Positions 1-46,407 of a stretch of 46,407 bases of DNA are shown here, piece after piece; position 1 is the first letter of the stretch, and each line of letters opens with the position of its first letter. The notes under the pieces were generated by a model. The model did no database searches. It saw only the letters and a program-made list of their open reading frames with translations, and had not been told where the DNA came from. The translations under genes were made by a program, and so were the position numbers. This DNA comes from Chitinophagales bacterium. Its GTDB lineage: Bacteria; Bacteroidota; Bacteroidia; Chitinophagales; UBA10324. The stretch is taken from contig JANWXQ010000058.1 in NCBI GenBank assembly GCA_025057275.1, positions 1-46,407 of the forward strand, in the 5' to 3' direction.

Positions 1-650
1 TAAAATGCCGTAATGACGAGGGTTACACGCAAAACACTTAGCCAGAAATACACGTTCAGTCCCTCCATGGCCATCTGACTCACCAGCCACTTCACCAGCC
101 ATTCGCCGCCAATAATCAGCGTTATGGTGAGGAGCAGAAGAGCAAACAGCAACGTCAGGATTTTCAGCGCCACTATTTGCTTTTGCCAGAAATTGCGCTG
201 GCGAAAGCCGGGATGCATTTTGTCAAAAGCATCCAGCATGCTCAGCACACCATTGGAAGCAAAATAAAAAGACAACAACAGGCTTACCGAAAGCAACCCG
301 GCCCGCTGATTGGTAACGATATCGGTTATCGTTCCTTCAATCAACTGAAACACTTCTTCAGGTATGGACTCACGCAGCAGCTCCAGCAGGCGTTGCTGAA
401 AGTCCTGGACCGGCAAAAAGGGAATCAGCGTAAACATCACAAGCAGCATAGGAAAGAGCGACAGAAAAAGGGAAAAGGCCATGCTGGAGGCCCGAACGTT
501 TAAGCTGTCGCGCTGCCATTCTTTGATGATGAAAGAAACGACCTCATGCACCGATACATCGGGCGCACCGGGAAAAGGCCAGCGCCGGGATGCCTTTTCC
601 AGCAGATACCAGCCGCTTAGCCGCTTCAGTCTTTGCCACAGGGTGCTCAC
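1..650 (-). CDS. YihY/BrkB-family inner-membrane protein (3' end outside window)
   Basis: Reading the minus strand from a GTG at 650 gives about 216 codons running off the left edge. After a basic, Trp-rich N-terminus comes RASSMAFSLFLSLFPML, the hallmark first membrane segment of the YihY/BrkB (UPF0761) family. It is followed by hydrophobic segments around residues 55-75, 115-130, 165-185 and 200 onward. The family is a poorly understood group of multi-pass inner-membrane proteins; some members have been called ribonuclease BN, which is now considered an error. The GTG overlaps the TGA of the upstream thioesterase gene by 3 nt (GTGA), so translation is probably coupled and this is the distal gene of the envelope operon. 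The start is inferred from that overlap; no Shine-Dalgarno sequence is visible. The molecular function is unknown. Confidence 0.85.
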   Translation of the reverse strand, partial: MSTLWQRLKRLSGWYLLEKASRRWPFPGAPDVSVHEVVSFIIKEWQRDSLNVRASSMAFSLFLSLFPMLLVMFTLIPFLPVQDFQQRLLELLRESIPEEVFQLIEGTITDIVTNQRAGLLSVSLLLSFYFASNGVLSMLDAFDKMHPGFRQRNFWQKQIVALKILTLLFALLLLTITLIIGGEWLVKWLVSQMAMEGLNVYFWLSVLRVTLVITAF

Positions 651-1057
651 GTGTTCAGGTAAGGCAGCAACAAATCTTTGACGAACTGCGGACATTCCAT
701 GGGACGACGCGTTGCCTTATCCAGATACACCAGCGTAGTTCGCGCCTGGTTGATCAGTTCGCCTTGCGGATTAAACATTTCATAATGAAATTCATGGCGG
801 GTGGTGGGCATCTTGAGGATCATGGTTCGGATGCGAACCACATCGTCATAGAAAGCCGGTTTAATGAACTTGATGTGCAGGTCACGCACCGGCAGCAGAT
901 AACCCAGCTCTTCCATGCGCTTATACGAAATACCCAGCGAACGCATGGTTTCAACACGTGCCTGCTCATAATAAAACGAATAATAGCCGTAATAGAGGTA
1001 GCCCATCATATCCACCTCGCCGTAGCGAACACGGATTTCTATTTCATGGGCATACAT
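647..1057 (-). CDS. Acyl-CoA thioesterase, YbgC/4-hydroxybenzoyl-CoA thioesterase type
   Basis: This 136-residue protein has a single hot-dog fold domain. Near the N-terminus, RYGEVDMMGYLYYGYY matches the family signature in which the Asp (here in EVD) is catalytic, and the Glu in YYEQAR is also conserved. Family members hydrolyse acyl-CoA or acyl-ACP thioesters in the cytoplasm; the substrate cannot be read from the sequence. I start at the ATG at 1057. The reading frame is open further upstream, but only by running into mltG, and family members begin directly with the first beta strand, as here. The start lies 5 nt after the mltG stop, and the stop overlaps the start of the YihY gene, so it sits inside the envelope operon. 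YbgC homologues are often found near envelope genes. Confidence 0.88.
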   Translation of the reverse strand: MYAHEIEIRVRYGEVDMMGYLYYGYYSFYYEQARVETMRSLGISYKRMEELGYLLPVRDLHIKFIKPAFYDDVVRIRTMILKMPTTRHEFHYEMFNPQGELINQARTTLVYLDKATRRPMECPQFVKDLLLPYLNT

Positions 1058-1062
1058 AACCG

Positions 1063-2124
1063 TCAGCGCAAAATTCCCTGCTCGGACAACCAGCGGTGGT
1101 AACGCTTTGCATTTCGGTTGTGTTGCTGATGAGTGCTGGCAAATACATGAGTCCCGGGATTGTCCGGATCGGCACAAAAGTACAGGTAATTTGTAGGGGT
1201 TGCCTGAAGCACGGCATCTATAGTGGCTGGTTGCGGCGTGCAGATGGGCCCCGGCGGCAGCCCCGGCGTTTGATAGGTATTGTACGGAGAGGGGGTCTCC
1301 AAGTGTTTGCGCAGCACACGGCGCAGCGAAAAATCGCCAACAGCATATTTCACCGTCGGATCGGCCTGCAGCTTCATCCCCAGCCTGAGGCGGTTCAGAT
1401 ACACGGATGCGATGGTTCCCTTTTCCGGCCCGTAGTTGGTTTCCTCCTCAACGATGGAGGCCAGAATGATTACCTCCATCGGCGTGAGCTGAAGAGCACT
1501 GGCCTGCTGCTGCCGCTCAGGAGTCCAAAAGCGTTCGTACTCGCGGACCATCCGCTCAAAAAATGCCTCTGCCGACGTATTCCAGAAAAACTCATACGTA
1601 TTGGGCAGCATTACGGCCAGTGCGGTGGTCGGCTTTAGATCGTAGCGACGAAGAAAAATTGAATCGCGCATCAGCAGGCTGAGGGTGGCTTCATCGGCCT
1701 CCAGCCTTGCGGCTACGTACCTGGCCAAGTCATCGGTTGTGCGGAATTTGTTCAGCACCAGCCGAACCGGCTCCTGCCGGCCACTGCGCAGCAGTGCAGC
1801 AAGTTCCCGGTTGGTCATTCCGGTGCGGATGCGGTATCGCCCCGGCCGGACGTGCTCCGGCAGATTCATCTGACGGGCCGTCCAGTCGAAATGTTCAATG
1901 TGCCGCACCATTTGCTTTTGCTGAAGCAACCGAAGCAGATCCGGGTACGAACTTCCGGAGGGAACGTACAGATAGCCATCGTCGGGCAGCAGAACCGACG
2001 GCGCATACACCATCTGATAAAAACGATAACCGGCTAATGCAGCGGAAAACAAAAGCAGAACCGCCAGCACTACGAGCATGCGCCGAAGCAATGAAGACGA
2101 CCTGCTTTTGCCGCGTCGGGCCAT
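1063..2124 (-). CDS. mltG: Endolytic murein transglycosylase MltG (YceG family)
   Basis: MltG cleaves nascent glycan strands in the periplasm and helps set peptidoglycan strand length. The 353-residue product has a basic N-terminus and one membrane anchor at about residues 14-34. A LysM-like region follows, with YVPSGSSYPDLLRLL at about 53-67. The catalytic region has LASIVEEETNYG at 221-232, which carries the active-site Glu, followed by NRLRLGMKLQADPTVKYA and the late motif YNTYQTPGLPPGPICTP. Length and motif order match the family. It lies 13 nt downstream of the multiheme cytochrome gene and 5 nt upstream of the thioesterase gene, all on the minus strand. Grouping with a D-Ala-D-Ala ligase and a PASTA protein supports a wall-synthesis operon. 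Confidence 0.95.
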   Translation of the reverse strand: MARRGKSRSSSLLRRMLVVLAVLLLFSAALAGYRFYQMVYAPSVLLPDDGYLYVPSGSSYPDLLRLLQQKQMVRHIEHFDWTARQMNLPEHVRPGRYRIRTGMTNRELAALLRSGRQEPVRLVLNKFRTTDDLARYVAARLEADEATLSLLMRDSIFLRRYDLKPTTALAVMLPNTYEFFWNTSAEAFFERMVREYERFWTPERQQQASALQLTPMEVIILASIVEEETNYGPEKGTIASVYLNRLRLGMKLQADPTVKYAVGDFSLRRVLRKHLETPSPYNTYQTPGLPPGPICTPQPATIDAVLQATPTNYLYFCADPDNPGTHVFASTHQQHNRNAKRYHRWLSEQGILR

Positions 2125-2137
2125 GTCTGCAAATAAA

Positions 2138-4072
2138 TCACTTCGCCATTAAGCGCAGGAGTGCAACCTTCGCCTGCTCATGCTGCGGATTGATTTGCAG
2201 CACCCGCATCAAATGGCGGCGGGCTTCCTCGGTTTTTCCTTCTGCCAGGTCAATAGCAGCCAGATTGATCCAGGCCTGTTCGTAATCGGGGTCCAGTTCC
2301 AGAGCCCGAAGAATACATGCCCTGCCCTGCCCCGGCTGTTGCTGCAGGAAGAGCACGTAACCCAGATTGCCCCATCCCGGAGCGTAGCGATCGTTGAGGG
2401 AAACCATACGATGAAACACCTGTCGGGCTTCCGGCAGGTTCTGCTCCGCCATCAGGCTGCTTCCATACTTATTCAGAAATTGTACATTCAACGAATCGGT
2501 TTGCACGGCTTGCCGGAAATGGGCGGTTGCTTCTGCAAAGCGTCCCAGCTGGTAGTAGGCTTCGCCCAACCGGTATGCTGTCCAGGCATCCGTAGTTTTT
2601 CCTTTCAGGCCGGCAGCCGCCTGTACTACCTTTTCGTAATCCTTTTTCAGAAATGCCAGGCGCAAAAGGGCTTGATAATAGACCTCGTCTTTCTTTTTCA
2701 CCTGACGCAGAAAAAAATCCGCTGAGTCCAGCAAAAAAGATTGCTCGGCAAAAGCCTCATAGGCCTGCAGATAGCCCTGGGCCATCAGCAAAGGCGATGG
2801 TTTGTCGGTGGTCAGGCACTCCAAATGGACAAACTGCAGAATCTGGTCTTTTTGCTGCGGGGAAAGCGGAATGCGGATGCGGTGATCGTGAACGGTTACG
2901 TGCGGAATGTCTAATGTTTCCGAAACGGGCATGTGGCAGGAATAACACCGATTCCCTGCTGCCTGCTGCTGGGCCACAGGAAGGCTACACGGGTGCTGCT
3001 TTCCATGGCAACTGTTGCATGCCTTGTTGAAGTGCTCTGCCGGCGTAACCGTAACGCTAACGTGCGGATTGTGGCAGGTCAGGCAGGTCATTGGGGAGCG
3101 TTGGTAGCAAAGACTTTGTTTGAGGCGATCCACATGCGAGGCCATGATGAACCGGGGCGGATCGCCGGCATAGCGCGGCATAAACACCTGCATGACCTCA
3201 CTGAGCATCATGCCGGGACGAAAATCCGCAAAGGTTTTGCCTTCATTCAGCACGGTTATGCCCTGCAGGTGACAACGCATACACACCTGCATCTGCAGTT
3301 CGCGCGGTAGTCTGCGCGGGTTGACGATGCTGTAGTCAGGTTGTCGGGACGTGTCCACCCGAATGCCCCTGAGCTTTTCCGCAACATGAATACTTCCCGG
3401 ACCATGACACCGTTCGCACTCAATGCCGCTTTTGATCATAGCATACTTATTTTCCGCGCCGCTAATAACCTCCGGAAACATGTTGTGACAGGTCATGCAT
3501 TCCATGTTGATGGTCCGTTGCCAGCGGCTGTTGCGGCCACCTTCAAAGCCCGGCGCCAGATCCCAGATGCCTTTCTGCGTGTAGAAAGTAATTGGTGCCT
3601 GACACAAGTATCCCTGATGCCACCACAGATGCGAGTTGGTGTGCTGGCCGCTTCCCACAATATGGGTTATCTGCTCCCGGCGCCGGTAAACGGTATCGGT
3701 ACCGCTCAGCCGGTATTCTTCAATGTACAGGCTGTCCCGAACCCAGTAGGGGCGATACCAGAAATTACTGAAGGAATCATAGACTGCCTCATGGCCGGTA
3801 AAACGCGCTGCCGAACGGTCGGGTGTAGCCAGCCCCCACGAGCGACCCATACCGGTTTGTATAAATGTTTGATAGATATCTTCATGACAACCGCGGCAGG
3901 TCTGCATGCCCACGTAGCGGGCTGTATCCGACAGGTTGCGAAACGACACCTGAGACTGTCGGTTGCCGCACTGCTGCAACAGCAAACCAGCCCCCAACAG
4001 GCAAGCCACCGAAACCAGCACGAAGGCATGCCTGACTTTATCCCTGAAGCCAAAGGAGCAAAAGCGAACCAT
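2138..4072 (-). CDS. Membrane-anchored seven-heme c-type cytochrome with C-terminal TPR repeats
   Basis: The protein is 644 residues from the ATG at 4072, which is 1 nt after the rhodanese stop. An ATG nine codons upstream would overlap the rhodanese gene. Residues 13-33 form a hydrophobic export or anchor segment; a Cys at 35 follows it, but the context (LLLQQC) is a poor lipobox. Seven CXXCH heme sites are visible: CRGCH (59), CMTCH (192), CERCH (219), CMRCH (264), CLTCH (330), CNSCH (352) and CYSCH (376). Several extra His residues could be distal ligands. From about residue 440 to the end there are four or five TPR-like repeats, such as AWTAYRLGEAYYQLGRF. The layout recalls cytochrome c554-like multiheme/TPR proteins. 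It is presumably periplasmic and involved in electron transfer; the substrate is unknown. No nitrite- or hydroxylamine-specific motif is evident. Confidence 0.85.
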   Translation of the reverse strand: MVRFCSFGFRDKVRHAFVLVSVACLLGAGLLLQQCGNRQSQVSFRNLSDTARYVGMQTCRGCHEDIYQTFIQTGMGRSWGLATPDRSAARFTGHEAVYDSFSNFWYRPYWVRDSLYIEEYRLSGTDTVYRRREQITHIVGSGQHTNSHLWWHQGYLCQAPITFYTQKGIWDLAPGFEGGRNSRWQRTINMECMTCHNMFPEVISGAENKYAMIKSGIECERCHGPGSIHVAEKLRGIRVDTSRQPDYSIVNPRRLPRELQMQVCMRCHLQGITVLNEGKTFADFRPGMMLSEVMQVFMPRYAGDPPRFIMASHVDRLKQSLCYQRSPMTCLTCHNPHVSVTVTPAEHFNKACNSCHGKQHPCSLPVAQQQAAGNRCYSCHMPVSETLDIPHVTVHDHRIRIPLSPQQKDQILQFVHLECLTTDKPSPLLMAQGYLQAYEAFAEQSFLLDSADFFLRQVKKKDEVYYQALLRLAFLKKDYEKVVQAAAGLKGKTTDAWTAYRLGEAYYQLGRFAEATAHFRQAVQTDSLNVQFLNKYGSSLMAEQNLPEARQVFHRMVSLNDRYAPGWGNLGYVLFLQQQPGQGRACILRALELDPDYEQAWINLAAIDLAEGKTEEARRHLMRVLQINPQHEQAKVALLRLMAK

Positions 4073-4073
4073 T

Positions 4074-4394
4074 TCAGCCCGGTGGAGCGATGCGGCCAAA
4101 TGCCGCTATCCACGCTTCAATGCCACCGCTCAGATTGCGTACCTGTTTGAATCCTGCCTGCTGCAGAAGCAGTTGCGCCTGCTGTCCTCTGCGACCCATC
4201 TTGCAATGCACCACAACCAGCTGTTCTTTGTATGGTTCCAGATCGGCAAGCCGGGAGGGCAGCAGATGCAACGGCATATTTTCCGCCCCCAGGTTAAACT
4301 CTGCATACTCCCATTCATCACGAACATCAAGAAAACAAAACGAGCAGCCGGAATCAAGCATTTCCTTTAACTCCTCAACCGATAACTCCTGCAT
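4074..4394 (-). CDS. Single-domain rhodanese-like protein
   Basis: This is a 106-residue stand-alone rhodanese domain. It opens with the usual ELSVEELKEML helix and FLDVRDEWEYAEFNLGAENMP. The active-site loop HCKMGRRGQQA carries the catalytic Cys64, and NLSGGIEAW forms the closing region. Single-domain rhodaneses carry sulfane sulfur on the Cys and take part in sulfur transfer or thiol redox chemistry, usually in the cytoplasm. No signal peptide is seen. It sits 12 nt after the T9SS protein gene and 1 nt before the multiheme cytochrome gene, so it is cotranscribed. A link to cytochrome maturation or sulfur metabolism is only suggested by this position. Confidence 0.92.
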   Translation of the reverse strand: MQELSVEELKEMLDSGCSFCFLDVRDEWEYAEFNLGAENMPLHLLPSRLADLEPYKEQLVVVHCKMGRRGQQAQLLLQQAGFKQVRNLSGGIEAWIAAFGRIAPPG

Positions 4395-4406
4395 GACGGC
4401 CCCGAG

Positions 4407-6266
4407 TTAGCGTGCAATAATGAGCTTTTTTCTGATGTATTTCTGCTCCCTGCCCTGCCCTATCAGCACTACGTAACTGCCGGCAGGCAGCTGGCTGACG
4501 TCCAGGATGGTGCGGCCTGCAGTCAGCTCCTGGCGCATCAGACAACGTCCCTGCAGATCTACCACTGACCATGAGCCCCCCAACGGGACCTGCACCTGAA
4601 CGGCCTCCGTTGCAGGGTTAGGAACGATGCGCACGTCGGGGCATGCCGCCTCACCGGGCATACCGACTCCGAACGGGATGTCGTCGCCCACAACAGCCCG
4701 AACCATTATTGCCCCCGGCAGCTGCGAATTCTGCCAGGCACCGCTGACGTTGTAAAACAAATGCTGCATGGCAGTGTCGTTACGGTCAAACCCTACGTCA
4801 ATTTTCATGTCGGTAAGCAAGGAAACCTGCTGCCAGCCGATGTAAAAGGTATCCTGGATGTACAACGGGCGGGAAAACCGGTAAAACACAAAGCCGTCGC
4901 GACCGGCGCCATAGGCCGGAAAAATGAGTTCGTCGCGTAGCAGGCTGTCTTCGGGCACAAGCGACTTCCAGACAAAAAGATTAATCAGCTGGTTGTTCAG
5001 GTCGGCATCGGTTCGGGGAAAATAGATCTGCATGCCGCGCAGCGTGTCGGGAGTATTGAGCACAAAGCGGAGGGCCAGAGAAGCCGGCGACCCGAGCAGG
5101 CGGTAAACGGCTTCCGCACTGCCGTCATCATAAGCTAACACATTACTGAACACCGTTTCGCCGTAGGCAGTGTCGTTATCGGCCACCAGATCGCCGCTGA
5201 ATCCGGGAATGAGGAAGAATTTGGTTTTGATCACCACCGTGTCGGCGCTGAGGTTGGGTAGCGCAAATCCACTGTGCTGTACCGGTGTTGAGGACAATGC
5301 CGGCAGGTTGTAGGCATTCTGCGGCGACAAATGGATTTGCTGGCCGGTGGCCTGATCCACTGCTGCCAATTGGGTCGTGATGTTGGTAGGCTGATTGCGG
5401 TTGATGCGAATGGAAGAATAAATCTGGCTTGCCCGTTCCTTGTTCTGATAGGCATAGAACTGCTTCCAGGGCATGGTTCGGTAATTCTTCAACAGCGAAC
5501 TGGGCGCATACTGCATGGCTGCATCGTTAAGCACGTCGTTTGCAGCTGAGCGGTTTTTATCCAATCGCACGAAATCAATATGCCAGCAGTCGTATTGTCC
5601 GATCAAGTTGGCGTAGTTGCGGAAGCGGAACTGAAAATCGTTATGAAAAAAAGCCGGCGATTTTATGGCAACAAGCACCTGCACAAAGGGCGTGGGTGCT
5701 GTCACGCCGTCGGCAGCCCAGACCTTTCGCCACACGCCGCCGGCATCCTTGAATTCCAGCACCAGCGAATCGCCGTACGGAATGCCGTAATTGGAGCTGT
5801 TAAAAAAGGAAGTATTAGGAAAATCGCTGAGGCCACCGGCCTGATAGAAAAAACTCAGATACAAAGAATCGGCCGGGGTAAGTAAGCCGAGCAGCAGCGG
5901 CTGCGACGTCAGTGTATCGGCACCACCGATCACATTGAGCTTGAAGCTGGTGGTGTCGTAAGGGTAACCGAAGGCATCAAGGCCATCCAAAGTAGCAACC
6001 CCTATCGAAGGCGGATTGATGGCATAGAAAGGATTCACATATGCCTGGCGATTGATCCATCGCTGGGGGTCAGGACCGGGACCGTCATAAGAGAAATCAT
6101 CCACAAAGGGCAAAGCAAGAGGGCTGCGCACTGCAGCAGCATAACCCGCTTCTGCCTTGGGATTGAAGCGCAGCGGAAGCATCTGCTCCTGTGCTGACGC
6201 CGGTAATCCGCTCAGCAACAGCATGAGCAACAGAAGCCTGCTGCTAAGGTTGCTCTTCCTCATCAT
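4407..6266 (-). CDS. Secreted protein with T9SS type A sorting domain, otherwise unrecognised
   Basis: The 619-residue protein has a signal peptide (basic start, Leu-rich core, ASAQ cleavage near residue 25). Its C-terminal domain of about 75 residues is typical of type IX secretion: VRIVPNPATEAVQVQVP, then VVDLQGRCLMR, then LPAGSYVVLI and a basic end (KKLII). It should therefore cross the outer membrane by T9SS and may be surface-attached. The central 500 residues look all-beta and contain FVDDFSYDGPGPDPQRW near the mature N-terminus, but I recognise no catalytic motif. The start (ATGATG at 6266/6263) overlaps the end of the PASTA gene by 23 nt or slightly less, so translation is probably coupled. 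Why a cargo protein sits in a wall-synthesis operon is unclear; homologues often occur at this position in Bacteroidota, as far as I recall. Confidence 0.88.
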   Translation of the reverse strand: MMRKSNLSSRLLLLMLLLSGLPASAQEQMLPLRFNPKAEAGYAAAVRSPLALPFVDDFSYDGPGPDPQRWINRQAYVNPFYAINPPSIGVATLDGLDAFGYPYDTTSFKLNVIGGADTLTSQPLLLGLLTPADSLYLSFFYQAGGLSDFPNTSFFNSSNYGIPYGDSLVLEFKDAGGVWRKVWAADGVTAPTPFVQVLVAIKSPAFFHNDFQFRFRNYANLIGQYDCWHIDFVRLDKNRSAANDVLNDAAMQYAPSSLLKNYRTMPWKQFYAYQNKERASQIYSSIRINRNQPTNITTQLAAVDQATGQQIHLSPQNAYNLPALSSTPVQHSGFALPNLSADTVVIKTKFFLIPGFSGDLVADNDTAYGETVFSNVLAYDDGSAEAVYRLLGSPASLALRFVLNTPDTLRGMQIYFPRTDADLNNQLINLFVWKSLVPEDSLLRDELIFPAYGAGRDGFVFYRFSRPLYIQDTFYIGWQQVSLLTDMKIDVGFDRNDTAMQHLFYNVSGAWQNSQLPGAIMVRAVVGDDIPFGVGMPGEAACPDVRIVPNPATEAVQVQVPLGGSWSVVDLQGRCLMRQELTAGRTILDVSQLPAGSYVVLIGQGREQKYIRKKLIIAR

Positions 6267-7065
6267 TCCCCTCGTAGTTCAGCGGTGAAGTTACGAATAC
6301 GTCCACACCCTCCCCCAGGTGCATCATCTGATCAGGAGCCGCGGCTGGCAGTTGCCGGTACACGATGGCGTCTAATGTGTCGCGTACCACACTTGCATCA
6401 ACCACCACAGCTCCAAGTTGTAAGCCGGAACCGTCCAGCACAAACCGCGCTTCCCGCAACGAGAGGCCGATCAGGTCGGGCACCGGCACTTCGGTGGTTC
6501 CTAAGCCGTCGCCCAACACCAGATCCACACGCGACCCTTTGCTGACCATCATGCCCGGAGCCACTGCCTTGCCTCCCATGCGCATTTCCAAAACCACATC
6601 TTTAGCCAGATCTGGCTTATAAATCAATTGACCCGGCTTCAGGCCGTAGCTGTTCAGCATGGCAGCAGCCTGCTTGAGCGATACGTCCCTGAGGTCAGGC
6701 AAAGCCACCTGGGGCGGAACGCGGGAATTGACGGTCAGATAGATCTTCCGGTCTTTTTTCACGAATGAGCCGGGCCCCGGCACCTGATCCAACACCACCA
6801 AAGGATTAACGCCCTCCTGGTAGGAGGAATCCGCAATAACAGCCTGTAGGTGATGCGTTCGAAGCAGTTTCGCCGCACCGGCGTAGTCCAAACCTTTCAG
6901 GTCGGGGACGGCAATTTGTTCGCCGTGATGGGTGTACCAGCGGATCAGCAGGGCAAAAGCGCCGAGAAAAAGCAGATAGAACCCGCCAGCCAGAATCAGA
7001 TGGAGCAGGCCTTTGCGCAGGCCGGCAGGCCCGGAAAGTACCCGTTGCGCCCGCACCATCTTCAC
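6244..7065 (-). CDS. Single-pass membrane protein with three PASTA domains
   Basis: The protein is 273 residues. A basic N-terminus and one membrane segment at about residues 21-43 are followed by three PASTA repeats at roughly 50-113, 119-185 and 194-260. Each starts with a V-P-D-L/L-P-D-L type motif (VPDLKG, LPDLRDV, VPDLIG). The acidic tail ends in EGNDEEEQP. PASTA domains bind muropeptides or sit on penicillin-binding proteins and Ser/Thr kinases; here there is neither a kinase nor a transpeptidase domain, so this is a stand-alone periplasmic PASTA protein. The gene begins 1 nt after the stop of the tandem D-Ala-D-Ala ligase gene, which strongly suggests a shared role in peptidoglycan metabolism. 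PASTA genes beside ddl are common in Bacteroidota. Confidence 0.92.
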   Translation of the reverse strand: MKMVRAQRVLSGPAGLRKGLLHLILAGGFYLLFLGAFALLIRWYTHHGEQIAVPDLKGLDYAGAAKLLRTHHLQAVIADSSYQEGVNPLVVLDQVPGPGSFVKKDRKIYLTVNSRVPPQVALPDLRDVSLKQAAAMLNSYGLKPGQLIYKPDLAKDVVLEMRMGGKAVAPGMMVSKGSRVDLVLGDGLGTTEVPVPDLIGLSLREARFVLDGSGLQLGAVVVDASVVRDTLDAIVYRQLPAAAPDQMMHLGEGVDVFVTSPLNYEGNDEEEQP

Positions 7066-7066
7066 A

Positions 7067-9724
7067 TTAAGATACTTTTAATATGTGGTCAATCAGATCC
7101 AGGGGCCGCAGGTTGTGCAGGGCTGCCTGATGGAACAAAACGGTTGCCGGCGTCATGCCGGGCAGCGAATTGATTTCCAGAATGATGGTTTCCACCCGTC
7201 CATCAGCATAGATGCGCACAAACGCATCAATCCGGCAATAACCCCTGATGCCGGCCAGGCGGGCGGCCTGTTCCAGTTCGCGTTTGACCTGCTGACTGAT
7301 GCGTTGGTTTTCATCGGGGTCAGACGAAAAGCGGGCGGGCGTAATGTTTTGCCCTTCACCGGCAAGAAACTTTTCCTCCAGTGAGAGCACGTCCTGGCCG
7401 GCCAGCACTTCGCTGGGCTCAAAGACTTCAAAGCGCGGTGCCCCCGTGCCGTTGCGGTGCATGATCATGCCACCGGTGATTTCGAGCAGGCGCACGGCAT
7501 CGCCCCGCACAATCAGCTCTTCCACCAGCATGCGGTCTTTGCGGGGCATTTCTTCGTTGGGCTTGATCTGCAGCAGGCGCGCCTCCGCCGCAGGCAACTG
7601 GGGCTGGCTGCGGAAGATCAGGCTACAATACGCCTGCAGCTCTTTTCGGTTGCGGATTTTCTTTACCGCCGAGCTGCAGCCATCATCCACCGGCTTGCAA
7701 ATGAACGGATAGGAAAAATGTTGTTCCAGCTGACGAATCAACGTGCGGGGCTGTTCCAGCCATTGCCGGCGCTCCACTAGCAGGTGACGCGGCACCCGCA
7801 GGCCATGGCGCGCCAGCCATTCGTTTGTGGCGTATTTGTCGATCGTCAGTTCAGCTGCCTGAGCGCCGGAGCCGTTGAACGGAAGGCCTGCACGGCTCAG
7901 ATCGCGCTGCAGGGTACCATCTTCCCCCGGCCGGCCATGAAGGGCGATAAATACCTTTTCAACCAGGCGACGCAGGCCGTTCATCGTTAATGGCTTTGGC
8001 CTGAAAGAATAGTCTGTTCTTCCGTACCGACGCCGTAATGGCAGGGCCTGCCTGCGGATGTCTTCCAGCAAACGACGATCTTTGGGTTGGAGCAGGAATT
8101 CGGCAATGTCGTCGGCATTGTCTTTGAGCAGCAGATTTACAGGAATGCGGTGCAGCCGGTAGCGTTCGGCATTGCCGGATAAGAAAACGGGAACCGGTTC
8201 GTAGTAAGCTGAAGAGGCCAGTTTTTCATATACGTTGCGGCCGCTTTCTACAGAAATGTGCCGTTCCGAGGAATAACCTCCCAGGATCACGGCAACCCTC
8301 TGCTTCTGACGACTACGGCCTGCGCGCCGCGCCATGGCATGATCCAGCCGGCGCAGCAGCTCTGAACAGGACGTAAACTTACCCGAAGCCATCCGCTCAA
8401 TCAGCGAAGTGCGGATGACATAAGTGAGGAACTGGGTCGGATCCAGCCCGATTTCTGCAGCCTGATGAAAAAAGAAGGAAGAAGGCATCATGCCCGAAGT
8501 GGTATTCGGGTCGTTGAGCAAAACGGCTCCATCCTTATGTCGAATAAAACCATCAATACGTGCATAAACCTGAAAGCCAAAAAAATCATATAGCCGTTCG
8601 CAGGCCTGGCGCACCTGCTCAACCTGCCGGTCGGGCAGACTCATCGGTGTGATTTTACGCGACATGCCGGCCAGATACTTGGAACGGTAGTCGTATACCT
8701 CAGCAGCTTTGCGGATTTCGGTGGGCGGCAGGGCCAACGGGCGGCCGTCATCGTTTCGGATGACGATGCAACTGAATTCGGTGCCGTCAACAAATTCTTC
8801 CACGACCACCTGTTTTTCTTCATACACACTTTGCAGCAAAAGGGTTTGCCTGCTGCTCCTGAAATGATGACTCAAAAACCCAAAGAGCTGCTCAGGATGA
8901 TAAATAACTTTTTCTCCTATACGAAAAGGTATGCCTATGCCGTCTTTGATTTCGCTGATCTGCTGTACCCAAAAGGCCGCTTGTTCCCTGGTCATGGAGT
9001 GCCAACGGCGGGCGGTAAGGCGATGGGTAAAAAAGGCGGCATCTACCGCATCGGCAAAACGGGAAAAGGACGGTTGAGCCAGCCGGCTTACTCCTATACT
9101 GGACCCCTGATTGGCCGGACGCACCACCAGCGGAAATCCCACGGAGCGACGGGCCTGATCATACCAATGCTGCCGCTTGCCGGCAAACCATTGCTGCCGG
9201 TCAATAACCAACCCACGGGGAACTGGCCAACCGGCTTCTTTCATTACCTTTTTTTGAAAGGCTTTGTCCATGCCAATTGCCGATGGCAAAATGCCGGAGC
9301 CTGTATAGGGCAGCCGAAGCATTTCCAGCAAGCCCTGAATGCTGCCATCCTCGCCATCGGTGCCATGCAAAGCCAGAAAAATGAGGTCGACCCGTGATGC
9401 CAGCTGGCTCCAGTCCAATGGTTTACCAAGGGCTTCCAGCATCTGACGGATTTCTTCCGGCCGGCGGTCAGCCAGCGATTCCACATAGATTTGAAAAGGA
9501 AAACGTTTACCGCCCTGATAAGCAGCCGGAGGATAAAAATCGCGGATAGTGCCTTTGTACAGATACGTCCAGTTTAGTTCCACCAGATTACCCAAAGAAT
9601 CCAGGAACAGGGGAACCGGTTCAAACAGCGACTTATCCAACAGGTCGTATACCGTGCGTCCGCCGGCAAAGGATACTTCGCGTTCCCGGCTGGAACCGCC
9701 AAATAAAATGCCGACCCGGATCAT
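7067..9724 (-). CDS. Tandem-fused D-alanine--D-alanine ligase (two ATP-grasp ligase units in one chain)
   Basis: At 885 residues this is more than twice the usual Ddl length (about 310-370). Unit 1 (1-465) has GGSSREREVS (9-18), LALHGTDGEDG (118-127), NQGSSIGV and the omega-loop-like YDYRSKYLAG (344-353). Its metal-site motif is NDPNTTSGM (404-412), with Asp in place of the usual Glu. Its ATP-binding Lys position reads VRP rather than VKP. Unit 2 (475-885) has GGYSSERHIS (482-491), ALHGRPGEDG (594-603), CKPVDDGCSS and a canonical LEINSLPGMT (849-858), but its omega loop reads SLEEKFLAG, without the usual Tyr. Ddl makes the D-Ala-D-Ala dipeptide for peptidoglycan. The two units may divide the work or form an internal dimer. 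There is no frameshift; this is a true fusion. It is the first gene of the minus-strand envelope operon, with a perfect -7 box 7 nt upstream. Confidence 0.92.
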   Translation of the reverse strand: MIRVGILFGGSSREREVSFAGGRTVYDLLDKSLFEPVPLFLDSLGNLVELNWTYLYKGTIRDFYPPAAYQGGKRFPFQIYVESLADRRPEEIRQMLEALGKPLDWSQLASRVDLIFLALHGTDGEDGSIQGLLEMLRLPYTGSGILPSAIGMDKAFQKKVMKEAGWPVPRGLVIDRQQWFAGKRQHWYDQARRSVGFPLVVRPANQGSSIGVSRLAQPSFSRFADAVDAAFFTHRLTARRWHSMTREQAAFWVQQISEIKDGIGIPFRIGEKVIYHPEQLFGFLSHHFRSSRQTLLLQSVYEEKQVVVEEFVDGTEFSCIVIRNDDGRPLALPPTEIRKAAEVYDYRSKYLAGMSRKITPMSLPDRQVEQVRQACERLYDFFGFQVYARIDGFIRHKDGAVLLNDPNTTSGMMPSSFFFHQAAEIGLDPTQFLTYVIRTSLIERMASGKFTSCSELLRRLDHAMARRAGRSRQKQRVAVILGGYSSERHISVESGRNVYEKLASSAYYEPVPVFLSGNAERYRLHRIPVNLLLKDNADDIAEFLLQPKDRRLLEDIRRQALPLRRRYGRTDYSFRPKPLTMNGLRRLVEKVFIALHGRPGEDGTLQRDLSRAGLPFNGSGAQAAELTIDKYATNEWLARHGLRVPRHLLVERRQWLEQPRTLIRQLEQHFSYPFICKPVDDGCSSAVKKIRNRKELQAYCSLIFRSQPQLPAAEARLLQIKPNEEMPRKDRMLVEELIVRGDAVRLLEITGGMIMHRNGTGAPRFEVFEPSEVLAGQDVLSLEEKFLAGEGQNITPARFSSDPDENQRISQQVKRELEQAARLAGIRGYCRIDAFVRIYADGRVETIILEINSLPGMTPATVLFHQAALHNLRPLDLIDHILKVS

Positions 9725-9731
9725 GAACGGT

Positions 9732-9739
9732 CAAAATTA
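9732..9739 (-). promoter_or_regulatory. -7 promoter box TAATTTTG of the envelope operon
   Basis: On the minus strand this 8-mer matches the Bacteroidota TAnnTTTG consensus exactly and ends 7 nt before the ddl ATG. No clear TTTG -33 box is seen at the usual 19-21 nt spacing. Transcription would start within a few bases of the ATG, giving almost no leader. Confidence 0.6.
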
Positions 9740-9791
9740 GCAATTGGCATTGCCCTTCATGGATTAAGGAATCTGCCCTTTCAACATTGGC

Positions 9792-9799
9792 TATTTTCA
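9792..9799 (+). promoter_or_regulatory. -7-like box TATTTTCA upstream of the lipid A acyltransferase gene
   Basis: This is a TAnnTTTG-like element (last two bases CA) ending exactly 4 nt before the ATG at 9804, so the mRNA is probably leaderless. Together with 9732-9739 it makes a 79-bp divergent promoter region. Confidence 0.45.
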
Positions 9800-9803
9800 C
9801 ATC

Positions 9804-10694
9804 ATGCGCAAGATGCTGCACCGCTTCGGGTACACGGTGCTGTACGGTTTATCGCTTTTACCGCTTCCGGTATGGTATGGACTTGCAGATATTTTGTTCA
9901 TTCTGCTCTATTACGTGGTGCGCTATCGCCGGAACGTAGTAGCACAAAACCTGATGCAATGTTTTCCGGAATGGTCAGTCAGGAAACGAAGAAACCTGGA
10001 GAAAAAGTATTACCGCCATCTGGCCGATCTCATCGTTGAATCGTTGAAAGCCTTGTCGCATTCGCGCAGGCAGGTGGTGCTGCGTTGTGGCTTTTCAGAA
10101 TGCGCCGTTGAATTGTTTTCCCGATTGCAGGAAGAAGGTCGCCATTGCATTGTGCTGATGGGTCATTTGGGAAACTGGGAATGGGCATGCCACAGCATGA
10201 GTCTGCAGTTTCGGTTTTTGTTGCAACCCGTTTACCAGCCGATTCAATCGCCGTTTTTTGATTTTGTGTTTTTGCGTCTGCGCAGCCGTTTTGGTGTAGT
10301 ACCTATTTCCACCGATCGGGTCGCCCGGCAGCTGCTGCAAATGCCGGACCGGCTAACCTGCACGGTGTTGATTGCCGATCAGAGTCCTCAGCCTCAGCAG
10401 GCAAAATGGGTTCCCTTTTTTCATCGTCTGACGGCTTTTCACTCCTCAGGGTTACGCCTGGCATTGCGCAGCGGACATCCTCTTGTTTATGCTGTTGTTC
10501 GCCGCATAAAGCGTGGTCGCTACCTCATTGATGCCCAACGGCTTGATGCATCGGCTGCGGACGAAGCGAAACTTTTAGTTCGTTTTACCAGCCTGTTGGA
10601 ATCCGATATTCGGAAAGATCCCTCGCAGTGGTTGTGGAGCCACAGGCGCTGGAAACATCAACCCGTACAGGAACCTGCCGGATCAACGCACTGA
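9804..10694 (+). CDS. LpxL/HtrB-family lipid A (lysophospholipid) acyltransferase
   Basis: The 296-residue protein matches the LpxL/LpxM family in length and layout. A membrane segment at about 10-38 is followed by YRRNVVAQNLMQCFPEWS, then the acyltransferase active site GHLGNWEWA. The last supplies the H-X4-E pair, His121 and Glu126. Late motifs include ADQSP and WLWSHRRWKH. Such enzymes add secondary acyl chains to Kdo-lipid A or make related outer-membrane lipids at the inner membrane. Bacteroidota usually have one or two copies; the exact acyl position cannot be inferred. It is divergent from ddl. Its end overlaps the end of the EVE-domain gene by 12 nt. Confidence 0.92.
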   Translation: MRKMLHRFGYTVLYGLSLLPLPVWYGLADILFILLYYVVRYRRNVVAQNLMQCFPEWSVRKRRNLEKKYYRHLADLIVESLKALSHSRRQVVLRCGFSECAVELFSRLQEEGRHCIVLMGHLGNWEWACHSMSLQFRFLLQPVYQPIQSPFFDFVFLRLRSRFGVVPISTDRVARQLLQMPDRLTCTVLIADQSPQPQQAKWVPFFHRLTAFHSSGLRLALRSGHPLVYAVVRRIKRGRYLIDAQRLDASAADEAKLLVRFTSLLESDIRKDPSQWLWSHRRWKHQPVQEPAGSTH

Positions 10695-11099
10695 CGTCTG
10701 ACCCATTTTCAGGATCAGCTCAAATTCTTCCTCGCTTACGGGCTGAACCGAAAGTCGACCAATGCGTACCAGGGCCATGTTTTTCAGCCTGGGTTCCTTT
10801 TTAATCTCCTGCAGCGATACTGGCTTCCGGAAGGGCTTTACCGGCTTCAGGCCAACGGCTATCCATTGCCCCTCAGAAGCCGTGGGATCTGGGAAGGCTT
10901 CTTTGCTTACCCGGCAAATACCCACTACGGCAGACTGATTACCGGTATGGTAAAACAGCACGTGATCACCCTTGCGCATGGCCTTCAAATGGTTTCGCGC
11001 TGCATAGTTGCGAACGCCTGTCCAGTCGGTGCTTCCCTCACGAACCAGATCATCCCAGCCGTACTCGTCAGGGTCGCTTTTGCAAAGCCAGCAGGGCAT
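10683..11099 (-). CDS. EVE-domain protein (thymocyte nuclear protein 1-like)
   Basis: The protein is 138 residues from the ATG at 11099; earlier in-frame codons give a low-complexity Pro/Ser stretch unlike the family and were dropped. MPCWLCKSDPDEYGWDDL, then TDWTGVRNYAARNHLKAMRKGD and VLFYHTGNQSAVVGI, are the characteristic EVE-fold segments (PUA-like superfamily). EVE domains are thought to recognise modified bases in DNA or RNA. Small stand-alone members are widespread in bacteria and have no firm role. It lies 31 nt downstream of rpsA on the same strand, so it is probably cotranscribed with ribosomal protein S1. That fits a role with modified RNA, though this is inference. The 3' end overlaps the convergent acyltransferase gene by 12 nt. 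Confidence 0.93.
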   Translation of the reverse strand: MPCWLCKSDPDEYGWDDLVREGSTDWTGVRNYAARNHLKAMRKGDHVLFYHTGNQSAVVGICRVSKEAFPDPTASEGQWIAVGLKPVKPFRKPVSLQEIKKEPRLKNMALVRIGRLSVQPVSEEEFELILKMGQTSVR

Positions 11100-11130
11100 A
11101 AAAAAAGCTTTGGACGCAGGCGCTGATGGT

Positions 11131-13167
11131 CTACTGCTGTTCCTGAGAGGGATCGGTTGTGGCTTCGGGCTGTTCGGCAGCAGGCGGCACTTCCGGCTGA
11201 GGAGCTTGGGCTTCGCCAACGGGAGCCGAGGCAATGGATTCGCTTTCCGGCCGGATAGTCTTATGATCTGTCACAGATCCGGATGCTTCCTCTGCGGCTG
11301 GCTGTTTACCGGATTTTTCAATTTTCGATTTCAACTCTTTCAACGCAGACAACTCGCCCAATGTGGATTTTTCCACCTTACTGCTGATTTTCTTCAGTTC
11401 ATTGCGCTGCTGCTTGCGCTCATCACGCTCCTTTTCTTTGGTGGACTGCTTTTCGGCTTCTTTCAGATCCTGCCAGTAGCGCTGGTGCGAAACGACGATA
11501 CGCCGCTGTCCGCGTTCAAATTCAATGACCTTAAAGGGCAACGTTTCATCCACATCGGCCACTTTTCCGTTTACCTTTTTCAAATGCTTGATGGTGCAAA
11601 CGGCTTCCATGCCGTAGGGCAACAGAACGGTAGCCATCTTATCGTCTTTTTTGATAACAGTGGCCTGGTGCTCGGAGCCCACGGGGAAAAGGGTTTCAAA
11701 CGTATCCCACGGATCTTCCTCGATTTGCTTGTGTCCAAGAGAAATCTTGCGCTCATCCTTATTGATATCCAGAACCACTACCTCCAGGTCATTGCCTACC
11801 TTGGTCACCTCGCTGGGATGCTGAATGCGTTTGAGCCAGCTCAGGTCGCTGACGTGTACAAAACCGGTAATGTTTTCGTCCAACTGAACAAAGACGCCAT
11901 AGTTGCTGATGCTGCGCACCTTACCCGTAATGCGCGCGCCAACGGGATATTTTGTTTCAATATCGGCCCATGGATCCGGCGTCAGTTGCTTGATGGATAA
12001 GGACATCTTGCGTTCGCCGCGGTCCAGGTTGATGATCAAGGCCTCTACCTCATCACCGATCTTGAAATGGTCTTTGGCATGAATGGGCGTGTTGCTCCAG
12101 GAGATTTCGGAAACATGAATCAGGCCCTCCACGCCGGGCACCACTTCCAGGAACGCTCCGTAGTCTTCAATATTGACGATTTTTCCTTTGACTTTGGTGC
12201 CCACCTGATAGTGTTCGGCAAGCTGATCCCACGGGTGGGGCTCCAGCTGCTTCCGACCCAGTGAAATGCGCTTTTTCTCATCGTCGTAATCCAGTACAAC
12301 GACGTTGATTTTTTCATTCAGGTGCAGGACTTCGCTGGGATGGCCGATACGGCCCCAGGAGATGTCGGTGATATACAACAGGCCATCTACGCCTCCCAGG
12401 TCAATGAAGGCGCCGAAATCGGTAATGTTTTTCACCGTGCCTTCCAATACCTGACCACGTTCCAGTTTGGAGATGATCTCCATACGCTGCTGCTCCAGGT
12501 CGCCCTCAATCAACGCTTTATGGGAAACAACGGCGTTTTTGATCAGCGGATTGATTTTGACGACCTTGAACTCCATCAGCTTGTTGAGGAACTGGTCGTA
12601 GTCGGTAATGGGTTTGATGTCAATCTGGGAACCGGGAAGGAAGGTTTCCAGTCCGAACAGATCCACGATAAGGCCGCCCTTGGTTTTGCTGGTAATCAAA
12701 CCGGTGACAACTTCGCCGGAGTTAAAGGCCTGCACAATGCGTTCCCAGGCGCGCTCCATCTTGGCGCTTTTTCGGGAAAGGATAAGCTGCCCCTTAGCAT
12801 TTTCCTTTTCGACGACCATCACTTCTACCTCATCGCCGACCTTGAGGTTTTCCATATCACGGAATTCGGACAATGGAACCATGCCATCGCTCTTGAAACC
12901 GATGTTCAGCACCACATCGGTATCGCTGATGGAAACTACCGTACCCTTTACGATTTCGTTATCGGAAACGGTGACAAAGCTCTGTCCGTAGAGCTGCTCC
13001 CATTTTTGCCGCTCTTCCGGCGAATACTTCTTGGTGATTCGTTTTTTGTTTTCCCAGTCAAAGTCGTCCTGGGGTTGGGACGGGGCTGAGGGGGGTTCAG
13101 GGGCCGGCTGGGATGCGGCCGCTACGATGTCCTGCTCAGGGACAGATTCGTTTTTGTTTTCTTCCAA
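11131..13167 (-). CDS. rpsA: 30S ribosomal protein S1
   Basis: This 678-residue protein has six S1 RNA-binding repeats at about residues 70-134, 151-218, 238-306, 323-393, 409-479 and 496-563. Repeats 3-5 are closest to consensus (ITDFGAFIDL, IEDYGAFLEV, ISNYGVFVQL). The first and last are more divergent, as in other S1 proteins. An acidic/Pro-rich N-terminal extension of about 60 residues and a charged, low-complexity C-terminal tail of about 110 residues flank the repeats. S1 binds mRNA at the 30S platform. No in-frame ATG exists until about codon 96, so initiation must use TTG at 13167 or the adjacent in-frame ATT at 13170. Either is preceded by a strong AAAAGGAGG. That combination suggests special translational control, possibly autoregulation. 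Confidence 0.96.
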   Translation of the reverse strand: MEENKNESVPEQDIVAAASQPAPEPPSAPSQPQDDFDWENKKRITKKYSPEERQKWEQLYGQSFVTVSDNEIVKGTVVSISDTDVVLNIGFKSDGMVPLSEFRDMENLKVGDEVEVMVVEKENAKGQLILSRKSAKMERAWERIVQAFNSGEVVTGLITSKTKGGLIVDLFGLETFLPGSQIDIKPITDYDQFLNKLMEFKVVKINPLIKNAVVSHKALIEGDLEQQRMEIISKLERGQVLEGTVKNITDFGAFIDLGGVDGLLYITDISWGRIGHPSEVLHLNEKINVVVLDYDDEKKRISLGRKQLEPHPWDQLAEHYQVGTKVKGKIVNIEDYGAFLEVVPGVEGLIHVSEISWSNTPIHAKDHFKIGDEVEALIINLDRGERKMSLSIKQLTPDPWADIETKYPVGARITGKVRSISNYGVFVQLDENITGFVHVSDLSWLKRIQHPSEVTKVGNDLEVVVLDINKDERKISLGHKQIEEDPWDTFETLFPVGSEHQATVIKKDDKMATVLLPYGMEAVCTIKHLKKVNGKVADVDETLPFKVIEFERGQRRIVVSHQRYWQDLKEAEKQSTKEKERDERKQQRNELKKISSKVEKSTLGELSALKELKSKIEKSGKQPAAEEASGSVTDHKTIRPESESIASAPVGEAQAPQPEVPPAAEQPEATTDPSQEQQ

Positions 13168-13176
13168 AATGCAGTT

Positions 13177-13185
13177 CCTCCTTTT
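13177..13185 (-). promoter_or_regulatory. Strong Shine-Dalgarno (AAAAGGAGG) of rpsA
   Basis: A near-perfect anti-SD complement lies 9 nt before the TTG (13167) and 6 nt before the in-frame ATT (13170). It is the only strong Shine-Dalgarno sequence I found in the window, which otherwise shows the SD-poor starts typical of Bacteroidota. Confidence 0.8.
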
Positions 13186-13208
13186 GCAAAGAAATTTTGT
13201 AGGGGCTG

Positions 13209-13216
13209 CAAAGGTA
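13209..13216 (-). promoter_or_regulatory. -7 promoter box TACCTTTG of rpsA
   Basis: This is an exact TAnnTTTG match on the minus strand. It lies about 41 nt upstream of the start codon, so the rpsA mRNA would have a real leader containing the Shine-Dalgarno sequence, unlike most first genes here. Confidence 0.6.
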
Positions 13217-13288
13217 TAAATTGCCTGTTAATTCTTCGAGTGCCACCTTGTCAGGCCGTTGGCAGGGATTTGCCGCTGTGGCACCGGT

Positions 13289-13296
13289 TAATTTTG
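13289..13296 (+). promoter_or_regulatory. -7 promoter box TAATTTTG of the CNNM gene
   Basis: This exact TAnnTTTG match directly abuts an ATG at 13297. Transcription starting a few bases downstream would omit that ATG, which favours the second in-frame ATG at 13309 as the real start. Confidence 0.55.
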
Positions 13297-13308
13297 ATGG
13301 CTGCGCCT

Positions 13309-14586
13309 ATGCCTTTTCTGGTCATCATTCTGCTGATGGTGCTCAATGGTGTCTTTGCCATGGCCGAATCGGCGTTGATCGCTGCCCGACGTTACCGCAT
13401 CGAGCACATGGCCCGTCAGGGTAACTGGCGGGCCCGCATGGCTTTTGCTCTGGTGCAGGATCCGAATCGTTTCCTGTCAACGACCCAACTGGGCATTACC
13501 CTCATCAGTATTGGCGCCGGCGCATACGGCGGCACTGAAATTGCCTCTCGCCTATCCGATCAATTGCTGGCTTATCCGGTGCTGCGCGACTATGCAGCCC
13601 CGCTGGGTATGTTGGCCATTATCCTGCTGACAACCTATTTGTCTATGGTTATTGGCGAACTGGTGCCCAAAACCATTGGCATTACCCATGCCGAGACCAT
13701 AGCTCTTTGGCTGGCCCCGCTGATCCAGGGGCTGTATTACGTTACCTTACCGTTCATCTGGCTTCTGACCCGTTCCAACCAGCTGGTTCTGCGGTTGCTG
13801 CGCATTCGTATGCCGCCGGAGCCTCCGGTCACTTTGGAAGATCTGAAAATTGTTATTGAAAAAAGCCGGCAACATGGCGTTATTGAACCCCGGCAATCGG
13901 ATATGCTGCGCCGCATCGTACGCAGTTCCGATCGCAGCGCCGGCTCACTGATGACCCATCGAACCGATGTGGTCTGGCTCAATATTCACGACAGCAGCGA
14001 ATCCATCAGCCGCACCCTTCAGCAGCATGCGCATTCTGCCTATCCGGTATGCGACGGTTCGCTGGACAAGCTGCTCGGTGTGGTGTTTCTCAAGGACATG
14101 CTGCCGGCTCTGGAACAACGTCGCTTCGACTTGCAGGCTTTGATTAAAAAACCTTTATTGATTCCGGAATCTTTGCCGCTTACTGACCTGTTGGAGGCCT
14201 TCCGCAGCCATAGCGTTCATTTCGCCATCGTACTCGATGAGTATGGTCAGTTTGAAGGGGTGGTCACCCTGCACGACGTGGTGGAAGCCATAATGGGTGA
14301 AATTCCCATGAGCGAACAGGAGCAGCAGGAAGCCGTGCAGCGCAGTGATGGTTCCTGGCTGATGGACGGCATGCTGCAAAATGCCAAATGGACCAGCCTG
14401 TTGCATCTGGGCGAAATCAACGATGGCGATACCCCCTTTCACACGTTGGGAGGTTTTGTGCTGTATCGCCTGGGCCGTATCCCCCGCACCGGCGACACCT
14501 TTGCCTATGGCGGCTTTCTGTTTGAAGTTGTGGATATGGACGGCCTTCGGGTCGATAAGGTACTGGTTCGTGCGCATAATTCCTGA
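13309..14586 (+). CDS. CNNM/CBS-domain membrane protein (hemolysin C / CorC-like family)
   Basis: The protein is 425 residues from the ATG at 13309. An N-terminal CNNM transmembrane domain (about 1-180) begins with LMVLNGVFAMAESALIAARR and includes GELVPKTIGI, both family hallmarks. Two CBS motifs follow (MTHRTDVVWLNI..., then KKPLLIPESLPL... ending in DEYGQFEGVVTLHDVVEAI). The last 80 residues form a CorC/HlyC transporter-associated domain. Proteins of this type are linked to Mg2+ or Co2+ efflux; the old name hemolysin is misleading. The start was chosen because the -7 box ends at 13296, just before the alternative ATG at 13297. A GT4 glycosyltransferase gene follows 16 nt downstream. Confidence 0.92.
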   Translation: MPFLVIILLMVLNGVFAMAESALIAARRYRIEHMARQGNWRARMAFALVQDPNRFLSTTQLGITLISIGAGAYGGTEIASRLSDQLLAYPVLRDYAAPLGMLAIILLTTYLSMVIGELVPKTIGITHAETIALWLAPLIQGLYYVTLPFIWLLTRSNQLVLRLLRIRMPPEPPVTLEDLKIVIEKSRQHGVIEPRQSDMLRRIVRSSDRSAGSLMTHRTDVVWLNIHDSSESISRTLQQHAHSAYPVCDGSLDKLLGVVFLKDMLPALEQRRFDLQALIKKPLLIPESLPLTDLLEAFRSHSVHFAIVLDEYGQFEGVVTLHDVVEAIMGEIPMSEQEQQEAVQRSDGSWLMDGMLQNAKWTSLLHLGEINDGDTPFHTLGGFVLYRLGRIPRTGDTFAYGGFLFEVVDMDGLRVDKVLVRAHNS

Positions 14587-14602
14587 TGCTGCCTCCGGCT
14601 CC

Positions 14603-15772
14603 ATGAACCAAAGGTTAAAGATTCTGTTTCTTACCCGATGGTATCCCAACCGGGTAGATGAGCTGGATGGCAACTTTATTGAAAACCATGCACGCGCCGT
14701 GAGTCTGTATGGGGATCTGGCCGTCTTGTTCGTAGGCGCCGACCCAAACATGAGCCATCGCACCTGGGATATTCAGGCCGGTGACGAACATGGATTTTTT
14801 GTAGTGCGTTGCTGGTACCGCAACAACGATGTGCCCCGCAGGGGAATAGGTCGGATAATTAAGTTTTTCCGTTATCTGTACGCCACCTGGCTGGGTTGGC
14901 AACTCATCCGGAAGCAATGGGGATATCCCCACATCTGTCACGTGCACATCTTTACGCGTCCGGCATTGCTGGCCTTGTGGTTAAAATGGTGGCGCCGCAC
15001 TCCGTTTCTGCTCACCGAACACTCCAGCCATTTTGTTCATGAACTGCCCGAATGGCTTCCTCCCAAAAAACAGTTTGCCCGCTTCGTGGCCAGGCAGGCC
15101 TATTGCATCACTGTGGTTTCTCAGGCCCTTCACCGCGCCATAACCGATTTTGGATTAAAAGGCCGCTACGAAATCGTTCCCAACGTGGTGTTCATTCCGG
15201 ACCTTAATCATATGGTGCGTACCCATCCTCCGCGCATCGTTGCTATTGCCGGCATGGCCGATGACCGCAAAAACATCAGCGGATTGATTGGCGCATTTGC
15301 CGCTGTTTGCGATCAGCTGAATCCGGCAGAGCTGCATGTGCTGTGTCCGGTAAACGATCAAAAACTGTTTGCTGCCGCCAGGCTAACGCGCCTTTTGGGC
15401 AGCCGAATTCAACTACACCAGGCCATGGCCAATGACGATGTGTATCGCTTTTTGGGAGCATCGGCCTTTTTGGTGGTTAACAGTTCCAGCGAAACATTTT
15501 CCATGGCAGCAGCCGAAGCGCTGGCCTGCGGCATTCCGGTAATCAGCACCCGTTGCGGCGGCCCGCAGGAATTTATTGACGAAACCCGCGGTATTCTCAT
15601 TGACGTTCATGCACCGGAACAGTTAAAGCAGGCATTGATCACCATGTATCAAACCTACTTGCAATACAACAGAGCGGAATTGCAACGCTATGTTCGCGAG
15701 CATTTTTCTGCAGAGGTAGTGGGTCGAAAAATTTACCGGCTGTATCAGGCTGCTACCGAAGCCAGTGGCTGA
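14603..15772 (+). CDS. GT4-family glycosyltransferase
   Basis: The protein is 389 residues with a GT-B fold. The N-terminal half starts LKILFLTRWYPNRVDELDGNF, the usual opening of family 4 enzymes, and contains HVHIFTRPALLAL and the linker VPNVV. The C-terminal nucleotide-sugar half has SSSETFSMAAAEALACGIPV followed by TRCGGPQEFI, the conserved EX7E-type region. It transfers a sugar from a nucleotide donor, probably to a lipid-linked glycan on the cytoplasmic face; neither sugar nor acceptor can be told. The ATG at 14603 is 16 nt after the CNNM stop, so the two genes are probably cotranscribed. The 3' end overlaps the convergent sulfotransferase gene by 20 nt. With the sulfotransferase and flippase it forms a small surface-polysaccharide group. 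Confidence 0.92.
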   Translation: MNQRLKILFLTRWYPNRVDELDGNFIENHARAVSLYGDLAVLFVGADPNMSHRTWDIQAGDEHGFFVVRCWYRNNDVPRRGIGRIIKFFRYLYATWLGWQLIRKQWGYPHICHVHIFTRPALLALWLKWWRRTPFLLTEHSSHFVHELPEWLPPKKQFARFVARQAYCITVVSQALHRAITDFGLKGRYEIVPNVVFIPDLNHMVRTHPPRIVAIAGMADDRKNISGLIGAFAAVCDQLNPAELHVLCPVNDQKLFAAARLTRLLGSRIQLHQAMANDDVYRFLGASAFLVVNSSSETFSMAAAEALACGIPVISTRCGGPQEFIDETRGILIDVHAPEQLKQALITMYQTYLQYNRAELQRYVREHFSAEVVGRKIYRLYQAATEASG

Positions 15773-16658
15773 GGTCGCGGCCGGTAAGCGTTTCCAGATC
15801 ACGGATGTCGTCACGATAAAGGGAAATGATCCGGTTCCGCAGGCCCACCTCCAGCTTCGGAGCATCCACTTTACGGGTGTTTACCTGCCACAGCCATTGC
15901 TCCAGCCAGTCGCGGGCCTTGGAATGATGCGGCAGCAGCCAACGGGTCAACCTGCGCACCGCTGCAGGAGCGCCGACCATCCAGTCGCGCAGCCATGTGC
16001 TGCGAACCGTTTTGCGGGCATTATATACCCGAAATTCGGGACGATGCCGGTCATCCACCTGAAGAAACTGCAATACACTTCTGTACACTCCGGCCGGATC
16101 TGCAGCAAAATCTTCGAAGAAGATGACGAGCACATGGTCCCGGGGAAAAACCGCATAGTAGCGCCTCAACTGTCCGGCATAACGAGCCACCTCACTGTAA
16201 AACAATCCTTCCAGCGGACAGCGGATTACCGGGGAAATGTTTTTCCCCTTGCGTCGTTCTCCTTCTGCATCCAGGGCAGCGGCAAAGTCGGTGAGGTTTT
16301 CATTACGATTAAATACATGATTCTGAAACAGCGAATGCAGCATATCGGCCGGGGAGCGCAATAAGGCAATGATCCGTGCATCAGGCCTGCTTTGACCAAT
16401 CCGACGGGGTGCTTCAGCAGAGAGCAGATTCCACACCGAGACCTCACCGGCTAACCGGTGAGGCGAAGCGCCGCGGTAGTAGGACAAAAACTGGTCCGTA
16501 CTCAGCAGCGGAAAGCGAAAATGGAGATCCGTACAGAAATACAGCAACTCTTTACGCCGGGGAAGAAAAAGCTGAGGATGACTTCGTAAGTAGTGATACA
16601 ACGACGTTGTTCCGCTTTTGGGCGCTCCTACCACATAAAACGAAGGGTAAGGATTCAT
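15753..16658 (-). CDS. PAPS-dependent sulfotransferase
   Basis: The protein is 301 residues. VVGAPKSGTTSLYHYL at the N-terminus is the 5'-phosphosulfate-binding loop of the sulfotransferase family. ALLRSPADMLHSLFQNH supplies the Arg and Ser of the 3'-phosphate motif. The domain follows heparan-sulfate NDST-like bacterial sulfotransferases that modify carbohydrates using PAPS. The start at 16658 is set by the proximity of the first motif to the N-terminus, although the frame is open far upstream into the flippase gene. It lies 8 nt after the flippase stop, so the two are one transcription unit. The likely role is sulfation of an exported surface glycan, an inference from the neighbours. Confidence 0.9.
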   Translation of the reverse strand: MNPYPSFYVVGAPKSGTTSLYHYLRSHPQLFLPRRKELLYFCTDLHFRFPLLSTDQFLSYYRGASPHRLAGEVSVWNLLSAEAPRRIGQSRPDARIIALLRSPADMLHSLFQNHVFNRNENLTDFAAALDAEGERRKGKNISPVIRCPLEGLFYSEVARYAGQLRRYYAVFPRDHVLVIFFEDFAADPAGVYRSVLQFLQVDDRHRPEFRVYNARKTVRSTWLRDWMVGAPAAVRRLTRWLLPHHSKARDWLEQWLWQVNTRKVDAPKLEVGLRNRIISLYRDDIRDLETLTGRDLSHWLR

Positions 16659-16666
16659 CGGATGAT

Positions 16667-17962
16667 TCAGGTGAGCAGGGTGGGATTGATGCCCGTGAGC
16701 CGATAGCCGGCCACAGCCATGGCGGCATTGAGCGCAGCGCCGGAGGCTGCTGCAGCTATAGCAGCGCCCATAGCTCCAAACGGAGGAATGAGCAGCAGGC
16801 ACAACATCCCATTGAGCAATGCACCGCCCGAAAGCAGGCGAATGGCTGTGCCCTGGTGGCCGGTCATGGTGAGCAAATAACCGACAGGTCCCATTGCAAA
16901 AGTAAAGACCTGCCCGGCGGTCAGCAGGATCAGCACCGGAGCAGCTTCGCCGAAGGAAGGGCCAAAAAAGGAGAGCACCCAACGGGGTGCCAGCAGGCAC
17001 AACACCATAAGCGGCATGGCCATCAGAAAACCGAACCGCAGCGATCGGGTTACCGTCATCTGCAATTCCTGCTTCTGGCCCGCGGAGTAAAGGCGAGCGA
17101 TCAAGGGTGCTAAAACCACATTAAGGGCAAACAATAAATAACCTTCCATATCAGAGATCCGGTACGCTATGGCGAACAGTCCGGTTTCGTGCGAAGGGTA
17201 CAATGCCCCGAGCAACACCGTTGGAAGTTGTGCCATCAGGTAATAAGCGCCGTTGATCAGTAAGAGCGATAACCCCAGCCTGAGCCACGTCTTGGTCAGC
17301 CGATGCGGCTTGATGCGATTGACCTGTAAGGCCATCACCTGCTGCGAGCGAAACGTCGTAATGGCCAGGGCCAGGGCTGTGCTGACTACGGCCATGGCTA
17401 CGACATGCACCGGCTCGGCAGCCGACCGCCAGAAAACCAGCACTAACAGGAGCAGGATGAGCGGACGAATGATTTTATCCGGCAACTGACTCCAGACGGG
17501 CTGCTGCATGCTGCGCAGCCAACTGGCCCGCAGATTGATGGTGGCTACCAGTGGAATCATGAGCAACCCCAGCCACATGCCTTGCCGAGTTTTTTCTTCC
17601 TGGGGAAAATTCAGCCAAACGCTAAACCCCAACGCTGCTGCCGCCAGCAGCATAGCGCACAGCAAGGTGGCCAGAGAAGCAACCTGAAAAAATCCCCGGA
17701 TCAGTGCATGCTGACTGCGGTTGAGGTAATCGGGTATAAGGCGAAGTCCGGCCTGATCCAAGCCCAAACCGGCATAAGCACCCAGCAAGGTGGCCCAGGA
17801 GGCGGCATAGGCATAAATGCCATAACCAGCCGAGCCCCAGCGGTTGGCAACAAGCAGGGTAACGGCGAGTGACAACAGCAACGAAACCGCCTGCACGGCA
17901 AACACTGCTGCCACGGGCCTTGCCTGTGCCACATCCAGATAGATTAGAAGTTTTTTTAACAT
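16667..17962 (-). CDS. Polysaccharide flippase (MATE/MVF superfamily, Wzx-like)
   Basis: The protein is 431 residues and almost entirely hydrophobic, with roughly a dozen transmembrane segments. Features typical of polysaccharide exporters include VANRWGSAGYGIYAYAASW near the N-terminus, GLGLDQAGLRLIPDY, and a repeat of the fold in the second half (ETGLFAIAYRISDMEGYL). Such proteins flip undecaprenyl-linked oligosaccharides to the periplasmic face. I start at the ATG at 17962 (MLKKLLIYLD), which places the first membrane segment normally. Longer frames reach beyond the divergent menG promoter. The sulfotransferase gene follows after 8 nt. The sequence GAGAAGGAATTT before the ATG is at most a weak ribosome-binding site. 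Confidence 0.88.
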   Translation of the reverse strand: MLKKLLIYLDVAQARPVAAVFAVQAVSLLLSLAVTLLVANRWGSAGYGIYAYAASWATLLGAYAGLGLDQAGLRLIPDYLNRSQHALIRGFFQVASLATLLCAMLLAAAALGFSVWLNFPQEEKTRQGMWLGLLMIPLVATINLRASWLRSMQQPVWSQLPDKIIRPLILLLLVLVFWRSAAEPVHVVAMAVVSTALALAITTFRSQQVMALQVNRIKPHRLTKTWLRLGLSLLLINGAYYLMAQLPTVLLGALYPSHETGLFAIAYRISDMEGYLLFALNVVLAPLIARLYSAGQKQELQMTVTRSLRFGFLMAMPLMVLCLLAPRWVLSFFGPSFGEAAPVLILLTAGQVFTFAMGPVGYLLTMTGHQGTAIRLLSGGALLNGMLCLLLIPPFGAMGAAIAAAASGAALNAAMAVAGYRLTGINPTLLT

Positions 17963-17990
17963 AAATTCCTTCTCCGGACCGAACCGGCCA

Positions 17991-17998
17991 TGAAGATA
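17991..17998 (-). promoter_or_regulatory. -7-like box TATCTTCA of the flippase gene
   Basis: This is a TAnnTTCA variant of the -7 box on the minus strand, 28 nt before the flippase ATG. The same variant is seen before the lipid A acyltransferase and TonB receptor genes. Confidence 0.35.
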
Positions 17999-18046
17999 GG
18001 CCAGCCCCTGCTCTTGCATGCTCCTTCTCCAACGAAGCGGCCGGCC

Positions 18047-18054
18047 TACTTTTG
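18047..18054 (+). promoter_or_regulatory. -7 promoter box TACTTTTG of menG/ubiE
   Basis: This exact TAnnTTTG match ends 5 nt before the ATG at 18060. It predicts a leaderless or nearly leaderless menG-porT transcript and argues against the longer reading frame that opens upstream at 18018. Confidence 0.65.
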
Positions 18055-18059
18055 CATGC

Positions 18060-18788
18060 ATGGCACCAACCGTTTTGCCATACAGCAATGAGCAGGGCAC
18101 CAAAAAGCAGCAGGTGCGCCTGATGTTTGACCGTATTGCCCACCGTTACGACCTGCTCAACCAGTTGTTGTCGCTGGGTATGCATCATCGTTGGCGCCGG
18201 CAGGTCGTGGAGGCGCTTCGCCCGCTGCAGCCCGAATCCATTCTGGATCTGGCCACCGGCACCGGCGACCTGATGAAGGAACTGCTGCAACTGGCCCCCG
18301 ATCACATAACCGGCATGGATTTGTCGCCGGTCATGCTGGAACACTGCGCCCGCAAACTGGCCGGGCCAATTGCATCAGGCCAGGTGCAGTTGCTGGAAGC
18401 GGATTCCGAATCACTACCGTTTGAACACAATACGTTTGATGCCGTTACCGTTGCATTTGGCATCCGGAATTTTGAGCATCCCGATGAGGCACTTCGCGAA
18501 ACATGGCGCGTATTGCGGCCGGCAGGTTGTTTGGCCATCCTGGAATTCTCCCTGCCCCCGTCGCGTACGCTCCGGTGGATGTTCAAACTTCATTTGCGGT
18601 ATGTATGTCCTGTGCTGGGGCAATGGCTCAGCGGCGATGGTGAGGCCTATCGCTATCTTTACCGTTCCATTGCAGCTTTTCCGCAGCCGGAGGCCTTGCG
18701 AAATCAACTGCTCCAACGCGGCTTCAGTCAGGTAACATGGCAGCGACTTTCACCCGGCATTTGTACGTTGCTGTTGGCAGTAAAATAA
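18060..18788 (+). CDS. ubiE: Demethylmenaquinone methyltransferase (MenG/UbiE)
   Basis: The protein is 242 residues. It opens with the family's V...MFDRIAHRYDLLNQLLSLG, followed by the SAM-binding motif LDLATGTGD (62-70). AFGIRNFEHPDEALRE and LRPAGCLAILEFS are the two UbiE/MenG signatures. The enzyme carries out the final C-methylation of menaquinone in the cytoplasm. A menaquinone role is expected because Bacteroidota generally use menaquinone. The ATG at 18060 was chosen because the protein matches family length and a -7 box ends 5 nt upstream. The 3' end overlaps porT by 52 nt, a gene order I know from other Bacteroidota, so the two are cotranscribed. Confidence 0.95.
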   Translation: MAPTVLPYSNEQGTKKQQVRLMFDRIAHRYDLLNQLLSLGMHHRWRRQVVEALRPLQPESILDLATGTGDLMKELLQLAPDHITGMDLSPVMLEHCARKLAGPIASGQVQLLEADSESLPFEHNTFDAVTVAFGIRNFEHPDEALRETWRVLRPAGCLAILEFSLPPSRTLRWMFKLHLRYVCPVLGQWLSGDGEAYRYLYRSIAAFPQPEALRNQLLQRGFSQVTWQRLSPGICTLLLAVK

Positions 18789-19465
18789 TTGCGCTCGCCC
18801 TTCTGATGGGTCGTCCGGCAGCAGCACAGTACAACGTGTACGGGCATAACCTCAAATACCAGAGCCGCGACTTTCACTTTGGCATAGCGCTGGGCGTCAA
18901 TTTATCCAACTACAAAATCACTATGGATTCCCTATACCTGCAGCAGGGGGAAATCACCGTTACTTCGCCGATTACCAGTCCGGGCTTCAGCCTGGGCATC
19001 ATTTCCTCTTTGCATTTATCCAACGCGTTTGAACTGCGCTTTATTCCTGACCTGGCCTTCGCCGACCGCAGCATTCGCTACTCAATGGCCGGCGCTGACT
19101 CCACACCGATTAAACGGATCGAATCGGTTTACCTGGAATTTCCGGTAAGTATCAAGTACCGTTCCAAACCGTATCGCGACTTCCGGTTGTACGTAACCTC
19201 AGGCTTCAAATACAGCATTGATATGCAGTCCAATGCCACGGCGCGGCTGGCGGAAAACCTGATCAAGGTGTACAAACACGACATCGCCTTTGAATATGGC
19301 CTGGGCGGTGAATTTCACCTGCCGCTGGTAACGGTGGCGCCGGAAATCAAAGTCAGCTACGGACTGATGAACATCCTTAAGCCCGATCCGAATCTGGTGT
19401 ATGCACGCGTGCTGGACCGGCTTCGCGCCCGCACCTTTATGATTGCCATTCACTTTGAAGGCTAA
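18737..19465 (+). CDS. porT: PorT-like outer-membrane protein of type IX secretion
   Basis: The protein is 242 residues with an N-terminal export signal ending in RPAAAQ near residue 30. It then has alternating-strand sequence typical of an eight-stranded outer-membrane barrel: FHFGIALGVNLSNYKI, GFSLGIISSLHLS, VYLEFPVSIKYRSK, FRLYVTSGFKYSID. PorT is needed for T9SS-dependent secretion and gliding. The identification rests on the barrel pattern, the length and the position directly behind ubiE, which is a conserved arrangement. The start is uncertain because the gene overlaps ubiE by 52 nt; a later TTG start would give a shorter signal peptide. T9SS cargo proteins encoded at 4407-6266 and 29014-31344 fit the presence of the system. 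The 3' end overlaps the convergent lipoprotein gene by 4 nt. Confidence 0.82.
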   Translation: MAATFTRHLYVAVGSKIIALALLMGRPAAAQYNVYGHNLKYQSRDFHFGIALGVNLSNYKITMDSLYLQQGEITVTSPITSPGFSLGIISSLHLSNAFELRFIPDLAFADRSIRYSMAGADSTPIKRIESVYLEFPVSIKYRSKPYRDFRLYVTSGFKYSIDMQSNATARLAENLIKVYKHDIAFEYGLGGEFHLPLVTVAPEIKVSYGLMNILKPDPNLVYARVLDRLRARTFMIAIHFEG

Positions 19466-19923
19466 CGCAGGCGCAGGTCACGCAAGCGCACCTCCTGCCG
19501 CAGCGCCACATCGTAGCGACGGCTGAAAAGGAACTTGCGCAGATGAAGCGTGCCGCGTACTTCCACGGTAAAGCGGCGGTCGGCAAGCAGTGAAACGGCC
19601 ACGGCGGGCGCCGCCATGAGCAAATCGGCATAACTGATGCCGGCACTGACGGGTAAATCAAAATCCGACCGCGGCGTCAATCGCGTTTGCTCCAGTTGAA
19701 TATCGCTGAGGGTAACGCCTTCTAATCGCAGCTCCAGCGTGGAAGGCATTAATGTGGCGCCGATGCGGTTGGGATTATGCAACCGCAGATCAGCTTCTAT
19801 GCGCGGACTGGCACCGTTGCGCAATGTCAGCTCCGACACCGATCGCAATTCCAGTGGACGAATGCTGCTGCAGGAGGCGAAAAGATAACCGCACACCACG
19901 AGCAAACCCAGAAGCCTGTTCAT
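19462..19923 (-). CDS. LEA type 2-like lipoprotein
   Basis: The protein is 153 residues with a lipoprotein signal (CGYLFASC, lipid-bearing Cys near residue 18). The mature part follows the LEA14/WHy domain pattern: a strand-rich domain containing LHNPNRIGATLMPSTLEL, where the conserved N-P motif is present, and SDFDLPVSAGISYADL. LEA type 2 domains are immunoglobulin-like and have been linked to stress tolerance; the function in bacteria is unknown. It is on the minus strand 53 nt downstream of dcd and is likely the last gene of the WD40-dcd unit. Confidence 0.82.
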   Translation of the reverse strand: MNRLLGLLVVCGYLFASCSSIRPLELRSVSELTLRNGASPRIEADLRLHNPNRIGATLMPSTLELRLEGVTLSDIQLEQTRLTPRSDFDLPVSAGISYADLLMAAPAVAVSLLADRRFTVEVRGTLHLRKFLFSRRYDVALRQEVRLRDLRLR

Positions 19924-19976
19924 GCCGTCTAAAAATTTTTATGGCAAATAAAACGTTGCAGGTGGCAGGCTATTGT

Positions 19977-20513
19977 TTACCATTTGTTTTTCCACATCAT
20001 GCTTTCCACCGGCTTGATGCTGCGCTGATTGTATTTGGATGTCTTTCGCCTGTTGTAGGGATTTCTGACCGAGCCATCCACAACAAAATAGATGAGTTGC
20101 CCGATGGGCATGCCTGCATAGACCCGCACCGGCTGACGCACGGAAATTTCCAGCGTCCAGGTATTGCAGTATCCTACATCGCCCTTACCGGCTGTGGCGT
20201 GAATGTCGATACCCAGACGGCCCACACTGGACTTACCTTCCAGAAAAGGCACATGAGCATGCGTTTCGGTGTATTCTTCCGTAACGCCCAGATAAAGCAT
20301 GTCCGGATACAGGATCATCCCTTCTTCCGGAATCACCTGGTACTCGATTGGATTGTGTTTTTTGGCATCCAGAATCCGATCGCAGTAGGTAGCAATGTGT
20401 TTGCCCAGATGAACATCGTAGGAATTGGGACCTAAATATTCCAGATGAAACGGCTCGATGAGAATATTGCCTTTTTCCATTTCCTCTAAAATGCGCTGGT
20501 CCGAAAGAATCAT
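19977..20513 (-). CDS. dcd: dCTP deaminase
   Basis: The protein is 178 residues. Family motifs are in order: LSDQRILEEME at the N-terminus, LGPNSYDVHLG (27-37), EGKSSVGRLGIDIHATAG (92-109) and NTWTLEI with the catalytic Glu122. YAGMPIGQLIYF follows. The enzyme deaminates dCTP to dUTP as a source of dTMP and acts as a homotrimer in the cytoplasm. The bifunctional dCTP deaminase/dUTPase form cannot be excluded from sequence alone. It lies 29 nt after the WD40 gene on the same strand. The C-terminus is basic and Asn-rich, as in other members. Confidence 0.95.
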   Translation of the reverse strand: MILSDQRILEEMEKGNILIEPFHLEYLGPNSYDVHLGKHIATYCDRILDAKKHNPIEYQVIPEEGMILYPDMLYLGVTEEYTETHAHVPFLEGKSSVGRLGIDIHATAGKGDVGYCNTWTLEISVRQPVRVYAGMPIGQLIYFVVDGSVRNPYNRRKTSKYNQRSIKPVESMMWKNKW

Positions 20514-20542
20514 GGCTGTACATTTCAGCGTGCCGAAGCTGA

Positions 20543-21439
20543 TTATTGCGCTTCAATTTTCCAAACCCGTATCACCCGGTCGTCGCCGGCGCTGATCAGT
20601 TCCTGCCATTGCGGCATCCACAGCAGGGCATTCACCGAGTGGGAGTGTCCTCCGTTGGACTCTGCTTTCAGCGAAAGCTTCAGCTCCAAGTTTTGCGTAT
20701 TCCAGATGCGAATGCTTTTATCGCGTGAAGCCGTTACCAGCCAGGCATCGTCGTAAATGAGTTTCAAATCGTTAATGGTGAACATATGCGCATTGATTTG
20801 CTGCTGTACTGCTCCGGAAAATGGATTGAATACATACAGGCGGGCGTCACGGGAACCGGCATAAAGCCTCTGGCCTTCGCTGTCGTATGTCAGGCAAAAT
20901 ACCGTAGCCTGAGGACCTGAAAGGGTAGCCCGGATCTGGCCGGTGAGGCGGTCAAAGAGAAGTATCTGTCCGTCGGCGCCGCCAATGGCCAAGGGACAGT
21001 GCGAATGAGCAGCCAGACTGCGCAGGGCCTGCCTGCCCGGCTTCCAGCGATGCAGTTCGGTATAGCGACCATCGGCACTCAACACAGTGACGGTGCCGTC
21101 CTTGGAAACAGTATAGATGCGATCTTGGAAATGCGCGATGCGGAATACCGAATCGGTATGCAGATTCAGCTGATGGAGCAGTGAACCGGTCTGCGCATCA
21201 GCTACAAACACTTCGCCATGCATGCTGCCGGCCAGCAGATGGTTGGCGCCGGACAAGTAGCAGAGCGAAAAAATCTGCACCGGAAAACTGCTGACCCGCC
21301 GGGGCTGCCCGTGCTGTTGCCAGCCCAGCAGCAGGCCATCGGAACCGGCAGAAAAGAATTCTCCCTCCCCTCCTGCTGCCAGCGCATAAACGGAACCGCG
21401 ATGACCACTTCGGCATTGCAACAGGCTTACCTGGGGCAT
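20543..21439 (-). CDS. WD40-repeat protein
   Basis: The protein is 298 residues with about seven WD40 blades, which would close a single beta-propeller. Clear repeat ends include FSAGSDGLLLGWQ, LLAGSMHGEVFVAD, YTVSKDGTVTVL, LYAGSRDARLYVFN, VTASRDKSIRIWN and ISAGDDRVIRVWK. No signal peptide is seen, so it is probably cytoplasmic and acts as a protein-interaction scaffold. The start at 21439 is preferred over an upstream ATG at 21463 because a perfect -7 box occupies 21444-21451. It leads the transcription unit with dcd and the LEA lipoprotein. Small stand-alone WD40 proteins occur widely in Bacteroidota; I know of no assigned role. Confidence 0.9.
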   Translation of the reverse strand: MPQVSLLQCRSGHRGSVYALAAGGEGEFFSAGSDGLLLGWQQHGQPRRVSSFPVQIFSLCYLSGANHLLAGSMHGEVFVADAQTGSLLHQLNLHTDSVFRIAHFQDRIYTVSKDGTVTVLSADGRYTELHRWKPGRQALRSLAAHSHCPLAIGGADGQILLFDRLTGQIRATLSGPQATVFCLTYDSEGQRLYAGSRDARLYVFNPFSGAVQQQINAHMFTINDLKLIYDDAWLVTASRDKSIRIWNTQNLELKLSLKAESNGGHSHSVNALLWMPQWQELISAGDDRVIRVWKIEAQ

Positions 21440-21443
21440 GGAG

Positions 21444-21451
21444 CAAATATA
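21444..21451 (-). promoter_or_regulatory. -7 promoter box TATATTTG of the WD40-dcd unit
   Basis: This exact TAnnTTTG match on the minus strand ends exactly 4 nt before the WD40 ATG. It predicts a leaderless transcript. Confidence 0.65.
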
Positions 21452-21494
21452 GACGGCCCTCAAAGGCCACCTGAGGGACCGGTCACCGGCATGC

Positions 21495-21502
21495 TATTTT
21501 TA
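21495..21502 (+). promoter_or_regulatory. -7-like box TATTTTTA of the phosphopantetheinyl transferase gene
   Basis: It differs from TAnnTTTG by only the last base and ends exactly 4 nt before the ATG at 21507. It is divergent to the WD40 promoter, with 67 bp between the two start codons. Confidence 0.5.
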
Positions 21503-21506
21503 CCGT

Positions 21507-22184
21507 ATGCCGCTGTTCGCCGAGCGTGAAGTGGCTGCCGACTGCCGGCTGGCCATCTGGCAGATTACCGAAACCGAGGAATGGTTCACCCGCAGGCTGG
21601 TGTTGGATGATGCTGAGCGCAACCTGATGGCTTCCATCCGACATCCGCAACGACGCCTGCACTGGCTGTCCAGCCGCTGGCTGATCCGACTGCTGTTGCA
21701 CAACCCGCCGCAGCACATTGCCCTGCGTACTGATGAACGGGGCAAACCTTATCTGGTCAATTTTTCCGTGCACATCAGCATTTCTCACTCTGCCGATTTA
21801 TCTGCTCTGCTGCTTAGCCCCTCTGCTGCCGTAGGTCTTGATCTGGAATACTGCAGTCCGAAAATTGAACGCATCGCCCGTAAGTTTCTCAGCCGTCGGG
21901 AATTGGACCAGTTGCCCCCCGATGCTTCATTGCAACAGTTGTATGTCTATTGGTGTGTCAAGGAAGCGCTATATAAGCTGTACGGACGTCGCGAACTGGA
22001 TTTTCGCAGGCACCTCTATGTAGAACCGTTTATTGCCCGCTTTCCCATGGTCGTACAGGGTCACATTAACAAACCGCCGCATTCCAGCCGGCATGCTGTT
22101 ACCGTTGAAGCCTTCGGGCCTTATCTGCTGGCCTGGGTAGTGGCCACGGCATCACAAAACCACAATGCCCCTGCGACGGGCTAA
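21507..22184 (+). CDS. 4'-phosphopantetheinyl transferase family protein (Sfp-like)
   Basis: The protein is 225 residues. Motifs of the Sfp-type superfamily are present: HISISHSAD (89-97), AVGLDLEYC (108-116) with the Mg-binding Asp and Glu, and the helix YWCVKEALYKLYG (148-160) with the W-x2-KEA-x3-K pattern. Such enzymes move phosphopantetheine from CoA to a Ser on acyl or peptidyl carrier proteins. The length fits the Sfp rather than the short AcpS type. No polyketide or peptide synthetase is in the window, so the target may be the fatty-acid ACP or a distant cluster. The 3' end overlaps dnaG by 33 nt on the opposite strand. Confidence 0.92.
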   Translation: MPLFAEREVAADCRLAIWQITETEEWFTRRLVLDDAERNLMASIRHPQRRLHWLSSRWLIRLLLHNPPQHIALRTDERGKPYLVNFSVHISISHSADLSALLLSPSAAVGLDLEYCSPKIERIARKFLSRRELDQLPPDASLQQLYVYWCVKEALYKLYGRRELDFRRHLYVEPFIARFPMVVQGHINKPPHSSRHAVTVEAFGPYLLAWVVATASQNHNAPATG

Positions 22185-24032
22185 CGCTTTCTTCCTTTCG
22201 GCAATCTGCAGTTGCACCCGCTGACACTGCACCTGTTTTTCGACCGTGTCGGCCTGCTTCAGTTCCTTGTTGTTTTCCTGTTCCCAATGGCGCAGAAACG
22301 CCAGTTCGTAATGGCACAGCAGGGAACACAGTTCTTCCTCGAAGTTGTTTTCCGGCAACAACACACTGATGTTGTGACGACCTTCCCAGTTTTCGCTTAA
22401 TGAATACGGAGAGGCAATAATATCCAGCGCCTGTTGCTGAAAATCGGGTTCCAGTTGCTGATACAAATCAGACCAGGCAGGCAAGATTCCGCCTTTACGG
22501 AGTTTTCTTACGGCTTTCAACATTTGCCGGTATTGCGGATGACGGAAATCAACTTCCCGTAAAGCCTCGTCAATCAGTTCGGCCACCGTGAGTCCTTCGG
22601 CAGTGGGTTTGTCGCCGTAAAGAAGCAACAGCCGCAAAAGGGCTTTTTCCAGCTCAAACAGCTTTTGCTCGTCATTGAGGGGCGCCTGCCTGGGGGCCAC
22701 ATTCGTGGAAACCTGCGGTAACGTGTAACCTGCTTTCCTGGCCAGACGGCGGTGCAGCACAGCATTGATTTCCTGATTGAGCACCGATTCACTGATACCA
22801 AACCGTTCGCTGCAATGCTTAACCAAAACCTGGCGTTTAATGGCATCGGGTATGGCCGCCAGCGAAAGCACAATTTGTTTGATGGCTTCCGCCTTTTTTA
22901 GCGGATCCGTTCCCGCCTCCGACAACAACAACTCCGCCTGAAAACTGATCAGGTCGGTTTTGCGCCGGGTTACAAACTCCCGCAAAGCATCCGCTCCGAA
23001 TTGCATGTAATACGAATGGGGATCATGCTGTCCGGGCAAGGCGACCATACGCACCTGCAGCCCGCCGGAGAGCAACACTTCCGTACCCCTCAGGGCCGCT
23101 TTCAGTCCGGCCGCATCGCCGTCAAAAATCAGCGTTACATTTTCGGTAAAGCGCCCCATCAGTTTAACCTGTTCTTCCGTCAGCGCCGTGCCGCAGGAGG
23201 CCACAACGTTTTCCAGACCTGCCAGATGAAGGGCCAGCACATCCATGTAACCTTCCACCAGGAAACACTCATTGGTTTTACGTATGGCATCACGGGCCTG
23301 AGAAAGGCCGTACAGCATCTGCCCTTTGCGAAACAGTTCCGATTCCGGCGAGTTGATGTATTTGGCCGCCTGCTGGCTGTTGCGCATCACGCGGCCGGCA
23401 AAGCCCACCGGCTTGCCCGTCAGGTTCTGAATGGGAAAAATGATGCGCTCCTGAAAAAAATCGTTGCCGGATTTTTCACTGATCAGTCCCAGCTGCTGCA
23501 GGCGTTCAACGGAATGATGCGCCTTTCGCGCAGCGTCAACAAGGTCGTGGCCACCGCCACAGGCATATCCCAGCTGGAAACGGCGGATGATCTCGTCGCT
23601 GATACCCCTTTCGCGAAAGTATTCCAGGCCCAGATCCATGCCTTCGGTCGTATGCAACAAATTGTGATGAAAATGCTGCTGGGCAAACTGCAAAACGATC
23701 AACAGCGATTCCTTTTCGTTTTTCTTATCCTGATCGGCAGGAGTGAAATCCAACTCTACATGGTACTGAGCAGCAAGATGCCGGAGCGCATCGGGATAAG
23801 CCATGCGTTCATGCTCCATCAAAAAGGTAATTACATCACCGCCTTTTCCGCATCCAAAACACTTGAATATGCCGCGCTGGGGGGATACATGAAACGAAGG
23901 GGTTTTTTCGGAATGAAACGGACAGAGGCCGATGTAACTGCTGCCCCGCTTTTTCAGGGCAACAAATTGGCCGATCACTTCCTCAATGCGGGCCAGCGCC
24001 AGAACCTGTTCTTTGGTGCGGGAACTGATCAT
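22152..24032 (-). CDS. dnaG: DNA primase
   Basis: The protein is 626 residues. The N-terminal zinc finger has CPFH (37-40) and CFGCGKGGD (58-66). The catalytic core contains LQLGYACGG and ERIIFPIQN, and the Toprim domain has FLVEGYMDVLAL followed by TLIFDGDAAG. The C-terminal 160 residues form the helicase-interaction region. DnaG makes RNA primers at the replication fork. The start at 24032 gives the standard M-I-x-x-x-T/K-E-x-V opening. It overlaps the convergent phosphopantetheinyl transferase gene by 33 nt. A -7-like box and a possible -33 box lie upstream. Confidence 0.96.
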   Translation of the reverse strand: MISSRTKEQVLALARIEEVIGQFVALKKRGSSYIGLCPFHSEKTPSFHVSPQRGIFKCFGCGKGGDVITFLMEHERMAYPDALRHLAAQYHVELDFTPADQDKKNEKESLLIVLQFAQQHFHHNLLHTTEGMDLGLEYFRERGISDEIIRRFQLGYACGGGHDLVDAARKAHHSVERLQQLGLISEKSGNDFFQERIIFPIQNLTGKPVGFAGRVMRNSQQAAKYINSPESELFRKGQMLYGLSQARDAIRKTNECFLVEGYMDVLALHLAGLENVVASCGTALTEEQVKLMGRFTENVTLIFDGDAAGLKAALRGTEVLLSGGLQVRMVALPGQHDPHSYYMQFGADALREFVTRRKTDLISFQAELLLSEAGTDPLKKAEAIKQIVLSLAAIPDAIKRQVLVKHCSERFGISESVLNQEINAVLHRRLARKAGYTLPQVSTNVAPRQAPLNDEQKLFELEKALLRLLLLYGDKPTAEGLTVAELIDEALREVDFRHPQYRQMLKAVRKLRKGGILPAWSDLYQQLEPDFQQQALDIIASPYSLSENWEGRHNISVLLPENNFEEELCSLLCHYELAFLRHWEQENNKELKQADTVEKQVQCQRVQLQIAERKKALARRRGIVVL

Positions 24033-24048
24033 CGGCGTACGAAATACG

Positions 24049-24082
24049 CAATAATAGATGGCTGTCGCTCCGCACTACCAAA
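24049..24082 (-). promoter_or_regulatory. Candidate dnaG promoter (TTTG, 22 nt, TATTATTG)
   Basis: On the minus strand TTTG at 24082-24079 is followed after 22 nt by TATTATTG at 24056-24049, one base off TAnnTTTG. The box ends 16 nt before the dnaG ATG. The spacing is slightly longer than the usual 19-21 nt. Confidence 0.4.
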
Positions 24083-24099
24083 AAAGTTATGCAATGAAA

Positions 24100-24120
24100 A
24101 TCCACATCGGTATTGTGGAT
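24100..24120 (-). terminator. Weak hairpin after valS, possible terminator
   Basis: A 7-bp inverted repeat (ATCCACA, 7-nt loop, TGTGGAT) begins 23 nt after the valS stop on the minus strand and is followed by a short T run (TTTT). It is AT-rich and the T run is short, so termination efficiency is doubtful. It sits in the 111-bp gap between valS and dnaG. Confidence 0.4.
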
Positions 24121-24143
24121 GTTGGCCTAAGGGAAAAAAGCGA

Positions 24144-26777
24144 TTAGCCTCCGGCAGACAACGCTTCCAGGCGGGCCGTTAGCAACCGGATTTTTTCTTC
24201 GGCATCACGTGCCTTGCTGCGCTCACGGGCTACCACCTCCTCACGGGCATGGGCAAGAAACTTTTCGTTCGACAATTTTTTCCGGGTTACCTCCAGAAAA
24301 CCTCTGGTATAGTTCAGCTCCTCAAGGAGGCGCTGGCGCTCTTCTTCTGCATTAGTGGGGGTTGAAGAACCCACCCGCACCTCCAAAGTGCCCACCAGCA
24401 ACACCGTTGCCTGGGGCGGGGCCTGCTCGCGCCGGAACAGGTCAGCGTGGGCCAGCTTTTGGACCAGGGCCTGCGCACCTTCGCTGAGGGAAGCGTCCAG
24501 GTAAACCGGCAACCGCTCTCTGGGCTTGATCTGATGGCGGTTTCGGTGATCGCGTAATGCTGTAACCAGCCTGACCAGCAAGGCATCCTCCTCATCTTCT
24601 TCCACAGAGTCGGCTGCCCGGGGCCATTGCGTACGCAGCAGGAATTCGCCTTCCTGACGGGGTTGCAGCAGCCGATACACCTCTTCCGTAATGCACGGCA
24701 TAAAGGGATGCAGTACCTGCATAAGCTGTTCAAAGAAGGTGATGGTTTGGCTGTATGCGTAACGGTCAACAATATGGGTGCCTACGGGTTTGACCATTTC
24801 CAGGTACCAGGAGCAGAAATCTTCCCAGATCAGCGAATAGGTCTGTTTCAGCACCTCGTACAGATCGTATGCGGCGTAAGCCGACTGGCAGAAGTGCAGA
24901 TACCGCTGCAGCCTGCGCTCAAACCATTGCACGGCACGGCGGTTTTGCAACCAAGTCAGCCGGTCGGTGCCGTCTTCTGCCGGTTGCCAGCCTTTAACCA
25001 GGCGCAGGGCATTCCAGATTTTGTTATTGAAATTTCTGCCCTGTTCGATAAGCTTCTCATCAAAGAGCAAATCGTTACCTGCCGGTGATGAAATAAGAAT
25101 ACCAAAGCGCACGGCATCGGCGCCGTAACGATCCAGCAGCTCCAGCAGGTCAGGAGAATTGCCCAGCGATTTACTCATTTTACGGCCGATCTTATCGCGG
25201 ACAATACCGGTGAAATACACTTCGCGGAACGGCCGTTCACCGGCAAAGGCATATCCGGCCATGATCATGCGGGCTACCCAGAAGAAGATGATTTCGGGGG
25301 CAGTAACCAGCGCATGGGTGGGATAGTAATAGCGAAATTCCTCGTTGCCCGGACGGCTGATGCCGTGAAACACTTCCAGCGGCCAGAGCCAGGAAGAAAA
25401 CCAGGTGTCCAGCACATCGTCATCCTGCTTGAGGTCGTTACGCGAAAAGCCACTGCGGCGGGCGTGTTCCTCCAGTTGCTGCCAGGCCTCGTCGGCATGT
25501 TCGGCCACAGCTACCGTTCCATCGGGCAGATACCAGGCAGGAATGCGGTGGCCCCACCACAATTGGCGGCTGATGCACCAATCGCGGATGTGTTCCATCC
25601 AATGGCGGTACAGGTTAACAAAACGATCCGGAAAAAACTTAATGTCTCCGCGCTCCACAGCTGCCAATGCAGGGCGGGCCAGTTCCGTCATGCGTACCCA
25701 CCATTGCTGGGACAGGCGAGGCTCCACGACGGCATGGCTGCGTTCGCTGTAGCCCACTTTGTGTGTGTAGTCCCCCACCTTGACGATCAGGCCCTGCTGT
25801 TCCAGATCGGCCACGATTTTCTTGCGCGCTGCAAAACGATCCATACCGGCATAGGCTCCGGCCGCAGCGGTCATGCAACCGTCGGCACCAATAACTTCCA
25901 CCGCTTCCAGCCCGTGCTTTAGTCCCAGTTGGTAATCATTCATGTCGTGGGCCGGAGTCACCTTGAGGACGCCGGTGCCGAAACTCCGGTCCACGTAATC
26001 ATCGGCCAGTATGGGTATGCGGCGGTTGACCAACGGAACAAAAGCATGTGTGCCGATCAGATGCCTGTAGCGATCGTCATCGGGATGCACGCAAATCGCC
26101 GTGTCGCCCAGGATGGTTTCAGGCCGAACGGTGGCAATAACGATTCCTTCATCGCTCACTCCGTCCAGGCGGTAGCGCACATGGTACAACTTGCCCTGCA
26201 CTTCCCGGTAAAACACTTCTTCGTCACTGAGGGCCGTCAGTGCCTGCGGATCCCAGTGAATCATGCGCAAGCCGCGGTAAATAAGCCCCTGACGGTACAA
26301 TTGAATAAAAACCTTAATAACACTGGAATAATAATCCGCATCCATGGTAAAGGTGACGCGGTTCCAATCCAGGGCACAACAGAGTTTCTGCAGCTGCTGT
26401 AAAATGATGCCGCCGTACTGCTCCTTCCATTCCCAGGCATACTTTAGAAATTCTTCGCGGCTGAGCTGGCTTTTGTTGATGCCGCGTTCGCGCAGCATCT
26501 GCACCACCTTGGCCTCCGTGGCAATGGAAGCATGGTCGGTGCCGGGAACCCAGCATACGTTGTAGCCCAGCATGTGTGCCCGACGGACCAGCACATCCTG
26601 AACGGTATTGTTCAGGCAGTGCCCCATGTGCAGCACGCCGGTAACATTGGGCGGCGGAATCACCACCACATAAGGCTCCCGTTCGTCCGGAACCGATGCA
26701 AACAACCGATGCTGCATCCACTGCGCATACCAGCGGGCATCCAGGCCGGAAGGATCAAAGGTTTTGGGCAGTTCCAT
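24144..26777 (-). CDS. valS: Valyl-tRNA synthetase
   Basis: The protein is 877 residues, the usual bacterial ValRS length. PPPNVTGVLHMGH (41-53) carries the HIGH-type signature, and GRKMSKSLGNSPD is the KMSKS loop. WCISRQLWWGHRIPAWY and DVLDTWFSSWLWP are typical ValRS sequences, and the editing domain lies between the two catalytic signatures. The C-terminal coiled-coil arm is present (LEELNYTRGFLEVTRKKL onward). The enzyme charges tRNA-Val in the cytoplasm. I start at the ATG at 26777, giving MELPKTFDPSGLDARWYAQW. A frame opening 11 codons earlier would pass through a perfect -7 box. No T-box or other leader element is possible, because the -7 box lies only 9 nt upstream. Confidence 0.97.
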   Translation of the reverse strand: MELPKTFDPSGLDARWYAQWMQHRLFASVPDEREPYVVVIPPPNVTGVLHMGHCLNNTVQDVLVRRAHMLGYNVCWVPGTDHASIATEAKVVQMLRERGINKSQLSREEFLKYAWEWKEQYGGIILQQLQKLCCALDWNRVTFTMDADYYSSVIKVFIQLYRQGLIYRGLRMIHWDPQALTALSDEEVFYREVQGKLYHVRYRLDGVSDEGIVIATVRPETILGDTAICVHPDDDRYRHLIGTHAFVPLVNRRIPILADDYVDRSFGTGVLKVTPAHDMNDYQLGLKHGLEAVEVIGADGCMTAAAGAYAGMDRFAARKKIVADLEQQGLIVKVGDYTHKVGYSERSHAVVEPRLSQQWWVRMTELARPALAAVERGDIKFFPDRFVNLYRHWMEHIRDWCISRQLWWGHRIPAWYLPDGTVAVAEHADEAWQQLEEHARRSGFSRNDLKQDDDVLDTWFSSWLWPLEVFHGISRPGNEEFRYYYPTHALVTAPEIIFFWVARMIMAGYAFAGERPFREVYFTGIVRDKIGRKMSKSLGNSPDLLELLDRYGADAVRFGILISSPAGNDLLFDEKLIEQGRNFNNKIWNALRLVKGWQPAEDGTDRLTWLQNRRAVQWFERRLQRYLHFCQSAYAAYDLYEVLKQTYSLIWEDFCSWYLEMVKPVGTHIVDRYAYSQTITFFEQLMQVLHPFMPCITEEVYRLLQPRQEGEFLLRTQWPRAADSVEEDEEDALLVRLVTALRDHRNRHQIKPRERLPVYLDASLSEGAQALVQKLAHADLFRREQAPPQATVLLVGTLEVRVGSSTPTNAEEERQRLLEELNYTRGFLEVTRKKLSNEKFLAHAREEVVARERSKARDAEEKIRLLTARLEALSAGG

Positions 26778-26786
26778 GTAAAGCAG

Positions 26787-26794
26787 CAAAAATA
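26787..26794 (-). promoter_or_regulatory. -7 promoter box TATTTTTG of valS
   Basis: This exact TAnnTTTG match on the minus strand ends 9 nt before the valS ATG. It leaves at most a few leader bases. Confidence 0.6.
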
Positions 26795-26849
26795 GGTTTG
26801 ACGGCTGCAAGCGCTGATCCTGCCGAGCGCAGCAACGAAACGATGGCAG

Positions 26850-28970
26850 TCATTGCGGCTGCGCTACGGCATCGGCAAGGTATTCTGCCACATCGCGCAG
26901 GGGAGGAAGGCCGTTCTCCGCTTTTTGCCGAAGGCCGTCATCCAACATGGTCATGCAGAACGGGCAGGCAACCGCTACGGCCTCGGTGCGGGCCTGGAGC
27001 AACTCGTCGGCACGTTCCCTGTTGATGCGATGCGTTCCGCGTTCTTCTTCCTTAAACATTTGTGCTCCGCCGGCGCCGCAACACAAACCGTTTTGCCGGC
27101 AGCGCTTCAATTCCTTGAGTTCCATCCTGAGCTGCTCCAGCACCTGGCGCGGCGCTTCATACACACCATTGCCCCGACCCAGATAGCAGGAATCGTGATA
27201 AGCCACCGAACGGCCCTGCCAGGGGTGCTCTTCGCGGATGCGCAGCCTTCCTTCCAAAAGCAACTGTTGCAACAGTTCGCTATGGTGTATGACTTCATAT
27301 TGACCACCCAGTTGCGGGTATTCATTGCGCAACGTATTGAAGCAATGCGGACAGGCCGTAACGATTTTCTTGATGCCATAGCCGTTCAGCAGCTGAATGT
27401 TCTGCAGGGCCAGCATCTGAAAAACAAACTCGTTGCCGGCGCGGCGGGCCGGATCGCCGGTGCAGTTTTCCTCTGTGCCCAGTACGGCATATGATATGCC
27501 GGCTGCGGACAACAGCCCGGCCAGGGCACGGGTTACCTTTTTGTTGCGTTCGTCAAAAGAACCGCTGCAGCCCACCCAAAAGAGTACTTCGGGCACTTCG
27601 CCGCGAGCAGCCATTTCGGCCATGGTGGGAACGATCAGGTCCTCAGCCCAGTTGAGCCGATCCTGCTGGCCCATTTGCCAGGGAGCGCCGTTGTTTTCCA
27701 GGTTGCTGCTCATCTGCGTCAGTTCGGCAGGCATTCGGGCCTCTTCCATGACCAATGCCCGACGCAAATCGGCGATGATGGCCAAAGGGTTGATGTTGAC
27801 CGGACATTCCTGTACACAGGCATTGCAGGTAGTACAGGCCCACAGCTCTTCCTCCGTGATGTAACCGCCCAACAGCGGCGGTGAGTCGGGCGGAGCTTCC
27901 CGCAACGGCTGCAACGAGGGCAGACGATACCAGGGAAGCTGGCGATCCTGATAGCGCCCGATTTCTTCCATGCGGTCGCGCGTCTTCATCATGATCAGCC
28001 GGGGCGACAGTTTTTTGCCGGTAAGACTGGCCGGACACACCGAAGTGCAGCGACCGCACTCCGTGCAACTGTACGCATCCAGCAACTGTTTCCAGCTCAG
28101 ATCAAAAACGTCTTTTGCACCAAAGGACCCTCCGTTTGCCGCCGGCGCTTCGGCATTAGGATTAAGCATCAGCTGCACTTCCCGGGTCACCTGAGGCATG
28201 GCGGTCATTTCACCCTGGGGCTCCAGCCGGCTGTAGTACACGTTGGGAAATGAGAGGATAATGTGCAAATGCTTGGACCAAATCAGGTAATTGAGAAAGG
28301 CCAGCACGCCGACGATGTGCAGCCACCAGCCGGCACGCTCTGCCACCAGCAGCCCGGCCGTGCTCCATCCTTCCATCAGCGGCGACACGAGCCAACTGCT
28401 TACCGGAAACCAGCCCGCCTCCGGATAATGACCCCGCTGCTGCAGCAACCGGTCGGCCCCATTCATGGTCAGGAAAAAAACCATGAGTGCGATTTCTATC
28501 AGGAGGATCAGGGCCGCATCGCGACGGGGCCAGCCATCCAGATCGCTGCCCGTAAACCGCGGCAGGCGCAAAACATGACGGCGGATAAGAAAAACGGCAG
28601 CCGCCACAATGGTGCCCAGGGCCAGCACTTCATAGACGGCTATAATAAAGCCATAAAGCGATTCCGGAAAGAAATAAGAAAAAACCCTATGTGTTCCCGC
28701 CAGGCCGTCAATCAGGATTTCCAAAATCTCGGTGTTGATGATCAGGAAACCTGCATAAATGATGAGATGAAAAAATGCCGGTATGGGCCGCACAAACATT
28801 TTAGACTGACCCAGAGCCACCCGGACCACCTCGCGCCATCGCCGGGCACGTTGCCCGTTAATCGCCTCGTGTCTTCCCAGCCTGATGTTGCGGATCAGCT
28901 GGCGCGCGCTACGCACAAATAAAAAAATGCCTAAGCCCAGCGTAACGGCAAAAGCGATCTGTTGTATCAT
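26850..28970 (-). CDS. FadF-like membrane Fe-S oxidoreductase (heterodisulfide reductase-related)
   Basis: The protein is 706 residues with three parts. Residues 1-250 have five or six membrane segments of the nitrate reductase gamma/HdrE cytochrome b type. Next is a double [4Fe-4S] ferredoxin region with CTECGRCTSVCP and CTTCNACVQECP. Last are two CCG domains (CTGDPARRAGNE with CPHCFN; HDSCYLGRGN with CCGAGG and CPFC). This is the architecture of Bacillus FadF, thought to pass electrons from ETF to menaquinone, and combines HdrD- and HdrE-type modules. It probably works at the inner membrane in electron transfer from flavoproteins to the quinone pool. In many Bacteroidota, as I recall, the ferredoxin and CCG parts are separate genes. 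It is divergent from the subtilase gene, with only 43 bp between starts. Confidence 0.88.
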   Translation of the reverse strand: MIQQIAFAVTLGLGIFLFVRSARQLIRNIRLGRHEAINGQRARRWREVVRVALGQSKMFVRPIPAFFHLIIYAGFLIINTEILEILIDGLAGTHRVFSYFFPESLYGFIIAVYEVLALGTIVAAAVFLIRRHVLRLPRFTGSDLDGWPRRDAALILLIEIALMVFFLTMNGADRLLQQRGHYPEAGWFPVSSWLVSPLMEGWSTAGLLVAERAGWWLHIVGVLAFLNYLIWSKHLHIILSFPNVYYSRLEPQGEMTAMPQVTREVQLMLNPNAEAPAANGGSFGAKDVFDLSWKQLLDAYSCTECGRCTSVCPASLTGKKLSPRLIMMKTRDRMEEIGRYQDRQLPWYRLPSLQPLREAPPDSPPLLGGYITEEELWACTTCNACVQECPVNINPLAIIADLRRALVMEEARMPAELTQMSSNLENNGAPWQMGQQDRLNWAEDLIVPTMAEMAARGEVPEVLFWVGCSGSFDERNKKVTRALAGLLSAAGISYAVLGTEENCTGDPARRAGNEFVFQMLALQNIQLLNGYGIKKIVTACPHCFNTLRNEYPQLGGQYEVIHHSELLQQLLLEGRLRIREEHPWQGRSVAYHDSCYLGRGNGVYEAPRQVLEQLRMELKELKRCRQNGLCCGAGGAQMFKEEERGTHRINRERADELLQARTEAVAVACPFCMTMLDDGLRQKAENGLPPLRDVAEYLADAVAQPQ

Positions 28971-28978
28971 GGTCAGGG

Positions 28979-28986
28979 TTAAGTTA
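28979..28986 (-). promoter_or_regulatory. -7-like box TAACTTAA of the Fe-S oxidoreductase gene
   Basis: This is a weak match to TAnnTTTG (last two bases differ), 8 nt before the ATG at 28970. It directly abuts the opposite-strand box at 28987-28994. Confidence 0.3.
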
Positions 28987-28994
28987 TACTTTTA
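28987..28994 (+). promoter_or_regulatory. -7-like box TACTTTTA of the subtilase gene
   Basis: It is one base off TAnnTTTG and lies 19 nt before the ATG at 29014. Confidence 0.4.
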
Positions 28995-29013
28995 CCTCAA
29001 AGCCCGTTTGCCT

Positions 29014-31344
29014 ATGAAGCGACATACAGGCTGGTTGCGCAAATTACTGCTTTTACTTGCCCTGCTATGGCTGTTGCCGGCAGCAGCACAGCAGGCCATC
29101 ATGAACTACGAATTGCGTCAGGCCTTACGCACTGACGGGCAGCGAACCGTTTCGCTGATTGTTGAAGGTCCGGTTGATGAAGTTGCCGAATTCGTGCGTG
29201 CCCGCGGTGGAACTTTTAAGTTTTCTGTGGGTCGCTTGAGTTCAGTGTCCCTCCCCTTGCATCAGGTGGATGAACTCAGTCTTTTGAGCGGCGTGCGTCG
29301 GATAGAAGGTTTGCATGGAACCGGCCAGACGCTGGATGACATGACCTTGCTGAATGCTCATGTGCTCCCCGTGCATCAGGGCATAGCCCCGCTTGCCCAG
29401 GGGTACGATGGCCAGGGCGTAGTCATCGGTTTTCTGGATTCAGGGCTGGACTGGAAACACCCTGACTTTCAGCATCCCGACGGCAGCACCCGCATCGCCT
29501 TCTTGTGGGATCAGTACTCTTTAGCAGGAGGCGTAACCCCGCAACCTTATGGCTACGGCCAGGAATGGGATGCAGCAGCAATAAATGCCGGACAATGCCA
29601 GCATTTCCCCGGCGCGAATTTCGGCCATGGAACCAACGTAGCCGGTATAGCGGCAGGAAACGGATTGGCCGTAAACAACTACCTGGGCGTTGCACCCAAA
29701 GCTGACATCATCGCAGTCAGCATTGCGTTCAATGAGAACTTTTTGTCCAACGTCGTGGATGCTACCGATTATGTGTTTTCCAAGGCAGCACAGATGGGAA
29801 AGCCCTGCGTGATCAATGCCAGCATCGGCACATACAGTGGCTCGCACGATGGCTACGACCTTCCGGCCCAGCTCATTGCTGCCCTGCTGGACCAGCAGCC
29901 CGGCCGCGTTTTTGTCTGCGCCGCCGGCAATGCCGGAAATATTCCCTTCCATCTGGGTTATGCCACCAGTCCGGATTCCTCGTTTACCTGGTTTAAATCC
30001 GTCGGCGCACCTGCTCAGGTGTTGTTCCAGTTTTGGGTTTCCAAGAAAGATGCAGCAGGCTTTCAGTTTGCCTTCGGAGCCGATAACACCAACCCGTGGC
30101 AGTTTCTGGGCCGAACCCGCTACTACCATCTGATCAACGACTTTCCGCTCTCCGGTGGTTATGCAGAACTTTACGACACCCTGTATGATGGCACCACCCG
30201 CTTGGGCACACTTACTCTTGGCGTAACCGAATACGACAGCACGTATTCGTGCAACGTTACCATAAAACCCGATGTCACCACGCATTACTGGAGATTCATA
30301 ACCAACGGTACGGGCTCATTTGATCTGTGGAGCCATCCGGCCACCAACGGCACATCTGAAATGGTAACGACCAACCTTCCCTCTTCGTCGGTTTTCCCTG
30401 ATATCAGCCGGTACAAGCTGCCCGACACGCGCAAAACCCTGGTCAGCAGTTTCTCCTGTTCCGATCGCACGATTACCGTCGCCAATTACAACAACCGCAA
30501 AACCTATTTTGATTTCTTCGGTAACCTGGTCACCATGACCGACGATGCCGGCAGCATTGCCGTTTCCAGCAGCCGCGGCCCCACTCGCGATGAAAGGCAA
30601 AAGCCCGATGTGGCCGCGCCGGGCAATACCACCCTCACCGCCGGCGAACTGTCGTTTCTGGCCACGACCATTCTCATTCAGCCTTTCAAGGTCGCCCTGG
30701 GCGGCATGCACAACCGCAACGGCGGCACATCAATGGCCTCACCGGTCGTCAGTGGCATTGCTGCCCTCTATCTGCAAAAAGATCCTCAGGCTGACTGGAA
30801 AAAAATAAAGGATGCCTTGCAGCTAACAGCCATGGAAGACAGCTACACCGGTTTTTCCCTGCCCGATCATCGCTGGGGCTACGGAAAAGTTAATGCTTTC
30901 GCTGCCCTTACTGCTTCCATTCTTTACGGATGCACCGATCCGTTTTCCCTGAACTTCAATCCGTCCGCTACGGTGGACGATGGCTCCTGCATTCCGATTG
31001 TGCTGGGCTGCACCAACCCTCTGGCAACCAACTACAATCCCCTGGCCAACATGGACGATGGCAGTTGCCTCTTCGTGGGCATGCCCGCTGCCGATGCTGA
31101 CCGTCAGCTTTTTTGTTATCCCAATCCTGCCTCATCGGCTCTGGCAGTGCTCTGGACGCCCGATCCGCAAATCCGGCGGATTTGCATTACCGATCTGCTG
31201 GGCACCATCTGGCACGATCTTCCGGCTGATGCTTCCGGCCGCCAATGGATTGACCTGAGTGGTCTGAACAGCGGAACCTATTTTTGCCACCTGCTTGCCG
31301 ACGATCACCGAATGGCTTCTGCCCGTATCGTCGTGCACCGCTGA
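29014..31344 (+). CDS. Secreted subtilisin-like serine protease (S8) with T9SS sorting domain
   Basis: The protein is 776 residues with a signal peptide ending near residue 26 (LLPAAAQQ). A short inhibitor-like prodomain (about 30-105) follows. The S8 catalytic triad is Asp142 in GFLDSGLDWKHPDF, His205 in FGHGTNVAGIA and Ser573 in NGGTSMASPVVSG. The oxyanion Asn is in CAAGNAGNIPF (about 307). About 200 residues between that Asn and the SRGPT motif form a beta-rich insert. After the protease come two near-identical 21-residue repeats starting GCTDP/GCTNP and ending DDGSC (639-659, 665-685), then a T9SS sorting domain (from LFCYPNPASSALAV at 699 to the end). It is a predicted surface or extracellular protease. 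The phosphoribosyltransferase gene follows after 6 nt. Confidence 0.94.
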   Translation: MKRHTGWLRKLLLLLALLWLLPAAAQQAIMNYELRQALRTDGQRTVSLIVEGPVDEVAEFVRARGGTFKFSVGRLSSVSLPLHQVDELSLLSGVRRIEGLHGTGQTLDDMTLLNAHVLPVHQGIAPLAQGYDGQGVVIGFLDSGLDWKHPDFQHPDGSTRIAFLWDQYSLAGGVTPQPYGYGQEWDAAAINAGQCQHFPGANFGHGTNVAGIAAGNGLAVNNYLGVAPKADIIAVSIAFNENFLSNVVDATDYVFSKAAQMGKPCVINASIGTYSGSHDGYDLPAQLIAALLDQQPGRVFVCAAGNAGNIPFHLGYATSPDSSFTWFKSVGAPAQVLFQFWVSKKDAAGFQFAFGADNTNPWQFLGRTRYYHLINDFPLSGGYAELYDTLYDGTTRLGTLTLGVTEYDSTYSCNVTIKPDVTTHYWRFITNGTGSFDLWSHPATNGTSEMVTTNLPSSSVFPDISRYKLPDTRKTLVSSFSCSDRTITVANYNNRKTYFDFFGNLVTMTDDAGSIAVSSSRGPTRDERQKPDVAAPGNTTLTAGELSFLATTILIQPFKVALGGMHNRNGGTSMASPVVSGIAALYLQKDPQADWKKIKDALQLTAMEDSYTGFSLPDHRWGYGKVNAFAALTASILYGCTDPFSLNFNPSATVDDGSCIPIVLGCTNPLATNYNPLANMDDGSCLFVGMPAADADRQLFCYPNPASSALAVLWTPDPQIRRICITDLLGTIWHDLPADASGRQWIDLSGLNSGTYFCHLLADDHRMASARIVVHR
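30925..31066 (+). repeat. Two tandem 21-residue DDGSC repeats within the subtilase
   Basis: The two coding repeats each run from GCT(D/N)P through NFNP/NYNP to DDGSC, with 5 residues between. The pattern is common just before T9SS sorting domains in Bacteroidota. The paired Cys and the Asp-rich turn suggest a small disulfide-linked, possibly Ca-binding spacer. Confidence 0.75.
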
Positions 31345-31350
31345 CCCCGC

Positions 31351-31863
31351 ATGACCATCATCCGGCGTTCCCTGATTCTGACGGGCAACGACATTGCCCG
31401 GCGCATACAGCGTATTGCATTTGAAATCATGGAACATAACTACGATGAATCCGACCTCATCCTGGCCGGCATCCGTCAGAAAGGATTCGTCTTTGCCCAA
31501 AGGCTGGAAAAACACATCAGCGCTACCGGTCGCTTCAATGTGGTGCTGACCGACATTCAGCTGCAAAAGCGAAAGCCCACCCAGTCCGAAATTCTTATGG
31601 GTATTGATCCATCGTTTGTCAATAACAAGGCCATCGTCGTTTGCGACGATGTGGCCAACACCGGCCAGACGTTGCTCTATGCCATGAAACCCTTTCTGGA
31701 TTTTGCTCCGAAAAAAATTCAGGTGGCCGTGCTCGTTGACCGAAAGCACAAAACCTTTCCGGTCAGCGCCGACTTCGTAGGCCTGTCGCTCTCTACGGCC
31801 ATGCATCAGCACATCACCGTGGAAATCGGCTCCGGCATTGAGGAAGCCGTGTACGTGAGCTGA
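31351..31863 (+). CDS. PyrR-like phosphoribosyltransferase family protein
   Basis: The protein is 170 residues. The PRPP-binding motif is AIVVCDDVANTGQTL (94-108), with the two Asp and TG expected of type I phosphoribosyltransferases. The following VAVLVDRKHKTFPVSADFVG closely follows PyrR, the pyrimidine-operon regulator with weak uracil phosphoribosyltransferase activity. The usual PyrR loop DDVLYTGRT reads DDVANTGQT here, so regulatory RNA binding is uncertain. No pyr attenuator is visible nearby; pyrC lies 7 kb away. It starts 6 nt after the subtilase stop and is probably read from the same mRNA, an odd pairing that may only reflect compactness. Another reading is a general purine or pyrimidine salvage enzyme. 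Confidence 0.85.
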   Translation: MTIIRRSLILTGNDIARRIQRIAFEIMEHNYDESDLILAGIRQKGFVFAQRLEKHISATGRFNVVLTDIQLQKRKPTQSEILMGIDPSFVNNKAIVVCDDVANTGQTLLYAMKPFLDFAPKKIQVAVLVDRKHKTFPVSADFVGLSLSTAMHQHITVEIGSGIEEAVYVS

Positions 31864-31899
31864 GCGCAACCGCCAGCCAGCAGATTTTTCTGTTGTTGC

Positions 31900-31907
31900 T
31901 ACCTTCA
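31900..31907 (+). promoter_or_regulatory. -7-like box TACCTTCA of the TonB receptor gene
   Basis: This is a TAnnTTCA variant, 17 nt before the ATG at 31925, within the 61-bp gap after the phosphoribosyltransferase gene. Confidence 0.35.
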
Positions 31908-31924
31908 TCGTTTCTGCGAACCCC

Positions 31925-34276
31925 ATGACTGTAGCCTGCACACTGCGCTGTTTCGTTGCATCGATACTGCTTGCCGCATCTTACTCTGCCGCAGCGCAGG
32001 GATTGCTTCGCGGAACCGTAACCGCTGCCGGTGATCCCGTGATCGGCGCCGTGGTTCAGGTTGGCCTGCAGGGAACCGTTACGGATGAACAAGGGCGCTT
32101 TCAGCTCACCCTGGCTCCAGGCAATTACACCGTTCGCTTCAGCCATGTGGGATACAGCACACTGGAAATGGCGGTTGCAATTGCCGACAAGCAGGAAGTG
32201 GATCTTTCCGTTGTTCTTCAGCCTGCCGGCCGCGATCTGGACCCGGTAGTCATCACGGCCAGCCGTTACGAAAAGAATCTAACCGAAGAAACCGTAAGCA
32301 TGGAAGTGCTGCGACCGGCTCTGTTGCACAGCACCAATCCGGTAAGCCTGGATGCTGCCCTTCAGCAGGTGCCCGGCCTGATCTTCGTGGACAATCAGGC
32401 CAACATCAGGGGAGGCAGCGGCTTCAGCTATGGCGCCGGCAGCCGCGTGCTGATGCTGGTGGACGACATTCCCCAGCTCACTGCCGATGCCGGCGACATC
32501 AAATGGGATTTTATTCCCCTCGAATCAGTGGAACAGGTGGAAATTATCAAAGGGGCAAGCTCGGTGCTGTACGGTTCTTCCGCCCTGAACGGAGTGATTA
32601 ACGTGCGCACGGCTTATGCCACCAGCGAACCGCGCACCAATGCCTCTGCATTTCATGGCCTGTACCTTAACCCGCGGCATCCCGATCGCATCTGGTGGGG
32701 AAATCAGCAACCATTTTTCAGCGGCATGAGCCTGATGCATGCCCGCCGCATCGGAGCTACCGATCTGGTCAGCGGCACTTATTTGTTTAGCGACAACAGC
32801 TTTCGCGAAGGCGAATACAACCGGCGTGGCCGCCTGAACGTGCATTTGCGCCACCGCCCTGCATCCTTGCCCGGTCTGTCAGCAGGTATCAACACCAACG
32901 TGCAACACAACCATGGCGGCACCTTTTTCATCTGGCAAAACGATACCTCCGGCGCCTACCGTCCGCTCGGAGGCATGGACAGCGCAACCACTACCATCAG
33001 CGAAGGGCAGACCACACGGCTGAGCGTAGATCCCTACCTCATCTGGTCGCGCCCGAATCAGCCACGCCATGCGCTTCGCTTTCGCCATTTCTATACCCAC
33101 AATGTTAACAACACCCGACAGGGATCGGCCGCCTATATCCATTACGGCGAATATCAGTTCGACCACCGCCTGCATGCCCAGCTGCTGCTCATTGCCGGCC
33201 TGTCCGGCAGCATGTCTGTGGTGCGCTCTGAGCTCTACGAAAATCACAACGGCAGCAACCTGGCCGCTTTTGGTCAGCTGGAATGGAGCCTGCGCCGCTT
33301 GCGCATGGTAGGAGGTCTGCGCCTGGAGCGCTTTTCCATCGACGACGTCCACAGCCCGCTCAAACCTGTCATGCGCATTGGCATGAATTATCAGGTGAAA
33401 CCGGCAACGTTTGTCCGGGCTTCTTTTGGTCAGGGCTATCGTTTCCCCACGATTGCCGAAAAGTTCGTTAACACGTCCATTGATGTGCTGCGCGTATTTC
33501 CTAATCCTGACGTACAACCGGAGCGGGGCTGGTCGGCCGAGGCAGGCATCAAGCAGGCGCTGCAAATCAGCGAATGGAAAGCGTTTGCCGATCTGGCCCT
33601 GTTTGTGCAGCGTTACTACGACCTGATCGAGTTTCGTTTTGGCTATTACGATCCCAACCCGATACCCGGTGGCATCAATCTGGAATATCTGGGATTTAAA
33701 TCGGTAAACGTGGGCAATGCGCGGATCACAGGTGCAGAATTCAGCCTCATGGGGCAGGGCTGGCTGGGCCCCGTTCAGGCCAACCTGCTTACGGGCATTA
33801 CCTGGATCTATCCGGTCAATCTGGATCAGAAAAAATTTGTGGACAGCCTGCTGGCTTTTTCCGACAGCCTGAGCGCAACGGTAACCGATTCGTTGCGGGA
33901 AACCATTATTCTCAATTATCGGTTCTGTACGACCATAAAGTTTTCTGCCGATCTTCAGTATCGGGGCTGGGGCCTGGGACTCATGACCCAGTACTACAGC
34001 TTCATGAAAAACATCGATCCGTTTTTTGAAGGAACCGACCCGCTGCTCATTTACATCTTTGGCGAACCTACGGAATTCATTCCCGGCATTCGCTCGTTTC
34101 GTGAACGGCACAACCGGGGTAGCCTGGTGATGGATATGCGGCTCAGCCGCCAGTTAAGCGAAGCCGTCAGTCTTTCGGTTGTGGTAAAAAATATATGGAA
34201 TGCTGAGTATGCCATACGGCCGGCACTGCTGGAAGCACCGCGTAGCGTGCAGCTGCTGTTGCAGGGCACCTTTTAA
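31925..34276 (+). CDS. TonB-dependent outer-membrane receptor with N-terminal carboxypeptidase-regulatory-like domain
   Basis: The protein is 783 residues. A signal peptide ends near residue 25 (SAAAQG). A CarboxypepD_reg-like beta-sandwich (26-98) contains GAVVQVGLQGTVTDEQGRF. A TonB-box-like DPVVITASR (106-114) and the plug (about 115-230, with GASSVLYGSSALNGVINV) follow, and a large beta barrel runs to the aromatic C-terminus (LLLQGTF). It imports a ligand through the outer membrane using TonB energy. No SusD partner is present, so this is not a Sus-type glycan system. The layout fits a siderophore, cobalamin or metal receptor, but the ligand cannot be told. The C-terminal stop overlaps the -7 box of the MerR gene. 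Confidence 0.94.
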   Translation: MTVACTLRCFVASILLAASYSAAAQGLLRGTVTAAGDPVIGAVVQVGLQGTVTDEQGRFQLTLAPGNYTVRFSHVGYSTLEMAVAIADKQEVDLSVVLQPAGRDLDPVVITASRYEKNLTEETVSMEVLRPALLHSTNPVSLDAALQQVPGLIFVDNQANIRGGSGFSYGAGSRVLMLVDDIPQLTADAGDIKWDFIPLESVEQVEIIKGASSVLYGSSALNGVINVRTAYATSEPRTNASAFHGLYLNPRHPDRIWWGNQQPFFSGMSLMHARRIGATDLVSGTYLFSDNSFREGEYNRRGRLNVHLRHRPASLPGLSAGINTNVQHNHGGTFFIWQNDTSGAYRPLGGMDSATTTISEGQTTRLSVDPYLIWSRPNQPRHALRFRHFYTHNVNNTRQGSAAYIHYGEYQFDHRLHAQLLLIAGLSGSMSVVRSELYENHNGSNLAAFGQLEWSLRRLRMVGGLRLERFSIDDVHSPLKPVMRIGMNYQVKPATFVRASFGQGYRFPTIAEKFVNTSIDVLRVFPNPDVQPERGWSAEAGIKQALQISEWKAFADLALFVQRYYDLIEFRFGYYDPNPIPGGINLEYLGFKSVNVGNARITGAEFSLMGQGWLGPVQANLLTGITWIYPVNLDQKKFVDSLLAFSDSLSATVTDSLRETIILNYRFCTTIKFSADLQYRGWGLGLMTQYYSFMKNIDPFFEGTDPLLIYIFGEPTEFIPGIRSFRERHNRGSLVMDMRLSRQLSEAVSLSVVVKNIWNAEYAIRPALLEAPRSVQLLLQGTF

Positions 34277-34281
34277 TTTTG
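34274..34281 (+). promoter_or_regulatory. -7 promoter box TAATTTTG of the MerR gene
   Basis: This exact TAnnTTTG match includes the TAA stop codon of the TonB receptor gene. It lies 52 nt before the MerR ATG, so this gene would have a real leader. Confidence 0.5.
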
Positions 34282-34333
34282 ACCTGGCGGATGGGCTTAC
34301 CGGCCGGGTTCTCCGAACCTGGCGCCTGCATCG

Positions 34334-34750
34334 ATGAAATCAGCAGAGAAACCGACGGCATCCAAGCAATACTATTCGATTGGCGAAACCGCCGTTATGC
34401 TGAAGCTTTCAGCTTCCACGCTTCGCCACTGGGAGCGAACTCTGGGCATCATCCGCCCTCATAAAAACCGGCGGGGCGACCGGCTATACACCATTCATGA
34501 CATCCGTAAGCTGCAGACCGTAAAGCGGTTACTCCATGATGAGGGGTACACCCTGGCCGGAGTGCGCCGTGTGATGAAACAGCGAAGCGCAGTCACGCAA
34601 CAGGAATTGCGTCAGGCGTTGCTGCAACTCCGGGCGCTTCTGGAACAGATGGCTGCCTTGCTTGATCAGCTTTTTCCGGAAACAAAGACCAGCTCCGGCA
34701 CTTCTTCTTTGCCAACCGGCGATCAAAACCACCACCCTCCCGCTGAATAG
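34334..34750 (+). CDS. MerR-family transcriptional regulator
   Basis: The protein is 138 residues. A winged helix-turn-helix covers about residues 12-82: YYSIGETAVMLKLSASTLRHWE, then RRGDRLYTIHDIRKL and LLHDEGYTLAGVRRVM. This is the complete MerR DNA-binding domain. A Gln/Leu-rich helix (about 88-116) follows, probably the antiparallel coiled coil used for dimerisation, and then a short disordered tail. There is no Cys-rich effector site, so it is not a classical metal sensor. Small MerR proteins of this kind are near-universal in Bacteroidota and their targets are unknown. The 3' end overlaps the convergent outer-membrane barrel gene by 28 nt. Confidence 0.9.
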   Translation: MKSAEKPTASKQYYSIGETAVMLKLSASTLRHWERTLGIIRPHKNRRGDRLYTIHDIRKLQTVKRLLHDEGYTLAGVRRVMKQRSAVTQQELRQALLQLRALLEQMAALLDQLFPETKTSSGTSSLPTGDQNHHPPAE

Positions 34751-36372
34751 TTGAGCCGGATGCCCAGGCGATAGATCCAGGTCGTATCCTGGTGTTCCGG
34801 CACAGTCTGCCAGGCCTGCCGCCAGGTCAGTGATGCATCAATAAATAAATTATGTTTCACCATATACGATGCCTGAAGCGAAAGGATCTGCAGGCGGTAA
34901 GGGACCCCCTGACCGGTGCGGTTACCGAATTCCTGCATCACGTTAAACATAGTGGTCGCAAAAAATATGTCGCTGCCCCAGTTGCTGCCGGACGTATCCA
35001 CCCCTTGCTGTGCCAGCAACCAGGTGGCGGAGAGCCGCAACGCTGCCAGAGGCTGATAGCGCGCCTGCACCACCCATTCCTTTACATTAGCGCCTAACGG
35101 ATGGGCCAGAGCAGCATTATAGTGAGTGTACGTGGTAAGTGAATCGGCGTGGCTGTACATGTACGGCCGGATGTGATTCCATTCGCCCTGCAAATCCAAT
35201 CCGGCAATGCCTAAGGCATTGACCCAGCGCAACCCCTGCTGCAGGCCGTATTTATTGCCCCAGTATCCGTTTTTGCCTTTGGAATATTGAAAATTGAAAT
35301 CGTCAATCACCACCTGGCCATACCACTGCACCTCCCGCAACGGATTGACCCGGTAATCCATGCCCAGCAGCGTGTTGTCGGGCGACCCCAGTCCCTGTTC
35401 AATGGAACGATAAAAGATCACCGGATTCAGGTAGTGCAACTCATAACCGTAATTGCGATGAAAGACCACACTTTCCCAAACGCCCACATTGGCGAACGGA
35501 GTTACATTCACACTCAAATGGTGCACGGCCCCATACTTGGGTTCCAGCAGCCGGTCGGCCCCGCGCAAAAAATTGGCTGTAAGGTCAAGAAACAGATTCT
35601 GATAGCTGATCTTCCACACCTGGGTCTGCAGGCGCAGAAACAAAAAGTCGTTGGAAAAATCGCTCAAGGCCAGCGACCGGAATCCATTGCCCAAAACCTG
35701 CTTGCCATGGCCAAACTGAATGCCTATGAATTTGGCTGCCGTTAAGCTGATGTGTCCGTTGGCATCCAAAAAATCCACCCCCTGTTCCTTAAACTCTTTA
35801 TAGTAGCCGTGATAGGGTAATGCATCGTAACGGGCCGTCCACTCCCGTACGTATTGAGGAGCAAAAAGCTGGTTTTCTGTTAGCTGCAGAAAAAAACCCA
35901 CCTTACGCGCCACCCAGCCCCTTACATCTACCCCACGGACATTAAGGAAAAGCAAACTGCTGTCTGCGGTTTCTTTTCCCACATCAAAAGACAGGACCGG
36001 ATTCACCTGAATAAAAAAGTCGGAAGAATAATGGGCGAAAAGAGCGGGCTTATAGCGATAGAAATAACCCAGCATCGGCTGCCGGCTGCGGGCCCATGCT
36101 GTATCCGTCCACTCGTAGTTATCCACGAGTACGAAGCGGCGGTTCGCCCGTTGCACGCTGTCAGCAGGCTGGGTGGCCTGCGCCGCTTCGGCCAGATGGC
36201 GGCGGTCGGCAACGCCCTGCGAAACATGAACCTGATCCCACACGCGTCCCTCGGCTATTTCCTGCCGACGCAGCCACTCCAAACCGTAATCATAAGGCGA
36301 AACCAAAACGCCCTGCGCGGCTACCTGACTTGCAACAAAGCATGTTGCTGCTAACCAGCCGATGCGGTTCAT
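34723..36372 (-). CDS. Outer-membrane beta-barrel protein, Wzi/RemB-like
   Basis: The protein is 549 residues from the ATG at 36372, with a signal peptide ending near residue 19 (SQVAAQG). The frame stays open upstream across the promoter and the divergent DedA gene, but that extension is spurious. The mature part is rich in alternating aromatic strands. YELHYLNPVIFYRSIEQGLGSPDNTLLGMDY is characteristic of the Bacteroidota group that includes Wzi-like capsule-assembly proteins and the gliding protein RemB. It ends in an aromatic strand (SAGGWWF). The likely location is the outer membrane, with a role in surface polysaccharide attachment or motility; I cannot choose between them. The surface-glycan genes at 14.6-18 kb are a possible functional link. 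Confidence 0.78.
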   Translation of the reverse strand: MNRIGWLAATCFVASQVAAQGVLVSPYDYGLEWLRRQEIAEGRVWDQVHVSQGVADRRHLAEAAQATQPADSVQRANRRFVLVDNYEWTDTAWARSRQPMLGYFYRYKPALFAHYSSDFFIQVNPVLSFDVGKETADSSLLFLNVRGVDVRGWVARKVGFFLQLTENQLFAPQYVREWTARYDALPYHGYYKEFKEQGVDFLDANGHISLTAAKFIGIQFGHGKQVLGNGFRSLALSDFSNDFLFLRLQTQVWKISYQNLFLDLTANFLRGADRLLEPKYGAVHHLSVNVTPFANVGVWESVVFHRNYGYELHYLNPVIFYRSIEQGLGSPDNTLLGMDYRVNPLREVQWYGQVVIDDFNFQYSKGKNGYWGNKYGLQQGLRWVNALGIAGLDLQGEWNHIRPYMYSHADSLTTYTHYNAALAHPLGANVKEWVVQARYQPLAALRLSATWLLAQQGVDTSGSNWGSDIFFATTMFNVMQEFGNRTGQGVPYRLQILSLQASYMVKHNLFIDASLTWRQAWQTVPEHQDTTWIYRLGIRLNYSAGGWWF

Positions 36373-36429
36373 GTCGCTTAACCAAACAATGTTAAGGAGC
36401 AGCAGCGAAATCCAATAAGTTTGCCGCAG

Positions 36430-36437
36430 TATCTTGC
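36430..36437 (+). promoter_or_regulatory. Weak -7-like element TATCTTGC of the DedA gene
   Basis: It ends 4 nt before the ATG at 36442, the same spacing as the stronger boxes, but the last two bases do not fit TAnnTTTG. Confidence 0.25.
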
Positions 36438-36441
36438 ACGC

Positions 36442-37095
36442 ATGCTGGTCTTGTCTGTTGCTGACATCATTCGGCACATTCTGGAAGATCCCGGTGCACT
36501 GTTCAATCCGGAGGAACTGCTGCGGATGGGCGGCTTTGCTCTGCTGTTGCTCATGATTTTTGCCGAGACCGGCATTTTTTTCTGCTTTTTTTTTCCGGGC
36601 GATTCGCTGGTGTTCACCGCCGGCGTGCTTACCGCCACAGGTGACCTGCATGACAATGTATGGACGGTCATATTCTCCATGATCATTGCGGCTACCCTGG
36701 GAAACATAACCGGTTATTTGTTTGGCCGAAGTGTGGGTATGAGCGCCTACCGCCGAAAGGAAAGCTGGTTTTTCAAAAAGGAATATTTGGTAATGGCCGA
36801 TAATTTTTACAAAAAATACGGAGGCCTTGCCCTGATCGGCGGACGCTTCTTTCCCATCATCCGCACCTTTGCTCCCATTGTGGCCGGTATCATTCGTGTT
36901 GACTTTAAAATTTTTCTGTTCTATACCATAGTCGGCGCCATTGTATGGATCATGCCCCTGGTGCTGGCTGGTTACTATTTGGGAAAAATTCCCTTTGTGG
37001 AGCAAAACCTGGGATGGATCATTCTGTTCCTGGTCATCGTCATCACCTCCCCGGTCATTTTCCGGTTGATTCGCATCTCCCGTTCCGTTAAATAA
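36442..37095 (+). CDS. DedA-family membrane protein
   Basis: The protein is 217 residues with about five membrane segments. ETGIFFCFFFPGDSLVFTAGVL and the later GGRFFPIIRTFAPIVAGI are the two conserved DedA (SNARE-associated) signatures; the latter includes the conserved Arg residues. DedA proteins are inner-membrane lipid scramblases or undecaprenyl-phosphate transporters, linked to membrane potential and envelope integrity. A recycling role for the lipid carrier would fit the envelope genes nearby, but that is inference. The start at 36442 is a divergent partner of the outer-membrane barrel gene, with 69 bp between. The next gene starts 11 nt after the stop. Confidence 0.92.
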   Translation: MLVLSVADIIRHILEDPGALFNPEELLRMGGFALLLLMIFAETGIFFCFFFPGDSLVFTAGVLTATGDLHDNVWTVIFSMIIAATLGNITGYLFGRSVGMSAYRRKESWFFKKEYLVMADNFYKKYGGLALIGGRFFPIIRTFAPIVAGIIRVDFKIFLFYTIVGAIVWIMPLVLAGYYLGKIPFVEQNLGWIILFLVIVITSPVIFRLIRISRSVK

Positions 37096-37106
37096 ACTTT
37101 GTTTTT

Positions 37107-37502
37107 ATGAGAACCTGGTGCTTGTGGATAGGACTCGGACTGATGGCCTCAACGGCAGCGGCCCAGCAGCATACTTCAGCGCTTCGGGAATCCCTGCTCA
37201 AGCAATGGGCTTATACCGGTTGGGAAGAGTTTGGCGTGTTTACCCCTGCCGATTCGCTTCGCCGAGCCGACCGGCTTCTGCTGCAGCCAGATGGCAGCTT
37301 TCATCAGGTCTGGCAGGGGAAGGAACGAAAAGGCACGTTCCGCTTCCACGAAGCTACCCGACAGCTTTCCCTGACCGATGCCTCCACGCAATCTACCGTG
37401 AACTTTGGAGTCAAAAAGGTAACCGACAGTACGCTGGTGCTGGAATACCAAAGCCCCGATCTGGTGCGCACCCGCCATCGTTTTATTGTCGTCAGGCAGT
37501 AA
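37107..37502 (+). CDS. Small secreted hypothetical protein
   Basis: The protein is 131 residues with a clear signal peptide (MRTWCLWIGLGLMASTAAAQQ, cleaved near residue 20). The mature part is about 110 residues. It has a strand-rich middle (LLQPDGSFHQVWQGKERKGTF) and an end (STLVLEYQSPDLVRTRHRFIVV) that resemble lipocalin-like domains of Bacteroidota, in which a quantity is scored as threshold and remainder terms. I do not recognise it with confidence. It lies 11 nt after the DedA gene and 13 nt before pfkA on the same strand. It is probably translated, since the reading frame, signal peptide and spacing are all coherent. Confidence 0.72.
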   Translation: MRTWCLWIGLGLMASTAAAQQHTSALRESLLKQWAYTGWEEFGVFTPADSLRRADRLLLQPDGSFHQVWQGKERKGTFRFHEATRQLSLTDASTQSTVNFGVKKVTDSTLVLEYQSPDLVRTRHRFIVVRQ

Positions 37503-37515
37503 GCTGAATAAAACT

Positions 37516-38508
37516 ATGGCCAAGAAAACCTCCTCGCTGCGCCACCTGGCTGTGTTCACCAGCGGCGGCGATGCGCCGGGCATGAATGCCGCCATACGCG
37601 CTGTGGTTCGTGCTTCGCTCTATTACGGACACCGCATTTTCGGCATCAGCCGCGGTTACGAGGGCATGATAGATGGCGAAATCACCGAATTGTTTTCCTC
37701 CTCGGTCAGCAACATCATTCACCGCGGCGGCACCATACTGAAAACCGCCCGCAGCTCCCGCTTTATGACCGAAGCCGGAATGGCCAAAGCCTACGAACAA
37801 CTGAGCAAACACCAGATCGATTGCGTCATTGCACTGGGCGGCGACGGCACCTTCCGTGGGGCGTTGGACTTCAGCAGTCGCTTTCGTATTCCCTTCATCG
37901 GCGTGCCCTGCACCATTGATAACGACCTGTACGGCACCGATTATACCATCGGTTTTGATACGGCCATCAACACGGCCATGCAGGCCATCGACAAGATCCG
38001 CGACACGGCTGCCGCACACGACCGGCTGTTCTTTGTGGAAGTCATGGGCCGCGATGCCGGATTTATCGCCATGCGCAGCGGCATCGCCACCGGTGCCGAA
38101 GCTATTCTGATTCCGGAAGACAAGCTGAGCATCAACCAGCTCATTGAATTGTTGCGCCGCGGCTGGCAGCGTCAGAAAACCTCATGCATTGTGGTAGTGG
38201 CTGAAGGCGATGAAGAAGGCGGCGCCTTTGAGGTGGCACAAAAAGTGAAAAAGCAATTTCGCCAATACGAAACACGCGTTACCGTAATCGGTCACCTGCA
38301 ACGCGGCGGCAGCCCTACGTGTAACGACCGCGTGCTGGCCAGCCGCCTGGGTGTTGCCGCTGTGGAAGCCGCCCGAGCCGGAAAACGCAACGTTATGGTC
38401 GGCATGCGCCACACCCGCATCAGCTACACTCCGTTTCAGAAAGCCGTTAAGCACCACGAAACAGTTAATCCCGCCATCCTCCGTTTGGCAAACATCTTGT
38501 CCATCTGA
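37516..38508 (+). CDS. pfkA: ATP-dependent 6-phosphofructokinase
   Basis: The protein is 330 residues. Motifs of the PfkA group are present: FTSGGDAPGMNAAIRAVVR (14-32), GGDGTF (108-113) and PCTIDND (131-137) with the catalytic Asp. The Gly of GGDGT marks ATP rather than pyrophosphate as phosphoryl donor; the pyrophosphate type has GGDD. MGRDAGFIA, GHLQRGGSP and the C-terminal region match. The enzyme phosphorylates fructose 6-phosphate, the committing step of glycolysis. The ATG at 37516 begins MAKKTSSLRHLAVF; an upstream frame lacks family support. The gene is 13 nt downstream of the small secreted protein gene and 30 nt upstream of pyrC. Confidence 0.96.
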   Translation: MAKKTSSLRHLAVFTSGGDAPGMNAAIRAVVRASLYYGHRIFGISRGYEGMIDGEITELFSSSVSNIIHRGGTILKTARSSRFMTEAGMAKAYEQLSKHQIDCVIALGGDGTFRGALDFSSRFRIPFIGVPCTIDNDLYGTDYTIGFDTAINTAMQAIDKIRDTAAAHDRLFFVEVMGRDAGFIAMRSGIATGAEAILIPEDKLSINQLIELLRRGWQRQKTSCIVVVAEGDEEGGAFEVAQKVKKQFRQYETRVTVIGHLQRGGSPTCNDRVLASRLGVAAVEAARAGKRNVMVGMRHTRISYTPFQKAVKHHETVNPAILRLANILSI

Positions 38509-38538
38509 GGCCTTTCATTGCTGATCTTGCAACGCGTG

Positions 38539-39897
38539 ATGAAAACGCTGATCAAAGGGGCCACCCTCGTAAACGAAGGCCAAACGCAAAACGCCGATGT
38601 GCTTCTTGCTGACGCCCACATTGAACGCATTGACCCCATCATCAGCAGCGGCAGCTTTCATCGGGAAATCAACGCCGAAGGTCTGTTTCTGCTGCCCGGC
38701 CTTATTGACGACCAGGTGCACTTCCGGGAGCCCGGCCTCACCCATAAAGCCACGATTTACTCCGAGGCCAAGGCCGCTGTAGCCGGCGGCGTCACGTCCT
38801 ATATGGAAATGCCTAATACGGTGCCTCCCGCCGTAACCCTGCAACGCCTGGAAGAAAAATTCCGCATCGCCCAGACGACCTCCCTGGCCAATTTTTCGTT
38901 CTATCTGGGGGCCTCCACCGATAACATAGAGGAAATCAAACGCCTGAACCCCCGCCAGGTGGCCGGTCTCAAAATCTTCATGGGATCTTCCACCGGTCAA
39001 CTCGTCGTGGACGATGATGATGCGTTGGAAAACATTTTCCGGCATTGCCCTACGCTCATAGCCACCCACTGCGAAACCGATGCCATCATCCGCCAGAACG
39101 AGGACAACCACAGGCGACGTTATGGAGCAGCCATACCGATGAGCTGTCATCCGGAAATCCGTAATGCATGGCAATGCCTGCTTTCCACCCGGAAAGCAAT
39201 TGCCTTAGCCCGCAGCCATCGAGCTCGCCTGCACGTATTGCATCTGACCACCTCTGATGAGCTGCCACTGTTTGAAGCCCACAACCGGCTGGAAGAAAAA
39301 CAGATTACGGCTGAAGTATGTGTGCACCACCTCTTGTTCTCTGCTGCCGACTATGAACGGCTGGGCCCGCTGATCAAATGCAACCCGGCCATAAAAGCAG
39401 AGGAACACCGGCAGGCCCTGTGGAAGGCGCTGGCCGAGGACCGGCTGGACGTCATTGCCACGGATCATGCGCCGCATACCTGGGAAGAAAAAATGAGCAC
39501 CACCCCTGACGGCCGGCCCGATTACTTCCGCATCCCCTCCGGTCTGCCGCTGGTTCAGCATGGCCTGAACATCATGTTGCAGTTTTTTCATCAGGGAAAA
39601 ATCACCCTGACGGGCATCGTGGAAAAAATGTGCCATGCTCCGGCCCGGCTATTTCGCGTCAGCCGCCGCGGTTTTCTGCGCGAAGGCTATTTCGCTGACC
39701 TCGTTCTTCTGGATCTGCAGCATACCTGGCAGGTTGGCAAAGACAACATCCTGTATCGTTGCGGCTGGTCGCCATTGGAAGGCCATCAGCTGAAAGGAAA
39801 GGTAACCCACACTTTTGTTAACGGCCGCTTAACTTACCATAACGGATTATTTGATGAAAGCTGCAACGGCATGCGGCTGGAATTTGACCGGGCTTAG
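38539..39897 (+). CDS. pyrC: Dihydroorotase
   Basis: The protein is 452 residues, an amidohydrolase. LLPGLIDDQVHFREPGLTHK (51-70) is the metal-site signature, GLKIFMGSSTG contains the Lys145 expected to be carboxylated, and IATDHAPHTWEEK contains the catalytic Asp. The usual D-x-H-x-H metal motif reads D-D-Q-V-H here. As I recall, the Gln is normal for one dihydroorotase subgroup found in Bacteroidota and some proteobacteria, so I still call it dihydroorotase. It forms dihydroorotate in pyrimidine synthesis in the cytoplasm. The ATG at 38539 is preceded by no Shine-Dalgarno sequence. It probably shares a transcript with pfkA, ending before the secreted module promoter at 39924. Confidence 0.92.
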   Translation: MKTLIKGATLVNEGQTQNADVLLADAHIERIDPIISSGSFHREINAEGLFLLPGLIDDQVHFREPGLTHKATIYSEAKAAVAGGVTSYMEMPNTVPPAVTLQRLEEKFRIAQTTSLANFSFYLGASTDNIEEIKRLNPRQVAGLKIFMGSSTGQLVVDDDDALENIFRHCPTLIATHCETDAIIRQNEDNHRRRYGAAIPMSCHPEIRNAWQCLLSTRKAIALARSHRARLHVLHLTTSDELPLFEAHNRLEEKQITAEVCVHHLLFSAADYERLGPLIKCNPAIKAEEHRQALWKALAEDRLDVIATDHAPHTWEEKMSTTPDGRPDYFRIPSGLPLVQHGLNIMLQFFHQGKITLTGIVEKMCHAPARLFRVSRRGFLREGYFADLVLLDLQHTWQVGKDNILYRCGWSPLEGHQLKGKVTHTFVNGRLTYHNGLFDESCNGMRLEFDRA

Positions 39898-39923
39898 TTG
39901 GCCGCCGCTGTTGCTGAATGAAG

Positions 39924-39931
39924 TACTTTTG
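39924..39931 (+). promoter_or_regulatory. -7 promoter box TACTTTTG of the five-gene secreted module
   Basis: This exact TAnnTTTG match ends exactly 4 nt before the ATG at 39936. It predicts a leaderless mRNA for the module and separates it from pyrC. Confidence 0.65.
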
Positions 39932-39935
39932 AAAT

Positions 39936-40835
39936 ATGGCACGGGTGGTCATTGCCCTGCTGGCCGTTCTGGTTCTTCTTTCGGGGCCTTCCTGTACCAA
40001 ACGCATGGAGGAAATCGTTTATGTGGATACGCTGATTGCCGGCAACGACCCTCCTCCATACGATGGGGTCAGCAGTTTACAGTTAAATATCTACATCAAC
40101 CGAATGTATATTGATCTGCTGGGTCGCGAAGCAACGGCAGCCGAGCAACAACTGGCGCGGGAAACCTTGCAGTCTGATCCCCGCGATCCGGTTCGCCGTG
40201 ACTCGGCAGTGGCCCCGCTCACCCGTATGCCTGTCTATTACGACCGTCTGTTTGAACTGGCCAGTCAGGACTTTATTAATGGAGCCGACAGCGCGGAAAT
40301 AGCAGGCATCATGTTTCTTATTGCCTATATGTGGCATTTGGATTCCCTGGCCGGCAACCTGCAGAATTATGTCTTTTATCAGGCCGAACTGCTCAAACTA
40401 GATGCCCTGTTGGAGAACACCGAGCAGTATCAGGCAGGGGTGATCACCGTCAACGATTTCTTCCGTCGCCTGTTGGAAAACTGGTTTTACGACCAGGTCA
40501 ATATGGGTTCTGAGAATTTTGTCAAGGCCGCTTTTGACGATTTATTCCTGCAGCATCCCACCGAAGCCGAACTGGCCGCCGGCATCGCCATGGTGGACAA
40601 TGCCCCGGCAATTCTGTTTGGGCAAAACGGCAACAGCAAAGGCGATTTTGCCCTGATTGTTACCCAGAGCGATGCCTTCTACGAAGGGCTGATCCGAAAA
40701 ACCTACCGTCAGTTGCTGGCCCGAGACCCTTCCACCGATGAACTGGTCCGTCACCTGCCCCTGCTCAAACAAACCAACAACTGGCAATTGCTGCAACGTC
40801 AAATCATCATCAGCGATGAATACGCAGGTTTTTAA
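39936..40835 (+). CDS. Secreted DUF1549/DUF4214-like helical protein, first gene of the module
   Basis: The protein is 299 residues. The N-terminus is a hydrophobic segment followed by LSGPSCTKR, which may be an imperfect lipobox with Cys20. The mature part is mostly helical. INRMYIDLLGREATAAEQQL followed by YYDRLFELASQDFINGADS recalls the start of DUF1549 (planctomycete PSD1), where a D-LLG-x-x-P/A-T motif precedes a chain ending in a Asp/Trp-rich helix. The rest has two further units of a type seen in DUF4214: AAFDDLFLQHPTEAEL... ending QSDAFYEG, and LIRKTYRQLLARDPSTDEL ending IIISDEYAGF. I do not recognise a function. The end overlaps the next gene by 20 nt. Confidence 0.75.
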   Translation: MARVVIALLAVLVLLSGPSCTKRMEEIVYVDTLIAGNDPPPYDGVSSLQLNIYINRMYIDLLGREATAAEQQLARETLQSDPRDPVRRDSAVAPLTRMPVYYDRLFELASQDFINGADSAEIAGIMFLIAYMWHLDSLAGNLQNYVFYQAELLKLDALLENTEQYQAGVITVNDFFRRLLENWFYDQVNMGSENFVKAAFDDLFLQHPTEAELAAGIAMVDNAPAILFGQNGNSKGDFALIVTQSDAFYEGLIRKTYRQLLARDPSTDELVRHLPLLKQTNNWQLLQRQIIISDEYAGF

Positions 40836-41334
40836 TGCATCCGCTGCGCTCGTGTCGGGGCTGTTGCTGTTCGCTTCCTGTAAAAAGGAAATCATTGAAA
40901 AGCAACAGTACGGCCAGGTGGTGTATGAAGTGAATTCCACCACCCTGTACCAAAGCAATCTGGAAAAAACACGGCTGAAATCGTCCGAACAGTTTGTTTC
41001 CATTCTGTATTCCGACCTGTTCAATGAAACCCCTTCCATCAAGTATTTAAACGACCTCACCGAGCTGTTTCTTTCCTTCGGCGACAAGCGGCTGCTGCAG
41101 CAACTGTATCTGGAAAACCTGCTTCAGGATCCGCAATTGACTCTGCCCTCCAATGCCGAAATGCGATCGGACATACCCGCTTTCGTTACCGATACGTATC
41201 TGCGTTTTTATCAGCGCATGCCATCGGAATACGAAAAGTATTATTTCACCCAGCTGATCAGCAACGACACCACCATAACGCCGGAGCAGGTATACGCCGC
41301 GTTTATTCAAAGCAATGAATACCAGTACTATTAA
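40816..41334 (+). CDS. Lipoprotein with DUF4214-like C-terminus
   Basis: The protein is 172 residues from the ATG at 40816. The start was chosen because it leads directly into a good lipobox (LLLFASCKK, Cys near residue 22). The mature part is helical, and its C-terminus (VTDTYLRFYQRMPSEYEKYYF, then QVYAAFIQSNEYQYY) repeats the pattern at the end of the preceding protein, so the two are probably related. The gene overlaps the upstream one by 20 nt, so translation is likely coupled, and the next gene follows after 12 nt. The function is not known. The lipoprotein is presumably attached to the outer or inner membrane facing the periplasm or outside. Confidence 0.78.
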   Translation: MNTQVFNASAALVSGLLLFASCKKEIIEKQQYGQVVYEVNSTTLYQSNLEKTRLKSSEQFVSILYSDLFNETPSIKYLNDLTELFLSFGDKRLLQQLYLENLLQDPQLTLPSNAEMRSDIPAFVTDTYLRFYQRMPSEYEKYYFTQLISNDTTITPEQVYAAFIQSNEYQYY

Positions 41335-41346
41335 ACCTTTTTCTAT

Positions 41347-42681
41347 ATGAAACGACGCACGTTTATCCGTAAGGCAGGAATGGCGGCCGCCGGTGCCCTG
41401 ACGTTGCCCTACATTTTGCCTTCGGGCCGCCTGTTTGCCGGCTCAGGCAACCGGCTGGTAAACCATGTGGTGTTTATGCTGTTTGCCGGCGGCGTGCGCC
41501 ATCAGGAATCCATTGACCAGGGCTACCTGCTGGCGCAGGGGCTGCCTTCAACCGGCAACGTCATGCGCAATATGCTGGCCGGACCACCGCCCGCTTCCAA
41601 TCTGGTGTACACCCCATGGAATCCCATTCTTTCCACTCCGTTAACCGCCAAGGGCACCTTGTTTAAGGAATTGCGCTACAGTTCCGGACCTACCGGTCAT
41701 TTTAACGGCCATACCGCTGCCATGACCGGGCATTACACCGAAGCGAGCCTGAACCTGAACATCAACCCCGAATTTCCTACCGTATTCGAATACTACCGCA
41801 AGCACAGCGACCCTGCCCGAAGCGCCATCAACTGCTGGTGGATCAGCGAAGGCCTGGGCCCCTATCCTGCCTTAAATTTTAGCCGGCATCCTGACTACGG
41901 TCCGCTTTACGGTGCCAACTACCTGCGCCCCATCTCCACCTTTGGCACGCACGGCCTGGACTACCTGTCAGCACCCAAATCGTTTCAGCCCGACGACGTG
42001 CAGCGCATTGCCGTCATGAAAGAATTTCTGGATGCCAACTTCCCCAAATCCGGTGCGGAATACGCCGGCATCAGCAATAACCCTGATGATCAGCAACTAA
42101 TCAAAGATTTTATTCAAACCACCCTGAACAAAACCGCCGACGGACTGATCGAATGGCCTTTGCCTCCGGGCATTTCTCCGGCTGAACTCACCGGCGACCT
42201 GATCACTATTGCTTACGGCTGGGAGGTGCTCAAACAACTGCGGCCTGAACTGCTCGTCATCAATTCCTTTGATCTGGATGCCTGCCACTTCAACTTCACC
42301 GACTACCTGACCTTTATGCACAAGGCCGACTACGGCGTGGGATGGCTGTGGAACAAAATTCAGAGCGATCCCATCCTGAAAGACGACACCATCATGATCT
42401 GTATGCCCGACCACGGCCGCAACGAAAAACCCAATACCGTTTACGACCAAAACGGGCTGGCCGCCTTTGATCACACCAGCGACGACAATTCCCGACGTCA
42501 TTTTGCCCTGATTGTGGGTCCTCCGGGCAAGGTGCGTCAGGGACAGGTGGTAGGCGGTGCCGGCAATCCTGTAGGCGAAACCATAGATGCCGTCCCCACC
42601 ATTGCCCATATTCTGGGCTTTGCCGATTCCATACCGGCCGGCCTGTTGCCGGGGCGCGTATGGCATGAAGCTTTTTACTGA
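41347..42681 (+). CDS. Tat-exported DUF1501-like protein (alkaline phosphatase/sulfatase fold)
   Basis: The protein is 444 residues. MKRRTFIRKAGMAAAGALTL is a twin-arginine signal, so it is exported folded. The mature region follows the DUF1501 layout: NHVVFMLFAGGVRHQESID near the N-terminus, SGPTGHFNGHTAAMTGHY, and near the end MICMPDHGRNEKP, where the Asp-His is a metal ligand in the alkaline phosphatase superfamily. The C-terminus (DAVPTIAHILGF followed by LLPGRVW) is typical of sulfatase and phosphatase relatives. The catalytic nucleophile is not obvious, as in other DUF1501 proteins, so an enzymatic role is unproven. Its stop codon overlaps the start of the heme-lipoprotein gene by 1 nt. 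Confidence 0.85.
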   Translation: MKRRTFIRKAGMAAAGALTLPYILPSGRLFAGSGNRLVNHVVFMLFAGGVRHQESIDQGYLLAQGLPSTGNVMRNMLAGPPPASNLVYTPWNPILSTPLTAKGTLFKELRYSSGPTGHFNGHTAAMTGHYTEASLNLNINPEFPTVFEYYRKHSDPARSAINCWWISEGLGPYPALNFSRHPDYGPLYGANYLRPISTFGTHGLDYLSAPKSFQPDDVQRIAVMKEFLDANFPKSGAEYAGISNNPDDQQLIKDFIQTTLNKTADGLIEWPLPPGISPAELTGDLITIAYGWEVLKQLRPELLVINSFDLDACHFNFTDYLTFMHKADYGVGWLWNKIQSDPILKDDTIMICMPDHGRNEKPNTVYDQNGLAAFDHTSDDNSRRHFALIVGPPGKVRQGQVVGGAGNPVGETIDAVPTIAHILGFADSIPAGLLPGRVWHEAFY

Positions 42682-43619
42682 TGAAAAACTTCCTGCCCCT
42701 TCTGTTTGCCCTGCTGCTGATTTCCTGCAGCAAAACCGTAATTACCGAGCCCCCCGGCCCGTTGTTTAATCCCTACGACACCATTCAATATGACCAGGAT
42801 GCCGTGCCCGCCGTACCGCTGGATTCCACATCGCTGCCCGGCCTGCATCAATACATTTTTTCCACCAAATGTGCGGTGAGTGGCTGCCACGACGGCAGCT
42901 TTGAGCCCGACTTTCGCACCCCGTACAGCGCTTTCAACACTTTGGTTTATGCTCCGGTGGTGAAGAACACTGCCGGTCAGCAGTTCACCTACCGCGTTAT
43001 CCCGTACGACACCGCCGCTTCCTGGCTTTGGTACCGGTTAACCACCGACGATGCCGTACTGGGCCGTATGCCCCTGTACGATACGCTCGCTCCTGCCCAA
43101 CGCAACAAAATCAGGGAATGGATTCTGGCCGGCGCACCCGACCTGTTCGGTAATGTCCGCAATCAACCATCTGCCGAACCCGGACTTTATGGCCTGGTGG
43201 CTTACCTGCCTGACCACAACAACCTGCGTGTGGATACCATCCGAAACGGCATCATCATCAACCCGTTTCTGGTGCCAGCCAATACCAACCTCAAGATCTG
43301 GTTCGGCCTGGCTGACGATAAGACCTATCCGTTCTTTTTCACATACAATAAAGTGCGATTCTCTACCAACGCTTTTGACTTTTCCAATGCAAAGGAAACT
43401 CCGCTGGAGGTTACGTTTACCCCCCATTACGAGTGGCTCTTTGGTTACCAGCTTCCGTTTTTTCTGAGTACGACTGTGAATACGGGATGGTTTAAGCCCG
43501 GCGATCTGGTGTACATGCGTGTTTACGTTCAGGATGCGGACCACCAGACACCTACCGAAATTCCCGACAATGGCTCGCAGAGTTACATGATGCTGTATTC
43601 CTCCTTTCTGATTCAATGA
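42681..43619 (+). CDS. Heme-binding cytochrome c-type lipoprotein with CX4CH motif
   Basis: The protein is 312 residues with lipobox LLLISC (Cys16). A cytochrome-like domain at about 55-150 has STKCAVSGCHDG (61-72), a C-X4-C-H heme site, then VIPYDTAASWLWYRL and GRMPLYD with a probable axial Met130, then KIREWILAGAPD. This order (C-x-C-H, G/Y-D-x-x-S-W/L-L-x-R, M-P, W-I-x-x-G-A-P) is that of the planctomycete cytochrome c (PSC1-like) domain, except for the longer CX4CH spacing. The last 160 residues are beta-rich and unrecognised. It is predicted to be a surface or periplasmic electron-transfer or heme lipoprotein. It overlaps its neighbours at both ends. Confidence 0.82.
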   Translation: MKNFLPLLFALLLISCSKTVITEPPGPLFNPYDTIQYDQDAVPAVPLDSTSLPGLHQYIFSTKCAVSGCHDGSFEPDFRTPYSAFNTLVYAPVVKNTAGQQFTYRVIPYDTAASWLWYRLTTDDAVLGRMPLYDTLAPAQRNKIREWILAGAPDLFGNVRNQPSAEPGLYGLVAYLPDHNNLRVDTIRNGIIINPFLVPANTNLKIWFGLADDKTYPFFFTYNKVRFSTNAFDFSNAKETPLEVTFTPHYEWLFGYQLPFFLSTTVNTGWFKPGDLVYMRVYVQDADHQTPTEIPDNGSQSYMMLYSSFLIQ

Positions 43620-44062
43620 GGCGACTGACGGTTTTTCTGTGTGTGTTTTGCCTTGCCTGCAAAAAGGAGGAGCCCTACACGCCTCAGCAGCTCTCACCTG
43701 TGCCGGCGATTGAACTGATCAGTGTAAACCCTGCATCCGTGCGCCAGCTTACCGACACGCTGGTTTTTGTTATCAGTTACACCGATGGCGACGGCGACCT
43801 GGGCGACTATCATGCCGACTCGCTTTCCCTTTGGATTACCGATCTGCGGTTTCCATTGACCATCCGCTATCACATTCCTCCTTTGGCTCCGGCCGAAACC
43901 AGCATACCGATTACCGGCGAACTGCGTGCCGTGCTTTCCGGCATCATTCTGAAAGACGAACAGGCAACCAGTGAGCAGGCCGTATTTACCATCCGCCTGA
44001 AAGACCGAGCCGGCCATTGGAGCAATGAAGTGTTTTCCCCTCCGATTGTCATTTTGCCTTAG
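43616..44062 (+). CDS. Small lipoprotein, last gene of the module
   Basis: The protein is 148 residues with lipobox CLACKK (Cys15). The mature part is about 130 residues and all-beta: ISYTDGDGDLGDYHADSLSLW contains an Asp/Gly-rich loop that could bind calcium, and VFTIRLKDRAGHWSNEVFSPPI closes the domain. The pattern suggests an immunoglobulin-like or cadherin-like fold, but I recognise no family. The start overlaps the preceding stop by 4 nt (ATGA), so translation is coupled. After it there are 47 bases before purC, containing the purC promoter. Confidence 0.78.
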   Translation: MRRLTVFLCVFCLACKKEEPYTPQQLSPVPAIELISVNPASVRQLTDTLVFVISYTDGDGDLGDYHADSLSLWITDLRFPLTIRYHIPPLAPAETSIPITGELRAVLSGIILKDEQATSEQAVFTIRLKDRAGHWSNEVFSPPIVILP

Positions 44063-44067
44063 GCCCG

Positions 44068-44099
44068 TTTGGAGCGAATGGTTTTTCGGGCTATCCTTG
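44068..44099 (+). promoter_or_regulatory. purC promoter (TTTG, 20 nt, TATCCTTG)
   Basis: TTTG at 44068-44071 and TATCCTTG at 44092-44099 are separated by 20 nt, the expected -33/-7 spacing in Bacteroidota. The -7 box is one base off consensus and ends 10 nt before the purC ATG. Confidence 0.6.
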
Positions 44100-44109
44100 T
44101 GCCTTTGGC

Positions 44110-45063
44110 ATGTATCCGGCCATCACCCAAACCGATTTCAACTTTTCCGGTCAAACCGGCCTTTACAGAGGTAAAGTGCGCGATGTGTACGCCATAGGCA
44201 CTGATCTGCTGGTGCTTATCGCCACCGATCGCATATCGGCTTTTGATGTGGTGTTACCACGGCCCATTCCGTTTAAGGGACAGGTGCTAAGCCAGTTGTC
44301 GGCTTTTTTTCTTCAGGCTACCGCGCATCGGGTGCCCAACTGGCTGCTTGCGGCCCCCGACCCCAACGTCTGCCTCGGTCGCCGCTGCCGTCCCATACCC
44401 GTGGAAATGGTGGTGCGGGCTTACCTGTGCGGGCATGCATGGCGCCAATACCAAGCCGGCCACCGCAAGCTCTGCGGAGTTCCCCTTCCTGACGGACTGA
44501 AGGAAAACGACCCGTTCCCGCAACCCCTCATCACCCCTACCACCAAAGCCCATGAAGGCCACGACCAGGACATTTCCGCTGATGAAATCATTACCCGCGG
44601 ACTGGTCAGCGAATCCGATTACCGGCTGATGGAGTCGTATGCATTAACACTTTTTGAATACGGTTCGGCGCATGCACGCAGCCGCGGTCTCATTCTGGCC
44701 GACACCAAGTACGAATTTGGCTGGTGGAACGATCAGTTGTTGCTCATGGATGAGGTGCATACCCCAGATTCTTCCCGCTATTTTTATCTGGAGGGTTATC
44801 AGGAACGACAAAATAGCGGTCTGCCGCAAAAGCAGCTTTCCAAAGAATTTGTCCGCCAGTGGTTAATGGAACATCAGTTCATGGGCAGGCCCGGCGATGT
44901 CGTGCCGGAAATGTCAGACGAGTGGGTGGAAACGATTTCCCGTCGCTACATTGAGCTGTACGAAGCCGTTACCGGCTTAACCTTCGTTCCCCGCAATGAT
45001 GCCGACCCTTTGCTGACCATTGGTCAACGGGTGGAGCAGGCACTGGCCGCTTTGCCCCGCTGA
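44110..45063 (+). CDS. purC: Phosphoribosylaminoimidazole-succinocarboxamide synthase
   Basis: The protein is 317 residues. GLYRGKVRDVYAIGTDLLVLIATDRISAFD at the N-terminus is the SAICAR synthase signature (ATP-binding), RPIPVEMVVRAYLCGHAW contains the substrate motif, and LADTKYEFGWWNDQLLLMDEVHTPDSSRY is the second signature. The enzyme joins CAIR and aspartate in purine synthesis. The length of about 310 residues is typical of Bacteroidota; the shorter type is about 240. It has its own promoter and is followed by dapD after 17 nt. Confidence 0.97.
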   Translation: MYPAITQTDFNFSGQTGLYRGKVRDVYAIGTDLLVLIATDRISAFDVVLPRPIPFKGQVLSQLSAFFLQATAHRVPNWLLAAPDPNVCLGRRCRPIPVEMVVRAYLCGHAWRQYQAGHRKLCGVPLPDGLKENDPFPQPLITPTTKAHEGHDQDISADEIITRGLVSESDYRLMESYALTLFEYGSAHARSRGLILADTKYEFGWWNDQLLLMDEVHTPDSSRYFYLEGYQERQNSGLPQKQLSKEFVRQWLMEHQFMGRPGDVVPEMSDEWVETISRRYIELYEAVTGLTFVPRNDADPLLTIGQRVEQALAALPR

Positions 45064-45068
45064 TTGTG

Positions 45069-45076
45069 CACCTTTG
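45069..45076 (+). promoter_or_regulatory. -7 promoter box CACCTTTG of dapD
   Basis: It is one base off TAnnTTTG and ends exactly 4 nt before the ATG at 45081. It lies just after the purC stop, so dapD may have its own leaderless transcript. Confidence 0.5.
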
Positions 45077-45080
45077 CGGC

Positions 45081-45896
45081 ATGGAAGTTTTCCGGCAACG
45101 GATTGTGCAGGCTTGGAACGATCGGAGGTTGCTTTCCGAAGACGAATTCAGGGAAGCAGTGGAGCAAACCATCGCTTTGCTGGACCAGGGTCAACTGCGG
45201 GTAGCCGAAAAACAAAACGGATCCTGGATTACCCACGAATGGGTCAAGCAGGCCATACTGCTGTATTTCGCCATTCGCCCGATGGAGCAGAGCCAGGCCG
45301 GCATTTTGAAATTTTACGATAAGATTCCGCTCAAGGAAAACTATGCCGACCATCGGGTGCGCGTGGTGCCACACGGAATTGCCCGTTATGGTTCCTACCT
45401 GGCCCCCGGCGTCATTCTTATGCCTGCCTATGTGAATATCGGCGCCTACGTGGACAGCGGCACTTTAGTGGACACCTGGGCGACCATCGGCTCCTGTGCC
45501 CAGATCGGCTGCAACGTTCACATCAGCGGCGGCGTAGGCATCGGCGGCGTATTGGAGCCGGTTCAGGCTTCTCCGGTCGTTATCGAAGATCATTGTTTCA
45601 TTGGTTCCCGCTGCATCGTTGTGGAAGGAGTGATCGTGGAACAGGAAGCCGTGCTCGGCGCTAATGTGGTGCTGACCGCATCTACCCGCATCATTGACGT
45701 TACTGGTGCTGAACCGGTGGAATACCGGGGCCGCGTGCCGGCACGCAGCGTGGTTATACCCGGAACCACGTCCAAAAAATTTGCTGCCGGCAGCTTTCAG
45801 GTGCCCTGTGCACTGATTATCGGCAAACGTAAGACCTCCACCGACCAGAAAACTTCCCTCAACGAAACCCTTCGTGAGTTCGGTATTTCCGGCTGA
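45081..45896 (+). CDS. dapD: Tetrahydrodipicolinate N-succinyltransferase
   Basis: The protein is 271 residues. The N-terminal helical domain is followed by KFYDKIPLKENYADHRVRVVPHG and a left-handed beta helix with hexapeptide repeats (about 100-240), including VNIGAYVDSGTLVDTWATIGS and GGVGIGGVLEPVQASPVVIEDHC. GTTSKKFAAGSFQVPCALIIGKR near the C-terminus is typical of DapD. It makes N-succinyl-2-amino-6-ketopimelate in the lysine and diaminopimelate pathway, so it feeds peptidoglycan synthesis. The real start is the ATG at 45081; a GTG five codons earlier lies inside the -7 box. Confidence 0.97.
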   Translation: MEVFRQRIVQAWNDRRLLSEDEFREAVEQTIALLDQGQLRVAEKQNGSWITHEWVKQAILLYFAIRPMEQSQAGILKFYDKIPLKENYADHRVRVVPHGIARYGSYLAPGVILMPAYVNIGAYVDSGTLVDTWATIGSCAQIGCNVHISGGVGIGGVLEPVQASPVVIEDHCFIGSRCIVVEGVIVEQEAVLGANVVLTASTRIIDVTGAEPVEYRGRVPARSVVIPGTTSKKFAAGSFQVPCALIIGKRKTSTDQKTSLNETLREFGISG

Positions 45897-45935
45897 AAGT
45901 GCTTGCAATCTGTTGGTAGACCCCGTTTGCTTACC

Positions 45936-46407
45936 ATGAACGAACCGCGCAAAAAAATTGCTGTTCTTACCGGAGCCGGCATAAGTGCCGAAAGTGGTTT
46001 GCGTACGTTCCGCGATGCCGGTGGCCTGTGGGAAAACTATTCCATAGAAGAGGTAGCCACCCCGATGGCCTGGCAGCGCAATCCTCAATTGGTTTTGGAC
46101 TTTTATAACCAGCGCCGCCGCGATGTGCTGCGCGCACAACCCAATGAGGGGCACCACGCTTTGGTGCGACTGGAACAGGCTTTTGATGTGACGATCATCA
46201 CGCAAAATATCGATGATCTGCACGAACGGGCGGGTTCTTCAAAGGTCATGCATCTGCATGGCGAAATCCTTAAAGTGCGCAGTACACAGGATGAGCGCCT
46301 GCTTTACCCATGGACTACCGACGTTCACCTGGGCGACTGTTGCGAGCTGGGCAGCCAGCTTCGCCCCCATGTAGTATGGTTTTACGAACCGGTGCCGATG
46401 ATGGAAG
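45936..46407 (+). CDS. Sirtuin-family NAD-dependent protein deacylase (3' end outside window)
   Basis: 157 codons are present. The family motifs are GAGISAESGLRTFRD (13-27), TQNIDDLHERAG (89-100), HLHGE with the catalytic His108 and RPHVVWF (143-149). The YNQR at 57-60 matches the Tyr-x-x-Arg pair that in class III sirtuins (SIRT5, CobB) binds succinyl or malonyl groups. The four zinc cysteines are absent: where CxxC is expected the sequence reads VRSTQDE, and the second pair is reduced to DCCELG. As I recall, zinc-free sirtuins are usual in Bacteroidota. It probably removes acyl groups from lysines in the cytoplasm. No clear promoter is seen in the 39-bp gap after dapD. Confidence 0.9.
   Translation, partial: MNEPRKKIAVLTGAGISAESGLRTFRDAGGLWENYSIEEVATPMAWQRNPQLVLDFYNQRRRDVLRAQPNEGHHALVRLEQAFDVTIITQNIDDLHERAGSSKVMHLHGEILKVRSTQDERLLYPWTTDVHLGDCCELGSQLRPHVVWFYEPVPMME

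Follow-up and report, generated by a model that had tools for sequence, protein, structure and literature searches.

The cluster of five genes at positions 39936–44062 of a 46,407-nt contig of a Chitinophagales bacterium (the window) raises the question of whether its products work together and how they are related to the planctomycete systems built of cytochrome, DUF1549, DUF1553 and DUF1501 proteins. All 5 genes encode exported proteins and lie on the forward strand, as do the features described below: (i) p1 (39936–40835; 299 residues), a probably helical lipoprotein with repeated DUF4214/phycobilisome-linker-like motifs; (ii) p2 (40816–41334; 172 residues), a DUF4214 lipoprotein and paralogue of p1; (iii) p3 (41347–42681; 444 residues), a protein with a Tat export motif that resembles the alkaline phosphatase (AP) superfamily and is a distant sister of DUF1501; (iv) p4 (42681–43619; 312 residues), a lipoprotein with an N-terminal PSCyt1-like, putative monoheme domain and a C-terminal domain; and (v) p5 (43616–44062; 148 residues), a small lipoprotein with a conserved D-G-D-G-D loop. 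These coordinates bear out the layout described in an earlier note on this DNA, namely, 5 genes for exported proteins with 3 overlapping junctions (20 nt for p1/p2, 1 nt for p3/p4, and 4 nt for p4/p5) and a gap of 12 nt between p2 and p3. The lipobox cysteines (C20 in p1, C22 in p2, C16 in p4, and C15 in p5) are invariant among the family members.

The genes p1 to p5 form a real unit. All 5 were found in order in 24 of the 32 order-level loci and 29 of the 34 class-level loci, which is far beyond chance; a chance neighbourhood was thus rejected, and the earlier expectation that homologues would cluster in other genomes held. The incomplete loci include one without p1 at the locus (L222), one with only p3 and p4 there (L246), one in which p2 and p3 are followed by 9.9 kb containing neither p4 nor p5 (L264, genome G733), and one that is cut and also lacks p4 and p5 downstream (L252). 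In a sister species, 3.2 kb of the unit is missing at the same site. Of 298 genomes sampled from the order, 69 contain both p3 and p4, one contains p3 alone, and one contains p4 alone. Both exceptions are explicable: the contig of the p3-only genome (G462) ends inside p3, and the p4-only genome (G001) carries decayed remnants. The 2 genes are adjacent (within 2 kb on the same strand) in 61 of the 69 genomes; in the other 8 (G005, G575, and 6 genomes of family f15), they are truly apart on continuing contigs, and both are kept. The B-type clade was recovered in all 5 gene trees, and the genes of paralogous operons thus travel together. Sampling of the class revealed p3 in 79 of 295 genomes, and sampling of the phylum in 2 of 296 (including the window's own genome); as the 2 samples were drawn differently, the operon may, but need not, reside mainly in little-studied lineages. 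Distant p3-like proteins at 7 further loci (L072–L078; E-values of 1e-17 to 5e-6), where p1, p2, p4, and p5 were not found, were left out of all counts. We saw no neighbour that was common to all operon types and revealed a substrate, and the NCBIfam search returned no result.

A leaderless-type promoter had been proposed for the operon. The octamer TACTTTTG (39924–39931), which lies 4 nt before the ATG of p1, matches TAnnTTTG, which we take to be the Bacteroidota -7 element, and is a candidate near-leaderless promoter. Counting both strands, the window contains 18 such motifs, of which 4, including that at p1, are located 4–7 nt before an ATG opening at least 80 codons; therefore, a near-leaderless start is plausible for p1. 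A scan for sigma-70 promoters gave no match at p1. By eye, a similarly placed motif was seen 5' of p1 in only 2 of 28 related loci (L048 and L065), and the motif is thus not generally conserved.

Profile–profile comparison matched p3 to DUF1501 at 95%, and a Tat-type motif ([RK][RK]xF; RRTF at 41353–41364 in the window) is present in 30/30 members, in agreement with the initial description of p3 as a Tat-exported, DUF1501-like protein. By contrast, the Pfam DUF1501 model (PF07394) matched only 2 of the 30 members at E-values up to 1 (best 0.069), below its cut-off, and a search of the window's own genome with PF07394 gave no match. The motifs of p3 were compared with those of DUF1501 by means of the profile alignment and pattern counts over the members. 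Candidate metal ligands lie in D311-x-C-H314 (42277–42288), whose D311 and H314 are invariant (30/30); H314 aligns with the histidine of the DUF1501 DTH motif, and D311 is one residue off its aspartate. The pair [D/E]355-[H/C]356 of the GRN motif (42409–42414) is aligned with DUF1501 SEFGR, and D375-H376 (42469–42474; invariant, 30/30) with TDHG. Bona fide DUF1501 proteins carry GGxD (18/20), EFGR (20/20), and DHG (17/20), whereas p3 has GGxR..E in place of GGxD and [DE][HC]GRN in place of EFGR in 30/30 members, retaining the DH and a counterpart of the DUF1501 SH (H118). By these motifs and profiles, p3 is assigned to a sister family of DUF1501 rather than to DUF1501 itself. Since the aspartate of GGxD is an invariant arginine, p3 could be altered in its reaction or could be a dead protein. 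At E-values up to 1, p3 members also matched the Pfam families Sulfatase (9/30, best 5.2e-7), Phosphodiest (3/30, 2.5e-7), and Metalloenzyme (3/30, 2.4e-5). For the metal-binding Asp/His set of the AP superfamily, D311, H314, D375, and H376 are candidates, with the nucleophile and one aspartate unassigned. The sole match of the p3 profile in the PDB was the sulfatase S1_8A (0.087); a single-sequence PDB search gave no result, and the predicted structure (pLDDT 34) was too poor to use.

The protein p4 was expected to be a CX4CH lipoprotein with a PSCyt1-like domain, and both features were recovered. The motif CAVSGCH (42870–42890) has the CX4CH spacing that is found in 28/28 members, none of which has CXXCH (0/28), whereas 30 PSCyt1-DUF1549-DUF1553 proteins of the phylum exhibit the reverse (CXXCH 30/30, CX4CH 0/30). 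The p4 profile matched these proteins at 97.5% (97.0% with the enlarged set) over the whole domain, and the alignment runs along PSCyt1 through the heme motif, the MP, and WIxxGA. Met130 (43068–43070) of an invariant Met-Pro is aligned with the PSCyt1 MP and is a candidate axial heme ligand. The Pfam PSCyt1 model by itself was weak on p4 (2/28 members, best 0.032), and FoxE was the sole PDB match of the profile (0.004). Among the 80 places where p4 was located in the order sample, 10 span only the heme domain (approximately 155–172 codons) and lack the C-terminal part; the heme domain therefore seems to be what is indispensable in p4. The protein is probably a one-heme electron carrier.

For the region 39936–40835, similarity to both DUF4214 and DUF1549 had been anticipated, and both were detected, the former more firmly: DUF4214 matched 24 of the 29 p1 members (best E 3.7e-7), DUF1549 9 (3.5e-4), and DUF1553 5 (0.0023). 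The window's own p1 falls under the Pfam cut-offs for DUF4214 (12.5 bits) and DUF1549. The protein p2 passes that of DUF4214 (PF13946; 28.5 bits versus 23.2), which matched 18 of the 29 p2 members at E-values up to 1, and the p1 and p2 profiles match each other at 95%. The p1 profile matched phycobilisome linkers in the PDB down to an E-value of 1.2e-9; the p2 profile found no useful match there. The helices of p1 appear only in a low-confidence predicted structure (pLDDT 48). A DUF4214 family search in 40 relatives reached 1 genome and missed the window's p2 itself, and hence is not usable as a count of DUF4214 proteins. The 2 lipoproteins are paralogues and are of the DUF4214/phycobilisome-linker type. 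Members of p1 match both PF13946 and the phycobilisome linker family (PF00427) as well as solved linkers; p1 and p2 differ from these families as Bacteroidota lipoproteins tied to p3 and p4. The p1 profile reached 83.5% over 55 columns at the start of DUF1549, 5.3% at the end of DUF1553, and 80% for one stretch of DUF1800; kinship of p1 and p2 to DUF1549/DUF1553 and similarity of p1 to DUF1800 are thus marginal.

It is a serious possibility, at a little under even odds, that p1 and p2 are unrelated to DUF1549/DUF1553 and that a DUF4214 scaffold, a DUF1501-like enzyme, and a PSCyt1-like cytochrome were joined independently, their likeness to the planctomycete systems being partly convergent. 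The best matches of p1 and p2, to DUF4214 and linker models, argue for this history, as does the short and marginal DUF1549/DUF1553 similarity; but 3 similarities (p3, p4, and the marginal one of p1) point to one known system with the same order of a partner followed by DUF1501. Independent joining is compatible with any of the functions proposed here.

The D-G-D-G-D loop noticed in the small lipoprotein p5 is present and partly invariant among members; p5 matched no family, and its profile gave no result against the PDB. In 24 loci, p5 is directly followed on its 3' side by a sixth gene, p6, which encodes a large protein with CHU_C, CUB, and PKD domains and is a predicted type IX-secreted (T9SS) CUB/PKD protein.

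We favour, with a probability of roughly 0.45, a lipoprotein-tethered envelope complex that couples the putative metalloenzyme p3 to the monoheme cytochrome p4, and we infer its assembly, its heme and metal content, its electron transfer and catalysis, and its location and substrate along the following lines. The products of p1 to p5 would together form one envelope complex. Its enzyme would be p3, exported by the Tat system in a folded and probably metal-carrying state, and p4, as a lipoprotein of the outer membrane carrying one c-type heme with His/Met ligands, would pass electrons to or from the working site of p3. The linker lipoproteins p1 and p2 would hold the parts together, with p5 as a small accessory lipoprotein, and in many relatives p6 would anchor the complex at the cell surface or on the substrate. 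The operon would then share the logic of the planctomycete systems, in which a partner gene directly upstream of a DUF1501-like gene is joined by a PSCyt1 heme domain. We know of no redox-active enzyme of the AP superfamily, and p3 would therefore be unusual in being coupled to a cytochrome.

A less probable explanation, which we consider unlikely, is a surface hydrolase for nutrient scavenging, in which p3 would be an AP-superfamily phosphatase or sulfatase, p1 and p2 would serve in binding or anchoring, and the p4 heme would be sensory or structural. The Sulfatase, Phosphodiest, and Metalloenzyme matches of p3 and its invariant D311, H314, D375, and H376 are consistent with such an enzyme, and passages of PMC5615132 describe sulfatase genes adjoining PSCyt genes in freshwater Verrucomicrobia; however, the heme domain looks essential to p4, and p3 occurs without p4 in the order sample only where a contig ends inside p3. 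A further explanation, which we consider quite improbable, is a structural surface layer or adhesin, in which the linker-type domains of p1 and p2 would build the assembly, p3 would act as a scaffold without catalysis, the heme would have a structural role, and the T9SS protein would be exposed as the adhesin. Phycobilisome linkers are assembly proteins, and the linker likeness of p1, the CUB/PKD/CHU_C protein that directly follows p5 in 24 loci, and the conserved replacement of D by R in p3 would fit this explanation, but the Tat motif and invariant candidate metal ligands of p3 suggest a cofactor and catalysis, and the invariant p4 methionine suggests electron transfer.

The envelope complex may be extended to an undescribed, class-wide Bacteroidota surface enzyme system, with an AP-superfamily metalloenzyme coupled to a monoheme (CX4CH) cytochrome on a scaffold of phycobilisome-linker-like lipoproteins; in the six-gene form, the type IX-secreted CUB/PKD protein would display it. 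This extension is doubtful; if true, the system would represent redox chemistry new to the alkaline phosphatase superfamily. The PSCyt/DUF1549/DUF1553 and DUF1501 genes are a long-standing functional puzzle, to which the compact operon, in which every part is a separate small protein, offers a tractable handle, as the parts can be expressed, removed, and assayed singly.

In the passages of PMC2754498, DUF1549 and DUF1553 are each reported to occur 41 times in Rhodopirellula baltica, and those of the later PMC5615132 describe PSCyt genes as being of wholly unknown function. No paper describing the operon was found in the open-licence literature, a coverage outside which most subscription papers fall. 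The system of PSCyt1, DUF1549 (PSCyt2), and DUF1553 (PSD1) plus DUF1501, known from Planctomycetes and Verrucomicrobia, also exists in some Bacteroidota: 22 of the 198 genomes sampled across the phylum have DUF1549. Of the 76 DUF1501 places in sampled genomes, 72 have as their immediate upstream neighbour DUF1800 (57 places) or DUF1549 (15 places). Like the DUF1800-DUF1501 pair, the operon has a partner upstream of a DUF1501-type protein with a twin-arginine motif (passages of PMC5122149), and p1 resembles a stretch of DUF1800; by contrast, DUF1800 is one larger protein, unlike p1 and p2, and the passages of PMC5122149 name no cytochrome, whereas the operon has p4. With the PSCyt1-DUF1549-DUF1553 and DUF1501 systems, the operon shares the PSCyt1-type heme domain of p4, the DUF1501-like exported protein p3, and a partner gene directly upstream of the latter. 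It differs from them in that (i) p1, p2, and p4 are separate frames wherever found rather than one fusion; (ii) the heme spacing of p4 and the motifs of p3 are distinct; (iii) p1 and p2 are nearer to DUF4214; and (iv) p5 and often the T9SS gene p6 are added. The class-wide spread, the frequent sixth gene, and the operon's own heme spacing and active-site motifs make the earlier note's designation as a reduced planctomycete system doubtful. As part of the envelope-complex explanation, and with the same tentativeness, we regard the operon as a sister form, split into separate parts, of the PSCyt1-DUF1549-DUF1553 and DUF1501 systems.

The five genes p1–p5 run in one direction at 39936–44062 of the window, as read from open reading frames (ORFs), and the coordinates, junction overlaps, and 12-nt gap described in the earlier note were confirmed on re-reading the sequence. 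To the left lies what we take to be a dihydroorotase-like gene, which ends at 39897, and to the right a presumed SAICAR synthetase-like gene (44110–45063). In the family alignments, the lipobox cysteine is invariant in p1, p2, p4, and p5, and a Tat-type motif is kept in the members of the p3 family. Elsewhere in the window, a reverse-strand gene (7067–9724) encodes an 885-residue protein in which D-Ala-D-Ala ligase was matched twice in tandem (Pfam N domain in 2 stretches, C domain in 4); from its sequence it appears to be an unusual ligase, fused or duplicated.

The genes p1–p5 form a real, widely conserved unit. A p3 search over 60 genomes, the window's own among them, followed by fetching of the neighborhoods, yielded 32 stretches with a close p3 (L040–L071); all five genes were present in order in 24 of these by profile search in all frames, and in 22 by simple ORF calling. 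Three of the 8 incomplete stretches (L047, L055, and L071) run into a contig end, and the other five (L051, L052, L053, L058, and L070, the last 2 both from G005) represent four genomes with a split operon. Across the 60 genomes, p1 (E up to 1e-6) and p4 (strong matches) track p3 (strong matches), with 2 differences for p1: (i) G004 (72% complete) has p1 and no p3, its contig ending after the first part of p2; and (ii) G019 (80% complete) has p3 without p1, on a contig that begins inside p3. Among 298 genomes of the order, p3 was found in 70, p4 in 70, and both in 69 (Fisher p 8e-66, kinship ignored). The p3-only exception, G462, is 69% complete and its contig stops within p3; in the p4-only exception, G001, p4 is decayed.

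At the class level, p3 was found in 79 of the 295 genomes sampled (4 of the 79 with a best E weaker than 1e-100), and in the phylum sample in 2 of 296, under a cut-off stricter than in the class sample. All five genes are present in 29 of 34 class-level loci, which were hand-picked from the listed places and come from 29 families. L233 and L250 are incomplete at contig ends, L222 is without p1, L246 has p3 and p4 only, and in L252, which is truncated upstream, p2 and p3 are present. When L252 was re-read as L264 (G733, C24:1–12000), neither p4 nor p5 was found in the 9.9 kb downstream, which argues against a fixed neighborhood.

One clade, which we call B-type and which includes second operons of G018, G024, and G026, was recovered in each gene tree of p1–p5. 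Its operons have an additional sixth gene encoding a protein of ~1,170 residues with CHU_C (type IX secretion), CUB, and PKD domains in the two members scanned. Homologues of this gene (E below 1e-190) directly follow p5 in 8 order-level loci (L062–L069; three are queries) and in 16 of the 34 class-level loci (among L219–L252), at a spacing of −58 to 402 nt; the window itself has none. The CUB/PKD/CHU_C protein may be the surface partner of the module.

In 61 of the 69 order genomes carrying both p3 and p4, the two lie next to each other on one strand, no more than 2 kb apart. The remaining 8 (G005, G575, and six genomes of family f15) are all true splits, with contigs running on beyond the gene concerned. 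The p1-p2-p3 block is separate from p4-p5 in G029, G356, and G365 (p1 cut in G365), p1–p3 from p4 in G055, and p3 from p4 in G373. Three separate places hold p1-p2, p3, and p4 in G043, and three contigs hold the end of p1, p2-p3, and p4 in G005; p3 and p4 are on different contigs in G575, with no further module gene beside either. Retention of both genes after operon breakage is evidence, independent of synteny, for a functional link. Fewer than 190 codons were found at 14 of 80 p4 places in the order sample; 10 of these, about 155–172 codons long, look like heme-domain-only versions, and among the other four are the G001 remnant, a piece at a contig edge, and one interrupted by a stop. These 10 places, together with L246, hint that p3 and the heme domain are the core of the module. 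In G001, of the same genus as the window, both flanks align with the window, at 72% and 75% identity, and the counterpart of 39892–43107 (~3.2 kb) is missing, which takes away p1–p3 and the heme-domain half of p4. Of the remainder of p4 and part of p5, only fragments are left at the orthologous site (L151 3703–4642), which we read as deletion, then decay.

Profile–profile comparison, in which pairs without expected kinship reached at most 3.2%, showed kinship of p4 with 30 of the phylum's PSCyt1-DUF1549-DUF1553 proteins (97.5%; E 8e-12, one template; 97.0% in an enlarged comparison with 60 sequences). The Pfam PSCyt1 model is nearly silent on p4 (2 of 28 members, best 0.032). The alignment spans the heme motif, Met-Pro, and the WIxxGA end, and Met130 of p4 is invariant. 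The heme motif is CX4CH in p4 (28/28 members; 32/32 class-level loci having p4) and CXXCH in the comparison set (30/30). The window's genome has c-type cytochromes of the ordinary CXXCH kind as well, as seen from a multiheme TPR protein with 7 such motifs (2138–4099, reverse strand). Outside the module, a 566-residue open frame in G023 (L160 4546–6243) has a p4-like cytochrome stretch (E 7.5e-9).

Likewise, p3 matched 20 bona fide DUF1501 proteins at 95.2% (95.5% with enlarged sets), and its H118, H314, [DE]355-G-R, and D375-H376 are in register with theirs. Pfam matched Sulfatase in 9 of 30 p3 members, Phosphodiest and Metalloenzyme in 3 each, and DUF1501 in 2 (best 0.069). The aspartate of the DUF1501 GGxD motif (18/20) corresponds to an invariant arginine in p3, and EFGR (20/20) to [DE][HC]GRN (30/30); because both motifs are changed, p3 is a sister family and not a DUF1501.

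The proteins p1 and p2 are paralogous (95%, profile–profile), and p2 lies above the DUF4214 Pfam cut-off. Members of p1 matched DUF4214 (24/29), phycobilisome linker (16/29), DUF1549 (9/29), and DUF1553 (5/29), and the p1 profile matched solved phycobilisome linkers (best 1.2e-9). By profile–profile comparison, p1 reached 83.5% with DUF1549 over 55 columns and 80% with DUF1800 over 71; the known families DUF1549/DUF1553 and DUF1800, as a yardstick, reached 43% over 29 columns. The likeness of p1 to DUF1549 and DUF1800 may reflect a common short helical motif. Comparison of p2 with the PSCyt proteins gave 8.2% and 17.0%. No family match was found for p5. A complex assembled on p1/p2 could combine a metal-carrying p3 with a heme-loaded p4 and might transfer electrons, with a putative surface location and a putative substrate.

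In 60 genomes, a partner stands upstream of DUF1501 (same strand, within 4.5 kb) at no fewer than 72 of 76 places (DUF1800 at 57, DUF1549 at 15), a lower bound because DUF1549 was searched in few of those genomes; one place has its partner downstream and three have none, and the 76 leave out a second fragment and a sub-threshold row. DUF1800-DUF1501 pairs accompany bacterial chitin synthases (PMC5122149), sulfatases occur near PSCyt genes in freshwater Verrucomicrobia, with nothing known of PSCyt function (PMC5615132), a redox role was suggested for Rhodopirellula PSD1/PSC2 proteins (PMC2754498), and DUF1501 is without biochemical characterization (PMC4452313); the passages cited give no function for the DUF1501, DUF1800, and PSCyt systems. 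The known order of DUF1800 or DUF1549, then DUF1501, has its counterpart here in p1-p2 upstream of p3. The earlier note's first reading was sharp, and the unit is real and widely conserved; in place of "reduced planctomycete system", the module is better called a sister system that differs in heme spacing and scaffold and frequently has a partner secreted by type IX.
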